Below, piece after piece: positions 1 to 64,000 of a stretch of 64,000 nt of DNA. Origin of the DNA: Candidatus Rifleibacterium amylolyticum (GTDB taxonomy: Bacteria > Muiribacteriota > Ozemobacteria > Ozemobacterales > Ozemobacteraceae); the NCBI GenBank assembly GCA_009917695.1, contig JAACJG010000018.1:1-64000 (forward strand), written 5' to 3'. Numbering within the stretch: the stretch's first letter is position 1; every line of letters begins with the position of its first letter. Below the pieces are notes generated by a model. That model ran no database searches. It was given only the letters and a program-made list of their open reading frames with translations, and was not told where the DNA came from. Position numbers and translations under genes: made by a program.

Positions 1-55
1 GCTCTGCGAAACAGGTATAGTAGAGAGCAAAGTTCGATATTATCGTGCGCGCCTG

Positions 56-81
56 CCCTGCGTAGCTTCAGCGAAGCAGGG
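56..81. repeat. Inverted repeat
   Basis: CCCTGC (56-61) pairs with GCAGGG (76-81), and an inner CTTC (66-69) pairs with GAAG (73-76). This forms a compact GC-rich hairpin with no flanking T-run. It may be a REP-like extragenic palindrome. Confidence 0.5.
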
Positions 82-177
82 TAATCGTAATCGAGATTTC
101 GCCCCCGCAGTACTCTGCTAAAAAGGCCATTTGAAGCAGAATGATTCGTTTTTTACAGTGGGGCAGCTCCGTGGGAG

Positions 178-228
178 GCCGCGCACCCGCCATCCTGGCG
201 CGCGCGGCATAAGCGCCATCCATGGCGC
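178..228. repeat. Two adjacent palindromes
   Basis: The first palindrome has outer arms GCCGCGC (178-184) and GCGCGGC (202-208) and inner arms CGCCA (188-192) and TGGCG (196-200) around a 3-nt loop. Four bases later a second one has arms GCGCCAT (213-219) and ATGGCGC (222-228) around CC. The shared GCCATCC core suggests related units. No T-tract follows on either strand, so this is more likely an extragenic palindromic repeat than an intrinsic terminator. Confidence 0.55.
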
Positions 229-396
229 AAAACTCGGTCGCTCTGCTGAACAGGCTTATATCTAACCAGGCTGTATGTGCGGGGCTCTCACCTTTTTCAG
301 ATGGCTCTTACTGCCGCCAGGCAATTAGAGCCATGTGATCCCGCGCAGGCGGGGCAGGCTGATGGAGATTTGAGTCGCGGCGCAGAATCGCTTCCC

Positions 397-2520
397 TTAT
401 TTGCTGTCCTGGGTGATGATGTTTTCCCAGTCGGGCGGTGGTGGAACGATCAAGAAGCCCTTGATGCGGCTGTGCAGAATCCTGGCCGGGTTGTCAGCAG
501 GGTAGTTCTTGAGGTGGTCTGCTAGAATGCGCTCGGCTTCGATAAAATCCCGGCGATTCAATGCAGCCTGACTTTCGTCATAAGCGGCCTTGCAGGCTTT
601 TGCTTTTTCGAGGAAGGCTTTGTCTGATTCAGCTGACTCTGCCAGAACTTCGTATACATCGACCTGCTTATCTTTCCCGGCAACTTTGAGCTTGCCAAGT
701 CGCCGCGACAGAATGGCGGATTTTGCGAGTTCTGCAGTGGAGTCGCTAACAAGGATTTCAGACTGAAAGAGTTTGTTGGCTGTTTCCAGACGGGCTGCAA
801 GATTGACATTGTCGCCGATAACCGTGTAGTCGAAACGCATGGTCGAGCCCATGTTGCCGACCACGACGACTCCTGTGTTTATGCCAATTCTGGCTTTAAT
901 TTCAGGTTTGCCTTCCTGTTTCCATTTTTCGCGAAGGCGGGCAAGAGCTTTCTGATTCTGCAGGGCACAACGGCATGCTCTGATCGCATGATCCTTCTGA
1001 TCGACAGGTGCGCCAAACACTGCCATGATCGCGTCGCCCTCGTATTTATCGAGCAGACCGTCATATTTGAATATTATTTCTGTCATTTCCGACAGATATT
1101 CATTCAGAAGACTGACGACATCGAGTGGAGACATACCTTCAGAGAGGCTGGTAAAGCCTTCAATATCGGAGAAAAATATCGTAAGGTTGCGTTCTTCGCC
1201 GTGCAGATTAAGCTTTTCAGGATTCTTGAGTATCTCGTTAACGACCGATGCCGTGACATAATGCTGAAACGCGTGCTTGATGCGCAACTTCTCAGCCAGT
1301 TCGAAATAGTACTTTTTGCCGATGGTGTAGAGAAGTGAAACCAGAAGCAGCGATACAGCCGGCGTTACATCGAAAATTACCTTGTAAAGATTCAGCGCTA
1401 TAAGTGACAGGCTTATCAGCAGCAAAATTACCAGAATACTTACTATCCCAAACGAGAAAGGATGGAGATATCTGAAAATCACGAATAAAAACAGGGCCAG
1501 CAGACCGACTGCGAGTGCAAATGTAATGGCACGGTCAGGCGGCTTGAGGGCCGACCTGTTCAGGAGATTTCTGAATACAAGCGCATTCAGATATGGACTG
1601 TAGTCGTATCCTCCAAGCGGAGTGAAAAACTTTTCTTCGGTCATCGAGTTGGCATAGCCTATTATGACGAGTTTATCCTTGAGTCCCTCGTGTTTGAAGC
1701 TGTTGTTATAGAGGTCGTAAAAAGACATTGTCTGATACGCTCGTGTCGGGTTGTCATAATTGAGCCAGAGATACTCACCATTGCTGAGAGGTATGCTCTG
1801 TGGAGCCAGCCCTGTATGCCTGACAATCAGCTCATTCTCTTTGAATTCAAAATCTGTCGGCTTAAGTCCGTAAAATCTGCGAAAGACTTCAGTCTGAAAA
1901 GATGGGGTGACCTTGCCTGATTCAGAAGTGAACTTCATCGAAACACTGCGAATCGATTCATCGCGATGCGTGCGAAAGTATGACGGAGCCGGGGTTCCGC
2001 TGCGCGACAATTCAGGGTAGGGAAGAGTCATGCGGCGATCGTCGCGCCGATAGGCTTTGAGCACTACATTGCCGGCTTCTGCTACTGCCTGAGCAAGTTC
2101 AAAATCGGGGCCGCGATCTTCGGTAGAACTGGCGGCAAAGAAAACATCGACGGCAATGACTTTTGGCTGACAGGCAGAAAGGGTTCTTATTGCTTTGGCA
2201 AAAACTTCGCGGTCGCCCTGGAAAAGCCCGGGAACGCCAAGAATTGAACGATCATCGATAACGACAACTACAATATCACGGCTTGGCCCGTCGAGAGGAA
2301 AAAGTGCGTTCGTCAAGCCTTGTGGGCCTGACGAACGCACGTTTAGTCTTAGTCTGAGATCGAGCCAGCTGTCATGCAGCCAGTTATCAAGCCTGGCAAA
2401 AAAGCCGGAGAAGAAAATAATGAAAAAGACTCCGATGCAGAATATAACAAGACTATCAACGGCAACCCGTCCATTATTCTGTTTCTGCGCGATTTTTTTG
2501 AGTCCAGGGCGTAATTTCAT
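397..2520 (-). CDS. CHASE2-domain class III adenylate/guanylate cyclase
   Basis: Membrane-bound receptor cyclase of 707 aa, expected to make cAMP in response to an extracytoplasmic signal. A transmembrane segment (about 22-42) is followed by a periplasmic CHASE2 sensor (about 45-325), hydrophobic segments between about 332 and 400, and a class III cyclase domain (about 440-625). Catalytic residues are visible: metal-binding Asp452 (FFSDIEGFT) and Asp496 (KYEGDAIM), base-selecting Lys492 and Asp564 (FDYTVIGD), and the Asn573/Arg577 pair in NVNLAARLE. The Lys/Asp pair favours ATP. A helical tail (about 640-695) looks TPR-like. No strong ribosome binding site precedes the ATG. It lies 52 nt downstream of the secreted-protein gene, probably as the last gene of a transcription unit that includes the pseudopilin-like genes. 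Confidence 0.93.
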   Translation of the reverse strand: MKLRPGLKKIAQKQNNGRVAVDSLVIFCIGVFFIIFFSGFFARLDNWLHDSWLDLRLRLNVRSSGPQGLTNALFPLDGPSRDIVVVVIDDRSILGVPGLFQGDREVFAKAIRTLSACQPKVIAVDVFFAASSTEDRGPDFELAQAVAEAGNVVLKAYRRDDRRMTLPYPELSRSGTPAPSYFRTHRDESIRSVSMKFTSESGKVTPSFQTEVFRRFYGLKPTDFEFKENELIVRHTGLAPQSIPLSNGEYLWLNYDNPTRAYQTMSFYDLYNNSFKHEGLKDKLVIIGYANSMTEEKFFTPLGGYDYSPYLNALVFRNLLNRSALKPPDRAITFALAVGLLALFLFVIFRYLHPFSFGIVSILVILLLISLSLIALNLYKVIFDVTPAVSLLLVSLLYTIGKKYYFELAEKLRIKHAFQHYVTASVVNEILKNPEKLNLHGEERNLTIFFSDIEGFTSLSEGMSPLDVVSLLNEYLSEMTEIIFKYDGLLDKYEGDAIMAVFGAPVDQKDHAIRACRCALQNQKALARLREKWKQEGKPEIKARIGINTGVVVVGNMGSTMRFDYTVIGDNVNLAARLETANKLFQSEILVSDSTAELAKSAILSRRLGKLKVAGKDKQVDVYEVLAESAESDKAFLEKAKACKAAYDESQAALNRRDFIEAERILADHLKNYPADNPARILHSRIKGFLIVPPPPDWENIITQDSK

Positions 2521-2572
2521 ATATCTGTAATGAGCTGCTTTTGAGATCTAATATAAAGCGAACATTTTGTTA

Positions 2573-3286
2573 TTAGTCTTCACCATCTTCGCCATCTTCG
2601 CCATCTTCTTCATCTGTATCTTCGCTATCGATTTCCTTATCACCATCTTTGCTGGCGGCGTCCGTTCCGTCCGGTTCGGGAAGCGGTATCGGAACTGTTA
2701 CCGGCGGCGGGGGGGGGGGAGGAGGAGGAATCGGGCCGGCACTAGTAGTTGAACTGGATGAAGATGACGATGTAACGGCTGTTGTTGTTGAATATAATCC
2801 CGGATCTGCCGACATAGGCGCGGTCGGCAGCTTGGCTTCAATGAACGCCTTGATCTCTTCAGGAGAAGCCCCATTTTTCACCATTTCTTTAACTTCGGCG
2901 CGAATTTCTTTTGCATCGGTTTTTTTCCATTCGCGTTTGTAACCTTTGGTCTTTTTGTGTTTTTCGTCATACCAACCGGCTGGGTCTTTGGGCCTATTGG
3001 GTCGATAAAGCTTGTCTTCGCGCAGCATTTCGAGAAATCGCGCATAAGCATTGCGATATTCCTGCATGAGCTTGACCAGTCTGCTTCTGACTTTCGGATC
3101 CTTCGAGCGACGGGCAGTTGTGTAAGCTTCAAACGCCAGCATATACTGCATAACCGCTCTTTCCAGTTCAAGCGGGTCACGCAACTGAATCTCATCTACT
3201 TCAGTTACATCGGGCTTGTCTGCCTGCACGGGCTGGCAGGTCAGGCCAATGAAAATAACAAGAATCAGAAACAAAAGTTTTTTCAT
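2573..3286 (-). CDS. Secreted low-complexity protein, Pro-rich and acidic C-terminus
   Basis: Unknown function, 237 aa from the preferred start. The ATG at 3286 follows AAGGAGAGAGGT and begins a clear Sec signal peptide (MKKLLFLILVIFIGLTC); an in-frame start eight codons upstream lacks this. Residues 25-160 are charged and helical. Then come a Ser/Thr-rich stretch, a run of nine prolines and a tail of Glu-Asp-Gly repeats encoded by tandem 9-bp units at about 2576-2606. The proline run is encoded by a C11 tract (2709-2719 on the plus strand as G11) that could slip in replication. The cysteine at the end of the signal peptide is not in a good lipobox. Neighbours are pseudopilin-like genes upstream and a cyclase downstream, suggesting an envelope role. 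No family recognised. Confidence 0.75.
   Translation of the reverse strand: MKKLLFLILVIFIGLTCQPVQADKPDVTEVDEIQLRDPLELERAVMQYMLAFEAYTTARRSKDPKVRSRLVKLMQEYRNAYARFLEMLREDKLYRPNRPKDPAGWYDEKHKKTKGYKREWKKTDAKEIRAEVKEMVKNGASPEEIKAFIEAKLPTAPMSADPGLYSTTTAVTSSSSSSSTTSAGPIPPPPPPPPPVTVPIPLPEPDGTDAASKDGDKEIDSEDTDEEDGEDGEDGED
2709..2719. repeat. Homopolymer G11 (C11 in the coding strand)
   Basis: Eleven consecutive G residues inside a coding region, encoding the polyproline run of the secreted protein on the minus strand. Tracts of this length are known phase-variation sites in other bacteria and are also a common place for assembly errors. The current length keeps the downstream acidic tail in frame. Confidence 0.85.
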
Positions 3287-3318
3287 ACCTCTCTCCTTAA
3301 CAACAAGCAATTTAGAAA

Positions 3319-3972
3319 TTACATTGACAGCTTTTCTGAGGTCAGATTGCCGACAATCTCAGGCCAGTCAGGCACGAGTTCTGACGGCAGCATTCCCGAT
3401 TTGGCACTCATTTCACTCGAATATTGCGACGGCGTCGCATTTTTTTCGTATTCTCTGGTTTCATCCAGGCGCAACAGATCAACACCACGATCGTTCTGCA
3501 TGCTTAAAACATCTGCTGCCTGATCGATTTCGTAAGGCTCGACGGTGTTCCAGTAATCTCGTGTTATCACAAGAACCGGAGGCGAAGGTTGCGGGTTGAA
3601 CTGCTCTGCTTCTGCCATTATGGCATAGTGATGATTCTTAATTTTACTGCTGGCGAGCATGAAGTAAAGATCCTGTTCAAAGAAGCCTTTGCCAGTAGGC
3701 CTTAAGGTGAGGGAATAGGCTTCGTCGCCAATGAGCTGGTTGCTGAGGCTTTGATAACCTCGCAAGTTGCCGCGAAGGCGCGATACTCCGGCATTACTGC
3801 CTGAAAATGCGGTCGTTTCGGTCAATAGATTTTCGTGATATTTAAAAGCGAGTTTGGTCTGAGACGTGCCTAATTGAGAAAGCAGGTACAACACAGGCAC
3901 TATTATGGCCACCAATCCGATGACCATAACTATAGCTATCCCCTGTCTGTCTTCCCGCTTCCTGATATTCAT
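3319..3972 (-). CDS. PilX/GspK-like pseudopilin-family protein
   Basis: Unknown membrane-anchored protein of 217 aa. The N-terminus has a short positively charged leader ending in QG, then a hydrophobic helix (about 12-32), the layout of type IV prepilin-like proteins. The +5 glutamate of classical prepilins is missing, as is usual for PilX/GspK-type minor pseudopilins. The rest is a soluble domain without recognisable motifs. It sits directly downstream of two clearer prepilin-like genes, so it is probably the last minor pseudopilin of the set. Length is in the range of PilX and shorter than GspK. Assignment rests on the N-terminus and neighbours only. Confidence 0.6.
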   Translation of the reverse strand: MNIRKREDRQGIAIVMVIGLVAIIVPVLYLLSQLGTSQTKLAFKYHENLLTETTAFSGSNAGVSRLRGNLRGYQSLSNQLIGDEAYSLTLRPTGKGFFEQDLYFMLASSKIKNHHYAIMAEAEQFNPQPSPPVLVITRDYWNTVEPYEIDQAADVLSMQNDRGVDLLRLDETREYEKNATPSQYSSEMSAKSGMLPSELVPDWPEIVGNLTSEKLSM

Positions 3973-4012
3973 AGTATTCTACCTATAGTTTAGCATGTAT
4001 TGGCAAAAAACG

Positions 4013-4531
4013 TTACTCGTTCATCAAAAAGACTGATTCAAGGCCAAATGTGCCGTTAACCTCCATGAATATATCAATCAGTCGATTGCCATCGTCGCTT
4101 GCTGTAAAGGTTATCTGGTCAATATTGCTGGCTACCGGTTCGTTATCGATTGACGGTGTGCCTGGACCGTTGGGAACCTTACACCGCCGCAATTCTCTGG
4201 TGCTTGCTACGTAATAATAGCAGATGATGTCTCCGGCGAAGTTTTTAAATACCACTTTTGAATCACTTCGAATCGATTTGTCAGAATTGATGCGCGGCAA
4301 CAACACACTGCGTGCCGTGCGCAATTCCTGCATCATTGCCCATGATGCCTGTCTTATTGTTTGTTGAGAATCACTTATCGCAAAAATCCTGCCCTGATAT
4401 TCGCGTTGTAGAAAAAACCAGTGGCCGACAATTCCGCCAATAAAAGCCAGAATAGCTGAAGCTACCAGGATTTCCACCAGGGTGACGCCCTTTTTTATCG
4501 ATTTTGTTTTATAGTGAGGGTACATACACAT
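4013..4531 (-). CDS. Prepilin-type protein (PilW/GspJ-like)
   Basis: Minor pseudopilin candidate, 172 aa. After a basic leader the sequence KKG-VTLVEILVASAILAF gives a prepilin peptidase site (cleavage after Gly, Glu at +5) and the usual hydrophobic assembly helix. Valine at +1 is less common than Phe or Met. The globular part resembles GspJ/PilW only in size. The start at 4531 overlaps the end of the preceding prepilin-like gene by 23 nt, indicating translational coupling. It would be inserted in the inner membrane, processed by a PilD-type peptidase (not in the window) and built into the tip of a pilus or secretion pseudopilus. Confidence 0.78.
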   Translation of the reverse strand: MCMYPHYKTKSIKKGVTLVEILVASAILAFIGGIVGHWFFLQREYQGRIFAISDSQQTIRQASWAMMQELRTARSVLLPRINSDKSIRSDSKVVFKNFAGDIICYYYVASTRELRRCKVPNGPGTPSIDNEPVASNIDQITFTASDDGNRLIDIFMEVNGTFGLESVFLMNE

Positions 4532-4991
4532 AAAGCCTGTACATCATATTTTTGTTGTTTTCGATCCAGGAAACAAGGATGCCAACACTTTTTATCTCAT
4601 CTCCGTCACCGAAACTCACATTACTGACAGATAGTGAATAGCGAAAATCATGCTGTGCAAGGTAACTGTAGAATTCAGGCATGTTGCCCTGCGTAATGAA
4701 CTTTTCTCCTGAGCTGGAACCAGATGTGTTGATAAACGGGCCGAAAAAAGTGCCGGCAGGAGCATCATAAAGTGCAATTCCGGGTGGTGGGACTTCAACT
4801 ATGTCTTCAAAGGGCATGGCCATCAGATGTTGTGAAATCCGGCGCGCCACACTGTTGGCAAAGCTGAAATTGCGGGTTTTGAAAACAGCCTGGCCGGTAG
4901 TCGAGAACATGTTCATTGCCGGAATGAAGATTACCACGGCAATGCTTATGGATATGACGATTTCGAGCAGCGACAGGCCTGATTTTTTCAT
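4509..4991 (-). CDS. Prepilin-type protein (PilV/GspI-like)
   Basis: Minor pseudopilin candidate, 160 aa. The N-terminus MKKSG-LSLLEIVISISIAVVIF shows a short basic leader, a Gly before the cleavage site, Glu at +5 and a long hydrophobic helix. The first codon overlaps, as ATGA, the stop codon of the frame-corrected TPR gene upstream, so the two are translationally coupled. With the next two genes it forms the I-J-K order familiar from type II secretion and PilVWX clusters. No secretion ATPase, secretin or major pilin gene is present in the window. Confidence 0.8.
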   Translation of the reverse strand: MKKSGLSLLEIVISISIAVVIFIPAMNMFSTTGQAVFKTRNFSFANSVARRISQHLMAMPFEDIVEVPPPGIALYDAPAGTFFGPFINTSGSSSGEKFITQGNMPEFYSYLAQHDFRYSLSVSNVSFGDGDEIKSVGILVSWIENNKNMMYRLYVYVPSL

Positions 4992-6474
4992 TGGCGCTGC
5001 TCCTCTTTTTCTGGTTTCGCAGGCTTGCTGCTGAAAACGATAATACGATCCGGATAAAGTGCCTGATATCTGGTGATAAGTTCTTCAGCCTCGTTTTTTT
5101 GCCGGTATTATGTAGAAAATTTGCATATTCTTCGGCTACAGACGGATCTTTTGCCAGTTCGAGCTCGCGATTGAAATGGTTCTCTGCGGTCTTGTTGTCA
5201 GATTGCGCGGCAGCGGCTCTTGCCAGCATCAGATTGGCATGGCGGAACTTGGGGTCAAGACTGAGAGCTTTTTCCAGGGCGGTTTTCGCGCCGGCATAAT
5301 CCTTTATGTGCAGGCGACAGTAACCGATGCGGTACAGGGCCTGCGTGTGATCTGGCCTTATGTTAAGGGCATCTTCGAACAATATCAACGCTTCTGAATA
5401 GCGGTCACGGGTAAGATACAGTTCTCCCATGCGGTAATCTTTATCAGCAGCAAGATAGCGCTCGGTAATCTTTTCTCTGGTCGCGGAATCAGTCCAGTAA
5501 GTCGGTAGTTTCCCTGCGTTTGCCGGCGGCTTGCCGCGTGTCTCAGAATCGGATAAGAACCATTTTGAAATGCCGGTGGCCATAAGAAAAATGGTGGTGA
5601 TAAGAAAAAGCGCAAAGAGTGCAGCCTGATGTGTTTCAATCAGCTTAAGCAACGAAGAAAGACCCGATTCGGTCGCGGGCTTTCTGGTGTTACCTATGGG
5701 TGTCGTTTTTGTTCTTGCGGCTGATATCGGCGAACGATCTTTATATTCAGATTTTTCGTCTTCAGTTTGCAGTTCTAAAACTGCATTCTGGTCTTCGAGC
5801 GCTGGTAAATTTAATGACTCTTTGTTTTGTGGTGGCTGGTAAACATAAGGAGCTGCTATTGTCGCAGTATCTGGCAACAGGGGTTTTTGCGGAAGTTGAC
5901 CGAATAAGATATGACGAAATTCAGTAAAAGACTCACGATTAATGGCAGAGCCCTCATTTGCGGCGGCCTGCTCCAGAATGGTCGATACCTTCAACTGCTC
6001 AGCCGGGCGTACCAGAAATGCCAGGTTAATAAGATCAGTCTGTTCCCATGGGCGGGCGGTAAGAAAGTATTGAAAGGCTTCGGGATCAATAAAAATGCCA
6101 ACTCTGGCTGCCAGATAAACCGCTATTGAGCCTCTTTTGTCAGAGCAGTAAATCTGTGGAAGCAGTGTCGTGGTAAGATCGTCAGATGAAAGCTGTTTTA
6201 ACAGTTCTATGAAAGATTCTTCCAATGGGCTTCTACAGGCAGATTCAATTACTGAACCAAGCTTCCCTGTTCGTTCTGCTGATTTTTCAGACGTACTGAG
6301 CAAGGCCAGCAACAGCGTGTGAGTCAGCGTATCGCAGTCGGCCTGAAGAGATTCAGAAGAAGCGTCATGTATCAGCTGACGCAGATTGATCCAGGTTGGT
6401 CGGTTGGCAAGCAGGCCGCTTTCGCGCAAAAGTGAATCAGCGAGCTCATAAAACTGTTGTCTGGTTTCCTGCAT
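4988..6474 (-). CDS. TPR-repeat membrane protein, apparently frameshifted at an A7 tract
   Basis: A helical N-terminal domain (about 1-200), a linker, one transmembrane segment (about 288-307) and tetratricopeptide-like repeats (about 345-450). As sequenced, the frame runs on to 4807 and ends in about 95 residues of shadow sequence that overlap the next gene by 185 nt. Adding one A to the A7 run (5094-5100) instead gives NEAEELITRYQALYPDR and a stop at 4990-4988 that overlaps the next start as ATGA, for a 495-aa protein. That clean ending strongly suggests that the corrected frame is the functional one. The cause may be a sequence error, a real mutation, or transcriptional slippage. Upstream of the pseudopilins, it may be their assembly scaffold (inference). 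Confidence 0.75.
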
Positions 6475-6563
6475 TATGCCGCCGGTATATCAAGAGTTCA
6501 GCCATAATGGTTGGCCACTCTAAACATATTAACACATCGGCATTCTCTGAGGCAAAGACAGAT

Positions 6564-7664
6564 TTACTGCCCGATACCTTTGGCGTAAGAATACACCTCG
6601 CGGGCATACTGGTCGATGTTCTTGCTTCTGGGAACGAGCAGCTGCTTTGCTACCATTTCTTCCTGGGTTGTGAGCTTGATGCCAAGACACATTTTCAATT
6701 TGAGGCCATAACGACGGGTCTCTTTGGGAGCTTTGCTGTCGGTTACAAAAGAGCTCCATGACTGGTCCAGCCGCTTTGAGTATGGGCCACAGTTGTAGGC
6801 GCAGCCGGCCATGATAAGTTTGTCGAGACTTGGCTTGCCGGCAACTTTGCCTTTATTGAATATATTGCCCAGAAATTTGGCGCCGCCGGCGATATTCTGT
6901 TTCGGGTCGTGCGGGTTGACACCAAGTCCGCGCGCAGTGTTTGGCATCAACTGCATGAAGCCGAGCGCGCCGCAACTGCTGGTTATGGTGCTGCCGTTGG
7001 ATTTCTGGTGTACGCCACTGCTCTCGATATAGATAATGGATTTGAGAAATGCTTCTTGCGTGACTTTTTCGCCATACATGTTAGTCACATTCGGAAAATT
7101 CCAGCTTTGTGCGATCTGAGTGCCATTCGCCAGCCAGCTTTTGAACTGCGGTGACTTTGATGTTATGCGTCCGCTGACATTGAGGGGTTTGCCTGCTGGC
7201 GCCGGCACGTTTGCCTGGGGGGTGGTCGTAGTTGAACCAGTATTGCCGGAATTACCTGAAGAGCTGCCCGGCAGGCTCAGCCCTGGTGGCAGAGGAGGTC
7301 GGATTGCCGGATCAAGCTTTATATAAATCTTGAGAAGTCGATTGGTAAGCTCAATCAATTTGAGCCTGATCTGGAGAGCCTGGCTGTTGACAGTGTTCAG
7401 ACTGCCGTTAATCATGAATCGGGTAGGGTTGGCCGCCATCTGTTTGACAAGCGTGCTGTATTTTGCCCGGGTGGCGGCAAGAAGTGCCAGAGCCTGGTTG
7501 AGTTCGTCAAGTTCGCTGTCAATGTCGTAAGCTGTATTGACAACCTCAGCATCAGCGCTGGCATCAATGACCAGTGTCGAAGTGTCGAACGGCGACGATG
7601 CGTGAGCTGGCGTTATGATAAGTGCGAGAATAAGGGCAGCAAACCCGAATATTCTTGATTTCAT
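6564..7664 (-). CDS. Periplasmic lytic transglycosylase (SLT domain)
   Basis: Peptidoglycan lytic transglycosylase, 366 aa, acting in the periplasm. A signal peptide (1-22) is followed by a helical region (about 40-120), a Pro/Gly/Ser/Thr linker (about 122-160) and a C-terminal SLT fold (about 195-320). The catalytic glutamate is Glu214 in IYIESSG. The family signatures [10 protein letters not shown] and AYNCGP follow. An ATG after GGAG at the proper distance supports the start. It lies 90 nt upstream of the TPR/pseudopilin genes on the same strand; transglycosylases often make room in the wall for pili and secretion machines, so a shared role is plausible. Confidence 0.93.
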
Positions 7665-7701
7665 GTTTTCTCTCCAGACAGACGGTTAAACAATAATACT
7701 A

Positions 7702-7707
7702 ATTATA
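7702..7707 (-). promoter_or_regulatory. Candidate -10 box for the transglycosylase gene
   Basis: Perfect TATAAT on the minus strand, 38 nt upstream of the transglycosylase ATG. I do not see a matching -35 hexamer at standard spacing. Confidence 0.35.
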
Positions 7708-7798
7708 CATGAAAAAGTTTTGTCTGGCGTCACGAAAGCTACTTTTTTCTGCACAGCATTAAAAGCCATGGTTGAAACTGTGAATTAGCGCAGATTTG

Positions 7799-7807
7799 TG
7801 CTATAAT
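7799..7807 (+). promoter_or_regulatory. Extended -10 promoter for the SMR exporter gene
   Basis: TG-C-TATAAT, a perfect extended -10 element, ends 28 nt before the TTG start of the exporter gene. The -35 region is weak, as is common for extended -10 promoters. A GGAG ribosome binding site lies at 7825-7828. Confidence 0.6.
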
Positions 7808-7835
7808 TCAGTTATTCAATATCTGGAGAAAGACT

Positions 7836-8150
7836 TTGACCTGGGTTATTCTTGTGATTGCGGGTTTTTGTGAAATATTCTGGGCGCTGGGCCTCAAAGC
7901 TTCCGAAGGCTTTGCCCGTTTCTGGCCGACAGTTTTTACGCTGATCATGCTGACGCTGAGCATTTACCTGTTGTCACTGGCGTTGCGCGATATTCCCATC
8001 AGCACGGCGTACGTCGTCTGGACAGGCATAGGCGCAACAGGCACAGCATTAGCCGGCATTCTCTATTATAATGAACCAGTCAGCCTGGCCAAAATAATCT
8101 GCCTGATTCTGATAATCGGCGGAGTTGCCGGCTTACGTGTGCTGAGTTGA
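7836..8150 (+). CDS. SMR-family exporter, SugE/Gdx type
   Basis: Four-helix small multidrug resistance protein of 104 aa, the normal family length. SugE/Gdx proteins export guanidinium and some quaternary ammonium ions in exchange for protons as antiparallel dimers. The essential membrane glutamate is Glu13 in AGFCEIFWALGLK, and the SugE-type signature AYVVWTGIGATGTALAG follows. The start is a TTG with GGAG 7 nt upstream. The gene stands alone on the plus strand between a divergent transglycosylase gene and a convergent small gene whose end is 5 nt away. I see no guanidine riboswitch in its leader. Confidence 0.93.
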   Translation: MTWVILVIAGFCEIFWALGLKASEGFARFWPTVFTLIMLTLSIYLLSLALRDIPISTAYVVWTGIGATGTALAGILYYNEPVSLAKIICLILIIGGVAGLRVLS

Positions 8151-8155
8151 TATCT

Positions 8156-8404
8156 TCAGCAACAGATTGATTTGCTTGTGAGCTTTTTCAGTTCTTCTAT
8201 CAGAGCAGGCTCATCCAAACTCTCTGCCTGAACGAAAAAACCAAGATCTCCAGCTTCGTAGATCAGTTGAGAGGGAAGAATCTTTTCCGGCCCGGCGCCA
8301 GCAATGAACGACCAGCGCCGGCCCAGCTTGCGGCATTGCCAGATTCTTATCTGATAGCTGTTCGCAAGCCTTTCAAGATCAAATGTAGAGATCTCGTTCG
8401 CCAT
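8156..8404 (-). CDS. Small unknown protein after the HydG-like gene
   Basis: 82 aa, no family recognised. No signal peptide or membrane segment; it is mixed alpha/beta with several Trp/Tyr residues and ends in CC. A good ribosome binding site (GAAAGGATC) precedes the ATG, which lies inside the HydG-like gene so that the two overlap by 26 nt. Coupled translation suggests a role with that enzyme. It is too short and too plain for me to propose a function. Confidence 0.6.
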   Translation of the reverse strand: MANEISTFDLERLANSYQIRIWQCRKLGRRWSFIAGAGPEKILPSQLIYEAGDLGFFVQAESLDEPALIEELKKLTSKSICC

Positions 8405-9905
8405 TACTGATCCTTTCGTAATAACTCATGGTCAGATCATAAAGTTTTTTGCTGAAAATCGAAGGCGTCTGCTTTTTAACCTCTTCGATTTCTTTGCGTA
8501 TTACCTCTTCACCGGCTTTTCGGGTTTCGTCTGAGGCAAAGTCGTCGAGCCATTCGCGGTAGGTAAGAATGGCGTTGAGTTTGCAAAAGTGCTTTTCATG
8601 ACCCTTCTTGAGCATATCCATGATCTGGTCGCCTGTGCGCCCGCAGCGGTACCCGGCAGTACAGAAAGAGGTTATTACGCCACGCTTCGCGAGATCGTGA
8701 ATCAGTTCTTCGAGTGATCTGGTGTCTCCAAGCATGAATTGTTGTTCATCAATATTCTGGCAGGATGTGTTTTTGGCATAACCGCCGATACCGATCACGG
8801 TTGAAGCGTCAGTCTGTGTGCATCCTACGAAAAGTACGTCATCACGCACTTCTTTTCTTTCGCGCGCGGTGATGATGAGGCCAGTATAGGGCACGGCAAG
8901 CCTGATAAGAGTTACAATTTTCTTGAAGTCTTCGTCTGATACAAAATACTTCTGGTGATCAGACTGTTTGAAGAGGGGCGAATTGCTGGCTGGAGTGATA
9001 CGCGGGAAAGAAATGGTATGTGGGCCAACGCCAAATCTCTGCTCGAGTTCTATCGCGTGATACAGCAGACCCATCAGGTCGAAACGCCAGTCATAAAGAC
9101 CGAAAAGGCAGCCAATCGCAACGTCATCTATACCGGCTTCGTATGCACGGTGATGCACGTAAAGACGCCATTGATAATTACCTTTTATGGTGTTGGCCGG
9201 ATGCAGCTTACGATAGGTTTCATGATGGTAGGTTTCCTGGAAGACCTGATAAGTGCCAATGCCAACTTCATGAAGCTTGCGCAGATCGTCAACACATAGT
9301 GGCGCTGCATTTACATTGACGCGACGGATCTCACTGTGCCCTTTGCGGGTTTTTACGCTGACTTCATATATGCTTTTTATTGCCTCGGCAATGTAATCGC
9401 CGTCACTGTCAGGATGTTCGCCAAAAACAGCAATAACACGTTTATGGCCTATTCGACCGGCTATGGCTTCGGCTTCGGCCTTTATCTGATCCATGTTCAG
9501 GCGTTCGCGTTTTTCGTGGGTATTGTCGCTGCGAAATCCACAGTACAGGCAGTTGTTAACACAGTAATTGCTGCAATAAAGCGGAGCAAAGGTTATAATG
9601 CGGTTATCGTAAATTTTGTGCTTGATGCGCGCTGCCATTTCAAACATTTCCTGCCAGACAGCCGGATCTTTGACCTTGATCAGGGTCGAAAGCTCTTCCG
9701 GGGAAAGTGTTTTGATATCGTATGCTTTGGCGAGAATTTCGCGCACGCGCTCTAATGAGGGTTCCTGGGCGGCTTCGATTTGTTTCCAGATCTTGTCGTC
9801 GTCGATGAAATCTTTGCCGTCAACCAGGTAGCGCTCGTATTCTTCGGGTTTTATTACAGAGTTGATCCAGGAATTCGCGGGAATTTTTTCGTTGACCAGT
9901 TGCAT
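8379..9905 (-). CDS. HydG-like radical SAM enzyme with altered C-terminal cluster motif
   Basis: 508 aa, matching HydG throughout its length. HydG splits tyrosine with SAM to supply the CO and cyanide of the [FeFe]-hydrogenase H-cluster. The radical SAM motif is Cys115-X3-Cys119-X2-Cys122 in YCSNYCVNNCLYCGF. The HydG C-terminal motif CX2CX22C, which holds the auxiliary Fe-S cluster, reads C415-T-A-G418-Y-R-C421 with the third Cys at 441. The middle cysteine is thus glycine, and an extra cysteine lies three residues later. GGGAGG precedes the ATG. No hydE, hydF or hydrogenase gene is in the window. It may be a true maturase with displaced ligands or a paralogue with another product. Confidence 0.85.
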   Translation of the reverse strand: MQLVNEKIPANSWINSVIKPEEYERYLVDGKDFIDDDKIWKQIEAAQEPSLERVREILAKAYDIKTLSPEELSTLIKVKDPAVWQEMFEMAARIKHKIYDNRIITFAPLYCSNYCVNNCLYCGFRSDNTHEKRERLNMDQIKAEAEAIAGRIGHKRVIAVFGEHPDSDGDYIAEAIKSIYEVSVKTRKGHSEIRRVNVNAAPLCVDDLRKLHEVGIGTYQVFQETYHHETYRKLHPANTIKGNYQWRLYVHHRAYEAGIDDVAIGCLFGLYDWRFDLMGLLYHAIELEQRFGVGPHTISFPRITPASNSPLFKQSDHQKYFVSDEDFKKIVTLIRLAVPYTGLIITARERKEVRDDVLFVGCTQTDASTVIGIGGYAKNTSCQNIDEQQFMLGDTRSLEELIHDLAKRGVITSFCTAGYRCGRTGDQIMDMLKKGHEKHFCKLNAILTYREWLDDFASDETRKAGEEVIRKEIEEVKKQTPSIFSKKLYDLTMSYYERISNGERDLYI

Positions 9906-9925
9906 TGCATGCCTCCCTTGTCAGG

Positions 9926-10204
9926 TCATGATCGGGTTAGAACGGCCTTAACACTGACATCCGGGAGTTGACCAATTTTACCGGTCATGGCACCAATCTC
10001 GTCGTTGGTTCCATCTACGATCAATGACACGACAGAAACTCCGCGTTCTTTGTAGGGTAGCCCCATGCGGCCCACAATAATGCCGGAAAATTCATGCAGC
10101 AGTTCATTGAAACTACTGAAAGCCCGGTCGGGGTTTTTCAGAATGACTGCCACAACGCCAAGGCGACGTTTATCCTGCAGGCTTTCTGAAGTGTCATCGT
10201 TCAT
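9926..10204 (-). CDS. TM1266-type putative iron-only hydrogenase system regulator
   Basis: Small soluble protein of 92 aa. The segment LGVVAVILKNPDRAFSSFNELL, followed by GIIVGRMGLPYKERGVSVVSLIVDG, is the pattern of the TM1266 family, an ACT-like fold found next to hydrogenase maturases and described as a putative regulator. I chose the ATG at 10204 because GAGGAG lies just upstream; an upstream in-frame start would add 12 residues of no family character. The HydG-like gene begins 20 nt downstream, so both are one operon. The ligand and mode of action of this family are not established. Confidence 0.82.
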   Translation of the reverse strand: MNDDTSESLQDKRRLGVVAVILKNPDRAFSSFNELLHEFSGIIVGRMGLPYKERGVSVVSLIVDGTNDEIGAMTGKIGQLPDVSVKAVLTRS

Positions 10205-10251
10205 AGCTAACTCCTCGATGTCAGGCATACAGCCCTTCAACTCAGATATGC

Positions 10252-10273
10252 TGTGAAAAAGAATTTTTTCACA
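10252..10273. promoter_or_regulatory. Perfect palindrome in the leader of the TM1266-hydG operon
   Basis: TGTGAAAAA (10252-10260) and TTTTTCACA (10265-10273) form a perfect 9-bp inverted repeat around GAAT. It lies just downstream of the predicted -10 box, at roughly +5 to +25 of the transcript, where a repressor would block initiation. It could also act as an mRNA hairpin. The 12-nt gap between TGTGA and TCACA excludes a CRP-type site. Confidence 0.45.
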
Positions 10274-10283
10274 AACTAAGATT

Positions 10284-10311
10284 ATTATAACCTTTTTTGA
10301 ACAAAAAGCAA
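10284..10311 (-). promoter_or_regulatory. Promoter of the TM1266-hydG operon
   Basis: On the minus strand TTGCTT (10306-10311) and TATAAT (10284-10289) are separated by 16 nt. The -10 is perfect and the -35 is weak. It lies about 80 nt upstream of the chosen start codon. Confidence 0.5.
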
Positions 10312-10351
10312 TAATCTTTTTGTCGCAAATGATTTATTTTCAGCCTGTGCT

Positions 10352-11332
10352 TCAGCGGAAAAGCAGCTGCGGGGTGCCGCTTTCCATGAGCAGGCGGCGC
10401 AGTTCAGATCTGAGAGCGGGCACGCCAGAACTCATTGCGCCCATATCTGAAAGTATCTCGGAAATGCTCTTTTTGGCTACACGCTTGACCAGAGCAGCAG
10501 ATTCGATTCCGACCAGTTTGCAGGCTTCGGCCATGGCATCTTCGCGATAGCCTATGGCATCGATAAGCCCGAGTTCTTTGGCGCGGTCGGCAGTAAAAAT
10601 ACCACCATCTGCGATTTTTGTTACCTGCTCACGGCTGAGGTTACGATTTTCACTGACAATGTCGACAAAGCGATCGTAAATGCTGTTGATGATGCCCATC
10701 AGCATCTCGCGCTCTTCTGGAGTCACCTCTTTAAAAGGTGAGAGCAGGTCCTTCATCGGGGTTTTTTCAGATTTAAGTGTAATAGCCTTGAAGCCCACTT
10801 TTTGCGAGAGTTCTTCGAGGTTAAATGCCTGCATCAATACGCCGATACTGCCAATTATCGAGGTTGGATGCGCCAGTATCTTCTTTGCCGCACAGGCAAC
10901 GTAGTAAGCTCCAGATGCTCCCATTGTGCCTATGATCGCTACTACCGGTTTTTCGGTTTCTTTTTGAACTTTTTTGAGTTGCTGATAGACTATGTCACTG
11001 GCTGTAACTTCACCGCCTGGCGAATTGATTTCGAGCAGAATAGCCTTGACTGCTTTGCGTTTGCGGGCAACTTCGAGATCGCTTTTAAGATTTTCAAACA
11101 GATCCTTTTCGATCTTGAAAGGCATGCCTTCCTGGCTGTCCTGCTCCTGGATGACACCCTTGATGCTTATCAACAGTATTTCTTCTTTGGCTTCTTCGTC
11201 GCCATCAACAAACTTCACGCGTATCGTCTTTTTAGACTCAGCTCCTCCGAACAGGCTGAACAGTCCTTGAGCATCTGCAGGCGATGTTGTAACACCAAGA
11301 ATGAGAAGCATAAGCAGGGCAATTTTCTTCAT
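10352..11332 (-). CDS. Signal peptide peptidase SppA, short form
   Basis: Envelope serine protease of the S49 family, 326 aa, the size of the single-domain SppA of Gram-positive and many other bacteria. It degrades signal peptides left in the membrane. The N-terminus is hydrophobic (1-22). The Ser nucleophile is Ser140 in GTMGASGAYY, and the general-base lysine is probably Lys190 in LKSEKTPMKD. The family motifs INSPGG and HPTSIIGSIGV are present. It lies 15 nt downstream of the OYE-family reductase gene and is probably cotranscribed with it. Confidence 0.93.
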   Translation of the reverse strand: MKKIALLMLLILGVTTSPADAQGLFSLFGGAESKKTIRVKFVDGDEEAKEEILLISIKGVIQEQDSQEGMPFKIEKDLFENLKSDLEVARKRKAVKAILLEINSPGGEVTASDIVYQQLKKVQKETEKPVVAIIGTMGASGAYYVACAAKKILAHPTSIIGSIGVLMQAFNLEELSQKVGFKAITLKSEKTPMKDLLSPFKEVTPEEREMLMGIINSIYDRFVDIVSENRNLSREQVTKIADGGIFTADRAKELGLIDAIGYREDAMAEACKLVGIESAALVKRVAKKSISEILSDMGAMSSGVPALRSELRRLLMESGTPQLLFR

Positions 11333-11347
11333 AAATATTCACTCCAG

Positions 11348-12445
11348 TTAGATTATTCTTGCGAAAGGTATATGTTTATCAGGACAGCCTTTTGCAGCAG
11401 CGATGCAAACTTTGCAGCGCAGACAGGGCAGTCCTTTGAATTCTTCAGGTTTGCCGGCAAAAGCTGGAAGACGAGGATTTCGATTGAGAGTACGACCAAG
11501 CGAGACAAAATCGCAGACATTGCGGCTGATTTTCTGTTCGGCAGCGGCAGGTCGGTCTATTTTCCCTGAGAGCATTACTGGGTGTTCCACTTCATGCCTG
11601 AATATCTGGGCATCTTCGGCGAAAGGTGTCTCTGGAGCTGCCTTCCCGACAGCTGGATGAATCATCAGGGGGTTACCAACCATCAGTCCTTCGGTGACAT
11701 GAAAAACATCGACGCCTTCCTGCTTGAACAGTTTCGCTGCGCTGACAGCCTGTCTGATGCCATTGCCGCCTGGTAACAGATCTTTAAGGGAAAGGCGCAT
11801 CGACAGCGTCAGATCAGGCGTAACATTTTTGATGCCTCTGATTACCTGTCTGGCAAAAAATGCACCATTGGCATTTTTGAGGCCGTATTCATCGTCTCTG
11901 CAGTTGGTCAGTGGTGAAAGGAACTGTTGAATCAGGCTGCCTTCAGCGCCCTGAATCTCGATTCCGGAAAAGCCGGCATTCCAGGCAAGAACCGCTGCGG
12001 CAACAAAGTCTCTGATTATCTGATCGATCATATCCTGACTCAGCGGGCGTATGTCTGCTGAAATTTTTTTTAAAAGCGGTTTGCCAACTCCGTAAAGCTT
12101 CTTGCCTTCGACTGGTATGCTGTTGCAGCCGCCATGGTAAAGCTGAAGAAATGGCAACGCTCCGCCCCGCCGGATTTTTTCGGATACCTGGGAGAGCCCG
12201 GTCAGTATTTCGGGCCTGGAAAGGTCAAGATGCTTTGTCCAGGCTCGCGCATTGGTCGTTACAGCAGCCCCCTCAAGAATAACAGCGGCAACACCGGTTT
12301 CAGCCAGCCTTTGATAGTATTCTATCGTTTCAGCAGTTACCAGACCATCGAAAGTGCAGGTCATGGTCGGGGGCGGCGCCGCGATCATGCGGTTTTTAAA
12401 AGTGCGGGTGCCCAGATCGAAAGGGCTTGTCAGGCTTGGATTCAT
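11348..12445 (-). CDS. NADH:flavin oxidoreductase (Old Yellow Enzyme family)
   Basis: Flavin-dependent ene-reductase-like TIM barrel, 365 aa, single domain. The family layout is clear: FKNRMIAAP at the N-terminus, and QQFLSPLTNCRDDEYG in the middle. The usual substrate-binding pair H-G-A-H/N before that motif reads Q-G-A-E here, so the substrate may differ from classical enoates. The C-terminus holds a cysteine set (C-X2-C-X2-C-X6-C, within about 340-360) reminiscent of the Fe-S ligands of 2,4-dienoyl-CoA reductases, although the long C-terminal domain of those enzymes is missing. It may therefore bind a 4Fe-4S cluster. sppA follows 15 nt downstream. Confidence 0.88.
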   Translation of the reverse strand: MNPSLTSPFDLGTRTFKNRMIAAPPPTMTCTFDGLVTAETIEYYQRLAETGVAAVILEGAAVTTNARAWTKHLDLSRPEILTGLSQVSEKIRRGGALPFLQLYHGGCNSIPVEGKKLYGVGKPLLKKISADIRPLSQDMIDQIIRDFVAAAVLAWNAGFSGIEIQGAEGSLIQQFLSPLTNCRDDEYGLKNANGAFFARQVIRGIKNVTPDLTLSMRLSLKDLLPGGNGIRQAVSAAKLFKQEGVDVFHVTEGLMVGNPLMIHPAVGKAAPETPFAEDAQIFRHEVEHPVMLSGKIDRPAAAEQKISRNVCDFVSLGRTLNRNPRLPAFAGKPEEFKGLPCLRCKVCIAAAKGCPDKHIPFARII

Positions 12446-12520
12446 GTTCTGATATTACAGCGCCGGCGGTCAAGAATCAAGCAGGTGATTTTGATCTGAT
12501 ATTGTGATAAACTTCCTGCC

Positions 12521-13426
12521 ATGAATAATATTCCAGAATTCCCCCAACAGACAGATCTCACATTCGAACATAATGTCACACTCCGATCAGCAGTCACTGC
12601 GCAAGGCATCAGAGCTGCCGAATACTCATTCTATTACCTTACCAGCTGGTACTATAACCGCCCGGCACGAATAAGCAGAATTGCTGACCGCTATGTTCTC
12701 GATGTCGAAGGCAAGCAGGGCGGCCATATTTTCCTTGGTCCATTTGGCACTGGCCCCATAAAGCCTGCTGTCGAAAAGCTTCTTGAGCATGCCGCCAATG
12801 ATTTTGGCGAAGAAAAAGTTTTGCATTTTCTGCCCGGCGTTCTCGCCGAAGCTATAATGGCCGAAATGACGCCCACCCGGGTCGAAGAGCACCGCGATTA
12901 CTTCGATTATCTCTACCTGCGTGAAGAGCTCTCAGACCTCTCGGGTCGCAAGTTTCAGAAGCGCCGCAACCAGCTCAACAAAATTCAACGTGAAAACAGT
13001 GCCGAAATTGTACCTTTGCTCGAAAAAGATATCGAGCAGATTTTTCACTGCTTCGACCGCTGGTATGAAAAATACGGCGACGACGACCCCTTTCTCGACA
13101 TGGAAAAACAGTCGATTCGCCGCGCTCTGCCAAATCTCTGGAAACTCGGGGGGCAGGGTATAAGAGTCAAAATTGCTGATAACATGTGCGGAATCAGCTG
13201 GGCCGTGCCGATTTCTGACGACACCTGGCTGGTGCCGGTCGAAAAGGCGGCGCGTGAGGTTAAAGGCATGTACCAGTATGTAAACTGGGCTCTTGCCAAC
13301 AGCCTGCCGGCTTCGGCGAAGATTCTCAATCGCGAGGCCGATCTTGGTATCGAAGGCCTGCGTACCGCCAAAGAACGCTACAACCCGATGGGTTTTGAAA
13401 AGAAGGTTACACTCTGGTTCGAATGA
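12521..13426 (+). CDS. DUF2156 (LPG-synthetase C-terminal-like) protein
   Basis: Cytosolic GNAT-like protein of 301 aa matching the DUF2156 family, which corresponds to the C-terminal catalytic half of phosphatidylglycerol lysyltransferases but occurs as a free-standing protein in many bacteria. Recognisable parts are the N-terminal SFYYLTSWYYNRPARISRIADRYVL, the central KRRNQLNKI and the C-terminal NREADLGIEGLRTAKERYNPMGFEKK. There is no membrane domain, so lipid lysylation is not implied. The gene is monocistronic and divergent from the OYE-type reductase gene, 75 nt away. Confidence 0.85.
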   Translation: MNNIPEFPQQTDLTFEHNVTLRSAVTAQGIRAAEYSFYYLTSWYYNRPARISRIADRYVLDVEGKQGGHIFLGPFGTGPIKPAVEKLLEHAANDFGEEKVLHFLPGVLAEAIMAEMTPTRVEEHRDYFDYLYLREELSDLSGRKFQKRRNQLNKIQRENSAEIVPLLEKDIEQIFHCFDRWYEKYGDDDPFLDMEKQSIRRALPNLWKLGGQGIRVKIADNMCGISWAVPISDDTWLVPVEKAAREVKGMYQYVNWALANSLPASAKILNREADLGIEGLRTAKERYNPMGFEKKVTLWFE

Positions 13427-13499
13427 CCCTGTGTACAGCCGGGGTTAATTTTTTGCAGTTTTATGTCGATATATAGATTAAGACTGCAGGAGATTAACC

Positions 13500-14099
13500 A
13501 TGAAAAAACAAGGGCAAACAGATCTGTTCTGGCAGTTGACCAAGGCGATATTGTCGTTTTTTGCAATGACTCTTATTTTGAGCGGGTGCGCGGCCGAATC
13601 GCCAAACCCTCTGGCTGTAGAAAAACTCAACGGCGATCCACCGAAGCAGGAACTTCTGACCATGGACCTCGACTGCCGTGGCATCATCAATGGCACTTTT
13701 GAACCGGGCGGCACTGTGCCTTATCGTGCGAACATGTATCCAATCAATTACACCGGCAATTGGGATCTGATTCTCATGCAATCAAGCCAGTGGTATATGA
13801 TTACCTGTGATGAACCGGGTGCCCGCATAGATGTCGTAGCCACAATGAGTCGTGTGGTGTTCGACTTCTGGAATTACGAAATGTACGATAATCCAGGGAA
13901 AGTCTCATTCGAAATCGATGGCAGACCTCTGGGCAGCTTTGATCTTGCTCGCTCGGCACCTGATGGAATGCCTTATCTCAACTATCAGATAACCACTCAG
14001 AAAAACACTGTCGCGACGATCAGCATGATACTTGAATCAGGCCGGGTAACCCTGGTTGGTTACCTGATCAATTTTCTCGACCCTGATTATCAGTATTAG
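13500..14099 (+). CDS. Predicted lipoprotein of unknown function
   Basis: 199 aa. An unusually long N-terminal region leads to the lipobox LILSGC, with lipidated Cys30. The mature part is beta-rich with many aromatic residues and no known motif. AGGAG lies 6 nt before the ATG. The stop overlaps the convergent carrier-protein gene by 4 nt. Aspartate is absent at position +2, so by the usual rule it would go to the outer membrane. Confidence 0.72.
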   Translation: MKKQGQTDLFWQLTKAILSFFAMTLILSGCAAESPNPLAVEKLNGDPPKQELLTMDLDCRGIINGTFEPGGTVPYRANMYPINYTGNWDLILMQSSQWYMITCDEPGARIDVVATMSRVVFDFWNYEMYDNPGKVSFEIDGRPLGSFDLARSAPDGMPYLNYQITTQKNTVATISMILESGRVTLVGYLINFLDPDYQY

Positions 14100-14329
14100 C
14101 CGCCGCCTACCATAAGCATAAGTTCAAGTTGGTCGCCGGCCTTGAGATTATCGCTGTGCGCGCATCTTTTGCCGTTCCTGACGACCTGAATGAAATCAAG
14201 ATGTGACTTTTCGAAATGTAGAGTTTCGAGAAAATCCCTGACCGTTGCTTTATCTTTAACTTCGAAATCCTGCTTTTTCTGGTGAGGGCCACTGCTTATT
14301 GCACCAACAAATTCAACATTTATTTTCAT
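14096..14329 (-). CDS. ThiS/MoaD-family sulfur carrier-like protein
   Basis: Beta-grasp protein of 77 aa ending in Gly-Gly-Gly, the exposed tail that an E1-like enzyme adenylates and that then carries sulfur as a thiocarboxylate. The start at 14329 follows AGGAG; a longer in-frame version is less likely. The sequence KATVRDFLETL and the AGDQLELMLMVGGG end are typical of the fold. The E1-like gene is 11 nt upstream, so the two are a carrier-activator pair. With no thiamine or molybdopterin genes nearby the pathway is open. Confidence 0.82.
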   Translation of the reverse strand: MKINVEFVGAISSGPHQKKQDFEVKDKATVRDFLETLHFEKSHLDFIQVVRNGKRCAHSDNLKAGDQLELMLMVGGG

Positions 14330-14340
14330 TTGTGCTCCTG

Positions 14341-15081
14341 TTAAAATGACCGGCAATGCGGGCATGATTTGTCGCGGTTGATCGCAACACTGCTGAAACG
14401 GTGATCCCAGGCATCGTAGTATTTGAGATCATAATCGATGTGTTTTTCGACAAGAAAGCGCAAGGCTGCTGCTGCGCTGATCGATGCGATTATGGTGACT
14501 ATCGGCGTGATGACACCGCTGTTATGAACGGTGGGGAATTCTGCCGGAGCGTCGGTATCAGGAATAAGACAGCGCAGGCACGCCGTTTTACCTGGCATTA
14601 TGAACATTGACTGTCCTGAAGATGCTGTTACGGCAGAATGTACCCATGGTATTCCAAGTTCGATTGCCTGCTGATTCATTATAAAGCGGCTGGCAAAATT
14701 ATCTGTACCGTCGAGCAGCAGATCGCAGTTGCCGAAAAGATCACGAAAATTTCGCGCATCGAGTCTTTCGCAGAAAGCTTCGATGCTGATCTCAGAATTG
14801 ATGCGCGAAAGCTTGTCGGCAGCTGAAATGGCTTTGCTGCAGCCGATATCAGACTCATCGAACAACATCTGCCTCTGCAGGTTTGAAAGCTCAACCTGGT
14901 CTGAGTCTACAAGTACAAGTCTGCCAATCCCACTGCGGGCACAGATAGAGGCAAGATTACTGCCAAGAGCTCCCACTCCAAGTATGCCAACCCGGCTTTT
15001 CCCGAGTTTTTGCTGTCCTTTGAGCCCTATTGGCTTGAACAGCAGCTGTTTTTGATAGCGTTCGAAAATATTCTCAGCCAA
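14341..15081 (-). CDS. ThiF/MoeB/HesA-family adenylyltransferase
   Basis: E1-like enzyme of 246 aa that should activate the C-terminal glycine of the adjacent carrier protein with ATP. The nucleotide-binding loop is GVGALGS, followed by LVLVDSDQVELSNLQRQ, the DGTDNFASR motif and two zinc-binding pairs, CLRC and CPHC near the end. At the place of the family's conserved cysteine (C-x-x-x-GV, the catalytic Cys184 of E. coli ThiF) the sequence is V-H-N-S-GV. It therefore probably works like MoeB, by adenylation without a covalent cysteine intermediate. It starts 2 nt after the S4 gene. Confidence 0.88.
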   Translation of the reverse strand: MAENIFERYQKQLLFKPIGLKGQQKLGKSRVGILGVGALGSNLASICARSGIGRLVLVDSDQVELSNLQRQMLFDESDIGCSKAISAADKLSRINSEISIEAFCERLDARNFRDLFGNCDLLLDGTDNFASRFIMNQQAIELGIPWVHSAVTASSGQSMFIMPGKTACLRCLIPDTDAPAEFPTVHNSGVITPIVTIIASISAAAALRFLVEKHIDYDLKYYDAWDHRFSSVAINRDKSCPHCRSF

Positions 15082-15083
15082 AG

Positions 15084-15311
15084 CTACACCACGTTTACGA
15101 TTTGTCCTTCAATCTCGACGCGCATGCCACTGCGCAACTTGCGCCGCTTGCGTGATTCAACTTCACCATCTACTGTGACCATTCCGTTTTCTACGGCAAG
15201 CTTTGCCTGGCCGCCGGTCTGGCATATGCCGACGAACTTGAGCAGTTTGATCAGCTCGATATAATCTTCAGTCAGCTTGAAGGTAATCGGTTTATTGCCA
15301 CTCATTCTCAT
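15084..15311 (-). CDS. S4-domain RNA-binding protein (YbcJ-like)
   Basis: 75 aa containing a single S4 RNA-binding domain, as in E. coli YbcJ. The hallmark pattern is LKFVGICQTGGQAKLAVENGMVTVDGE followed by SRKRRKLRSGMRVEIEG. Its ATG overlaps the stop codon of the DHH phosphoesterase gene as ATGA; a second ATG two codons later is equally possible. It is the second gene of a four-gene operon. The presumed target is structured RNA such as rRNA. Confidence 0.85.
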   Translation of the reverse strand: MRMSGNKPITFKLTEDYIELIKLLKFVGICQTGGQAKLAVENGMVTVDGEVESRKRRKLRSGMRVEIEGQIVNVV

Positions 15312-16468
15312 TCATCATCTTTCTCGTCGTCATCGACGGCGCCAATCTTGTTGAGAATTTTCTGGGTAATCTGAGCTTTGTAAAGCTTCCATTTCATTTC
15401 GCGAAATTCTTTGTCGCTGCCTCCCGAAAGAAAGCCTACCGGTATTTCAAAACCGCCGGCGGTTTTTTTGCCGCCGCCAAAATAGCGCCCGCCCGGCCCT
15501 TTGCCGAAGACTTCCTTGAGAAATTCATCAGGATCAATGGTTATGCGTGATGTCCGCATCGACCCTACTATGGTTTCTTCCTGGTCTGGCGAGACAATCA
15601 TGCCGAAAACTATGGCGGTATGTATGTTTTCTTCGGTCAGCAGAAAGTCGGCGGCCTGTGGAATCGCGTCGCGCTCTTCGCAGCGAACATAGCCGATTCC
15701 CGAGATTGAATAGCTTTCTTTGATCGTGCGATTGGCGAGAGCTTCTTCGATAATTGTCATCGTCTGTTTGGATCGCGACTGACTGGTGATCTGTGCGAGC
15801 AGATCACTGTCAACAAAGCGGCAGATAAAGGCTGCTGCCATAAAATCTTCGCTGCCTGCTCTGACAAAACCGTTGGTATCAGTTTTGATGCCGTGCATCA
15901 GGGCAGTGGCTGCCATCAGGTGTTCGGTGCGGCTTCGTTCGAGCTGTATGATGCCTTCGCGCAGATAACTGGCGTAAATGGTGGCTGTGGCGCCGACCTT
16001 GCGAATGTCAATATACTGTGGGTCGAGACGCTCCTGTTGTTCGTGGTGGTCTACCACTATCAGCTCAGGAATGTTCAGGGCCTTTACCGCATCTATAACT
16101 GGCCCGACCGTGGTTCCCTGGTTATCGACGAATACCGTTGCCTGATAAGGCTTGAGGTCAAAGCCGGCATCCCATTTCTTTAAATCGATACCCAGCAGCT
16201 TGACCAGGGCTATATTCTCGGGGTGGCTGATAATACCGGCGTAGACTATATCGACATCTATGCCATACTGTTCCGCAATAATCTTATGGGCAAGGCCGGA
16301 TGAAATGGCGTCAGGATCAGGGTAGCTCTGAATAATTACCAGATGTCGCTGCCCTTTGCAGGATGTGAGAAGGTTGACAAGCTCATCTTTTTTCTTGCGG
16401 GCAAGATCGTTTTCGTCGAGCCTGATAGTCTCTATGGCTGATTGCGCCTGCACGCCGTCGTCTTTCAT
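15308..16468 (-). CDS. DHH/DHHA1 phosphoesterase (NrnA-like)
   Basis: Cytosolic phosphoesterase of 386 aa. An N-terminal extension of about 40 residues precedes the DHH domain: SYPDPDAISSG (motif with metal-binding Asp residues), VFVDNQGT, and the DHH motif in IVVDHHEQ. The DHHA1 domain ends with the glycine-rich GRYFGGGKKTAGGFEIP. Family members degrade nanoRNA, pAp or cyclic dinucleotides; which of these applies cannot be read from sequence. AAGGAG precedes the ATG. It is the first gene of the operon with the S4, E1-like and carrier genes. Confidence 0.9.
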   Translation of the reverse strand: MKDDGVQAQSAIETIRLDENDLARKKKDELVNLLTSCKGQRHLVIIQSYPDPDAISSGLAHKIIAEQYGIDVDIVYAGIISHPENIALVKLLGIDLKKWDAGFDLKPYQATVFVDNQGTTVGPVIDAVKALNIPELIVVDHHEQQERLDPQYIDIRKVGATATIYASYLREGIIQLERSRTEHLMAATALMHGIKTDTNGFVRAGSEDFMAAAFICRFVDSDLLAQITSQSRSKQTMTIIEEALANRTIKESYSISGIGYVRCEERDAIPQAADFLLTEENIHTAIVFGMIVSPDQEETIVGSMRTSRITIDPDEFLKEVFGKGPGGRYFGGGKKTAGGFEIPVGFLSGGSDKEFREMKWKLYKAQITQKILNKIGAVDDDEKDDE

Positions 16469-16553
16469 GCCAAGGTTCTCCTTGCTGGTCTTATCTGATT
16501 AATAACACAAAACAGCAACTTTTACACTTCTACCGACAATTAAAAATGCAGCC

Positions 16554-17447
16554 TCAGTCAGCTGGTTCGATGTGAACAAGTACATCGACAATGTCCGGAC
16601 CATCTTCGATCAGGCGACGCTTGGCCTTCCCAGATATCACATGGCCTTCTCTGACACTCAGGCCGCCATCAACCTGAATATGCAGATCGACCTGCAGACC
16701 GGCACCATGAAAGCGTGAGCGCAGGGCATGCACCGAAACAACTCCTTCGACTTCGAGAACGAGCTTTTCAATGTTTTTCAGATCTTCGGCGGTGGCTCCG
16801 GCATCGGCAAGCTCGCGCAATGCCGGGGTGGCTATTTTCCAGGCGGCCTGAAGAATGAATGCGCCAACAGCCAGTGCGGCCACCGGATCGAGCAGAGCCC
16901 ATTTCGGGTCGATCAGCGCCATGCCAATGGCAAGGGCAACAGCGATTGATGAAAAACTGTCGGTGCGATGATGCCAGGCGTTTGCCTTGAGAGCCGATGA
17001 TTTCAGCTTTTCGCCAACATTATAAGTCCAGCGAAACAGGAATTCTTTGACCACTACCGAAATTATGGCGACGGCAAGAGTGACTGTTTCCGGCACGACA
17101 TAGCCGCCGGATCTGAATTTTTCTACTGCTTCGCTGCCAAGAAAAATTCCGGCGAGCGCGAGTGCGATGCCGATTACCACAGTTACCATGGTTTCTATTC
17201 GGCGGTGGCCATAGGGGTGACAGAGGTCAGGCGGCTCGTTCCAGTATTTCAACCCGACGAGCACGGCTATGTCGGTTGCTGAATCTGACAAACTGTGAAT
17301 ACCGTCGGCAATTACTGACTGGCTGTTGCCATAGATACCCGCAACTATCTTGATGACAGTAAGAAAAAGGTTGATAATCAACCCGGCCAGAGTCACTCGA
17401 CGGGTCTCTGAATTCTGTTGTTCAATAGAAATAGTCATGTTATTCAC
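16554..17447 (-). CDS. Cation diffusion facilitator transporter
   Basis: Proton-coupled divalent metal exporter of the CDF family, 297 aa. Six membrane segments lie between about 18 and 205. The metal site shows ADGIHSLSDSATD in helix 2 and NAWHHRTDSFSS in helix 5, giving the Asp/His/His/Asp pattern typical of zinc-transporting CDFs. A cytoplasmic C-terminal domain follows. The annotated start is GTG; an ATG three codons later is as good. No clear ribosome binding site for either. It is preceded by the small membrane protein gene on the same strand. Confidence 0.92.
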   Translation of the reverse strand: MNNMTISIEQQNSETRRVTLAGLIINLFLTVIKIVAGIYGNSQSVIADGIHSLSDSATDIAVLVGLKYWNEPPDLCHPYGHRRIETMVTVVIGIALALAGIFLGSEAVEKFRSGGYVVPETVTLAVAIISVVVKEFLFRWTYNVGEKLKSSALKANAWHHRTDSFSSIAVALAIGMALIDPKWALLDPVAALAVGAFILQAAWKIATPALRELADAGATAEDLKNIEKLVLEVEGVVSVHALRSRFHGAGLQVDLHIQVDGGLSVREGHVISGKAKRRLIEDGPDIVDVLVHIEPAD

Positions 17448-17515
17448 GTTATTATTCGCAAAAGATCGACTGAATTGGGTATGTTCGATTTTTGTTCAGT
17501 TATGTGTTCTGCCGT

Positions 17516-17713
17516 TCAGGGCTTATACCAGGCGGCATCCAGTACCGAAAACAGATGTATCAGCCAGCCGAGAAAGAATATCCACATGATTCCGCTCAGT
17601 ATGAAAAAGAAGAGAGCGGCAAAGGGGCGGCCCTGGATCAGTTGCCCGAGACCCGGTATGAAAAAACTGGCGAGAGCAGCAATTACGTTTCCTGATGAGC
17701 CTTGTCCTGACAT
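17516..17713 (-). CDS. Small two-helix membrane protein
   Basis: 65 aa starting at an ATG preceded by AGGAG 8 nt upstream; the longer frame to 17782 has no such site. After a short Gly/Ser segment the sequence ASFFIPGLGQLIQGRPFAALFFF and the following IMWIFFLGWLIHLFSVLDAAWY give two membrane helices. The pattern resembles TM2/DUF5683-type small membrane proteins. Function unknown. It lies 68 nt upstream of the CDF gene on the same strand. Confidence 0.7.
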   Translation of the reverse strand: MSGQGSSGNVIAALASFFIPGLGQLIQGRPFAALFFFILSGIMWIFFLGWLIHLFSVLDAAWYKP

Positions 17714-17814
17714 TGGCGTTTCTCCTGCTGAGATGTTTGAATTGTAGAAAAAAAACAGAACAAATGCAAGCCGCAATATCAACGAATTTAGTGGCTCGAC
17801 AGCAAACTGGCGGC

Positions 17815-17843
17815 TGGAAACTGAAGAAAGATTGTGTTAGAAT
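17815..17843 (+). promoter_or_regulatory. Promoter of glnS
   Basis: TGGAAA (17815-17820), a 17-nt spacer and TAGAAT (17838-17843). The -10 is extended by TG one base upstream. It lies 44 nt before the ATG. Confidence 0.6.
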
Positions 17844-17887
17844 CGCGCATGCATCTTGTCTGGCAAATCCAAGCGTGAGGAACACCA

Positions 17888-19579
17888 ATGAGTGTCGAAG
17901 AAACACCGAAAAATTCGAATTTTATCCGTGATATTATCGATGCCGATCTGGCATCAGGCAAACACAGCGAAGTTGTAACCCGCTTTCCGCCAGAGCCGAA
18001 CGGCTATCTGCACGTTGGCCATGCCAAGTCGATCTGCCTGAATTTTGGTCTTGCCCGTGATTATAAAGGTCGTTGCCACCTGCGCTTCGATGACACCAAC
18101 CCGACCAAAGAAGAGCAGGAATACATCGACGCCATCAAAGAAGACGTCAAATGGCTTGGTTTCGACTGGGGCAAACACGAATACTACGCTTCTGATTATT
18201 TTGAGCAGCTTTTCGACTGGGCTGTTCTGTTGATAAAAGAAGGCAAAGCCTATGTCGATGATCAGACCGCTGATGAAATCAGAATCAACCGTGGTACGCT
18301 GACCGAACCCGGCAAAAATTCACCCTGCCGCAACCGCAGCGTCGAAGAGAATCTCGATCTGTTCATGCGCATGAAAAAGGGTGAATTCAAAAACGGCGAG
18401 CGTGTTCTCAGAGCGAAAATAGACATGGCCGCGCCTAATATGAACATGCGCGACCCTGTTCTCTACCGAATTCTTCATGCTGAGCATCCGCGCACTGGCG
18501 CGAAATGGTGCATATACCCGATGTATGACTATACCCATGGTCAGTCCGACGCTATCGAGCATATCTCGCATTCGATCTGTACGCTCGAATTTCAGGATCA
18601 CCGGCCGCTTTATGACTGGTTCATCGAGAATCTGCCTGTGCCGGCAAAACCTCATCAGTACGAATTTGCCCGTCTCAACCTGACTTACACAGTAATGAGC
18701 AAGCGCAAACTGCTGCGTCTGGTGCAGGAAAAGAAAGTTTCTGGCTGGAACGACCCGCGCATGCCAACTATCTCAGGCATGCGTCGCCGCGGTTACCCCG
18801 CTGCCGCTTTGCGCGAATTCTGCGACCGCATCGGCGTTGCCAAGGCTAACAGCACGGTCGAATTCGCTCTTCTCGAAAACTGCGTGCGCGACGACCTCAA
18901 CCGCAATGCTCTTCGCTTTATGGCTGTTCTGCGCCCGATCAAACTTGTCATCACCAATTACCCGGCTGACCTTGTCGAAGTTTTCGACGCTGACAACAAC
19001 CCCGAAGACCCGAATGCTGGTACCCGCAAGGTTGCCTTTACGCGCGAACTTTATATCGAATCTGAAGATTTTATGGAAAATCCTCCGAAAAAGTATTTCA
19101 GACTATCTCCAGGCGCCGAGGTTCGTCTTAAACATGCCTATTATGTAACCTGCCGCGATATAGTCAAAGATGCCGCCGGAAACGTTGTTGAAGTACATTG
19201 CGAATACGATCCGACCAGTCGCGGTGGCGCTTCACCCGATGGACGCCGGGTTAAGGGCACTCTGCACTGGGTTTCGGCCAGTCTCGGCCGCAAAGCTGAA
19301 GTTCGCCTCTACGATCATCTCTTCAACCAGGAAAACCCTGACAAGGTTGAAGAAGGTGAAGATTTTATGTCAAGAATGAGCCCGAACTCTCTCGAAGTGC
19401 TCACTGACAGCGTGGTAGAGCCTGCTCTGGCTGATGTCGCAGTTGGCGCGCCGCTGCAGTTTTTACGTATGGGTTATTTCTGCAAGGATTCTGATTCAAC
19501 CGGCGATCATCTTGTTTTTAACCGCACTGTTTCGCTCAAGGATGGCTGGGCCAAGGTTCAGAAAAACCAGCCCGACTGA
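17888..19579 (+). CDS. Glutaminyl-tRNA synthetase
   Basis: Class I aminoacyl-tRNA synthetase of 563 aa, the usual length for bacterial GlnRS. The HIGH signature is LHVGHAKS (His42 to His45) and the KMSKS loop is VMSKR (270-273). The motif [14 protein letters not shown] and the tail of beta-barrel anticodon-binding domains (about 340-550) distinguish it from GluRS. Bacteria with GlnRS do not depend on GatCAB for Gln-tRNA, and the gene is patchily distributed and often horizontally acquired. GAGGAA precedes the ATG. It faces speA and shares a bidirectional terminator with it. Confidence 0.98.
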
Positions 19580-19593
19580 TAACGCTTCGTAAC

Positions 19594-19631
19594 AAAAAAG
19601 CCGCGCCGGCTGTGACCGACGCGGCTTTTTT
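19594..19631. terminator. Bidirectional intrinsic terminator between glnS and speA
   Basis: AAAAAAGCCGCG (19594-19605) pairs with CGCGGCTTTTTT (19620-19631), with a further CGG/CCG pairing in the loop. A- and T-tracts flank the GC stem on both sides, so it can stop transcription from both convergent genes. Confidence 0.92.
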
Positions 19632-19640
19632 GATGAAGTT

Positions 19641-21539
19641 TTATTCGAGGTAAGTATAGCCATAGAGGCCTGAGCGGTAAATCGCCAGGAACTCTTTGCC
19701 TTCTGTAATAGTGATCTTGCCTTCTTTAACCGAAGCAGCCACCCATGATTCCATGGTGCGCACCAGCTTTTTAGCGTTGAATTGAACGTAGTCGAGCACG
19801 TCGGCCACAGTTTCGCCGTCGATGATCTTGTCGATCTGATAGCTGCCGTCGTCGTTGACCGTTATGTGAACAGCATTGGTGTCGCCGAACAGGTTGTGCA
19901 GGTCGCCGAGAATCTCCTGGTAAGCGCCAACCATGAATACTCCAAGATAATAGGGTTCATAGGTCTTGAGATTATGCAGTGGCAGACAGGGGTTGAAATT
20001 GCGGTTGCCGATAAAGCGGTCGATTTTGCCGTCTGAGTCGCAGGTAATATCCTGTAAAGTTGCCGAATGGGTTGGCTTTTCGCCAAGGCGATGCAACGGC
20101 ATGATCGGAAACAGCTGATCGACGGCCCAGGCGTCGGGCAGCGACTGAAACAACGAGAAGTTGCAGAAATATTTTTCGGCAAGAATCTTGTCGAGCTGAC
20201 GCAATTCTTCGGCTGAATGTTTCTGCTGGCTGGCCAGTTCTCTGACTTCGTGGGCGATGGCCCAGAAGAGTCGCTCTGCCTTGGCGCGAGATTTGAGATC
20301 GAGCATGCCGAGATTGAACAGATCGAGAGCCTCTTCGCGTAGTTGCTGGGCATCGTGCCAGGCTTCGATCATGGTAAGATCGGTAAGTGAATCGAAGATG
20401 GTGTGCATGTCGCGCACCAGTTCGTGATCTTTTTTGGTGAGTTCGAGTTCTTCGAAATCGGCGCGGGGCGGCGAAGTGGTTTCGAGCACATTGAATACCA
20501 GTATCGAGTGGTGAGCCGTCAGAGCGCGACCAGACTCGGTAATCAGATGCGGGTGCGGCAGGCCGTTTTTGTCGGCGGCATCCTGAAGGGCAGAGACTGC
20601 GTCGTTGGCGTATTCCTGAATCGAATAGTTGATGCTGCTCGAAATCGTGGTGCGGGTACCATCATAATCGACGCCCAGACCACCGCCGATATCGACGTAT
20701 TCGAGGTTACAGCCGAGTTTGTGCAGCTGAACGTAAAATTGCGAAGCTTCCTTGAGTCCGCGCTTGATCTTGCGGATGTTGGTGATCTGACTGCCGAGAT
20801 GACAGTGAATCAGCTTGATGCAGTCGATCAGATCTTCTTCTTTTACGTATTCGACCGCCTCGATCAGTTCGGTCGGAGTAAGGCCGAACTTGCTCTTGTC
20901 GCCGCCGGAGTCTTCCCATTTGCCGCTGCCGAAAGCTGCCAGCTTGATGCGCATGCCGATGTTCGGGCGTACTTTGTGGGTTTTGGCCAGTTTGCAGATC
21001 AGTTTGAGCTCGTTGTATTTTTCAGCAACGATAAATATGCGTTTACCCATCTTCTGGGCAAGTAGAGCCAGTTCGATGAATTCTTCGTCTTTGTAGCCAT
21101 TGCAGACGATGATGGCGTCGGGGTTGTCCATCAGCGCCAGAACTGCATGCAGTTCTGGTTTTGAGCCGGCTTCGATGCCGATGTTGAACTTCTGGCCATA
21201 CTGCACGATTTCTTCGACGACCGGGCGCTGCTGATTCACCTTGATCGGGTAGACCGTGTAGTAATTGCCGCCGAAATTATACTCTTCGGATGCGTTTTTA
21301 AAGCAGTTTGAGATGGTTTCAATACGTTCGTCGAGAATATCAGGAAATCTAAGCAGCACCGGGAAAGAAACATCTTTGAGCGAGAGTTCATCGAGTATTT
21401 CTTTGATGTCTACCGCCTGTTTCGGGTTGCGATGCGGCATAACAGTAACATTCCCGGCTTTATTGACACCAAAATAGCCAATTCCCCAGCCTTCAATGTT
21501 ATAGAGTTCAGCAGAATCTTCCGGACGCCATTTTCGCAT
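19641..21539 (-). CDS. Biosynthetic arginine decarboxylase
   Basis: PLP enzyme of fold type III, 632 aa, the length of E. coli SpeA. It converts arginine to agmatine, the first step of putrescine and spermidine synthesis. The PLP lysine is Lys100 in YYTVYPIKVNQ, and TESGRALTAHHS and the glycine-rich VDIGGGLGVDYDG are present. The N-terminus lacks a signal peptide, so it is cytosolic. AAGGAGG lies 6 nt before the ATG. No agmatinase gene is in the window. It is divergent from map, with candidate promoters for both in the 158-nt gap. Confidence 0.97.
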   Translation of the reverse strand: MRKWRPEDSAELYNIEGWGIGYFGVNKAGNVTVMPHRNPKQAVDIKEILDELSLKDVSFPVLLRFPDILDERIETISNCFKNASEEYNFGGNYYTVYPIKVNQQRPVVEEIVQYGQKFNIGIEAGSKPELHAVLALMDNPDAIIVCNGYKDEEFIELALLAQKMGKRIFIVAEKYNELKLICKLAKTHKVRPNIGMRIKLAAFGSGKWEDSGGDKSKFGLTPTELIEAVEYVKEEDLIDCIKLIHCHLGSQITNIRKIKRGLKEASQFYVQLHKLGCNLEYVDIGGGLGVDYDGTRTTISSSINYSIQEYANDAVSALQDAADKNGLPHPHLITESGRALTAHHSILVFNVLETTSPPRADFEELELTKKDHELVRDMHTIFDSLTDLTMIEAWHDAQQLREEALDLFNLGMLDLKSRAKAERLFWAIAHEVRELASQQKHSAEELRQLDKILAEKYFCNFSLFQSLPDAWAVDQLFPIMPLHRLGEKPTHSATLQDITCDSDGKIDRFIGNRNFNPCLPLHNLKTYEPYYLGVFMVGAYQEILGDLHNLFGDTNAVHITVNDDGSYQIDKIIDGETVADVLDYVQFNAKKLVRTMESWVAASVKEGKITITEGKEFLAIYRSGLYGYTYLE

Positions 21540-21575
21540 CGCGAACCTCCTTGAAGTAAAAATTTGTAAGGGGTT

Positions 21576-21604
21576 ATATTAGATGTAAAATTGTACATTC
21601 GCAA
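21576..21604 (-). promoter_or_regulatory. speA promoter with a palindrome in its spacer
   Basis: On the minus strand TTGCGA (21599-21604), 17 nt, TAATAT (21576-21581). The spacer contains ATGTA (21583-21587) and TACAT (21594-21598), an inverted repeat with a 6-nt gap, placed where a bound repressor would exclude RNA polymerase. It does not match the ARG-box consensus. Confidence 0.5.
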
Positions 21605-21615
21605 GCATTTTATAC

Positions 21616-21644
21616 TTGTTTCTGTCAGGCGGCAGGAGTATACT
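21616..21644 (+). promoter_or_regulatory. Promoter of map
   Basis: TTGTTT (21616-21621), a 17-nt spacer and TATACT (21639-21644), about 54 nt before the ATG. It is back-to-back with the speA promoter. Confidence 0.5.
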
Positions 21645-21697
21645 AAAAAGCTCATTCAGTCGACAGGTTCGGCTTGTGCCAGAGGCAGGAGAAAATT

Positions 21698-22585
21698 ATG
21701 AAAGAAGAACTTATTACAGGCCGCAACGACCTGTGTCCGTGCGGAAGCGGACTCAAATACAAAAGATGCTGCATGCAGAACCAGCCATCAGCCCATAATA
21801 TCAGCGTTGCCGATCTTTATCTGAAGAATTACCGCATAAAACTCAAGACGGCAAAAGACATAGACGGAATAAGAAAAGCCGGCAAACTCGTCGTCGATAC
21901 GCTCTGGCTTGCCAAAGAATTTATCAGACCAGGAATCACCACCAACGATATCAACCGGCTCGTGCATGATTATACAATCAAGCACGGCGCCCGCCCGGCA
22001 CCATTGAATTATCGCGGGTTCCCCAAAAGTATCTGCACCTCAGTGAATGAAGTTATCTGCCACGGCATTCCGTCTGACCGTGTTCTGGTCGAGGGCGATA
22101 TCGTAAATGTCGATGTCACTTCGATTCTTGACGGTTATTATGCCGACGCCAATATGACTTTTTTTGTTGGAGAATGCGGGAAAGACGCACACAAGATCGT
22201 CGATATCGCGCGTGAATCACTTAAGCGTGGCATGTCTGCCGTCAAACCTGATAACACAATTGGTGACATCGGTCATGAGATTCAGCAGTATGCCGAAGGG
22301 CAGGGGGCATCGGTGGTGCGCGAGTTCATCGGACATGGCATCGGCAAGGTTTTTCATGAACCGCCCGACATTCCACATTTCGGCAAGCCACGCACCGGCA
22401 TTACAATGGTGCCCGGCATGGTATTCACGGTAGAGCCCATGGTTAATCTCGGCAAACGTTTTTTGCGCGTGCTGGAAGACCAGTGGACAGCTGTTACCCG
22501 AGACGGCTCTCTCTCTGCACAGTTTGAACAGACGCTCGTCGTTACTGAAGACGGTTACGAAAGCCTGACACCTTACGATCTCTGA
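21698..22585 (+). CDS. Methionine aminopeptidase type I with SEC-C zinc-binding leader
   Basis: Removes the initiator methionine from nascent proteins; 295 aa. I chose the ATG at 21698, which follows AGGAG; the frame also has a TTG eight codons upstream. The N-terminus carries a SEC-C motif, NDLCPCGSGLKYKRCC (Cys13, 15, 24, 25), an added zinc-binding segment seen in some type I enzymes and thought to help ribosome association. The catalytic domain shows the expected metal ligands: two Asp in VDVTSILDGYYADANMTF, His in EFIGHGIG, Glu in FTVEPM and Glu in QFEQT. The next gene begins 21 nt downstream. Confidence 0.96.
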   Translation: MKEELITGRNDLCPCGSGLKYKRCCMQNQPSAHNISVADLYLKNYRIKLKTAKDIDGIRKAGKLVVDTLWLAKEFIRPGITTNDINRLVHDYTIKHGARPAPLNYRGFPKSICTSVNEVICHGIPSDRVLVEGDIVNVDVTSILDGYYADANMTFFVGECGKDAHKIVDIARESLKRGMSAVKPDNTIGDIGHEIQQYAEGQGASVVREFIGHGIGKVFHEPPDIPHFGKPRTGITMVPGMVFTVEPMVNLGKRFLRVLEDQWTAVTRDGSLSAQFEQTLVVTEDGYESLTPYDL

Positions 22586-22606
22586 AAACTTATTTCTGGA
22601 GGAAAC

Positions 22607-22945
22607 ATGGAAGAACTTCTGCTGGATTACCTGCGATATATCGAAGACGAAGCCGACAGCGACAAAGAATTCGACCCTGATCGCAAGATCAGTGAACAGT
22701 TCAATGAAGTTCTCGACGAGATGGACTTTCGCATTGCGACAATCAAGTTTGAAATGCATGCCATGGTCGATATTCCGCGCACGCCAAAGAACTATGAACT
22801 GACACTGCGTGAGCTTTGCGAGAAGATCAGCGAGCTTTCCAAAGTCAGCAAAGCCAATGTACCGGCTTTCCTTAAAAAGAAAAAGGGTGAGCTTGCCCGC
22901 ATCGCGCGCGAGATGGCGGCCGAGCTCAACAGTATGTTCGGCTGA
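22607..22945 (+). CDS. Small charged helical protein of unknown function
   Basis: 112 aa, no family recognised. The sequence is strongly charged and almost entirely helical, with likely coiled-coil character at 70-110. No signal peptide or membrane segment. TGGAGGAAAC before the ATG is a strong ribosome binding site. It is 21 nt downstream of map and so probably cotranscribed with it. Confidence 0.7.
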   Translation: MEELLLDYLRYIEDEADSDKEFDPDRKISEQFNEVLDEMDFRIATIKFEMHAMVDIPRTPKNYELTLRELCEKISELSKVSKANVPAFLKKKKGELARIAREMAAELNSMFG

Positions 22946-23008
22946 CCTCTGGACACATTGCCATAATTTCCTTAGGATGAGAGTATACGTTCTCTGACGG
23001 AGGAAGTT

Positions 23009-23548
23009 ATGAACAGAATAATAGTGATACTGGTGCTGACAAGCCTCATCGGCAGCGCGCCGGTCATGGCCTTTGATGAAAATAATTTCCGGTCGGTGCT
23101 TGAAGGGTACAGCAAAATAGTCACAAAACTGGCTGAGCTGGCCAATAATGGTAACCCTGATCAGTCTGATAAAACCGGTAAAGGCAATCCTTCTGACGAA
23201 GACTTCGTCTGGCTGAAAGCCGACAAAATCAATGCCCAGCTCGAAACCATGATTCGTGGCATCGAGACCGCCAAAGGTGTTGCTACCGCACTTGCAATCA
23301 TCATAAATCTCTATGAAGGCGGCAATATCACTATAGATGTAGCCTATGCCTCGATCAAGATGCTGCGGGAGCGTGCAGTTTTTCTGAGAGTTTTCATCAC
23401 CAACGGTGATTCAGAACTTGAGATTCTGATACACATTCTCAACGAGCACGAAAGTGAATTTGGCAAAATGGCTCAGGCCAACCCCGGCAAAAAAGTTAAC
23501 ATAGAAGCCACTGGCAAAATCAAACACCCGGCCCCTGCCCAGAAGTAA
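23009..23548 (+). CDS. Secreted protein of unknown function
   Basis: 179 aa with a Sec signal peptide (1-21, ending PVMA). The mature protein has an amphipathic helix, a polar Asn/Asp/Gly stretch (about 48-65) and a helical core (about 70-155), ending in a Pro/Ala/Lys tail. No family recognised. GGAGG precedes the ATG. It is followed by a perfect hairpin. Confidence 0.72.
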   Translation: MNRIIVILVLTSLIGSAPVMAFDENNFRSVLEGYSKIVTKLAELANNGNPDQSDKTGKGNPSDEDFVWLKADKINAQLETMIRGIETAKGVATALAIIINLYEGGNITIDVAYASIKMLRERAVFLRVFITNGDSELEILIHILNEHESEFGKMAQANPGKKVNIEATGKIKHPAPAQK

Positions 23549-23561
23549 TCTTAATCAAATA

Positions 23562-23596
23562 AACAAGGCTGCCTCATTAGCTATGGCAGCCTTGTT
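23562..23596 (+). terminator. Perfect 12-bp hairpin after the secreted-protein gene
   Basis: AACAAGGCTGCC (23562-23573) pairs perfectly with GGCAGCCTTGTT (23585-23596) around an 11-nt loop. Only a short TTGTT follows the GC part, so it is a weaker terminator than the other two in the window. Confidence 0.65.
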
Positions 23597-23673
23597 CATG
23601 TACGCTTTCGCAAATATTCACTATATTCATCAGAACATATGGCAGTGGTATGCAAATTCTGCTATATTCACTC

Positions 23674-23679
23674 TATAAT
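23674..23679 (+). promoter_or_regulatory. -10 box of the metal-efflux operon
   Basis: Perfect TATAAT, 21 nt before the TTG start of the first gene. No good -35 at 17 nt, as is common at activator-controlled metal-resistance promoters. Short repeats of TATTCA lie upstream (about 23614-23670) and may be regulator sites. Confidence 0.45.
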
Positions 23680-23700
23680 ACTTCAGGCGAGGTGGCATAA

Positions 23701-24048
23701 TTGTTGCGGTCAAACGACACGAAGAAAGCTTTTGCTTTCATGTTGCTTATCGCAGTTTTTGCCGTGTTGTTACAGGGCGTCATTCACGAGATATGCCATG
23801 AATCACATGAGTGCTGTCACCATAACTCAGCCATGTATACCTCAGCCGATCATTCAGACGAATGCCATTCTCAGCATCAGGCATGCTCAAGCCTTTCCTG
23901 CTCGCATGGTTCGCTCTTTATTGCCGAAACAACCTTCAGCTGGCAGGCCGACCAGCTTGCCGAACTGTTGAAGTTTCCTGACGACGTTTATCGACTGCCG
24001 ATAATAGCGAGCAACTTTTTCAAACCACCTATAATCTCCATCAGCTGA
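23701..24048 (+). CDS. Histidine/cysteine-rich small membrane or secreted protein
   Basis: 115 aa starting at TTG after GAGGTGG. One hydrophobic segment (about 9-29) is followed by a His/Cys-rich region with pairs such as HEICHESHECCHH and SDECHSQHQAC (about 29-70), then a plain C-terminal part. It is the first gene of the RND efflux operon, 42 nt before the outer-membrane factor gene. A periplasmic metal-binding or metal-sensing role is likely from composition and position, but I recognise no named family. Confidence 0.7.
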   Translation: MLRSNDTKKAFAFMLLIAVFAVLLQGVIHEICHESHECCHHNSAMYTSADHSDECHSQHQACSSLSCSHGSLFIAETTFSWQADQLAELLKFPDDVYRLPIIASNFFKPPIISIS

Positions 24049-24090
24049 TTCAGAAACATTTTTTCATCTGACCTGCTAATGGAGGCATTT

Positions 24091-25350
24091 ATGCGTTTAT
24101 TTTCGCGTTTAGTTATTTTACTGATCGTATTTTCATTCACACTCACCCCGGCACAGGCGCTTACTCTGCATGAAGCCCTGATGAAAGCCGAAAACCATCC
24201 GGCTCTTAAGTCGCATGAACTTAACATTCAAGGGCTACAGCACGAAGCTGAAGATGCCAATGCGGTTGGCGCAACCAGCATATCATTAAGCTCAGAAAAT
24301 CTGAGCGGCAGTCGCCCCGGCTTTTCGCACGCCGAAACATCTGTTGAAATAGCTCTGCCAATATCTGATCAGCGAAAAATCAGAGCCAGAAAAAAGCTGG
24401 CAGAGAGCAGAATTGAATTGAGTCGCATTGATCTGGCCAGTGCCCGCTGGTTGATTCAAAGCCAGGTGCAAAGGTGTTTTCATCGAGCATTGACTGCCCG
24501 AGTATTTACCGAAAAGGCAGAAGAAAGTATTGAAAATGCGCAAAAGCTTGTCGAAGCTGCCAGGGTCATGGTTGATGCCGGTGCTGTAGCTGAGCAGGAA
24601 ATTCTCCAGGCAGAACTGCTGCTGCGCCAGGCTGAAATAGAATTTCAATCAATGCAGGGAAAATACCAGGACGACATTGCCGAACTGGCGATTGCCATGG
24701 GCATGGAATCACTTGAAAACATCAGGATTGAAGGATCGGCTACCGTCGATCTCGAACTGCCGCCAGCAGAAGAACTGGAGCTGCTGGTTATGAATTCTCA
24801 CCCCGACATAATAGCCAAAAGGCTTGAAGCAGAAGAAATTCGAGCCAAACTCGGCCTGATCAGGGCAGAAAATCTGCCAGGCTGGTCGATTACCGCCGGC
24901 GCCCGCAATTTCCGCGACGCCAGCGAAAATGATTTTCTGATCGGTGTTACTGTCGAACTGCCTCGCTCAAGAGACAATCGGGGAGAGCGTCGTGCGCTCA
25001 AATGCGATCTTGAGCGTCTGGCGGCCGAACAAGACAACAGGTTGAGAGAACTGCATCTACAACTGCAAAGCGCCATGCAAAAATTCAACCGACTGCAGGA
25101 GCAAAGCAAAGAGTTGCGCGACAGGGTTTTGCCGGCAGCATGGCAGCTTTTTGAGTTGTCTCTGGCCGGCTATCAGCTCGGCAAGACCGATCAAATAGTT
25201 GTATTGCAGGCGCAAAAGGAATTTCTCGGCCAGAAAGAAAGCTATCTGCAGAAACTTGACGAGCTTTATGAAGCTGTGGATTTTATCGAAAGCCTTACCG
25301 GGCCGGCCAGCGCAAATAAGATCAGCGCAGGCGGCGTTTCCAAAGAATAA
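24091..25350 (+). CDS. TolC-family outer-membrane efflux protein (CzcC/CusC-like)
   Basis: Outer-membrane channel of a tripartite heavy-metal exporter, 419 aa. The start at 24091 has GGAGG 5 nt upstream; an ATG four codons earlier overlaps that site. A signal peptide (1-20, ending PAQA) precedes two repeats of the OEP fold with long coiled-coil helices (about 65-215 and 260-400). Length and layout fit CzcC. There is no lipobox. The adaptor gene begins 25 nt after the stop. Confidence 0.92.
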   Translation: MRLFSRLVILLIVFSFTLTPAQALTLHEALMKAENHPALKSHELNIQGLQHEAEDANAVGATSISLSSENLSGSRPGFSHAETSVEIALPISDQRKIRARKKLAESRIELSRIDLASARWLIQSQVQRCFHRALTARVFTEKAEESIENAQKLVEAARVMVDAGAVAEQEILQAELLLRQAEIEFQSMQGKYQDDIAELAIAMGMESLENIRIEGSATVDLELPPAEELELLVMNSHPDIIAKRLEAEEIRAKLGLIRAENLPGWSITAGARNFRDASENDFLIGVTVELPRSRDNRGERRALKCDLERLAAEQDNRLRELHLQLQSAMQKFNRLQEQSKELRDRVLPAAWQLFELSLAGYQLGKTDQIVVLQAQKEFLGQKESYLQKLDELYEAVDFIESLTGPASANKISAGGVSKE

Positions 25351-25375
25351 TCAGCACTAATTCAAGGATAAGACA

Positions 25376-26842
25376 ATGACAAAATCAATACTTTCCCCAA
25401 TAGTAGTCATCTTACTGTTTGCCGCATCATTGCTGGCAAGCACATCTCTATTCAGCCAGTCAGCTGATCCTCATGCTGGTTGTGACCACGCAATCAAGGC
25501 GTCTGCTGACCCACATGCCGGTCACGATCACGAAAAAGAGGCCCCTGCCGATCCGCACGCTGGGCATGATCACGCGACCGAAGCTGCCGCTGACCCTCAT
25601 GCCGGCCATGATCACGCAAGTGAGACCTCTGCTGACCCACATGCCGGGCACGATCACAGCAGTCACGCGAATTCCGGAAAAATGAAAATTGACGACCTTT
25701 TCAAGCCATCCTGTGAGCATGGCATAAAGATGATAGATTGCGATGAATGCCGCTATGAGATGGGCGCTGTAAAAGTCACTCCGAAAACGGAGTCGATGCT
25801 GAAAACCGTGAAGCTGTCGCAAGCGGCCAGTAAAAAAGAAATAACTTTTCGCGGCGAACTGGGTTATGACAATCAGCGGTTCCGCACGGTAACGAGCAAG
25901 GTTCCCGGTGTGATAACAACGCTTGCAGTGCGCCGCGGAGACAGGGTAGAGGAAGGCTTACTGCTGGCTACAATCGAAAGTTCTGAGCTTTCCCATCAGG
26001 CACTCGAATTGAGAAAATTATCGGCCGAACTTGAGCTGACTCAGAAAAAACTTGCCCGGGAAGAGCTTCTGTATAACAAAAAAGTCGGAGCCATGGAAGC
26101 AGTTCAGGAAGCGCGTGCCGCCAGGGATCTCAAACTTCTTGAAATCAAATGCAGCAGGGAGCGACTGGCAATGTTCGGGCTCTCCGCTGCCGAAATCGCC
26201 GCCATTGTGGCTGGACGAAGTGAAGCAGCTCAGAAAGGCCTGCTTAAAATAGTTGCCCCAATTCACGGGAGCATCGTCGATGTTCACGCAAACATTGGAA
26301 GTGCAATCAACGAGCAGCAGCCCATTCTTGATATTGTCGATATAAGGCAGCTGCGGGCAGCCGGACAGATAATGGAAGCAGACATCGCGACTGTCCTCAG
26401 TGAGCTCAAAAAGGGCAGCATAAACGGGTTCATCACGACTCAGGCTTCTCCCGGAATGCTCTACCCGGTAAAAGCCGTAAGCGCAGACACAGCCATAAAA
26501 GCGACAACCAGGACTCTCGAAATTCAGTTGACGGTAAAAAATGGCGACGAGCTTCTGCGACCTGGAATGTTCATCGAAGGCACCCTGCAGATCGGCGCTG
26601 ATCAGCAGAAACCCATGCTTCCTGCCACAGCCATTCTTGAAGATGACGGCAGCAGCTTTGTTTTCATCAAATACAATGATTCGTTGTATCTGCGCCGCGA
26701 TATCACTGTAGAGTCAAGGCAGGGTGACGCAGTCATTGTCGGCAGTGGCATAGAAGAAGGAACTGAAGTTGTCGTCGAAGGTGCATTTCTTCTCAAGTCC
26801 GATATATTGCGGGGTAAAATGGGCGCTGGCTGCGCGCATTAA
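25376..26842 (+). CDS. RND periplasmic adaptor with histidine-rich repeats (CzcB/CusB-like)
   Basis: Membrane-fusion subunit of the exporter, 488 aa. A signal or anchor sequence (1-28) leads into five 14-residue repeats of ADPHAGHDH (30-99), then a small Cys/His site, CEHGIKMIDCDECRYEMG (about 117-134), of the type found in heavy-metal adaptors. The lipoyl/barrel-sandwich halves (about 170-205 and 295-330) flank an alpha hairpin (about 205-280), and a beta-barrel domain follows. The repeats should bind zinc, copper or a similar cation and hand it to the pump. The RND gene begins 15 nt downstream. Confidence 0.93.
   Translation: MTKSILSPIVVILLFAASLLASTSLFSQSADPHAGCDHAIKASADPHAGHDHEKEAPADPHAGHDHATEAAADPHAGHDHASETSADPHAGHDHSSHANSGKMKIDDLFKPSCEHGIKMIDCDECRYEMGAVKVTPKTESMLKTVKLSQAASKKEITFRGELGYDNQRFRTVTSKVPGVITTLAVRRGDRVEEGLLLATIESSELSHQALELRKLSAELELTQKKLAREELLYNKKVGAMEAVQEARAARDLKLLEIKCSRERLAMFGLSAAEIAAIVAGRSEAAQKGLLKIVAPIHGSIVDVHANIGSAINEQQPILDIVDIRQLRAAGQIMEADIATVLSELKKGSINGFITTQASPGMLYPVKAVSADTAIKATTRTLEIQLTVKNGDELLRPGMFIEGTLQIGADQQKPMLPATAILEDDGSSFVFIKYNDSLYLRRDITVESRQGDAVIVGSGIEEGTEVVVEGAFLLKSDILRGKMGAGCAH
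25463..25672 (+). repeat. Five 42-bp in-frame tandem repeats
   Basis: Each unit encodes ADPHAG(H/C)DH plus five variable residues. The conserved half is kept at DNA level while the spacer half drifts, which indicates old duplication with selection for the metal-binding part. Confidence 0.85.
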
Positions 26843-26857
26843 GGAGAAAATATAAAC

Positions 26858-29800
26858 ATGAACAGGTTCTTCAATTTTCTTCTTACCCAGCGTTTCTTTG
26901 TATTTCTACTTACGGCAATACTGGTAATTGTCGGACTGGTTTCCTGGAACCGTCTTCCGATCGACGCATTTCCTGATGTGACTAACGTGCAGGTCATGAT
27001 CCTGACCAAGGTTCCCGGATTGACTTCTCTCGATGTCGAGCAGCGGGTTACTTTTCCGATTGAACAACACATGGGCGGATTGCCAAGAGTTAAGCAGGTT
27101 CGTTCTGTTTCCAAGTCTGAAATATCACAGGTAGTAATCATCTTCGAGGATGATGTTGACATATATTTTGCCAGACAACTGGTATTTGAGAGACTGGCTG
27201 AAGCAAAGGAATCATTGCCGCCTGATTCTTCTCCTGAGATGACCCCGATTACAACCGGCCTTGGTGAAGTGTTTCAGTATACGCTGGACAGCGACGAGCT
27301 GAGCCCGACCGAACTTCGAACCCTTCAGGACTGGGTTGTCGCGCCACAATTGCGTACTATTCCGGGAGTTACCGAGATAAACAGTTTCGGAGGCTTCGTC
27401 AAGCAGTATCATGTAATCGTTGATCCGGCTGCTCTTGAAAAATACGGTATTTCACTGCGACTGGTCATCGAAAAGCTCGAAGAGAACAATGCCAATGCTG
27501 GCGGTTCTTTTATCGTCAAAGACTGGCAGCAGACTTTTATTCGTTCTCTCGGACTGCTGACCAGCATGGAAGACATCGGCAACGTTGTTTTGAAGGATAA
27601 TAACGGCACGCCGATTCTGGTGAAGGATGTTGCGAGTATCAGTATCGGTGCGCAGACACGTCAGGGCGGAGTCACCCGCGACGATCAGGGCGAAGTTGTC
27701 GCCGGTATGGTCATCATGCTGCAGAATGCCAATTCAAAAACCGTCGTAGAAAGCGTTAAGAGTAAGATTCCGCAGATTCAGAAGGCATTGCCCAAAAACG
27801 TCAGGCTCAATCCTTTCTACGATAGAACCTCTTTGATTCAGGCCTGCATCAAAACTGTCATTGACGCCATCACCGAAGGCGGCATCTGTGTCATTTTCAT
27901 CCTTTTTCTGTTTCTGGCAGAGTTGCGAACAGCCTTCGTAGTGCTTTTCTCAATACCACTGACCTTTCTTGTCAGTTTCATCATCATGGATCTGGCGGGA
28001 ATGTCTTCAAACCTCATGAGTCTGGGCGGTCTGGCGTTTTCGGTTGGAATGGTCGTCGATGCAACGATTGTCGTCACCGAAAATGCACGCAGACACCTTT
28101 CGCTGGCAAAACCGGGTGAAACGCGAATGGCTATCGTCAGCAAAGCAATTCAGGAGGTTGTCCGCCCGGTATCGTTCTCGATTTTCATTGTCTCGCTGAT
28201 CCTGATACCTTTGTTTACACTTCAGGGCATGGAAGGCAAAATGTTCATTCCTCTGGCACAGACCATGCTAATCGCGTTGCTGGCATCACTTGGCATTGCT
28301 CTGCTCATAGTGCCGGCTTTAGGCGAAAGTCTCCTGCCCATGGGAAAGGAATACGAATTTCCTTTTGTTTCCTGGTTTCACCGGATGTATGGATACACGC
28401 TGAATATCTGTCTCAAATATGCCTGGACAACAATTGCCATTTCGCTGTTGCTGTTGATAGGCACCGGTTCGCTCGCCACCAGACTTGGAACGGATTTCAT
28501 GCCGGATCTTGACGAGGGAGCCATTGCCATCAACAGTGTGAGGCTGCCAAACGCTTCTCTGGCCGGATCGGTGAAGGTAGCTGACGAAATCGGCCGGATG
28601 CTCAAAGTGGTGCCGGAAATCGAAACTGTAGTTGGAAAAACCGGCCGGGCCGAGATTTCTGAAGATCCTATGGGTCCGGAACAGACTGACTTCGTCATCA
28701 TGCTCAAATCACGCCATGATTTTCCGCAGGGGCGATCCAAGGCAGAGGTAACCGAGCATATCAGACAGGTTTTGAGCCAGGTTCCCGGACTCAGACATTC
28801 ATTCTCGCAGCCGATCGCATTGCGCGTAAACGAGCTGATTTCGGGAATAAAGAGCGATGTTGCCGTAAAAATCTTCGGTGACGATCTTGATCTGCTGGCC
28901 AAATACGCAGTTGAAGTATCGGCTATTCTGGCAGCCACTCCTGGTTCCAGCGACAGCAAATCAGCTCAGCTCTCGGGTATGCAACAGCTCGACATCCAGT
29001 TCGACCGCGCAACGGCGGCAAGATATGGCCTCAATGCCGCCGATGTAAACGAACTGATCGAAACCGCAGTCGGAGGCAAGGTTGCCACCACGATAATCGA
29101 GGGCCAGCGCCGTTTTGATCTGCAGATTCGTTATCCCGAAAATATCCGCAAGAACCAGGAAGACATCATGAATCTTCGCATTCGCACCCCTGGCGATCAG
29201 CTGATTCCGTTACGGCAGATAGCTACGATAAAGCAGGTCGAAATTCCGATCGAAGTAAAACGCGAAAATGGTCTCAGAAGCCTTGTCGTCGAAGCAAACG
29301 TGCGCAACCGCGATCTTGGCAGTTTTGTCAGCGACTTGCAGAAACGCCTGGAGCCGTTGGAAGCAAAACTTCCGACCGGATATTTCTTAAGTATCGGTGG
29401 TCAGTTCGAAAACCAGCAAAGAGCTATGAGCAGACTCGCTCTGGTTGTTCCGGTCGTATTGCTGTTCATTCTGATCCTTCTGGTAATGGCGCTGGGAAAG
29501 TTGCGTGACGCACTTCTCGTCATAGCTATTCTGCCGTTTGCTCTGGTAGGAGGCATTATCGCCCTGTGGCTGTGGAATATGACATTCTCGGTCTCTGCCG
29601 CAGTCGCATTCATCGTTTTGCTCGGAGTTGCCGTTCAGGACGGCGTGCTGCTGATCTCATTCATGCGTCAGCTGATCGAAGAAGGCAAAGCTCTGCCGGT
29701 CGCGATAAGACAGGCTTGTGCTCTGCGTTATCGCGCCATCATGATGACGACTCTGACGTCGTTCATCGGCCACGTTCCGATGCTGCTTTCAAATGGATCA

Positions 29801-29965
29801 GGAGCAGATATTCAGCAACCACTGGCCCTGGTGGTGAACGGCGGTCTGATTTCATCGACATTGCTGACGCTATATGTGGTTCCCGTAATTTTCGGTTTGC
29901 TCGAGAAACGCTATGCTGTGCTTGACGAACAGGACATCAAGGAGCCGGCGGTCGAAAAGGTTTAA
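26858..29965 (+). CDS. Heavy-metal efflux RND pump (CzcA/CusA family)
   Basis: Inner-membrane proton-driven exporter of the HME-RND group, 1035 aa, normal length. The N-terminal helix is followed by the periplasmic porter domain, with PIDAFPDVTNVQV typical of HME pumps. Helix 4 contains LAFSVGMVVDATIVVTENARR, whose Asp is the expected proton-relay residue. The second half begins near 525 with GTDFMPDLDEGA. The ending lacks the extra C-terminal tail of some pumps. AAGGAG lies before the ATG. The metal is not certain; the His-rich partners favour zinc, cobalt, cadmium or copper. A strong terminator closes the operon. Confidence 0.95.
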   Translation: MNRFFNFLLTQRFFVFLLTAILVIVGLVSWNRLPIDAFPDVTNVQVMILTKVPGLTSLDVEQRVTFPIEQHMGGLPRVKQVRSVSKSEISQVVIIFEDDVDIYFARQLVFERLAEAKESLPPDSSPEMTPITTGLGEVFQYTLDSDELSPTELRTLQDWVVAPQLRTIPGVTEINSFGGFVKQYHVIVDPAALEKYGISLRLVIEKLEENNANAGGSFIVKDWQQTFIRSLGLLTSMEDIGNVVLKDNNGTPILVKDVASISIGAQTRQGGVTRDDQGEVVAGMVIMLQNANSKTVVESVKSKIPQIQKALPKNVRLNPFYDRTSLIQACIKTVIDAITEGGICVIFILFLFLAELRTAFVVLFSIPLTFLVSFIIMDLAGMSSNLMSLGGLAFSVGMVVDATIVVTENARRHLSLAKPGETRMAIVSKAIQEVVRPVSFSIFIVSLILIPLFTLQGMEGKMFIPLAQTMLIALLASLGIALLIVPALGESLLPMGKEYEFPFVSWFHRMYGYTLNICLKYAWTTIAISLLLLIGTGSLATRLGTDFMPDLDEGAIAINSVRLPNASLAGSVKVADEIGRMLKVVPEIETVVGKTGRAEISEDPMGPEQTDFVIMLKSRHDFPQGRSKAEVTEHIRQVLSQVPGLRHSFSQPIALRVNELISGIKSDVAVKIFGDDLDLLAKYAVEVSAILAATPGSSDSKSAQLSGMQQLDIQFDRATAARYGLNAADVNELIETAVGGKVATTIIEGQRRFDLQIRYPENIRKNQEDIMNLRIRTPGDQLIPLRQIATIKQVEIPIEVKRENGLRSLVVEANVRNRDLGSFVSDLQKRLEPLEAKLPTGYFLSIGGQFENQQRAMSRLALVVPVVLLFILILLVMALGKLRDALLVIAILPFALVGGIIALWLWNMTFSVSAAVAFIVLLGVAVQDGVLLISFMRQLIEEGKALPVAIRQACALRYRAIMMTTLTSFIGHVPMLLSNGSGADIQQPLALVVNGGLISSTLLTLYVVPVIFGLLEKRYAVLDEQDIKEPAVEKV

Positions 29966-29988
29966 CCGACAAACTGTTGAAGTCAATG

Positions 29989-30022
29989 AATTGCCCGCTG
30001 TTCATTCAGCGGGCAATTTTTT
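29989..30022 (+). terminator. Intrinsic terminator of the metal-efflux operon
   Basis: AATTGCCCGCTG (29989-30000), 6-nt loop, CAGCGGGCAATT (30007-30018), followed by T-rich sequence to 30022. A perfect 12-bp stem with a T6 run. The next 104 nt up to the end of ispH hold no gene that I can see. Confidence 0.93.
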
Positions 30023-30126
30023 GTTGAGCACAATGCCAGTATCTATGAGTCATTCATGGCAGAAGGCTAAAATCAGTATTGCCGAAACTGCCAGTTTTGT
30101 TTGTAATTACGGTAAGGCGATTGCGC

Positions 30127-30960
30127 TCAGAGCGTTTTTAGAAAGTCGATTACCTTGCTGGTAATGAAATCGGGAGTTGAGGCTCCGGCTGAAACGACCA
30201 GGCGGTCGACGCCGACAAACAGACTCGGATCGAGCTCAGCTTCGGTTTCGACGTGAAAGGTGCGTGGGCAGAGGGCGCGGGCGATTTCGGCAAGACGACG
30301 GGTATTGGCGCTCGATTTTCCGCCAACGATGACAACGGCATCGGCATCGGCGGCCAGGCGTTTGATCTCTTCCTGTCGTTCTGAGGTGGCAAGGCAGATT
30401 GAATCGCAGATAATCGCTTCTCTGGCACGCGATTTGAGCAGCTGAGCAATTTTGTTGAATTCCGCAGCGTTATAGGTGGTCTGGGCAATAATCATTATAC
30501 GTGCCGGTGGCTGTTCTTTTTCGGCCTCAGCATAGTCGGCGATCAGGCGGTGATTGCCACTGGCGAAGCTTTGCAGGCTCAAAATTTCCGGGTGGCGCGG
30601 ATCACCGATGATATAGATGAAATAACCCTGTTCGCTGTATTTTCTGATCTGGCGCTGACTGGTAACAACGTGCGGGCAGGTCGCATCGACTACGCCAAGC
30701 TTTTTTGCCCGGATGCTGTCGATACTTCCATCGGGCATGCCGTGAGCACGGATAATGATCGTGCCCTTATCGACAGTCTGCCAGTCGCTGACTGAATCGA
30801 CACCGTGTTCCTGTAAATAGGCAACCGCCTGAGGATTGTGAATCAGCGGGCCGCATGTATAGACTGGTTCGCTTGATTTTGCCGCGGTATCTATGGCAAT
30901 CTGCATGGCGCGCTTGACACCCATACAGAATCCAGATGTTTTCGCCAGTATGATGTTCAT
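30127..30960 (-). CDS. 4-Hydroxy-3-methylbut-2-enyl diphosphate reductase
   Basis: Last enzyme of the MEP isoprenoid pathway, making IPP and DMAPP; cytosolic Fe-S enzyme, 277 aa. The three cluster cysteines are Cys12 (GFCMGVKRA), Cys95 (DATCPHV) and Cys189 (SICLATSERQ). The diphosphate-binding histidines His41 and His73 (RAHG) and the HPE motif near 123-125 are present. Start overlaps the stop of the upstream membrane-protein gene by 4 nt, so both are translated together. No other MEP gene is in the window. Confidence 0.96.
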   Translation of the reverse strand: MNIILAKTSGFCMGVKRAMQIAIDTAAKSSEPVYTCGPLIHNPQAVAYLQEHGVDSVSDWQTVDKGTIIIRAHGMPDGSIDSIRAKKLGVVDATCPHVVTSQRQIRKYSEQGYFIYIIGDPRHPEILSLQSFASGNHRLIADYAEAEKEQPPARIMIIAQTTYNAAEFNKIAQLLKSRAREAIICDSICLATSERQEEIKRLAADADAVVIVGGKSSANTRRLAEIARALCPRTFHVETEAELDPSLFVGVDRLVVSAGASTPDFITSKVIDFLKTL

Positions 30961-32021
30961 GGTTTGTCTACCGGCCAGGCAGCATCGACAGTCTGGAATT
31001 CGCCGGAGAAAACGTGTGCCATGGTTTTGTTGAACTCGCTTTTCATGTCGGCAGAACCTCGGCGGTGGCGACGCTGCACGCGAGTTACGTTGCCGGCAGA
31101 ATCAAATTCGACTTCGGCAGCGAACAGAGGCTTTTCCGGATCGGTAAGCAGTCCATAGCGCATATCGTTAAGCATGACACGGCGTTGCCCGTTTTCATTG
31201 ACCACGCTTTTCACCTGCAGCATTCCCATGGCAAACCATTTGAAAAGTTGAGCATGTTCATGCTGCATGGCTTTAACTGCATATTCGTCTTTATCTGACT
31301 CATGCAGCACAATCGGGGTCAGCGGGTTTTTTGATGCGGTTTTAAGATAGGTAACCATGAATCGGTTGCTGGCATCACGGGCGACGACACGAAACACCGA
31401 TATATTCATGAAAGTAGGATTGGCACGGGTCTCGACTGGTTCAAACCCTTTTGCCCTGAACATTTCGTTGCCGAGCGCTATCATTTTTTGCGAATTATAA
31501 TAGCCATATCCGGCATAGATAGTGGTTATTGCAAGTGCTGCCACGGCCAGTTTTTTTAGACGCAGTGGTGTCGTAAACATGAAAATCCCGGCCAATGTCG
31601 CCACCAGCAGCGGAAATGAATAGACCGGGTCGATGATCGACAAGGCGTCGGCCGCCATGCGCCTGTTGCTGAATGGCCATAGCAAACTGGTCCCGTAGGC
31701 GGTGAACCAGTCTATTATCGGGTGAGTGATCAGGCTGAGAAATGCCATGCCGATCCAGTGCTTCTGATCGAGGTCTGAGCGCGCGAGTTTTTTGCAGAGA
31801 ATTCCTATGGGGACGGCCATGATCGTCAGCAGAAAAAATGAGTGAGTTGGCCCGCGATGGAACTTCATTGACGCCCAGGGGCCAAGCAGACCGGCAATAA
31901 TGTCGAAGTCTGGCAGCAGGCCGATTATAAAACCATAAACAGCACTTTTCCTGCCTATTTTGTCGCTGTAGCCGGCCTGTGCTGCTGTAGAACCCAGTAA
32001 ACCCTGTGTGATTATATCCAT
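30957..32021 (-). CDS. YdjM/DUF457-family membrane-bound metal-dependent hydrolase-like protein
   Basis: Inner-membrane protein of 354 aa. The N-terminal half has membrane helices and the family signature residues: MDIITQGLLGS, GLLPDFDII with acidic residues, HRGPTHSFF and LITHPIIDWFTAYGT. These His/Asp motifs resemble the metal site of phospholipase C-like fold hydrolases, though no substrate is established. The C-terminal half (about 170-354) is a periplasmic or cytosolic domain that is less conserved. First gene of an operon with ispH. Confidence 0.85.
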   Translation of the reverse strand: MDIITQGLLGSTAAQAGYSDKIGRKSAVYGFIIGLLPDFDIIAGLLGPWASMKFHRGPTHSFFLLTIMAVPIGILCKKLARSDLDQKHWIGMAFLSLITHPIIDWFTAYGTSLLWPFSNRRMAADALSIIDPVYSFPLLVATLAGIFMFTTPLRLKKLAVAALAITTIYAGYGYYNSQKMIALGNEMFRAKGFEPVETRANPTFMNISVFRVVARDASNRFMVTYLKTASKNPLTPIVLHESDKDEYAVKAMQHEHAQLFKWFAMGMLQVKSVVNENGQRRVMLNDMRYGLLTDPEKPLFAAEVEFDSAGNVTRVQRRHRRGSADMKSEFNKTMAHVFSGEFQTVDAAWPVDKP

Positions 32022-32041
32022 GGCTGTAGCCTCATGCTACA

Positions 32042-32070
32042 AATATAACTAATATAGTGTCATTTGGCAA
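32042..32070 (-). promoter_or_regulatory. Promoter of the YdjM-like/ispH operon
   Basis: On the minus strand TTGCCA (32065-32070), a 17-nt spacer and TATATT (32042-32047): five of six matches in both boxes. It lies 20 nt upstream of the start codon. Confidence 0.7.
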
Positions 32071-32110
32071 TCGCTATTGCCGGGAAACATGAGAAGGTTA
32101 TTCGCTCCAG

Positions 32111-32659
32111 CTATTTTGCGGCTTTGAAGGTGAATTTTTGCCCGCTGAGCGTCGCTTCATACATCAGGCCCGCGTCGGGGATGACGAAAACCATGGTGCC
32201 ATCTTTGAAGCCTGCTGTCTCAGCAGCACCGACATCAAAAACGATGGCCGATATATTGGCGCCGAGCTCAAACTTACCGTTCTTGAATTTTTCGAGAGTA
32301 AATTCATCCTGAAAGAAAATGATTTCGCTGTAAACCTGGCCACCAAGCTGAAATCCGATCGAGACCTGGGTCATGGTCGTAGTGCCGATGAATTTGCCTT
32401 TCTGGTAAACGCGGCCATTGCCGCCGGCGCCGCCGATACCGATACCGGCCTTGCTGATGCGCGGAAAGACTGCCCAGGCAACAGCTTTGTCGAATACTTT
32501 CTGAATGCCGGGGTCTTTTTCTTTCATGCTTTTGATTATGAGCTGGCAGTTTTCTTCGCCACTTCTTTTATGGCGCCGCTTGAAGAAGGCTTCGGCCGGC
32601 GTTTCAAGCAGACAGCAGAACAGAATAGCTGCAATCAGCAGCATAGCTGAATTTTTCAT
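32111..32659 (-). CDS. Secreted SYLF-domain (Ysc84) lipid-binding protein
   Basis: 182 aa. A signal peptide (1-24, ending AEA) is followed by a single SYLF/Ysc84 domain. Typical segments are KAVAWAVFPRISKAGIGIGGAGGNGRVY, STMTQVSIGFQLGGQ-like TTMTQVSIGFQLGGQVYSEI and the C-terminal MYEATLSGQKF. SYLF domains bind phosphoinositides in eukaryotes; in bacteria they are periplasmic or outer-membrane associated with unclear role. It lies 93 nt downstream of fusA on the same strand. Confidence 0.88.
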   Translation of the reverse strand: MKNSAMLLIAAILFCCLLETPAEAFFKRRHKRSGEENCQLIIKSMKEKDPGIQKVFDKAVAWAVFPRISKAGIGIGGAGGNGRVYQKGKFIGTTTMTQVSIGFQLGGQVYSEIIFFQDEFTLEKFKNGKFELGANISAIVFDVGAAETAGFKDGTMVFVIPDAGLMYEATLSGQKFTFKAAK

Positions 32660-32752
32660 GGCATATCCTCAACAATCAGTAGAATTTATGTCTCCATTGT
32701 CTATCAAATTGTCGAACTTTGCAAGAGCAACAAACCCCTGATCATTTCAAGA

Positions 32753-34843
32753 TCAGCGCCTGGCGGCGCGGGTCGGATGCAGAATTTTACTGGCAACGCT
32801 CTCAGGAACTTCGGCGTAATGCAGTACTTCCATGCTATAGCAGGCGCGGCCCTGCGACAATGTGCGCAGATGTGTCGAGTAATTGAACATTTCGGCGAGA
32901 GGCACATGGCACTCGATAATGCGCAGATCATTGCGCATTTCCATGTTGACGACCCGGCCGCGGCGAGAGTTGATATGGCCGATGATATCACCCATATACT
33001 GCTCGGGTGTCTCTACTTCAACACGCATTTCAGGTTCGAGCAATACCGGGTGGGCCCGGGTGAGCCCGTCGCGCATTGCTTCTATTGCAGCGGTTTTAAA
33101 TGCAATAAGACTGCTGTCTACCTCATGATAAGAACCGTCGAGCAGCGTCACCTTAACATCAACCACCGGGTATTTGGCGAGAGCGCCTTCGCTGAGCGCC
33201 TCGCGCACTCCCTGTTCGATTCCGGGGAAGTAGACAGAAGGCACAGTGCCGCCTTTGATCTGAGTTTCAAAAATCAGCCCGCCACCGCGCTCAAGAGGTT
33301 CTATATCCATTATCACGTGGCCATACTGACCGCGGCCGCCGCTCTGCTTGGCGCATTTGCCTTCGCTTTGCACCATGCGGCGGATTCCTTCTTTATAGGC
33401 AACCTGCGGAATGCCCACTTTCGCCTTGATGTTGAATTCACGCACGATGCGATCGAGAATGATTTCGAGGTGAAGTTCGCCCATCCCTGATATGATGGTT
33501 TCGCCGGTATCCTGATCCATCGAGGCTTTGAAAGTCGGGTCTTCGTCCATAAGCGTGTGCAGAACAGTGCTCAGCTTAGTCAGTTCGCTCTTTGACTCAG
33601 GCTCTATCGCTACCGAGATGACTGTTTCGGGAAACGTGATTTTTTCAAGAACAGGGGCATCTTTGCTTATCGCCAGAGTATCGCCGGTTCCGATGCGCTT
33701 GGGCCCGACAATGGCGACGATATCGCCAGCCTGTACTTCTTCAAGGTCGGTGCGCTGATTGGCATGCATCTGTAGTATGCGTCCTATGCGCTCTTTGCTG
33801 CCGCGGGTTACATTATAAACCTGATCGCCTGCCTTGAGAGTGCCGGAATATACGCGCAGATATATGAGTTTGCCGATATGTGGCAGCGCCGCGATTTTAA
33901 AAGCCATGCCTGAGAATGGCAGGGAAGGGTCTGCCGGAATTTCTACCGGTTCGCCGGTTTCCTGCGCAAAGGCGGTTGCCGGAGGAATATCGAGCGGAGA
34001 TGGCAGATAATGTACGATCGCGTCGAGCAGCGCCTGAACGCCTTTGTTGCGAAAAGACGAACCACAAAGCAGCGGAACGATCTCATTCGCCAGCGTTGCA
34101 CTGCGAATTGCTGATCTGATCAGGCTTGTTTCGACAGTTTCGCCGGCAAGATAGCGGTCGAAAATTTCTTCATTGCTTGAAGCAAGCGTTTCGAGCATTT
34201 CGATACGGGCTTTTTCTACTTCTTCGCGCATGGCAGCAGGAATTTCTACAGCTGTTCTCGCGCCTGGCGCGTCTTTTTCGTTGCTTTGCCAGATATAAGC
34301 TTTCATTTCGACAAGATCGACGTGTCCGACATAATTGTCTTCTGCGCCGATTGGCAATGCCAGAAGCAGTGGATTCGCCTTGAGGCGCTCTCTGATCTGA
34401 GCGGCAACCCGATTGAAGTTGGCGCCGACCCGGTCCATTTTATTGACAAAAGCCAGTCTGGGAACGGCATAACGGTTGGCCTGGCGCCACACTGTTTCAG
34501 ACTGCGGCTGAACGCCGGCTACTGCGCAAAAAAGCACGACGCAGCCATCGAGAATGCGCAGCGAACGTTCTACTTCGGCAGTAAAATCGACATGCCCGGG
34601 GGTGTCGATGATGTTGATATCTGAATCGAGCCACTTGCAGCGTGTGGCTGCGCTGGTAATGGTTATGCCACGTTCCTGTTCCTGAACCATCCAGTCCATG
34701 GTGGCGGCGCCGTCATGAACTTCGCCGATCTTGTAATTTTTACCGGTAAAATAGAGTATACGTTCGGTGGTTGTGGTCTTGCCGGCATCGATGTGAGCAA
34801 TGATGCCGATATTTCTGACTCGCCGCATGGCTTCCAGCTGCAT
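32753..34843 (-). CDS. Elongation factor G
   Basis: Translocation GTPase, 696 aa, full length. G motifs: AHIDAGKT (16-23), DTPGHVDF and NKMD, with switch I sequence [10 protein letters not shown]. All five EF-G domains are present, including [12 protein letters not shown] in domain III. It is not in a str operon: no rpsL, rpsG or tuf is nearby, so it may be one of two EF-G copies. The start is uncertain; an ATG five codons later (MRRVRN) also has a purine-rich leader. A short CTGATC/GATCAG hairpin (32738-32756) overlaps the stop codon. Confidence 0.95.
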
Positions 34844-35165
34844 GAATAGTGTGTGTCCTTTGTGTGAATGTGTGCATTTCAGAAAACCCGCGTGTGGTAG
34901 TTCTTGAACTGTCCGAAAAGTATTGTTGTTACGTTACAGAATTGCCAACTCTTCAAGGCAGGCGAAAATTCTAACCTAAAACGGTCGCAAAGCCAAGCAA
35001 AATCTGCAGTTTCGCGAGATTATTAATTCTTTGGACAAATTTAAATGCTATTTTGCATACATCGGCAAAGAGTGGTATCCTTGGCTTACAAAACCAGATC
35101 CTGACCATATACTTAAGAACTCGGCCTGGTGATCACTATGTTTATCGGCCGGCAAGGAGTCGAAA
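34844..35165. other. Divergent intergenic region fusA / acyl-AMP ligase
   Basis: 322 nt without a gene. The right end holds a candidate promoter for the ligase gene. The left end should contain the fusA promoter, for which I find no convincing pair of boxes, and the remainder shows no strong palindrome or repeat. Confidence 0.6.
35086..35113 (+). promoter_or_regulatory. Candidate promoter of the acyl-AMP ligase gene
   Basis: TTACAA (35086-35091), a 16-nt spacer and TATACT (35108-35113), 52 nt before the ATG. The -35 is weak. Confidence 0.35.
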
Positions 35166-36902
35166 ATGGCACTTCCCAAAATTGGTTATGACATCGGCAA
35201 AGAAAGCCTGCGCAACAACTGCTTCAGTTTTCTGCAGGAACTCGTAGAGAAGCACCCGGATCGAGCTTGTATGAAGTGGGTCAACACGAAAAACAAGATT
35301 TGGTTCGACTACAACCCGTTTGCCCGCACGCTTACGCATGATACTTTTACCTTTAAAGACATTCACGATATGGTTGTGCATGTGGCCGCCGGCTATCAGA
35401 AGCTGGGCATAAAAAAGGGCGACTGCGCGCTGGTTTATGTGCCCATGATTCCGTGGCTCTATGCTGGCATGTTTGCTTTCCAGATGCTTGGCGCAACCTG
35501 CATTTTCCTCGATTCTTTCGCACGTGCCGATCAGCTTGGTTATGTTGCCGATCTCTGCAAGCCCAAAGTCTGGCTGTCGGGTGAACGCGGTTTTGCCATG
35601 GGAAATGGCCAGCCGGCTCTTGAGGCCATTCCGATAAAAATCAACATGGGGCCCTGCACTAAAACCTGGACAGCCCGTTTTGAAGACCTGCTGAAAACAC
35701 CTGAGGCTGCTGAACCAGTTCCGGTCGTGCAGGAACATACCGCGCTGATTACCTTCACCACCGGTTCGTCAGGTACCCCCAAGGGGGCTGACCGCTCGCA
35801 TCGCTTTCTTGCAGCGCAACACTATGCAATCGATGCAACTCTTCCCTATGAGACAAGCGATCTCGATCTGCCGGTATTCCCGATCTTTTCTCTCAACAAC
35901 CTCGCAGCAGGCGTGACCACCGTTCTTCCGGCCATCAACGTGGCAGAACCTGCTGATAATGACCCCTATGTTCTTTTCACGCAAATCAAAGGCGAGGGCA
36001 TTACTACTCTTACGCTGAATCCATCACTTCTGAACGGCTTGAACAAGTATTGCCTCGAGAAAGGCGAAAAGCTTACCGGTTTGCGCCGGGTCGCTGCCGG
36101 CGGCGCTGCCGTGTCGCGCGACGTTGTCGAGGAATTTACGAAAATAGCCCCGAATGCTGATCTGGTCGTGATGTACGGTTCGACCGAAGCTGAGCCGATG
36201 ACGCATATCACCGGCAAAGAAATGCTTGCCCAGCGCAGCGTTACCGAAAAAGATCCCGAACTCGTCGATGCAGGCGTAAATGTCGGGCACTTCGCCGAAG
36301 GGCTTCAGCACAAATTCATCAAGATAGTGCGTGGCCCGATCGAAATTGCTTCAGACCAGCAGTGGGCTGAGCTCGAAGTGCCACATGGGCACGTTGGAGA
36401 ATTGCTGGTTGCAGGCGAACACGTGTGCCGCGCTTATTACAATAATCCTGAGGCTTTTAGAACCTCTAAAATACGCGATCACAACGATATCGTCTGGCAC
36501 CGAACCGGCGATCTCGGGCGGCTCGACGAGAAGAACAACGTCTGGATCGTTGGCCGTATTCACAATGTCATCGAGCGTGATGGCCAGTATCTATTTCCCG
36601 TGCAGGCAGAGGTTGTGCTTAAACGACAGCCTTATACCCGTCTCGCTGCCTATCTTGGCGTGCCTGACGCGAAGCTCGGCGAAAAGACAGTCTGTGTTGT
36701 CGCGCCAAAGGACAACGCTGAAATCAAGAATCAGAAGCTTTGCGCTGAGCGTGAAGCCGAGATTCGCCGGGTAATGCAGAAGAACGAGATTCCTGTCGAT
36801 CAGGTGATTTTTCACCCTGACATCCCCATGGATCTTCGACATCGTTCAAAGGTCGAATACGGCATTCTCCGCGATGAACTGAAAAAGGCAGGGCTGGTCT
36901 GA
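35166..36902 (+). CDS. AMP-dependent acyl ligase, OleC-like
   Basis: ANL-superfamily enzyme of 578 aa that should activate a carboxylic acid as acyl-AMP. The motifs are TFTTGSSGTPKGADRSH (A3), MYGSTEAEP (A5), WHRTGDLGRLD (A7) and a C-terminal DIPMDLRHRSKVEY with the catalytic Lys. The DxRHxxK ending resembles that of the OleC encoded at 39364-41034, suggesting that both belong to the OleC/fatty-acyl ligase branch. It faces away from fusA and points towards the ole/pfa block without joining that operon. AAGGAG precedes the ATG. It may load, recycle or release the lipid chain made by the cluster (inference). Confidence 0.88.
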   Translation: MALPKIGYDIGKESLRNNCFSFLQELVEKHPDRACMKWVNTKNKIWFDYNPFARTLTHDTFTFKDIHDMVVHVAAGYQKLGIKKGDCALVYVPMIPWLYAGMFAFQMLGATCIFLDSFARADQLGYVADLCKPKVWLSGERGFAMGNGQPALEAIPIKINMGPCTKTWTARFEDLLKTPEAAEPVPVVQEHTALITFTTGSSGTPKGADRSHRFLAAQHYAIDATLPYETSDLDLPVFPIFSLNNLAAGVTTVLPAINVAEPADNDPYVLFTQIKGEGITTLTLNPSLLNGLNKYCLEKGEKLTGLRRVAAGGAAVSRDVVEEFTKIAPNADLVVMYGSTEAEPMTHITGKEMLAQRSVTEKDPELVDAGVNVGHFAEGLQHKFIKIVRGPIEIASDQQWAELEVPHGHVGELLVAGEHVCRAYYNNPEAFRTSKIRDHNDIVWHRTGDLGRLDEKNNVWIVGRIHNVIERDGQYLFPVQAEVVLKRQPYTRLAAYLGVPDAKLGEKTVCVVAPKDNAEIKNQKLCAEREAEIRRVMQKNEIPVDQVIFHPDIPMDLRHRSKVEYGILRDELKKAGLV

Positions 36903-36947
36903 TAGTATTTGGACTCATGACTGATTGAGAAACGTTGTGGGGTTGAT

Positions 36948-37382
36948 ATGCAGTTCCAGGGCGGAATCGGAAATGAAACCATACTCATGTGGGCGGTTAT
37001 AGCCGGGGCTCTTGTGGGCGTCGTGCTCGGCCTGATGCTGGTTGATATTTCAAGATGGTTTAAGAAAAAAGAACTGGTTGAACCTGCGCCTGGTGAAGTT
37101 AAAGAACTGATGCTCATGGGTTTGATCTGTGCGGCGCCAGCAATTATTGCGATAGCTATGTTCTATTTCAGTGAAACGCGGGCGATTCAGGATCGCGAAC
37201 TGATAACAGCTGAAACAATGGCAAAGGCTAAAAGTCCGATTCCATATTTCGGACTTGGCCTTTTGTCATCAGGCTTGGCATTTGGCCTGTTCTCTATATC
37301 CTGGCACAAGTTCATCGATGGCATCAGATATCGCAGAAAGCAGAAAAGGGAAGCTAAGCCTGAAGAAGAGTCGAAGATTTAA
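36948..37382 (+). CDS. Small membrane protein of unknown function
   Basis: 144 aa with three predicted membrane helices (about 12-32, 52-72 and 98-118) and a basic C-terminal tail. No family recognised. It begins 45 nt after the acyl-AMP ligase gene and is probably cotranscribed. It ends convergently to the methyltransferase gene, 83 nt away. Confidence 0.65.
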   Translation: MQFQGGIGNETILMWAVIAGALVGVVLGLMLVDISRWFKKKELVEPAPGEVKELMLMGLICAAPAIIAIAMFYFSETRAIQDRELITAETMAKAKSPIPYFGLGLLSSGLAFGLFSISWHKFIDGIRYRRKQKREAKPEEESKI

Positions 37383-37465
37383 TTTCTCGTTTACTGCTTG
37401 CGAATCGCAAACACTGCATCAGACCAGCGATTCTGGCTGACCTGTCGTGTTTCTGATTAGCTGGC

Positions 37466-38236
37466 TCAGATCTTTCTGCCAATATAGAAAACGTAACCGT
37501 AGAACTCTTTGTATTGAGCGTACAGCCGTGCTTCACGGCGCTGTTCGCTTATGAGACCTTCGGCTGACTTGTTGCCTGCGTATTTTTTGAGAAATTTCTC
37601 CTGCGCTGCCACCTGTGGGAGATAAAAATGGTCAGTCCAGCAGGTTTCGGGAAGAATAAAAGTGGCTGTCGGCACATAGCCGGCTTTCTGCATTTGCGCT
37701 ACTTTGTTCGCAATCGTATCTATCTGTGGATAGGCGTCATTCCAGTAATCATTGATTTCGGCCGGACGCTTTTCGGTGAACCAGGATGCCTCTGAAACCG
37801 CGATGCAGCCGCCCTTTTTGATAAACCTTCGCCATTCGTTCAGGCCGCGTTCAAACCCGATATTGTAGATTGCGCCTTCTGACCAGATCAGATCGAGTTC
37901 TTCGTCTTGAAAGGGAAGGTTGTCCATCGAGCCGACAACGCCCTTGACCCGCTTCTGCAGGTTGAGCTTGCAACAATTGGCGTTGAAAATATTGATAAAA
38001 TCAGCAAAAAGATCGATCCCGGTAATATGGCCCGGCGCATTGTTTGCCAGCACCAAGGTCTGTCCGCCGGTTCCGCAGCCGATATCGGCTATTTTTGCGT
38101 CATTTGTCAGGTTATCGATGAAGCTCAGTGCTTTTACAGTAACTTCAGGGCTGCCCGGGCCCTGGCGTTCGACACCGGCAAAATACTCGCAGATCAGGCT
38201 GAAATCAAAATCATGAATAGATTTGTTGTCGCTCAT
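37466..38236 (-). CDS. Class I SAM-dependent methyltransferase
   Basis: 256 aa. The SAM-binding motif I is [16 protein letters not shown], followed by GIDLFADFI and [14 protein letters not shown]. It resembles UbiE/Cfa-like small-molecule methyltransferases; substrate unknown. It lies 91 nt downstream of oleD on the same strand. A TATAGT on the minus strand in that gap (about 38313-38318) may be its own -10 box, so it could be either the last gene of the pfa-ole operon or separately transcribed. Confidence 0.85.
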
Positions 38237-38327
38237 TTATTGGTAACCTTTGCTGCTTTTTCAAATTTCCAGTTCGTTGTTCCAGAGCATTTTTTTAACT
38301 CTTCGGATTATCACTATACTGGCGGAG

Positions 38328-39350
38328 TTATTTCTTCAGGTAGTAGTCGCGCAGGCGTTTTATGCCTTCTTCGATGCTGATGCGGGGTTCGTAGCCGAGA
38401 TCGCGTCGGGCGGCGGAAATGTCGAACCAATGGGCTGTGGAAAGCTCGCCGGCAACCCAGCGGGTGATCGGCGGTTCGCCCTGCAGCTTGAAGGTCTTGT
38501 AGACAAACTCGCAGCACAACCCGATAAACCAGGCAACTTTTGGCGAAATTGTTGCGGTGACTGGTGCGCAGCCGGCGGCACCGATGATCAGGTTGGTGAT
38601 CTCAGAAATCGGCCGCGGATCAGCATTCGTGATAAAATAAGCTTTCCCGGCGATTGGTGAGCCGGTGTAGAGCCGTTCAGCTGCAAGCAGATGAGCGTCT
38701 GCGGCATTATCGATGTAAACCGTATCAACCTTGTTCTGGCCATCGCCGACGAATTTGAGACGGCCGGCCCGCGCACGCGAAACCAGGCGCGGCCCGAGAT
38801 TGGTGTCGCCGGGGCCCCAGATCAGATGTGGCCTGAGCGCAACCGTAGCGAGCTTGTCTGAATTGCTTTTGAGCACTTCTTTTTCGGCCATGCTCTTGGT
38901 CTGCGGATAATAGGCGTCATAATGGTCGGGGTAGGGCATGCTCTCATCGAGTCCTTCGACATCGCCATGCGCAAAAACCACGCTCGGGGAGCTCGTATAA
39001 ACAAGGCGGCTGACGCCGTGTTTGCGGCAGGCATCGAGAACGTTGAGGGTGCCCCGGTAATTTATTCTTTCATACTCAGAATACGGCTCTTCGACACCGG
39101 CTTTGGCAGCGGTATGAAACACCATGTCGCAGCCCTGCACAGCCTTGTGGACCAGCTCTGCGTCAGAAATCTCACCCTTGAAAATCTGGCAGCCGGCTTC
39201 GATAAGATCAGGGTAGTCCTTGCGGCAGAGCACTCGCACTTGTAGTCCTTTATCGAGCAGCTGTCTGACGATCGCGCGCCCGAGAAAACCGCTGCCGCCA
39301 GTGACCAGCGCGGTCTGCCCGGCATTCAGTTCCTGCTTCTGTTCAGTCAT
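38328..39350 (-). CDS. OleD, 2-alkyl-3-oxoalkanoate reductase
   Basis: NAD(P)H-dependent SDR-type reductase of 340 aa. OleD reduces the beta-keto acid made by OleA to a beta-hydroxy acid. The cofactor loop is TGGSGFLG (17-24), and the catalytic residues are Tyr148 and Lys152 in YYPQTKSMAE with Ser near 120. It belongs to the 3-beta-HSD branch typical of OleD. CAGGAG lies before the ATG and 13 nt separate it from oleC. It is the last gene of the ole block. Confidence 0.92.
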   Translation of the reverse strand: MTEQKQELNAGQTALVTGGSGFLGRAIVRQLLDKGLQVRVLCRKDYPDLIEAGCQIFKGEISDAELVHKAVQGCDMVFHTAAKAGVEEPYSEYERINYRGTLNVLDACRKHGVSRLVYTSSPSVVFAHGDVEGLDESMPYPDHYDAYYPQTKSMAEKEVLKSNSDKLATVALRPHLIWGPGDTNLGPRLVSRARAGRLKFVGDGQNKVDTVYIDNAADAHLLAAERLYTGSPIAGKAYFITNADPRPISEITNLIIGAAGCAPVTATISPKVAWFIGLCCEFVYKTFKLQGEPPITRWVAGELSTAHWFDISAARRDLGYEPRISIEEGIKRLRDYYLKK

Positions 39351-39363
39351 TGATTCTCTCCTG

Positions 39364-41034
39364 TTATATGCGGCCTTTGAGTTTCTCGGCGGCCCATTCC
39401 GATAGCTTTTCGCGGCTGATTTTGGCGTTGTGGCGGATATCGACAGGGAAGCCGGGATGGATGAGAAAATGCTTGATGGCCGCTGTGTGCGGGTATTTGC
39501 TGCCGATCTCGATGAGTTCAGCTATGAGTTTTTCGGTGTTTACTTCGGCGACGCCCTTCTCGAGCTCGATACAGATTACCGGAACCTGCCTGCCTTTTTC
39601 GCCGATACCGGCCAGAGCCGTTCTGAATACGTGCGAATGCTGGTTATAGACTCGCTCGCAGGGTATAGAGAACCAGGTCTGATTTTCGCCGACAACACGG
39701 TGTGACTTGCGGCCGCAGAACCAGATACGCCCCTGTTCATCGATACGGCCAAGGTCGCCCATGCGATGCCAGACATCGCTGCCATCGACTATTTTGGCCT
39801 GCATGGTGCTTTCGGGCCGGCAATAGTATTCGCGGGTGACGATCGGCCCGGTGACCGTAATCTCTCCGATTTCGCCGGCAGCTACAACCAGATCTTCGCT
39901 CCATTGCGTAATCGGCTCGTCGCTGATTTTGATGATTCTCGCCTTAACTTTCGGAATCGGCATGCCGACGCAGGTGCCGCCGCCGGCATCGGTAACTGGC
40001 GCGGTTTCGCCGAGAATCATGCGACTGCCGATCGAGCTGACCGGCAGGGCTTCAGTGGCGCCGTAGGGGGTGAAAATTTCGCAGTTGTCGGCGAGCATGC
40101 GATGAAAGCGCTGCAGAATGTCATTGCGCGCCGGCGCACCACAGGAAAGCACCATTCGCAACGAAGGCAACGTTACTGAATTTTCGACGCCCCAGCGGCT
40201 GAGCGTATCGATGAGAGCCGGCGAGCCGAACATCGAAGTGGCACCGTTGTCGTTGATCGCTTCGGTGAGCTTGCGTGGGTCGGCTTTGGCAGGTTTGGTG
40301 GCGTCCATGTCGGGAATCACCGCAGTCATGCCAAGACAGACATCGAAAAGCGCGAACAGCGGAAAGGTCGCAAGATCGACATCTTCGGGGGTGAAGCCGT
40401 AGATTTCCTGAATGAACTGCACCTGGCTGCAGAGAATGCCCTGAGTATAGACGGCGCCCTTCGAAATGCCGGTACTGCCTGATGTAAACATCAGCGCCGC
40501 CATTTCGTCGCGCGGTATCATCTGAATTTCATAAGGCGAGGCGTCATTGTCACGCAGGTCATAAAACTTGTGGCCGCCCCAGAACAGACGACGACCAAGG
40601 GTGACGCGAATTTTGATGGTGTCGGGTGACCAGCGCATCAGCACGCGCGCGGCATGCGCCTTGGTAATGCCGACAAAGGCCTCGGGTTTTGCTTCGCCGA
40701 TGCATTTCTTGAGGCTGGCCATGCCGATGCCGGGGTCGATCATCACCAAAGTTGCGCCAACTTTGCAGAGAGCGAAAAAAGCGATAAAAAATTCGATACC
40801 AGGCGTGATCATCAGCACGGTTTTAGTACCACGACCGATACCGATTCGGTTGAAACCGCGCGCGAAGCGGTTGGTTTCTTCTTCGAGCTGCCGGAAAGTC
40901 AGCTGGGTATAGGCGACGCGGCCGTAGCGGTTGCGGCAGGCGGGAACCACGATCGCGCGTTTGTGCGGTGTTTCTGAGGCTTTCTGGCGGATGAAGGCCG
41001 CCATGTTGAAGCCCTGGTTCTGAGGTTCAGACAT
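39364..41034 (-). CDS. OleC, beta-lactone synthetase
   Basis: AMP-forming ligase of 556 aa. OleC adenylates the beta-hydroxy acid and closes it to a cis-beta-lactone. The A3 motif is MFTSGSTGISKGA (182-194), with YGATEALP (A5), WHRMGDLGRIDE (A7) and a C-terminal DIRHNAKISREKL. No acyl-CoA-type C-terminal features. AGGAG precedes the ATG; 17 nt separate it from oleB. Its place between oleB and oleD matches the ole clusters of Stenotrophomonas and Xanthomonas. Confidence 0.93.
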   Translation of the reverse strand: MSEPQNQGFNMAAFIRQKASETPHKRAIVVPACRNRYGRVAYTQLTFRQLEEETNRFARGFNRIGIGRGTKTVLMITPGIEFFIAFFALCKVGATLVMIDPGIGMASLKKCIGEAKPEAFVGITKAHAARVLMRWSPDTIKIRVTLGRRLFWGGHKFYDLRDNDASPYEIQMIPRDEMAALMFTSGSTGISKGAVYTQGILCSQVQFIQEIYGFTPEDVDLATFPLFALFDVCLGMTAVIPDMDATKPAKADPRKLTEAINDNGATSMFGSPALIDTLSRWGVENSVTLPSLRMVLSCGAPARNDILQRFHRMLADNCEIFTPYGATEALPVSSIGSRMILGETAPVTDAGGGTCVGMPIPKVKARIIKISDEPITQWSEDLVVAAGEIGEITVTGPIVTREYYCRPESTMQAKIVDGSDVWHRMGDLGRIDEQGRIWFCGRKSHRVVGENQTWFSIPCERVYNQHSHVFRTALAGIGEKGRQVPVICIELEKGVAEVNTEKLIAELIEIGSKYPHTAAIKHFLIHPGFPVDIRHNAKISREKLSEWAAEKLKGRI

Positions 41035-41051
41035 GGTTTGTGCTCCTGCGG

Positions 41052-41945
41052 TCAGGATCGTGATTTTAACAGGTCGCGCATCAGCGCAAATACTTCAGAG
41101 CCGACGTCTTCGAGTATGTAGTGACCGGCATGGAAACTGCGCGCCGTTGCTTTTGGAAATTGGCGTTTCCATTCGTTGTAAAAGTGACGGGTGAAGACGA
41201 AATCGAGGCGGCCGAAGCAGATCAGTGCCGGTCTATCGGCGAGTTTGTGCAGATTCTCTTCAATGCGCACCAGTTCCGCATATGAAGGGTCGCTCGGCAC
41301 CAGCGGTATATCCTGCACGAAGCGGGTAGTGGCGACCCGGTTGGCCGGGCAGTCGTAAGGCGCCCGAAAGCCGTGGCGCACCTTGCGACTCATGCCTTTC
41401 AGCGAGCAGGTGTGGCTGGCAATGAACGAAAAGGCGTTGAACGTCTGATTCAGACAGGCGCCAAGACTGGTGTTTCTAAACAGCCAGATCGGCCAGGGAA
41501 AAGGGCAGCCTTTTGGCAGCCTGAACGCGCCGGTATTGAGAATGACCATGCGCTTGATTTTTTCGGGGTGGCGGGTTGCGTAGCCCATGCCGATAGCGCC
41601 GCCCCAGTCATGCACGACGAGGTTGATCGGCTGCGCCAGATGCAGGCTTTCGATGAGCGCTTCGAGGTTATCGACGTGTTCCCGCAGAGTATAGCCAAAC
41701 CCGTCGAGGCCGGGTTTGTCAGAAAGGCCGCAACCAATGTGGTCGGGCGCGATACAGCGGTATTCGCCTCTGAAGTTTTTGATCATGTCCCGATACAAAA
41801 ATGACCAGCTCGGGTTGCCATGCACCATAACTATTGGTTCGCCCTGGCCTTCGTCAACATAGTGCTGTTTCAGACCAGACTTATGCGTAAAATTGTGCGC
41901 GGCAAAAGGATAGATATCCTGATAATCTGCGTGATTGAATGTCAT
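41052..41945 (-). CDS. OleB, beta-lactone decarboxylase
   Basis: Alpha/beta hydrolase of 297 aa, haloalkane-dehalogenase type. OleB splits the beta-lactone to CO2 and a cis-olefin. The nucleophile is Asp113 in VVHDWGGAIG rather than Ser, the oxyanion region is VHGNPSW (Asn44), and the catalytic His is His275 in FHAGHYILED. These are the residues expected for OleB. It begins one base after the oleA stop codon, indicating coupled translation. Confidence 0.93.
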   Translation of the reverse strand: MTFNHADYQDIYPFAAHNFTHKSGLKQHYVDEGQGEPIVMVHGNPSWSFLYRDMIKNFRGEYRCIAPDHIGCGLSDKPGLDGFGYTLREHVDNLEALIESLHLAQPINLVVHDWGGAIGMGYATRHPEKIKRMVILNTGAFRLPKGCPFPWPIWLFRNTSLGACLNQTFNAFSFIASHTCSLKGMSRKVRHGFRAPYDCPANRVATTRFVQDIPLVPSDPSYAELVRIEENLHKLADRPALICFGRLDFVFTRHFYNEWKRQFPKATARSFHAGHYILEDVGSEVFALMRDLLKSRS

Positions 41946-41946
41946 A

Positions 41947-42987
41947 TTACCATTCCCATCCGAGCATCATGCTGTTGAGTCCGCTGCCGATGCCGATGAA
42001 GCCGACTTTCTGATTTTTTTCGAGTATGCCGCGTTCCATGGCAATTGCTGCCGTAACCGGCAATGATACTGTGCCCATGTTTCCCAGGAACTGAAAGGTC
42101 GAAAAGTCTTTTTCGAGCGTCAGGCCGAGATTATTTAGAATGGCATCACGGTTGGCGCTGGCCACCTGATGCGAAATTATCTTGTCGAGCTTCTCGCTGG
42201 TCCAGTTCAGCTCGCGCCAGAAGGCTTCGCCGACGCGGCGAATCAGGTCGCCGCCATGGCGCAGCATGCCGATGGCGTTGGTTTCCATCATCTGCGGGGC
42301 GCGGGCAGGAATGCGCTGATCAGCGCCCCAGCGGCACATGCGGTGATGCTCAGGGGCGCCGAGCGTTACGCCGCCAGCGAGGCGCGGGCCTTTGTGCCCG
42401 TATGAGCCGTCGCTGAGAACGATGCCACAGGCGCCTGACCCTCCGGTCATGGTGGCGAGCGCCTGCTTGAAAAATTCCATGGTACCTTCTTCGAGCATGC
42501 GCTGAATCATGATCTGGGTGATATCGCGGGCGGTTTCGCAGGCAACGACGATGCCGGCCTTGATCTGGCCGAGTTCGATACGGTTGGCGATATCAATTAT
42601 ACCGTTCATGGCGCCGAGGCAGGCGTTCGAAACGTCGCAGATCGCGGTTTCTGCTCGCACTTTAAGCTCGGCGGCGACATGGCAGGCGGTAGCCGGTTCG
42701 TAATTGTCACGGCAGACGCCACCATAAACTACGGCGCCGATGTCTTCAACCGGTATATCGGTCTCGGCGAGAGCTTTTTTGGCGGCCTTGGCGGCTTCGA
42801 CGGCGTTGATATGGTGGTGGCCCCACCAGCGGCGTTCGCGTATTCCCGTCAACGCTTCGAGCTGGCCTGGCTGCAGGTGTAGTTTGCGGTACAGGGGTGC
42901 GAGCTGTTCTTCGATCCATGACGAAGTAACAATGTGTTGCGGCAGTTCATAGCCGATGGCTTCAAGAAAAACTCGCGTGAATTTCAT
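41947..42987 (-). CDS. OleA, head-to-head acyl condensing thiolase
   Basis: FabH-like thiolase of 346 aa that condenses two acyl thioesters non-decarboxylatively to a 2-alkyl-3-keto acid. Catalytic residues align with Xanthomonas OleA by spacing: Cys123 (SNACLGA), the base Glu97 (NYEPATACH, 26 residues before the Cys as in Xanthomonas), His273 (ISHQVAS) and Asn303 (LGNMGTVSLP). The presence of the glutamate separates it from KASIII. It starts 33 nt after the end of the pfaC-like gene and I see no terminator or strong ribosome binding site between, which suggests read-through from the PUFA synthase genes. Confidence 0.95.
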   Translation of the reverse strand: MKFTRVFLEAIGYELPQHIVTSSWIEEQLAPLYRKLHLQPGQLEALTGIRERRWWGHHHINAVEAAKAAKKALAETDIPVEDIGAVVYGGVCRDNYEPATACHVAAELKVRAETAICDVSNACLGAMNGIIDIANRIELGQIKAGIVVACETARDITQIMIQRMLEEGTMEFFKQALATMTGGSGACGIVLSDGSYGHKGPRLAGGVTLGAPEHHRMCRWGADQRIPARAPQMMETNAIGMLRHGGDLIRRVGEAFWRELNWTSEKLDKIISHQVASANRDAILNNLGLTLEKDFSTFQFLGNMGTVSLPVTAAIAMERGILEKNQKVGFIGIGSGLNSMMLGWEW

Positions 42988-43020
42988 AATATTCGATGTG
43001 GTCTGGGCAGGATAGCAAAG

Positions 43021-46000
43021 TTAGCCGTCAATTACAACTCTGAGCCCAAATTCTTTCATGCTGTAGATAATTCGGCCATCTACCTTCAGGAAGCCTTCGG
43101 CAACCAGCAGATGATCGGCATCGTCAACGCGGGTGATGCAGGCATCGACGGTTACCAGATCGTCTTTCGGAATTACCTGACCGCGATACGACCAGCTGTG
43201 CTTGAGCCCGACCGCTATCGGTTCGAAATGGCAGTTGCGCCCGGCAAGTTGCTGGCCCCAGCGTTTGATGGCAGCGACTTTCATGAGCTGAATGAAGGAT
43301 TCGAGCCCCAGTGAGCCGGGGATAACCGGATCCTGGAAAAAGTGTGCCTTGAAGAACCATTCGCCCGGATCGACTTTTTTGGTGCCTCTGATAAAGCCAA
43401 GTCCGGCCGGGCCGCCATCGGGAATGCACAGCTCGATGCGGTCAAGCATCAGATAGCATTTTCCGGGAAGGGTGAGGCCGTTCATGGCATCGACGCGGGT
43501 ATCTTCCGGGTTGAGCGGCGAGACGATTTCGAGCGGGAAATCGACGTGACGCTGCTTTTCGGCAGCAGAAGGCTCATAGAGTTCAACGCCGCGCAGGCCG
43601 ACCTGATTGGCAAGCGCTTCCTCAGAGAAGAAGCCGAAGGTAGTGCTGCCTTCGTAGATGGTGCGGCCGGACTGGGTTACCAGCATATCGAACGACTGTA
43701 TCAGCATGCCGGCAGAGTTGGCGGCTTTGGTTGATTTAACCGTAGCTGTCAGCGTGCCGCTGTTGACGTTGATATCTTCGTAGAGAGTGGCGAAGCCGTC
43801 GAGATTTCGGTAGTGCAGGTCTTTGTCAGCAGCGAAGGCCGAGCCCATGAAGCACGAATACCAGCCGCAGACCTGCAGCGGGAACTCGAGCAGCACCGAG
43901 AAAGGTATGCTGGTCTGGCGGTTGGCCTTGAAATACCAGTGGTCAGGGCTGATATCGAACTGACCCTGCACGGTGCCGCCGGTTTTGATCTTGAGAAATT
44001 CGGCATTAACAGCGGTAATGCGATCGACAAAGAGATAAGGCGGGTTGGGTAAACGGGCAAGAAACTTGCCCCTGTCGAAGGCTTCGAACTTCTCGCCGAA
44101 GCAGAGTGAGGGCTTGCCAATCGCGTATTCAAGAATCTGCTGGCCGGTATAGATGGCTGGCAGAACTTCGCTCATCTGCGGGGCCGGAGCTGGCGCCGGG
44201 AACTGTATGCGGTTGCGCCAGAGAGCTTCGATGCTCTCGCGACTGGCGCCGGAGAGGCGGATGCTCATGTTGAGAACCTGCACGATGCGGTTGCCGTCGG
44301 CGAACATCAATGCATCGGCGATAGCGTATGGTTCTGGGTTATAGCCGAGTTCCTTGATCGAGATATCGTAGAGAGCTTTTTTGACGCCGGGTATGACCTG
44401 GCCGCGGCAGCGCAGCTGGCTTTGTACTTCGAGTACCGGCTCGAAGGCACAGGTCGAAGCGTCAGCAACCCAGCCCATGCGCAGCAGGAATACGCGCAGG
44501 GACTGCATGCAGCTTTCATACATCAGGGTTCCGGGCATGACCTGGTCGTCACAGAAGTGCTGCGTCAAAAACCAGGCGTTGTGAGGAATGTCGATTTCGG
44601 CTTTGATGCGGCCGAGGCCGAAGCGGCCGCCGTTCGGGTCAATTTCGGTAATGCGGTCGATCATTGCCATTTTACCGGAGGGAAGCGTGTGTGGCGTCAC
44701 CGGGAGGCCGGCAAACTCGCTGCCGAATGCGGCGGCGAGGTTGCCCGCACGCAGTGCGGCGAGGGCCGAATCATTGAATGACTCTACCCGCATGGTCGGC
44801 AGGTTTTGTCGCCCCGGCAGGTTGGGGCGCGGATCTGGCCGAATATCGTCGTCGGTCAGCACGATTCCCTTGCCGTCGGCAAGCTGCTGGTCGGTAAAGA
44901 ATCCGGCACAGCCGTTGCGCATGGTGATCAGCTGGCGCCCGTCGATGGTGCCATCGAATTCAAAGAAGAACAGATAGGTGTTGGCCTGTCTGATGAAGCG
45001 ATCGACGCGGATATCGTAGTTGATTGTGTCGCCGGGGCGGGGCAGGGCGCCGTGAATGGTGACAACTGCGTCGAGCAGACGGTATTTGGCGATGCCGTGC
45101 GTCTTGAAGTCGATGCCAAGCCAGGCGGAGAGGAAGAGGTCGGCCTGACCAGCTTCTACCGAGAGACCGGTCGGCATGCAGTAATTGTCGAGATACCAGG
45201 CATCCGGGTAAACGTCGTGCTGGGTGACGCAGCGGCCCTTGCCGAGCGAGCCCTTTTCGCCTTCGACGAGGATCATGCGGTCAACGAAATTGAGTGGAAT
45301 ATCGGGCAGACGCACGCGGGTGGGGTGTGCATCGATCGGCGCGAAATATTCGCCGAGAACTTTGCCGATCTTGCCGACGGCGAATTCCATAGAACCGGCC
45401 CAGTCAAAGAACAACGGCCCGGTATAAGGCTTCGGCATGCGCTGTGCGTAGGCAGGAACAGACTTGGCAGGCTGCACAGATACCGGCTGGGTTGTCGGCG
45501 CTGGTGAAGGAGCAAGCCATTCGTAGCTTGCGGCATCAGCCGGCATACCCTGCAGCAGGTTCAGTTGCTGTTCGAGCAGCATGGTCTGAGCCTGGCTGAG
45601 CTGGTTGCTGAGGCGCAGAAATACTTCGTGCGCGCGCGCGGTTTCCTGCTGGGCGGCAACCCATTCTGCCAGCAGCGGATTGGCAGCTTCACCGGCAGTG
45701 ACAGCTTGTTGCGTCGGCGCTGCATGCTGTACCGATGGCTGATATTGGGGTGCAGTCTGGTGTTGTGCTGGCATCTGATGTTGAATCTGTCCTGTTTCAG
45801 CCGGCATCTGCCGACTGACCGGTGCTGACTGGTTTGTTGTTTCGGCGGTCATGACTCTTTCGCTGGTTAGATTATTGCTGGTAGATGCCAGAGCAGCTGC
45901 CGTAGGCGAAGCCACCTGCTTCAGCTTGTCGAGAGCGATCTGATGCTCGACCCTGACAGTTATCGGGGGTATTTTGCTGGCCGGCTCGATCGCTGGCTTT

Positions 46001-49000
46001 TCGATCTTCTGGTATAGCGGCGCGAGATCGACCTTGACGCCTTCAGCAGCGGTGGCTGCTATAAAGCGCAGCATTGAACTCGTCTGGTTCTGTCCGTGCA
46101 GCAGGGCTGAGCGGGCAAAATGCGGGCGGTTGCCGAGAATTGTCGAGATCATGCGCGACATCGAATTGCGCGGGCCGATTTCGAGGAATACGCGGGCGCC
46201 TTCTGCATAAGCGGTTTCAACACACTTGATGAAGTTAATGCGACCGATGCACTGAGCTTTGATTGAATCGGCCGAAACTTCGCGTTCGGGCGTGAATACT
46301 ACGCCTTTACCGCTGCTGATATAGGTCATGCCGGCAGGCGGGTGGCAGTCATAAAGATGCAGGGCGCGATAGTCTTCAGCTGAGGGCAATGCCGCTTCAC
46401 AATGCACCGATGACACGCCGTCGAGCGGAAAGAAGGCTTTGCCAACTGCTTTGGCGAGTTTTTCGACCTGGGCGCGGTTGCCGCCGATTACACATTCTTC
46501 GGGGGTGTTTTCGATGAGAATATAGGTCTGCGGAAAGTCAGGCAGCAGCTTCTCGACCTTTTCGGCCGGGCTGTAGAGTACGCCAAGGTACCACTCTATT
46601 TCGTCATTTTCGCTGAGACCCCAATGTTTGCGCGGCGAATTGTAGCGCCCGATCAATTCAGTGGTGAAGAGGTTCGAGCTGCGCATGCGGCGCACCATTT
46701 CGTCGCGTTCGCGCCAGTTGCGGGTTGCGAAGTTGCCGGCGGTTTCGCCGAGGCTGTAACCCATGACGATCTGCGGCTCGATACCGAAGCTTCTAACAAT
46801 GTCGCTTACCAGTGCACAACATGATACGTGGCTGAATACCAGCGAGTTATGATCGGCGAGCAGACGGCGCATGGCGTCTTCCTGCCATCCTTCAGCGTAA
46901 CTGAGGCGCCAGGGCACAGTCAGGCGCGGCGCAAACTGGGCTGCCAGCAGTTCATACTGCTCGTCGAGCCGTCGCAGATGTTCGGGCCAGGTGAGGCCAA
47001 GAGCTGTACCCATGCCGAGAAAGTGATTGCCTGAGCCGGGAAAGGCGAAGGTAATCTTGCCTTGCGCTGCATTAGGGCGCGGATTGTAGAATACGCGATC
47101 CTGAATATCCGGGTTGGCAGGCAGGGGCTGGCTTTCGTTATTGTAAAGGTGATTGAGCGCTATTTCGATGCGGCGGCGCAAAGTTGCCGGTGAATCGGCA
47201 ACTATGCCGGCAATAGATGTGGCATCAGTTCCGGGCGCATAGTGTTGCCAGTATTCGCGTGCAAGTTCGCGGGTCGGGCGGTCTGCCATGTTGCGCAGGG
47301 CGGCCAGACGTTCGCGGGTGTCGCAGGCATTGATGCCGCCAACGATGAAAAGGCTTTCGTCTGGGCCACCCGCCGGGTAAACGCGACTCTGTTCGACCAG
47401 TTTGCGGGTGTCTGCTGATAGCTGTTCTTCGTTCTCAAAAGCCTGCAGAACTACGTGATAGTAGTTGCCGTCAATGGTGAAGCTGCTGACTCCGGCTGTT
47501 CTCGTGCCCTGAATGCGATTGCGCAACCAGTATTGCGGCTCAGATGGCGTAAAGAAGAAGTCTTCACGATTTTGTAGTTCTGGCAGCGGATTTTTCAGAG
47601 CGTGCTGGCGCGGCAGGATCTGCTGATAAAGGCTGACAGCAGCTCGTGCCAGACTGAACAGGCCGGCAGCACAGCCGGTGTGACCGATAAAGCTTTTGCT
47701 GCTGGTCAGAGCACAAAGCTGATCGTTGCTCTGAAAAAGATTCTCGGCAGAGATTTCTTTGGCAGGCAGAGTGACTGCCAGGGCGGCGGCTTCTATGCTG
47801 TCTTCTTCTGGATTGCCGCTGCCATTAGCTTCGAGCAGACCCATATCAGACATGTTGAGACCTGATTCGCTCCATGCCGAATGCATGGCGCGGCGGTAAG
47901 CATCGACAGCAGCACTTTTGTCACCCGGAGTCGTCAGCGTCGCACGGCCAACGCTCTTGACGACTGCGATGATGCGATTGCCGTCGCGCAGGGCGTCTTC
48001 TTTGCGCTTGAGAACCAGGGCAACAGCGCCTTCTCCAGGAAACGCACCGTCAGCTGAAGTATCGAAAGGGACTGAACCGTTTTTGCGCGAAAAAGGTCTG
48101 AGTGCATCGACAGTTCGCAGATTACGCAGATCACCAGCCAGATCGACGGCACCGACAAGAGCGGCAGAAATCTCGCCGCGCTGCAGCGCACGCATACCGG
48201 CTTCAAGAGCTGAGAGACCTGAGTTCTCGCCACTCGAAAAAGTGTGTGATGGCCCGCCAATATTGTATTCGCGCGCTATGCGGCTGGCGACGATGCCGCC
48301 GAGAGCCCCAACTGTACGCGGGTTGTTGAGCGGTGGTGTTATTGCGTCAGCCAGGCTGGCGCGATCGTATTCGCCGAGTTCAGCCTGGGCAGCGTCATTT
48401 TCGATAGCCCAGCGGCTGGCGAAGTTGGTGGCCGAAAAATCGAGATTGATGCCCATGAATACTCCCCAGTTACGGGTTTCTTCGCGGCTGTAAGAGAACG
48501 AACGCAGGGCGCGTTCAGCCGTCTGCAGCATAAGCAGCTGTTGTGGGAGTATTTCTGGAATTTCTTTCGGGCTGATCTTGAATTCGCCAGGTCTTACTTC
48601 GATTTTGTCGATATAAGCACCTTTTTTGAACCAGCTTTCCTGAGAGACCAGCGGGTGGCGATGCGGCGGCAGATCAGTAACAGCTGGTTCGCATCTCAGA
48701 GAGGCGTTTTTGAACGCTTCAGCGTCAGCAAGCGTGCCGACTCTGGTTTCCAGGGCGACAATTACGATTTCCGGAATCGGCTCTGCCGCATGTTCTTTCG
48801 CTTTGTCCTTTTTCTTCTTTTTGTCGGCAGGCTTTTCGGCAGGTTCAAGGTATTCTTCGAGCAGCACGTGACCGTCGATGCCACCAAAGCCGAAGGCGCT
48901 CAGAGCGCAGCGACGTGGCTGACCTCCTGCCGCTGGTTCCCAGGCCCGGGGTTGTTTGAGAATTTCAAAATATTCCGTGTTCAACGCAGGGTCGGCTTCG

Positions 49001-50199
49001 CTGAAATTAGCCATCGGCGGCAGTTGTCTGTTTTTCAGCGCCATCAGAAGCTTCATCAGGCCGGCGGCTCCGGCTCCGGTCAGCAGGTGACCGACGTTTG
49101 ACTTTACCGATCCGATAACGCACTTCGAACTTTGCGTTTTTTCGCTCTGCCATAACTGGCTGAGACTTGACAACTCGACGGCATCGCCTTTAGGAGTGCC
49201 GGTGCCATGGCATTCAACCAGTTGAACATCGCCTGGTTGCCAGCCGGCCTGGCGATAGGCCTGGATCATCGCGCGCATCTGACCTTCTGTGTCGGGCGCC
49301 AGCAGGCTGCCGCCGACGTCGTTCGCAAGACCGATGCCACGGATTACTGCATAAATGCGGTCGCCGTCGCGTTCAGCATCTTCGAGACGTTTGAGCATGA
49401 AGATGCCGGCGCCTTCGCCGACGACGAGGCCGTCAGCGGAACGATCGAATGGTCGGCAGATGCCAGTTTTCGAGAGGGCATGCAGTTGCGAGAAGCCCAT
49501 CTGGGTAAACTGTGACGACGGGCGTGACACGCCGCCGCTCAACACCGCATCGGCGCGGCCAGCGGTTAGTTCTTCGCAGGCCAGCTTGATCGCATACAAA
49601 GAAGAGGCACAGGCGGCATCGAGCGTGTAACCGCCGCCGCCAAGACCGAGAGCGGAAGCCAGCAGCGTCGCCGGCAGTTCGGCTGCGAGACGATTGAGCG
49701 GATGAACGTTCAGAGCCTCGTCTGCGCGGCTTTTGCCGAGATGCCGGCGCAGAGCTTCGAGATTAACCTGGCGGGTTATCGCGCTGGCCGTATCGGTTGG
49801 CAGAACTATATTGGCAAGGATTACCTGAACGCGATTGCGATCGAGACCGGCAGTTCTGCTGTCGAAGAAGGCATCACGTCCGGCCTGCAGTGTTATAGAC
49901 AGAAGCGGATCGAGTTTTTCAATCAGCTGCTGGCTGATTGCAAGGTTTGCATAATTCTGCGGAATCTTTTTTATCGCACAGTTCCGCGGTGACAGCACAC
50001 AATCTGGCGTACCCGGCCGTGGATCATGATACTTCGTTGCTGGCTGCGGCCAGCGGTCGGCCGGAACTTCAGCCGCAGCGCTGCGCGCCTCGGCGATCAT
50101 CTGCCAGAATTCTTCCAGGCTTTCGGCGCCGGGGAAAATTCCGCCGACACCCGTTATTGCTATGGCAAAAGGCTTGACCGGGCGGGTATCGCTGCTCAT
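43021..50199 (-). CDS. PfaC-like PUFA synthase subunit (KS-CLF-AT-DH-DH)
   Basis: Megasynthase subunit of 2392 aa. KS1 (about 8-450) has the active Cys near 197 in LDAACASSLYA and ECHGTGTPKGD and SVKSNVGH. The second KS-like domain (about 490-920) has SSGENSGLSA at the Cys position and EANGSG in place of EAHGTG, so it is a chain-length factor. An acyltransferase (about 1065-1390) has FPGSGNHF and the Ser in GYSLGE near 1150. After a Gln/Pro-rich linker come four hot-dog folds forming two FabA-like dehydratases, with active sites in HFCDDQVMPGTL (about 1882) and HFFQDPVIPGSL (about 2285). The start overlaps pfaA by 4 nt. The acyltransferase inside this subunit recalls myxobacterial Pfa3. No enoyl reductase domain is present. 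Confidence 0.93.
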   Translation of the reverse strand: MSSDTRPVKPFAIAITGVGGIFPGAESLEEFWQMIAEARSAAAEVPADRWPQPATKYHDPRPGTPDCVLSPRNCAIKKIPQNYANLAISQQLIEKLDPLLSITLQAGRDAFFDSRTAGLDRNRVQVILANIVLPTDTASAITRQVNLEALRRHLGKSRADEALNVHPLNRLAAELPATLLASALGLGGGGYTLDAACASSLYAIKLACEELTAGRADAVLSGGVSRPSSQFTQMGFSQLHALSKTGICRPFDRSADGLVVGEGAGIFMLKRLEDAERDGDRIYAVIRGIGLANDVGGSLLAPDTEGQMRAMIQAYRQAGWQPGDVQLVECHGTGTPKGDAVELSSLSQLWQSEKTQSSKCVIGSVKSNVGHLLTGAGAAGLMKLLMALKNRQLPPMANFSEADPALNTEYFEILKQPRAWEPAAGGQPRRCALSAFGFGGIDGHVLLEEYLEPAEKPADKKKKKDKAKEHAAEPIPEIVIVALETRVGTLADAEAFKNASLRCEPAVTDLPPHRHPLVSQESWFKKGAYIDKIEVRPGEFKISPKEIPEILPQQLLMLQTAERALRSFSYSREETRNWGVFMGINLDFSATNFASRWAIENDAAQAELGEYDRASLADAITPPLNNPRTVGALGGIVASRIAREYNIGGPSHTFSSGENSGLSALEAGMRALQRGEISAALVGAVDLAGDLRNLRTVDALRPFSRKNGSVPFDTSADGAFPGEGAVALVLKRKEDALRDGNRIIAVVKSVGRATLTTPGDKSAAVDAYRRAMHSAWSESGLNMSDMGLLEANGSGNPEEDSIEAAALAVTLPAKEISAENLFQSNDQLCALTSSKSFIGHTGCAAGLFSLARAAVSLYQQILPRQHALKNPLPELQNREDFFFTPSEPQYWLRNRIQGTRTAGVSSFTIDGNYYHVVLQAFENEEQLSADTRKLVEQSRVYPAGGPDESLFIVGGINACDTRERLAALRNMADRPTRELAREYWQHYAPGTDATSIAGIVADSPATLRRRIEIALNHLYNNESQPLPANPDIQDRVFYNPRPNAAQGKITFAFPGSGNHFLGMGTALGLTWPEHLRRLDEQYELLAAQFAPRLTVPWRLSYAEGWQEDAMRRLLADHNSLVFSHVSCCALVSDIVRSFGIEPQIVMGYSLGETAGNFATRNWRERDEMVRRMRSSNLFTTELIGRYNSPRKHWGLSENDEIEWYLGVLYSPAEKVEKLLPDFPQTYILIENTPEECVIGGNRAQVEKLAKAVGKAFFPLDGVSSVHCEAALPSAEDYRALHLYDCHPPAGMTYISSGKGVVFTPEREVSADSIKAQCIGRINFIKCVETAYAEGARVFLEIGPRNSMSRMISTILGNRPHFARSALLHGQNQTSSMLRFIAATAAEGVKVDLAPLYQKIEKPAIEPASKIPPITVRVEHQIALDKLKQVASPTAAALASTSNNLTSERVMTAETTNQSAPVSRQMPAETGQIQHQMPAQHQTAPQYQPSVQHAAPTQQAVTAGEAANPLLAEWVAAQQETARAHEVFLRLSNQLSQAQTMLLEQQLNLLQGMPADAASYEWLAPSPAPTTQPVSVQPAKSVPAYAQRMPKPYTGPLFFDWAGSMEFAVGKIGKVLGEYFAPIDAHPTRVRLPDIPLNFVDRMILVEGEKGSLGKGRCVTQHDVYPDAWYLDNYCMPTGLSVEAGQADLFLSAWLGIDFKTHGIAKYRLLDAVVTIHGALPRPGDTINYDIRVDRFIRQANTYLFFFEFDGTIDGRQLITMRNGCAGFFTDQQLADGKGIVLTDDDIRPDPRPNLPGRQNLPTMRVESFNDSALAALRAGNLAAAFGSEFAGLPVTPHTLPSGKMAMIDRITEIDPNGGRFGLGRIKAEIDIPHNAWFLTQHFCDDQVMPGTLMYESCMQSLRVFLLRMGWVADASTCAFEPVLEVQSQLRCRGQVIPGVKKALYDISIKELGYNPEPYAIADALMFADGNRIVQVLNMSIRLSGASRESIEALWRNRIQFPAPAPAPQMSEVLPAIYTGQQILEYAIGKPSLCFGEKFEAFDRGKFLARLPNPPYLFVDRITAVNAEFLKIKTGGTVQGQFDISPDHWYFKANRQTSIPFSVLLEFPLQVCGWYSCFMGSAFAADKDLHYRNLDGFATLYEDINVNSGTLTATVKSTKAANSAGMLIQSFDMLVTQSGRTIYEGSTTFGFFSEEALANQVGLRGVELYEPSAAEKQRHVDFPLEIVSPLNPEDTRVDAMNGLTLPGKCYLMLDRIELCIPDGGPAGLGFIRGTKKVDPGEWFFKAHFFQDPVIPGSLGLESFIQLMKVAAIKRWGQQLAGRNCHFEPIAVGLKHSWSYRGQVIPKDDLVTVDACITRVDDADHLLVAEGFLKVDGRIIYSMKEFGLRVVIDG

Positions 50200-53100
50200 T
50201 TTTCGGCTCCAGCTACTGATCGCAGCTTGAAGGCATTGCGCAGGTTTTCATTCATCGTGCATTCATAACCTTCGATTCTGGCAACCAGCTTGCCATCAGC
50301 CCCGATGAAGTCGATGTCAGCCGCTGCCATTGCAGCACCGCTGCGTCTGGTGTGGGCTGAAATAGTCACCGGTTTGGACCCGTAACTTGCGGCATACTGA
50401 CGGTAACGACGGGCAAAACTGGGCAGAGATGGTGCTCCGCAGGCCTGTTCTGTCCACAGGATCATCAGCTGATAGGCGGCATCGACCACCAACGGATCAG
50501 TGTGCCAGCGCAGCATAGGCGGTCGTGCGAACCAGGCCGCCGGGTCGAGAGCCGTGGCAGATCTGGCTACGATGCCATTTTCCGACCATCCTTCGACTGA
50601 TTGGATGGCCTTGAGGAATTCGCCATGGAACAGATGAGTTTTATAGGCTTCATTGATCGAGTCTGGGTATACCAGATGAGCATCAGCCGGAGTTACCGCC
50701 GGAACTTTCGTCGGCAGGCTATCGGTCAGCAGAATTTCAGCCCTGATATTCGTCAGTTCGCGTCCTTCGACCATGCTGCGGATTTCGCAGGTGACGCCGA
50801 AACCTTCGTTGTTCTTCTGAGGTCTCGATGCGTAGAGTGAAAGCGAGAGGCTGCTACTCTTGAGTACAACGCCTTTAAGCACCCGCAGGTCGTCGTAACC
50901 GGCGAACTGCAGGCCCGGGTTGCGCAGTGTGGCAGCATTGGCGAGCAGTTCAGCTGCAACCGCCATTGGCAATACCGGGTCACCGTTGATTACATGATCT
51001 TTGAGCCAGGTGTTTTCTTTGAGATTCAACTCAAAGTCAAACACCCGATCGAATTTTTTTCCGGGCGGCGGAGCCTCCACGCTGGTGATCTCGCCAATAA
51101 TGCTGATTTCAACAGCATTCGCAGAAGGCTGGCTGAGTTCGATCACAGGTTGCTGAGCCCCTTCACGCAGCGGTATCAGACCGATGCCTTCGGCAAGAAA
51201 AACATTGCGCAGGGCAGGTGTGACCATGCCGCCATCCCACGGGCCCCAGTTAAAGGAATGAACGCGGGCGTCAGGTCTGATTATGCGAAGCTTGTGCGCG
51301 GCCTTGTTGAGCACTTCGTTGGCCATTGAATAATCGACCTGACCGGTGCGACCGAAACGGCCAGAGAACGAAGAGAACAGGATAATCGCTTTGATTTCGT
51401 CCTTCACGGTCGCCAGCAGCAGATTGCGCAGACCGGCAACCTTGGTGTCGATTACGTCGTCGAGCTGGTCGCGGGTCTTGTCTTCGATACGGCGGTCTCG
51501 CAGCACGCCGGCACCGTGCATCAGAGCACTGATTGCACCAGATTCGCTGCGGGCGCGGTCGATAACTTTTGCAGTATCATCAGCATCGCGAATGTCGGCT
51601 GAATAGTAGAAAGCCTTGACACCACAATTTCTGATGCGTTCGAGATTGTTGAGAACTTCGCGGTTGGCCATGGCCGAGCGGAATTCACCTTCAAGTTCCT
51701 TTGGCGTGATTTTGCGGCCGATATTGGCCATGATGGCCTGTTTGACCGCGGCTTCGGCGGTAACGCCGGCCAGCCAGGCAGGTTCTGGTTTCGGCTCAGG
51801 TGAGCGTCCGATGAGAACCATGTTGGTTTTGTAGCGCTGTGCAATAGCAATTGCAGTTTCAGCGGTAACGCCGCGGGCGCCACCGGTAACAACGACAGTT
51901 TCGCCCGGGTGCAGTATGGTCGTCTGAGCCTGCATATCTACAGGTTCTTCGACTTCCCGCAGGCCATAGCGACACGAGCGGGTCAGACCGGTTTCGATCG
52001 GGCCTTCCTGCAGAATTTCTCTGACCAGCTTTTCAGCCGCACCACTGGCGTCTTTGAAGCGATAGTCGAGGTCGATCGCACGAACTGTCATCTCAGGCCA
52101 TTCATGTTTGATTGTTTTACTCAGGCCGGCAAGACCACCCTGAACCGGATCAAAGGTGCGGGTCGGTGATTCAAGCCCAAATGCGCCATCCATGCGCGAA
52201 ACCGTAACGATTAGTCCGTTGCCATTGTCGCGGATTGCCATGCCAGCCTTCTGGGTCGCCATAAAGCAATCTTTCAGCCACTCTTCTGATGATTTATCCC
52301 AGAGATTGTGAGAGGCTTTCTCCGGCAGAGGCGCGATAAGCACGAAGCCTTTGATATCCTTAAGAAACTTGGCGTTACCGACGTCAGCCATTTTTACGCG
52401 GCAGGGCTTGAACCCGGCTGACGCGAACTGATTGCAGACTGCTTCGGCGAGACCAAATCCGTCATCGACGACGATCAGGCTGTCGCCCTTTTTGAAGTTC
52501 TTTATCGGAGCTGCCGGTTCGCTGCCGGTTTCGTAAGCGCGCAGCACTGTGCGTCTGAGCGGAAAGAATTCGGGTTCAGACGCGGGTTGTTCGCTTTTGG
52601 CTGCCGGCACCGGGCTGGCTGCTGCAGGCTTTGTCTGAGCCGATGCGGGAGCACTTCCGGCATTCAGGTATTCGAGAATCTGAGCTATGGTTCTGAATTT
52701 GCCAAGATCGCCAGGCTGCACTACCGGTGCGTCTGGAACGCGCTCCTGGAAGGCCGACAGAATTTCGACACGTTTGATCGAGTCGATACCCAGATCGGCT
52801 TCCATATCCATTTCAGGGTTGAGCATTTCGGTTGGGTACCCGGTCTTGTCAGCAATTACTTCGAGCAGAACGCCGTTGATTGCCGCGTTTGCCGGTGCGC
52901 CGGCTGGAACTGCCGCGGCCGGTTGAGCCGCCGGGCTGCCAGAACCGAGATATTCAAGAATCTGGGCGAGGGTACGCAGCTTGCCAAGCTGGTCGGGCTG
53001 CACTACCGGCGCGTCAGGCAGGCGTTCCTGCATGGCCGACATGATTTCAACGCGTTTGATCGAGTCGATACCGAGGTCGGCTTCCATATCCATATCGAGA

Positions 53101-56100
53101 TTGAGCATTTCAGCGGGATAACCGGTTTTGTCACTGACGACTTCAAGCAGAACCGGCTTGATGCTGGCGGCGGCATGCCCACTGGCTGTTGCCGCAGGCG
53201 CTGGTGCGGCATTGCTGCCAAGATATTCAAGAATCTGGGCGAGGGTGCGCAGTTTGCCAAGCTGGTCGGGCTGCACTACCGGCGCGTCAGGCAGGCGCTC
53301 CTGCATGGCTGACATGATTTCGACGCGTTTGATCGAGTCGATGCCGAGGTCGGCTTCCATGTCCATGTCGAGATTGAGCATTTCAACGGGGTATCCGGTC
53401 TTTTCACTGACTACTTCGAGCAGAACCGGTTTTATGCTGGCGGCGGCATGCCCGCTGGCTGCTGTCGCAGGCGCTGATGCAGCGGCTGGCGCAGCATTAC
53501 TTCCGAGATATTGCAGAATCTGGGTAAGGGTGCGCAGTTTGCCGAGCTGATCGGGCTGCACTACCGGCGCGTCAGGCAGTCGTTCCTGCATGGCAGACAT
53601 GATCTCGACACGTTTGATCGAGTCGATACCGAGATCGGCTTCCATATCCATGTCGAGATTGAGCATTTCAACGGGGTATCCGGTCTTTTCGCTGACGACT
53701 TCGAGCAATACCGGCTGTATACGGCTGGTATCGGCGGCGGGAACACTGCCAGCGCGAGCCGGTGCCGACGCGGCAGCTGGTGCCGCGCTGTTACTGCCGA
53801 GATACTCCAGAATCTGGGTCAGCGTCCGCAGTTTGCCGAGCTGATCAGGCTGTACTACCGGTGCTTCCGGCAGACGCTCCTGCATGGCCGACATGATCTC
53901 GACACGTTTGATCGAGTCGATACCGAGGTCGGCTTCCATATCCATGTCGAGATTAAGCATTTCTACGGGATAACCGGTCTTTTCGCTGACAACTTCGAGC
54001 AATACCGGCTGTATGCGACTGCTGGCTGCAGCCGGAGCCGGAACAGGCGCAGGTGCTGCCAACGGTTTTGCCGGCGCTACCGGCGCTGCGACCGGAGCAG
54101 GCGCTGCTGCCGGGCGGGCTGCCACAACCGGAGCTGGCTGCAATATGGGCTGCTGGTAAACAGGTGCTGCTTGAGTGTGAACCATCGGCGCCGGAGCCTG
54201 AACCTGCGACATAGCTGGGCGCTGGCCGGAAATCAGCGTCATGATCGTCTTCTGGGCGGTTTCCTGACCTTCGAGGAATCTTCGGTGCAGATCAGCGGTC
54301 TGTTGCTGCAACTGTTGCAGGGCCGACAGAGTTTCGCGTGAAACTCTCAGTGCATCCGCATTGGCAGGTGCAACGGTTGTCGGCTGAACTGCCGGCTGGG
54401 GCGCTGTCTGCTGATACTTCGGCTGTGCAGCGACCGGTGCCGGTGTCGACACGGCTGCGGCCGGGCATGCTGCTGGTGTTGCAGCTGCTGGCTGAGCGGG
54501 TGCCGGCTTTGCGGTCGACAATTTGACCGTTGCCGGTTTGGCAAGTTCTTCGAGGAATTTGAGGTGGGCCGGTGACTTGTAGTTGGCTCCACATACCGGG
54601 AAGGTCAACTTTGCCTTGCCGGCGGCCGGCTGATTTGCCAGCCAGTTTTCGCCGTCCTGCCAGAGGTTGATATTCAGTTTGTAGCCGAGAGCACTGAGCT
54701 GCGCCAGAACGCGCGCCAGGTCGTTGTAGCCGGAACGTTTGCCGGCTGAAGAATCGACCGCGATTATGCTGCTTTCGCGCCCTTCGAGAATCGATTTGAC
54801 AAGGCTGCTGATTTTGCCGCCGGGGCCGGCTTCTATGAAAGTTCTGATGCCATCGGCATACATTTTTTCGATAATTTCGACAAAGCGCACCTGATTGGCA
54901 AGCTGGAAACCCAGCAGCTTCTTGATCTCGGCGGTATCACCGGGGTAGGGGGCTGCTGTCGTGTTGGCATAAACCGGAACCGATGGTTTCTTAATTTTCT
55001 GATCGGCAAGAAACGCATGAAATGGCTCGGCAGCATCAGCAACGAACTTGCTGTGGAAGGCGCCGGCAACGTTCAGCACAGTTGCGCGAAGCTTGCGGGC
55101 CTTGAAAACTTCGCGTGAGCGCTCGATTTCTGAGGTTTTTCCCGACAACACAACCTGCTGCGGCGAGTTATGATTGGCTACGACGAGATCAAGTTTTTCT
55201 TCTGCGATGACTTCTTTGACAAAGGTGCGATCGGCAGCTACGGCAATCATGCCGCCGCGGTCGCCGCTTCCCTGAGCCATGAGTTCGCCGCGCTTGCGTG
55301 AAAGCCTGGCCAGAGTAGCATTATCAAACGCATTGGCCGCACACAGACCAACCAGTTCGCCGTAAGAATGGCCAGCGAAACCGTCGGCACGCAGGCCAAA
55401 GGTTTCGAGGCTGCGATAATGGCCGAGAGCTATAGCGCCGATGGCAGGCTGTGCAATGTCGGTGGCACGAAGTTTTTCGTCATTGAACTTGTCTTTTTCG
55501 GCATCATAGGTCGGACGCGGAAATACATAGTCTACCAGGCGATTGCCCTGGGCGTCGAGTTTTCCGATAGCATGATTGGCTTCGATGAAGGCCGAGAATG
55601 CCGGCTGAGTGCCACAGACGAGATCCAGACCCATGTCGGGATACTGCGCGCCCTGACCCGGGAAAATTACACCGATCGGGCCTGTATGTTTGCCTGTCGA
55701 GTAATACACACCTGAGGGCAGGTTGAATGCGTCACTTTTCTTGGCCAGATTCCCGGTTATATCGGTGAGAAGCTTTTCAATATCGCCAACGGATTCGATG
55801 ACAAAAGCGAGACGGCAGTTGTCGTCTGCATTGAAGTCACGTCGCGATTCCGCCGCGAAGCGCCGCAACTGGTTGGCATTCTTGCAGTCACTGAGTTTGA
55901 CCAGTCTGTTTTCGATCTCAGTTGAGGTTTTGCCTGATATGGTGATCAGTTCGGCACCACGTTTCCAGTCATCGACGCGCTTGTCGGTGCCGTATTCGGA
56001 AACCACAACATGAAAGTTGCTGCCGCCAAATCCTAAGGCGCTGATAGCAGCAACGCGCGGTTTCGCATCGTCTGTGATCCAGGGCCTGATGCGGTCTGGC

Positions 56101-57386
56101 AGGTAAAATGGCGTGTCATCGCCAGCAAGTGTCGGAGCCGGTTTTGTGATCTTGATCGTTGGCGGAATAACCTTATGATACAGTGCAAATGCAGCCTTGA
56201 TGAGGCCGGCTGAGCCGGCAGCCGCCTTGGTGTGACCAATCTGCGATTTGATCGAGCCAAGCGCACACCATGGGCGACCGTTTTCGCTGCCGCCATAGAC
56301 TTCTTTCAAAGCGGTTGTTTCGACTTCGTCGCCAGCGCCGGTTCCTGTCCCATGTGCTTCGATAAGAGTGATGTCCTGTGGGGTGATGCCGGCCATATCA
56401 TAAGCGCGCCGGAAGGCTTTGGTCTGGCCAGTGGCGCTGGGCGCATAAATGGCTTTGCCTTTACCATCACTCGAACTGCCGACGGCGTTGATGCAGGCAT
56501 ATATTCTGTCACCGTCACGCTCAGCGTCTGATAAGCGTTTGAGCACGACCATGCCGATGCCCTCGCCGAGAATGGTGCCGTCATTGTCGATGCTGAAAGG
56601 TCTTGCCTGACCGGTGGCCGACAGTGCCGGAGTTTTGCAGAAGCACATATACATGAAAATATCGTTGAAAGTATCGACGCCGCCAGTAATGACCATGTCG
56701 GTCTTGCCGGTCCAGAGTTCGAGTGCCGCGTGGTTAACTGCACTCAAGGCGCTGCCGCAGGCAGCATCGACAACACAGTTGGTGCCGCCAAGATTGAGGC
56801 GGTTGGCAATACGACCGGCTGCGACATTGCCGAGAAGACCGGGGAATGAGTTTTCCTGCCAGCCGACATAGGCTTTGCCAATACTGCTGATTACTTCTTC
56901 GGTGATGTCGGCAGGTATCCCGGCATGACGCATGGCGTGGCGCCAGATCGGGTGCCCGAGCCTGGCTCCGAGTGGAATTACCATTTCAAGAGTGCCAGTC
57001 AGACCAAGAATTACGCTGACGTTATCGCGGTTGAAATCCCGGGCAGGGCCGTAACCAGCATCGTTCAGCGCGCCCTGGGCAACAACCAGGCCAAGCAGCT
57101 GCGATGTGTCGATAGCGTCAAGATCGGATGGCGCAATTCCCCATTCGGCCGGATTAAAATCTACCGGATCGAGAAAACCGCCGGTAGCAGTGTACACATG
57201 GTCGGGGCGCTTCTTGTCGCTGTCGAGATAATCAGCGGCTTTCCAGTGCGTGGACGGCACTTCGGTTATTGCGTCTACCTTTTCCTTGATGTTGGCCCAA
57301 TAATCTTCTACGGTTTGAGCTTTGGGAAACAAACAGCTCATTCCAACAATTGCCAGTGGTTCAAATCTTGGTTCTTTACGCTTCAT
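50196..57386 (-). CDS. PfaA-like PUFA synthase subunit (KS-AT-5xACP-KR-DH)
   Basis: Megasynthase subunit of 2396 aa. KS (about 8-450): Cys near 210 in VVDAACGSALSA, EAHGTGTGAGD, SIKSQIGH. Malonyl-type AT (about 560-870): FPGQGAQYPDMG and Ser in GHSYGE near 674. After a Pro/Ala-rich linker five ACPs each carry LGIDSIKRVEI, with phosphopantetheine serines near 1157, 1255, 1351, 1441 and 1535. KR: TGGARG near 1835 and Tyr near 2017 in QVDYSMANE. The C-terminal PKS-type DH has HVINGDPVLP (His near 2132) and DAAYQ (near 2301), so both catalytic residues are kept. AGGAAGG precedes the ATG. It is the first gene of the pfa-ole operon. The ACPs need a PfaE-type transferase encoded elsewhere. Confidence 0.94.
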   Translation of the reverse strand: MKRKEPRFEPLAIVGMSCLFPKAQTVEDYWANIKEKVDAITEVPSTHWKAADYLDSDKKRPDHVYTATGGFLDPVDFNPAEWGIAPSDLDAIDTSQLLGLVVAQGALNDAGYGPARDFNRDNVSVILGLTGTLEMVIPLGARLGHPIWRHAMRHAGIPADITEEVISSIGKAYVGWQENSFPGLLGNVAAGRIANRLNLGGTNCVVDAACGSALSAVNHAALELWTGKTDMVITGGVDTFNDIFMYMCFCKTPALSATGQARPFSIDNDGTILGEGIGMVVLKRLSDAERDGDRIYACINAVGSSSDGKGKAIYAPSATGQTKAFRRAYDMAGITPQDITLIEAHGTGTGAGDEVETTALKEVYGGSENGRPWCALGSIKSQIGHTKAAAGSAGLIKAAFALYHKVIPPTIKITKPAPTLAGDDTPFYLPDRIRPWITDDAKPRVAAISALGFGGSNFHVVVSEYGTDKRVDDWKRGAELITISGKTSTEIENRLVKLSDCKNANQLRRFAAESRRDFNADDNCRLAFVIESVGDIEKLLTDITGNLAKKSDAFNLPSGVYYSTGKHTGPIGVIFPGQGAQYPDMGLDLVCGTQPAFSAFIEANHAIGKLDAQGNRLVDYVFPRPTYDAEKDKFNDEKLRATDIAQPAIGAIALGHYRSLETFGLRADGFAGHSYGELVGLCAANAFDNATLARLSRKRGELMAQGSGDRGGMIAVAADRTFVKEVIAEEKLDLVVANHNSPQQVVLSGKTSEIERSREVFKARKLRATVLNVAGAFHSKFVADAAEPFHAFLADQKIKKPSVPVYANTTAAPYPGDTAEIKKLLGFQLANQVRFVEIIEKMYADGIRTFIEAGPGGKISSLVKSILEGRESSIIAVDSSAGKRSGYNDLARVLAQLSALGYKLNINLWQDGENWLANQPAAGKAKLTFPVCGANYKSPAHLKFLEELAKPATVKLSTAKPAPAQPAAATPAACPAAAVSTPAPVAAQPKYQQTAPQPAVQPTTVAPANADALRVSRETLSALQQLQQQTADLHRRFLEGQETAQKTIMTLISGQRPAMSQVQAPAPMVHTQAAPVYQQPILQPAPVVAARPAAAPAPVAAPVAPAKPLAAPAPVPAPAAASSRIQPVLLEVVSEKTGYPVEMLNLDMDMEADLGIDSIKRVEIMSAMQERLPEAPVVQPDQLGKLRTLTQILEYLGSNSAAPAAASAPARAGSVPAADTSRIQPVLLEVVSEKTGYPVEMLNLDMDMEADLGIDSIKRVEIMSAMQERLPDAPVVQPDQLGKLRTLTQILQYLGSNAAPAAASAPATAASGHAAASIKPVLLEVVSEKTGYPVEMLNLDMDMEADLGIDSIKRVEIMSAMQERLPDAPVVQPDQLGKLRTLAQILEYLGSNAAPAPAATASGHAAASIKPVLLEVVSDKTGYPAEMLNLDMDMEADLGIDSIKRVEIMSAMQERLPDAPVVQPDQLGKLRTLAQILEYLGSGSPAAQPAAAVPAGAPANAAINGVLLEVIADKTGYPTEMLNPEMDMEADLGIDSIKRVEILSAFQERVPDAPVVQPGDLGKFRTIAQILEYLNAGSAPASAQTKPAAASPVPAAKSEQPASEPEFFPLRRTVLRAYETGSEPAAPIKNFKKGDSLIVVDDGFGLAEAVCNQFASAGFKPCRVKMADVGNAKFLKDIKGFVLIAPLPEKASHNLWDKSSEEWLKDCFMATQKAGMAIRDNGNGLIVTVSRMDGAFGLESPTRTFDPVQGGLAGLSKTIKHEWPEMTVRAIDLDYRFKDASGAAEKLVREILQEGPIETGLTRSCRYGLREVEEPVDMQAQTTILHPGETVVVTGGARGVTAETAIAIAQRYKTNMVLIGRSPEPKPEPAWLAGVTAEAAVKQAIMANIGRKITPKELEGEFRSAMANREVLNNLERIRNCGVKAFYYSADIRDADDTAKVIDRARSESGAISALMHGAGVLRDRRIEDKTRDQLDDVIDTKVAGLRNLLLATVKDEIKAIILFSSFSGRFGRTGQVDYSMANEVLNKAAHKLRIIRPDARVHSFNWGPWDGGMVTPALRNVFLAEGIGLIPLREGAQQPVIELSQPSANAVEISIIGEITSVEAPPPGKKFDRVFDFELNLKENTWLKDHVINGDPVLPMAVAAELLANAATLRNPGLQFAGYDDLRVLKGVVLKSSSLSLSLYASRPQKNNEGFGVTCEIRSMVEGRELTNIRAEILLTDSLPTKVPAVTPADAHLVYPDSINEAYKTHLFHGEFLKAIQSVEGWSENGIVARSATALDPAAWFARPPMLRWHTDPLVVDAAYQLMILWTEQACGAPSLPSFARRYRQYAASYGSKPVTISAHTRRSGAAMAAADIDFIGADGKLVARIEGYECTMNENLRNAFKLRSVAGAEK
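52660..54015 (-). repeat. Five tandem ACP-coding repeats
   Basis: Units of about 270-295 bp encoding acyl carrier domains. The four inner-to-upstream copies are almost identical at protein level over about 75 residues, and the most downstream copy (ACP5, around 52660-52880) is the most diverged. Near-identical repeats such as these recombine and can change copy number. Confidence 0.9.
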
Positions 57387-57426
57387 GCCGACCTTCCTGT
57401 GTGGTTCAGAATCTAAATAACATCAC

Positions 57427-57447
57427 TATGACCGCCACCCGGTCATA
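57427..57447. promoter_or_regulatory. Perfect palindrome upstream of pfaA
   Basis: TATGACCG (57427-57434), 5-nt gap, CGGTCATA (57440-57447), ending 41 nt upstream of the pfaA ATG. It has the size and symmetry of a dimeric repressor site. A weak promoter on the minus strand (ATGACC, 17 nt, CATAGT) would place the palindrome between and over its boxes. No regulator gene lies next to it. Confidence 0.5.
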
Positions 57448-57575
57448 GGTCATGCCGATAGAAATCTGCTGTGAACCTTTGTTTGCCGGGCGCCAGTAAT
57501 GTTCCGGTGCCATTTATTTGGCCAACATTGTAACATGAGGTAGCAGATTTTACGAGCAATATTTACTCGATCAGA

Positions 57576-57604
57576 TTGCGCGACTTCATACTCTCGGCTA
57601 ATAT
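57576..57604 (+). promoter_or_regulatory. Promoter of the LprI-like gene
   Basis: TTGCGC (57576-57581), 17-nt spacer, TAATAT (57599-57604), 37 nt before the ATG at 57642. Confidence 0.45.
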
Positions 57605-57641
57605 GGTCAAATTGGTAAAAGAGTGTTATCTGGAGGAAAAC

Positions 57642-58076
57642 ATGAGATTTTATGCAGTGATGCTGGCTTTGTTTCTATTTGTGACAACGGTTTTCGCTCA
57701 GTCTGACGATTTCATCGAAAAAACGCATCCGATCGATATCACTGTGAACCAGCTCATGGAAGCTGACGAAAGCACCCATGGCCAGATTCAGGCACTCGCC
57801 AAAGGTTACGAACTCTGGGATGCCGAGCTTAACAAAGCTTATCAGGAGCTTATGAAGGCCTACGGAACCAACGATAAGCTGAAAGCGACACTGAAAGAAG
57901 CGCAACTTGCCTGGATCAACTACCGCGACGCTTCATTCAAGCACTTCGCAGCCGTCTGCGAAAGTAAAGACGGCTCGATGTACCGCGTTTTTCTTGCAAG
58001 CGACCGTATGGAATTTGTCAGGGCGAGAACTCGTGAACTGAGAGTCATGTATGGCTCATTTACTGAGACGAACTGA
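57642..58076 (+). CDS. LprI/DUF1311-family secreted protein
   Basis: 144 aa from the ATG at 57642, which follows GGAGG; the frame open upstream lacks such a site. A signal peptide (1-19, ending VFAQ) precedes a helical domain with the family signature: LNKAYQELMK, then LKEAQLAWINYRDASFKHFAA. The family includes LprI, reported as a lysozyme inhibitor in mycobacteria. The single Cys (in AVCESKDG) lacks the usual partner, so no disulfide is evident. It is divergent from pfaA. Confidence 0.82.
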   Translation: MRFYAVMLALFLFVTTVFAQSDDFIEKTHPIDITVNQLMEADESTHGQIQALAKGYELWDAELNKAYQELMKAYGTNDKLKATLKEAQLAWINYRDASFKHFAAVCESKDGSMYRVFLASDRMEFVRARTRELRVMYGSFTETN

Positions 58077-58181
58077 TCGAATTTGCTAAAATATTGTATT
58101 TTTGGGTAATTGTGTTTAACATTGTCATACTTATTGGCAAAACATCGGCTTTAGCATAATACATGCCCCGGAGATACAGTA

Positions 58182-60530
58182 ATGAAAACTAAGATTGTTC
58201 TGCTGGTTCTAACCTTTTCTTTGATTTCTGCCTGCGCTTACTGCAGCGCTCCTGAGATAGTCCCTGACAAATCACGTTTTATAAGAATCTGGCACGATGA
58301 CAGCAGCATGCCGCATGTCGTTGCCGATGACCTTTATGACGCTTTTTACGGTTACGGCTATTGTCTTGGCCGAGATCGAATGTTTCAGCTCGAGGTATTG
58401 CGGCGTTCGAGTGCCGGTACCCTCTCTGAGGTCTTCGGCCCGGATTATATAGAAGTTGATTTTATGGCGCGTCGTGATCGGGTCGATCCGGCTGAGATAA
58501 CAGCTGGGATTGAAAAGTGTCCGGCCGATTTCAGGCAGGCTTTAACCGCCTTTACCAATGGAATAAATCGGGCGATAGCTGATGGGCGCAACGGCAGATT
58601 CAAGCTCGAGCCGGCTTTTGCGATGGCCGGAATCGAGCCCGAGCCGTTCACGCTTCTACAGATCATCGACATCTTTGCCGGAACCATGGCCGCCCGCTAC
58701 AATGATTTCACCATGGAACTCGACAACCTGCATCTGCTCAACAGTCTGGTTCGTAAATACGGCGCCAGAACCGCATCTGAGGTTTTCGAGGATGTCGTGT
58801 TTTACGAAGACCCCGAGATATACACAACTCTTGGCGATATGCCTTTCTTTAAACCGGGTTTCCGCTTTTCACCAAGAACAAGTCCAGCCAGCAGTTTCAC
58901 CGCTCCGACACATTCGCCGACTCTGCAGACGCAAAAACGCAATCGACTGCTCAAGGCACTCGGAGTTCCCGACAAATCCGGCAGCTATGGTGCTGTTCTC
59001 AGCCTGCTTGCTCGGGGCGAAAAAAAGGCCTTGCTGTATGGTGGCCCCCAGATGGGCTATTTCAAGCCCTCGGCTGTATATGGAATCGGCCTGCACACGC
59101 CTGAATTCGATATTGTCGGCACCACCCCGGTCGGTTACATCGCCCTGATGTTCGCAACCAACCGCAATATCAGCTTTACCTCTACCGCCGGCGTCGGCAA
59201 CCTCGTCGATCTTCTCAGTCTCAAGGCAAATCCGGACGATCCGAACATGCTGATCGTTGCTGGAGACCGGCTGCAAATGGTGCGCAGAACCGAAGAAATC
59301 ATAGTCAAAGGCCAGCTGAAACCGGTGGTGCGAGAGATCATCGACACTGAACTCGGGCCGGTCATGGCGGTTGAAGGTGATACCTTCTACGTTAAACAGC
59401 GCGCCTGGAAAGGCCACGTGGTAGAGTCTTATGCCGCCTGGTTTGCCTCGACCTTCTGTGACAACCTGCAGGACTGGCTCGCAGCTTCAGATCGCAATTC
59501 TCTTTCAATCAACTGGCTTGCAGCCGACCGTGAAGGCAACATTGCTTTCGTTCATTGCGGTCTTGGTAAAAGCCGCCGCAGCTTCGGCGACGACCGGCTG
59601 CCGGTCAGCCAGCCGACAGCTTTCGTTACCCCAGAAAAACGCCTGGCTTCAATGAATCCGGCCAGCGGCTTCTATGCCAACTGGAATTGTCCGCCGGTAA
59701 AAGGGTACCGCAACGGCGACCTGCAGACCAACTGGGCTGCTGACCAGCGCACTCGCTATCTTGCCGACCATCTTGCGGTTAACCACCAGAACTGGTCACT
59801 CGAATATCTTACCCAGCTCGAACGCGATATTGCCTTCACCGACCAGCGCGCCTGGTTTTTTAAAGACCATCTGCTCTCTCAGATCGACGAAAACCGGCTT
59901 ACGCCTCTGGCAAAGCGAGCTTTTATCCAGATGCGCGACTGGAACGAACTGCTCACCGACCAGGACGCGGATGGCCATTACGACGACAATGGCGCCGGCA
60001 TTTTCGACCTGTTCTTCAATGCTTTATACGCTAAACTACTGGCCGAAAAGCTCGGTGATTTTGCCTGGATGTCATCCTCAGATTCAACCTGGACCCAGTC
60101 CAACCTGCTTAAAAAAGCACTTTTTGGTCAGAGCTGGCATGATTATCTTGCCGGCCGCGATGCCAGGGAATTTGTGACCGAAGTATTCGAGAATACCGTT
60201 AAGTCGGCTGTGGGCAAAAGTGATAAGCTGCCAGAATTTGCAGTTAAACCGATGGAATTCGCTCCAGTAAACCATGTTGGCGCGCCAACCATGAACAGCG
60301 TTGCCTCGTGTACCCCTTTCATGAATCGTGGCAGCGATATTCAGCTGGTCGAACTGAGCCCTGCCGGCATAAAGATTCTGGGCTGCACGCCGCCTGGCAA
60401 TGCCGCCTCCGGCGAAGCCGCCGAGAATCAGATGCGTGACTTCAAAGCCTTCAAATTCAGCCCCCGCCCGCTCTATCTCAAAGATGTCAAAGCACTGCGC
60501 GGCCGCTACATGGTGATCAAGACCGAATAA
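58182..60530 (+). CDS. Penicillin-acylase-family Ntn hydrolase
   Basis: Exported amidase of the penicillin acylase / acyl-homoserine-lactone acylase family, 782 aa, normal length. The signal peptide ends LISAC, a possible lipobox with Cys18. The alpha chain has MPHVVADDLYDAFYGYGYCLGRDRMFQLEV. The beta chain should start at the Ser nucleophile after autocleavage; the best candidate is Ser268 in DKSGSYGAVLSL, where the family usually has G-SNxW. TSTAGVGNLVDLL and later YANWNCPPVKGYRNGD correspond to conserved beta-chain blocks. Substrate unknown; the group covers beta-lactams, AHLs and N-acyl amides. Activity should be tested because the residue after the Ser is Tyr instead of Asn. Confidence 0.88.
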   Translation: MKTKIVLLVLTFSLISACAYCSAPEIVPDKSRFIRIWHDDSSMPHVVADDLYDAFYGYGYCLGRDRMFQLEVLRRSSAGTLSEVFGPDYIEVDFMARRDRVDPAEITAGIEKCPADFRQALTAFTNGINRAIADGRNGRFKLEPAFAMAGIEPEPFTLLQIIDIFAGTMAARYNDFTMELDNLHLLNSLVRKYGARTASEVFEDVVFYEDPEIYTTLGDMPFFKPGFRFSPRTSPASSFTAPTHSPTLQTQKRNRLLKALGVPDKSGSYGAVLSLLARGEKKALLYGGPQMGYFKPSAVYGIGLHTPEFDIVGTTPVGYIALMFATNRNISFTSTAGVGNLVDLLSLKANPDDPNMLIVAGDRLQMVRRTEEIIVKGQLKPVVREIIDTELGPVMAVEGDTFYVKQRAWKGHVVESYAAWFASTFCDNLQDWLAASDRNSLSINWLAADREGNIAFVHCGLGKSRRSFGDDRLPVSQPTAFVTPEKRLASMNPASGFYANWNCPPVKGYRNGDLQTNWAADQRTRYLADHLAVNHQNWSLEYLTQLERDIAFTDQRAWFFKDHLLSQIDENRLTPLAKRAFIQMRDWNELLTDQDADGHYDDNGAGIFDLFFNALYAKLLAEKLGDFAWMSSSDSTWTQSNLLKKALFGQSWHDYLAGRDAREFVTEVFENTVKSAVGKSDKLPEFAVKPMEFAPVNHVGAPTMNSVASCTPFMNRGSDIQLVELSPAGIKILGCTPPGNAASGEAAENQMRDFKAFKFSPRPLYLKDVKALRGRYMVIKTE

Positions 60531-60695
60531 AAATCTCTGTCAGTCACCAGACTCGACGGCAAAATCTTTCCTGATCAAGATTGCGAACTCGAACTCGATA
60601 GCGATCGAAGAGGGTAGTTTTTGCTGTCTGGCAAAAATAGACAGTGCTGCCAAAAAGTGCTATTGAGATAGTATAGACTATAGATGGAGGGGCTT

Positions 60696-63600
60696 ATGAT
60701 TGAAGATTTTTCTGGTATTTCTACGTATGATCAGGGCATGGTTCCGCTCAACACCTGGGACCAGATTATCGGCAAAATCGTCGCATTACGTGAAGAAACC
60801 GACACCGAAAAACAGCTGGCAATAATCACTGCGGTGCTGGTAAACATAAGATTGCTCGACAAAGAAGATAAAATCTACGATCGCCGTGACCTCAAAGAAA
60901 ATATCGACACCATCTATCAGAGGATCCTTGACGAAACCAGACAGACACTTACCCGCAAGAATGAGCCATCGAACGAATATATCTATTATTTTCGCGAACT
61001 CCTTAAAAAACTGCCGATACGCAGTGGTGGCATAGATCTGATCGGCGATATCAGAAGCGCCGCCGAATATTTTGAGGAAGGGCGCAACGGCAGTGATCCG
61101 CTGATGTCTTTTGCCGGCGATCTGCGCAAAGAAGTTCACCGAAAGCTGTCACCACGTATTCTCGAAAAATACATCAGGCCATATCTGCAGCTGGTCAAAC
61201 ACAATAACAGCGAACCCATGCACAATGCCGGCTACATGGTCGTCGCCAGCCGTTTTGACGCGAAACATGAGGACGCAAAATTTATCGAACTGGCAGAAGA
61301 ACTCGAAGAAAAGCTTTCCTATCTCTGGGATTACGAAAAGGGCGATATCACTGCAGTTAAAAAGAATCTCGAAAAGCACCTCGATCTCTTCGAAAAGTGC
61401 TTTCTGCGCCGCGAAATGCAGACTTTTCTCGATATCAGCACCGCCCAGCATATCAGCAACACCGACAACCTTGTCGACTGCCTCAAGCGCCTGGGCAGCT
61501 TCAAGACCATGCTCAAGAAGTCGTATTTCGAAAAGCGCATCGAGCTTTTCGATTATCTCAACCTCGACCTCGACATTGGGCGTCTCGTCTTCATTTTCAC
61601 CAACGACCTTACCAACAGCCATTATGAGACGGTCACCTTCGGCAATATCAAGAATTGCATTCTGCTGGTCAAGGAACTCATCGTTCTGCTCAGCATCAAA
61701 GGCATTCTCGCTGACAAGAGCGAAAAATTCATCAAAGAACTCAACGCCATCTACGTGATGGAAACCGTCGATATTCTCAAGACCAAACGCCTGTTTCAGA
61801 ATATTTCGATCGAGCTGCAGCAGTTTATGAAAACCAATATTTTCCTGCGGCTGAGCCAGATGCTCAATAACGTGCTTGAGGCTTACCAGGTGCCGACTTC
61901 GAACCTGTCGCCGATCAAAGACCGTTTTTTCAACAATTTTATCAGAACTACCGAATTTCATGCGGTCAACGAGTTCGTCGAAAAGATCATCATGTTTCTC
62001 AATCGCGAACTTGCCAGCAAAAACGCTGAAAACAGCCTTTATGGCAAATATCGTCTGAATGAAATGCCGGTGGTTAAAGGCAATTATGATGCCTTCATCG
62101 CTACCACCTGGAGCCCGACACCAGATTCAGTTCGCCCGTTCCTGGGCGGCAAGGGCAACGGCATCATTGACATGAAAAATCTCGGCATCAATATTCCGCC
62201 GGCATTTATCCTTGGTTTGCCGATCTGCCGCGAAATCGACGATTCAGAAGCCGATCAGAGAGGCTTTAAAGAAGCAATTCGTAAGTATCTCAGCCAGCTC
62301 GAAGATAAAGCCGTCCGCAAACTCGGCGACACCGACAAACCGCTGCTGGTTTCGGTGCGGTCAGGAACCACCATTTCACTGCCCGGTTCCATGTGCACAA
62401 TTCTCAACGTCGGTCTGACGCCGGCAATCAGACAGAGTCTGGCAAAACAGCACGGAGATAACTTTGCTGACAGTATCTATCTGAGGTTTCTGGTCAACAC
62501 TCTGGTTGCGCTAGAAGTGCAGGCCAGTCCTGAAATCAGTATTGAAGCGGCTGAGCAGAAAGTCAGCGAACAGCTCGGCGAAGGATTTCTCAAAGATCCA
62601 TTTGAACAGCTGGTGAAATGTATCGAGCTGGTATTCGCTTCGAGCCGTTCTCAGAACGTCAGAGATTATCTCAAAGAACTCTCGATCGATCTCGTTTATG
62701 GCACTGCCGTTACCATTCAGCAGATGGTTTTCGGCAACAAGAGTGCAAAAAGCATGAGCGGTGTGCTCTTTACCCGCAATCCGATCAACGGCGACAATGA
62801 GATGTTCGGCGAATTCCGCGAAATGACGCAGGGCGAAGATGTTGTCATGGGCAATATAATCACCCGCAACATCGCTACTATTCCTGAGCCGATCAGGGCA
62901 GAACTGGCAAAATACAAAAACATTCTCGAAAGAGAGCTCAAGCACGATCTCGACATTGAATTCACCGTCGAAGACGACCGCCTCTATCTGTTGCAGACGC
63001 GCCGCGCCACTATCAGCACCTATGCCAAACTTGTTGTCGATGTCGATATGCTGAAAAATGGCATTATCAGCCTCGAAGAATTCAAAGGTCGTATCGAAAA
63101 AATGTGCGCGACCAACGCTTTTATCTCGGTGCCGCGAGCGGCAGACGGAGTGCGCGAATGGAAGCCGCCGCTGATCGCCGGTGTTCCCATCAATCACGGC
63201 ATCGCCTGCGGAACTCTGGTTCTGACCCTGGAGAAGCTCGAAGAAATCAAGGCCAATCGCGAAAATATCATCTATTTCGCTCAGAATACCAAGCCCTCTG
63301 ATTTCTATATCATGAACAACTCACATGGCATCATCACGATTTATCCCGGCCGCACCTCGCACGCCGCCATCACTTCGATCACTCTCAACAAGCCCTGCGT
63401 CGTTGGCTGCTCGACGGCGGTGATCGATCTCGAACAGAAAACCGTGACATTCAGAGGTGAAACCGACGTAGTAGTTAAAGAGGGTGAGCTGATAACGCTC
63501 GACGCCAATGGCGGTTACGTCTATCGCGGTACAGTTCCGCTTTCCAACAGCTTTATCAGAACCCATGACATTCTCGACTCGATTCGCAAACTGACTTCTG

Positions 63601-64000
63601 CAACCGACGCGGTGCGCGAGGTCGATCGCATAATTCATGAAAAGATCGCTGTTCTCGCCAAAGAAACCGGTTTCAGAAAAAAGGTCGTTACCAGTGTCGC
63701 CCGTGAGAAGCTGTCAGGCAAAAACGTTCTCGTTCGCCTCGACTTCAATGTGCCGTTGTCGAAGGGCAAAATCACCGACTCGACCCGTATCGACGCCGCC
63801 ATGCCGACGATCAGATATCTGCTGGAAAATGGCGCTACGCCGATTCTCTGTTCGCATCTCGGCGAGCCCGACAAGCAGGAGAAAAAAGGCAAATCGCGCG
63901 AAGAAATCTATGCCGAATACAGTCTGCGGCCAGTTGCCGAGTATCTGTGTGACCATTTCGCCAATGTCGTATTTCATGAGAAAAGTATTGCTACATCTGG
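60696..64000 (+). CDS. PPDK-like phosphotransferase fused to phosphoglycerate kinase (partial)
   Basis: Frame open from an ATG with GGAGGGG upstream to the window edge, at least 1101 codons, 3' end missing. Residues 1-450 are helical and unrecognised. A PPDK/PEP-synthase ATP-grasp follows: [11 protein letters not shown] (near 482), [15 protein letters not shown] (553), [19 protein letters not shown] (689) and LYLLQTR (766). The phosphohistidine swivel domain has GRTSHAAIT with His889. In place of the PEP/pyruvate-binding barrel the chain continues into phosphoglycerate kinase: [12 protein letters not shown] (near 1007), [15 protein letters not shown] and CSHLGEPD. In the last motif the usual Arg of SHLGRP is Glu. 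I translated the frame across both parts without a stop. Whether a barrel follows the kinase domain beyond the window is unknown. Confidence 0.85.

Follow-up and report, generated by a model that had tools for sequence, protein, structure and literature searches.

The hydG locus of Candidatus Rifleibacterium amylolyticum

The window, a 64,000-nucleotide stretch of contig JAACJG010000018.1 from Candidatus Rifleibacterium amylolyticum, carries at positions 8379..9905 of the reverse strand a variant hydG gene, whose 508-residue product is a radical SAM [FeFe]-hydrogenase maturase. Upstream of it, at 9926..10204 of the same strand, lies the gene of a TM1266-family protein, and its 3' end is overlapped by 26 nt by the gene of a small protein of 82 residues (8156..8404, reverse strand), which belongs to a family detected only beside variant hydG genes. 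The NCBIfam HydG model TIGR03955 matched residues 28-506 of the maturase with 449 bits (cut-off 312); the ThiH equivalog TIGR02351 fell below its own cut-off (247 bits vs 380), and the protein has a C-terminal domain, unlike ThiH. The predicted structure showed the HydG fold (pLDDT 94), with 4wcx as best PDB match (TM 0.86/0.96), and the lowest confidence in the core of the model corresponded to the cluster loop (pLDDT 75-77). The radical SAM motif C115-x3-C119-x2-C122 (9540..9563, reverse strand, translated as CVNNCLYC) is a complete CX3CX2C, as anticipated in a preliminary description of the locus, and its cysteines are invariant in the subfamily alignment described below. The same description had proposed a TM1266-type partner, and the product of 9926..10204 was indeed a clear member of this family of putative regulators, with no unusual feature (TIGR03959 of NCBIfam, 105 bits, 1.4e-30; PF21699, 106 bits, cut-off 27); our literature search on TM1266 found no relevant paper.

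The peculiarity of this HydG resides in its auxiliary-cluster motif (8583..8663, reverse strand), whose translation, CTAGYRCGRTGDQIMDMLKKGHEKHFC, gives C415, G418, C421 and C441. The motif thus reads CX5CX19C in place of CX2CX22C, with a Gly at position 418, which is a Cys in the solved HydGs 4wcx and 4rtb. Both the Gly substituting the middle Cys and the new Cys421 had been pointed out before, and both are confirmed by the translation.

Elsewhere in the window, two adjoining multidomain genes of 2.4 kaa were found on the reverse strand (43021-57386), of which one contains two ketoacyl-synthase regions and two FabA-like ones, and the other has the order KS, acyltransferase, phosphopantetheine sites, KR and dehydratase; the pair resembles a polyunsaturated fatty acid (Pfa-type) synthase. 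A ThiS/MoaD-like protein with a GG end adjoins a ThiF/MoeB-like adenylyltransferase at 14096-15081, also on the reverse strand, and a search of the genome with the HydG model did not detect ThiH.

A conserved subfamily of HydG proteins

The motif CT[AS]GYRCGRTG was common to the window, five congeners, a genome of another genus of the family (G019) and a genome of another phylum (G049), and other HydGs from the same phylum as the window retained CT[AGS]CYR. A survey with a degenerate DNA pattern run over genome contigs gave at least 118 loci in species genomes, and among the matches listed the motif fell in a HydG-like frame at all 118 loci. The hosts among these listed matches included Lentisphaerae, Kiritimatiellae, Omnitrophota, Elusimicrobia, Spirochaetes, Bacteroidia, Planctomycetes, Deltaproteobacteria, Firmicutes and an Archaeoglobaceae metagenome-assembled genome (MAG), among others; variant hydG was not found in viral contigs. 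Many of the variant sequences come from MAGs, and the cultured or complete carriers include Desulfosarcina widdelii, Clostridiaceae M8S5, Sphaerochaeta halotolerans, Peptoclostridium litorale and P. acidaminophilum. Sequencing or assembly error, chance and a pseudogene were discarded as origins of the motif, which is kept in the five congeners, in one other genus of the family, in at least 118 other genomes and in 16 phyla.

The pattern-found HydGs were aligned together with HydGs collected with the family model without selection for the motif, which resulted in 136 variant and 73 canonical proteins with zero intermediates: G418 and C421 occurred together in 136/136 variants, and C418 in 73/73 canonical sequences. 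In a tree computed after masking of the six diagnostic columns, a single branch with a support of 98 separated the variants, whose rows come from 16 phyla, from the canonical proteins. The CX5CX19C HydG is a conserved subfamily present in at least 16 phyla, as the preliminary description had suspected for the CTAGYRC motif. The invariance of the Gly418/Cys421 pair, which extends down to about 46% identity, points to strong purifying selection, and the perfect co-variation of both positions leads us to infer that C421, three residues past the lost ligand, would bind the same iron. A His near the auxiliary cluster is also almost invariant among the variants. On the canonical side, four of the 73 HydGs (L013, L014, L015 and L016, all from genus g15) carry a Gln instead of the conserved His near the cluster.

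This ligand spacing has been mentioned once already. PMC9431212 assigns CLAU_RS03260 of Clostridium autoethanogenum, in which it describes a C-x(5)-C-x(19)-C motif, as a HydG, and cites an older review for the variability of the motif. This makes the ligand shift itself less novel. The paper also notes the purification of an active HytABCDE1E2 [FeFe]-hydrogenase from this bacterium, so the CX5CX19C form gains indirect support as a working one.

Five genomes (G091, G130, G191, G202 and G227) encode the two forms of HydG, canonical and variant, a coexistence that hints at a non-redundant role. In two of them, P. litorale (G091) and P. acidaminophilum (G130), the canonical hydG lies in a HydE-HydG-HydF arrangement with an ABC transporter and TM1266, and the variant hydG stands alone or with the small protein (L161-L164).

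A rebuilt substrate pocket

Work with the tyrosine lyase ThiH of Thermosinus carboxydivorans (TcThiH) described the phenolate oxygen of the substrate as bound by T299, S318 and S321, with R306 behind, a crown of residues strictly conserved in ThiH and HydG (PMC9046217). Once the window HydG was aligned to 7pd1 (whose chain index equals the PMC9046217 numbering + 10), these residues paired with A347, D366, T369 and R354, respectively, so the tyrosine-binding crown is not preserved in the window protein; the rebuilt stretch A347...T363..D366..T369, in which T363 corresponds to position 315 of TcThiH, is encoded at 8799..8867 of the reverse strand. The crown was intact, as T, S, S and R, in 73/73 canonical HydGs. 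Among the 136 variants, the T299 equivalent was replaced by Ala (115), Cys (9), Asn (8) or Val (4), the S321 equivalent was Thr (70), Ser (64) or Ala (2), and the R306 equivalent was kept in only 107. The S318 equivalent, position 366, was an Asp in 136/136 variants and a Ser in 73/73 canonical proteins. R300 and E301 equivalents remained invariant across the variants. Over the whole alignment, the columns that best split both groups were 347, 363 and 366, beside 418 and 421; as the groups are defined by 418 and 421 and not by the crown columns, the change in the crown constitutes independent evidence. Further residues specific to the subfamily are E437, H252, T412 and I371. Cluster site and substrate pocket have both changed in the same proteins, and none of the 136 and 73 HydGs represented a stepwise intermediate.

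The loss of a crown that is otherwise strictly conserved (PMC9046217) means that ordinary tyrosine chemistry cannot be taken for granted in the variant. A carboxylate would be unfavourable beside a phenolate, which suggests either that tyrosine is bound as a neutral phenol, with a hydrogen bond to Asp366, or that some other amino acid is used. The latter reading, in which the variant would be a non-tyrosine lyase that converts an amino acid with an N-H or cationic tip, such as tryptophan, into dehydroglycine for the same H-cluster pathway, strikes us as a tenable prospect, although a less than even one. It is favoured by the lost hydroxyl of Thr299 together with the universal Asp at Ser318, by the partial conservation of Arg306, a residue turned towards the phenolate in ThiH, and by the position of the cleanest discriminating columns, which fall in the tyrosine pocket when the group-defining motif is left aside; the coexistence of both HydG types in some genomes goes in the same direction. 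On the other hand, an Asp is also able to bind a neutral tyrosine hydroxyl, as it does in tyrosyl-tRNA synthetases, the Ser/Thr at 321 is mostly retained, as is the tyrosine-lyase-type insertion, unlike in NosL, and no gene adjoining hydG indicates another substrate.

Hydrogenase maturation and relation to known systems

The preliminary description had noted that HydE, HydF and hydrogenase genes were missing from the window, and had suggested that the HydG may be a paralogue that cleaves an amino acid for another purpose. None of these genes is present among the annotated ORFs of the window, but the genome to which it belongs (5.39 Mb, 95.6% complete) offered a very different panorama. The family search revealed one HydG, that of the window, and a second match to the HydG model that corresponds to HydE (342 bits, above its cut-off); HydF was also found (585 bits), adjoining an aspartase-like gene, as well as seven Fe_hyd_lg_C matches, three of them with recognisable H-cluster motifs. 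Thus, the idea of a HydG without hydrogenase fails, because a full system exists elsewhere in the genome and hydG is merely unlinked to hydE, hydF and hydA. Similar results were obtained for 50 other genomes with the variant: it was the sole HydG in 48, HydF occurred in 47, an [FeFe]-hydrogenase in 45 and TM1266 in 30, often at the hydG locus, and some of the absences may stem from incomplete MAGs. Moreover, the complete genome G049 shows the run HydA, aspartase, HydF, variant HydG, small protein and HydE, and D. widdelii the order HydG-HydE followed by HydA, aspartase and HydF; aspartate ammonia-lyase is a known neighbour of hyd genes (PMC11736057). The Archaeoglobaceae MAG keeps variant hydG, small protein and [FeFe]-hydrogenase on a single contig (L044, G060:C6:55878-59432). 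Two other genomes, G016 and G052, have full-length [FeFe]-hydrogenase matches and no HydG above the cut-off, which may reflect an incomplete assembly or another route.

These data bear directly on the possibility of a HydG paralogue devoted to some non-hydrogenase use, with TM1266 as its regulator. Although the altered pocket and cluster motif, the separation of hydG from hydE, hydF and hydA in the window genome, and the canonical HydG of the five genomes mentioned above could fit such a protein, we regard it as improbable, given that no other HydG accompanies the variant in the window genome, which has several [FeFe]-hydrogenases, or in 48/50 of the others, and that the variant sits within hyd gene clusters in other genomes. 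A decayed HydG without a full auxiliary cluster, releasing just free CO and cyanide or dehydroglycine, would agree with the loss of one of the three known cluster cysteines but hardly with a new Cys and a Gly418 kept in every variant down to about 46% identity, and can be dismissed with some assurance. The most likely purpose of the variant HydG is the usual H-cluster.

The ORFs of about 80-110 residues located just 3' of variant hydG genes constitute one family, with invariant R30, S32 and G36 and a G-x-RWS[FY] signature, which had no match in Pfam, NCBIfam or PDB. In most matches, its aligned region begins inside the hydG frame, 11-20 nt from the end of the latter. When a model of the family was searched in 57 relatives, the eight that matched were exactly those with a variant hydG; six of these belong to the window's genus and are members inside the model, and G019 and G049 lie outside it. 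None of the remaining 49 matched, though 21 of them have a canonical HydG. The small protein was also detected in 18 of the 50 other variant genomes, adjoining the variant hydG every time, and in four of 147 P. litorale relatives, all with variant HydG; of the two hydG genes of P. litorale itself, it adjoins the variant one. A 24-residue match in G180 (E 0.005) was weak and was treated as chance. In a contig of a Planctomycetota MAG (L071:667-2007), the small protein is fused to HydE in a single protein of 447 residues, whose HydE part was identified by NCBIfam (283 bits, residues 119-431). Its predicted structure follows an alpha-beta-beta-beta-beta-alpha order (pLDDT 80), and comparison of the model with PDB gave nothing significant (best E 0.1), the weak PAS- and roadblock-like matches being disregarded. 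Since the product of HydG goes directly to HydE (PMC12752695), the small protein probably assists either HydG or the hand-over from HydG to HydE. It would not be essential everywhere, as it is absent, or too diverged for detection, in many variant genomes.

Altogether, we consider it quite probable that the window gene encodes a genuine H-cluster maturase, a HydG in which one cluster ligand has moved and the substrate pocket has been rebuilt. This reading builds on the observed sequence changes and their co-segregation, the sole-HydG status, the co-occurrence with hydrogenase genes, the gene order and the one fusion of small protein and HydE. In the proposed mechanism, radical SAM chemistry would cleave an amino acid to dehydroglycine, which would yield CO and CN- at the additional iron of the auxiliary Fe-S cluster, located in the C-terminal part and bound via C415, C421 and C441. 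The variant would still make the usual product, and the resulting Fe(CO)2(CN) unit would be passed on to HydE and HydF, with the co-encoded small protein aiding HydG or this transfer. The pocket that grips the ring oxygen of tyrosine, rebuilt by a Thr to Ala change and a Ser to invariant Asp change, may accept tyrosine, possibly as a neutral phenol at Asp366, or another amino acid. A bolder version, a second type of HydG that dispenses with tyrosine and combines another amino acid, a differently ligated cluster and a dedicated small protein passing the product to HydE, is rather unlikely.

To our knowledge, the biochemistry of HydG rests on the CX2CX22C form. As the sole HydG in at least 48 of the genomes examined and in that of the window, the variant provides a natural experiment on the features that the H-cluster pathway requires, and on whether tyrosine is the universal source of CO and cyanide. 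The variant may likewise account for some genomes with hydrogenases in which hydG escapes motif searches, a difficulty met in PMC9431212, and its companion represents a new small gene family linked to H-cluster assembly.

Compared with the HydGs of Thermoanaerobacter italicus (4wcx) and Carboxydothermus hydrogenoformans (4rtb), the window protein shows full-length homology (443 and 317 bits), the radical SAM motif, the fold (TM 0.96 by target), the Arg300 equivalent and two of the three auxiliary-cluster cysteines, and the variant, as known HydGs, is found together with HydE, HydF and HydA. It departs from them in the CX5CX19C motif, the T299 to A/C/N/V, S315 to T and S318 to D changes, and the co-encoded small protein. 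CLAU_RS03260 can be likened to the variant by motif spacing, the feature given for that one protein in the accessible part of PMC9431212, where the subfamily, the pocket change and the partner were not found. ThiH (7pd1), from which the crown residues were taken, shares with the variant the tyrosine lyase fold and Arg300/Glu301, but lacks the C-terminal auxiliary-cluster domain and has T299, S318 and S321 intact. The tryptophan lyase NosL (4r33) has the same fold and a non-tyrosine aromatic substrate, and does not keep Arg306; it differs from the variant in cleaving a different bond and in lacking both the one-residue tyrosine-lyase insertion and the auxiliary-cluster motif. In the literature searched, a set with most subscription papers outside it, we found no description of the subfamily, of its changed pocket or of the small protein, and what is new here is the loss of the crown across a whole subfamily of HydGs and a small protein tied to the variant hydG.
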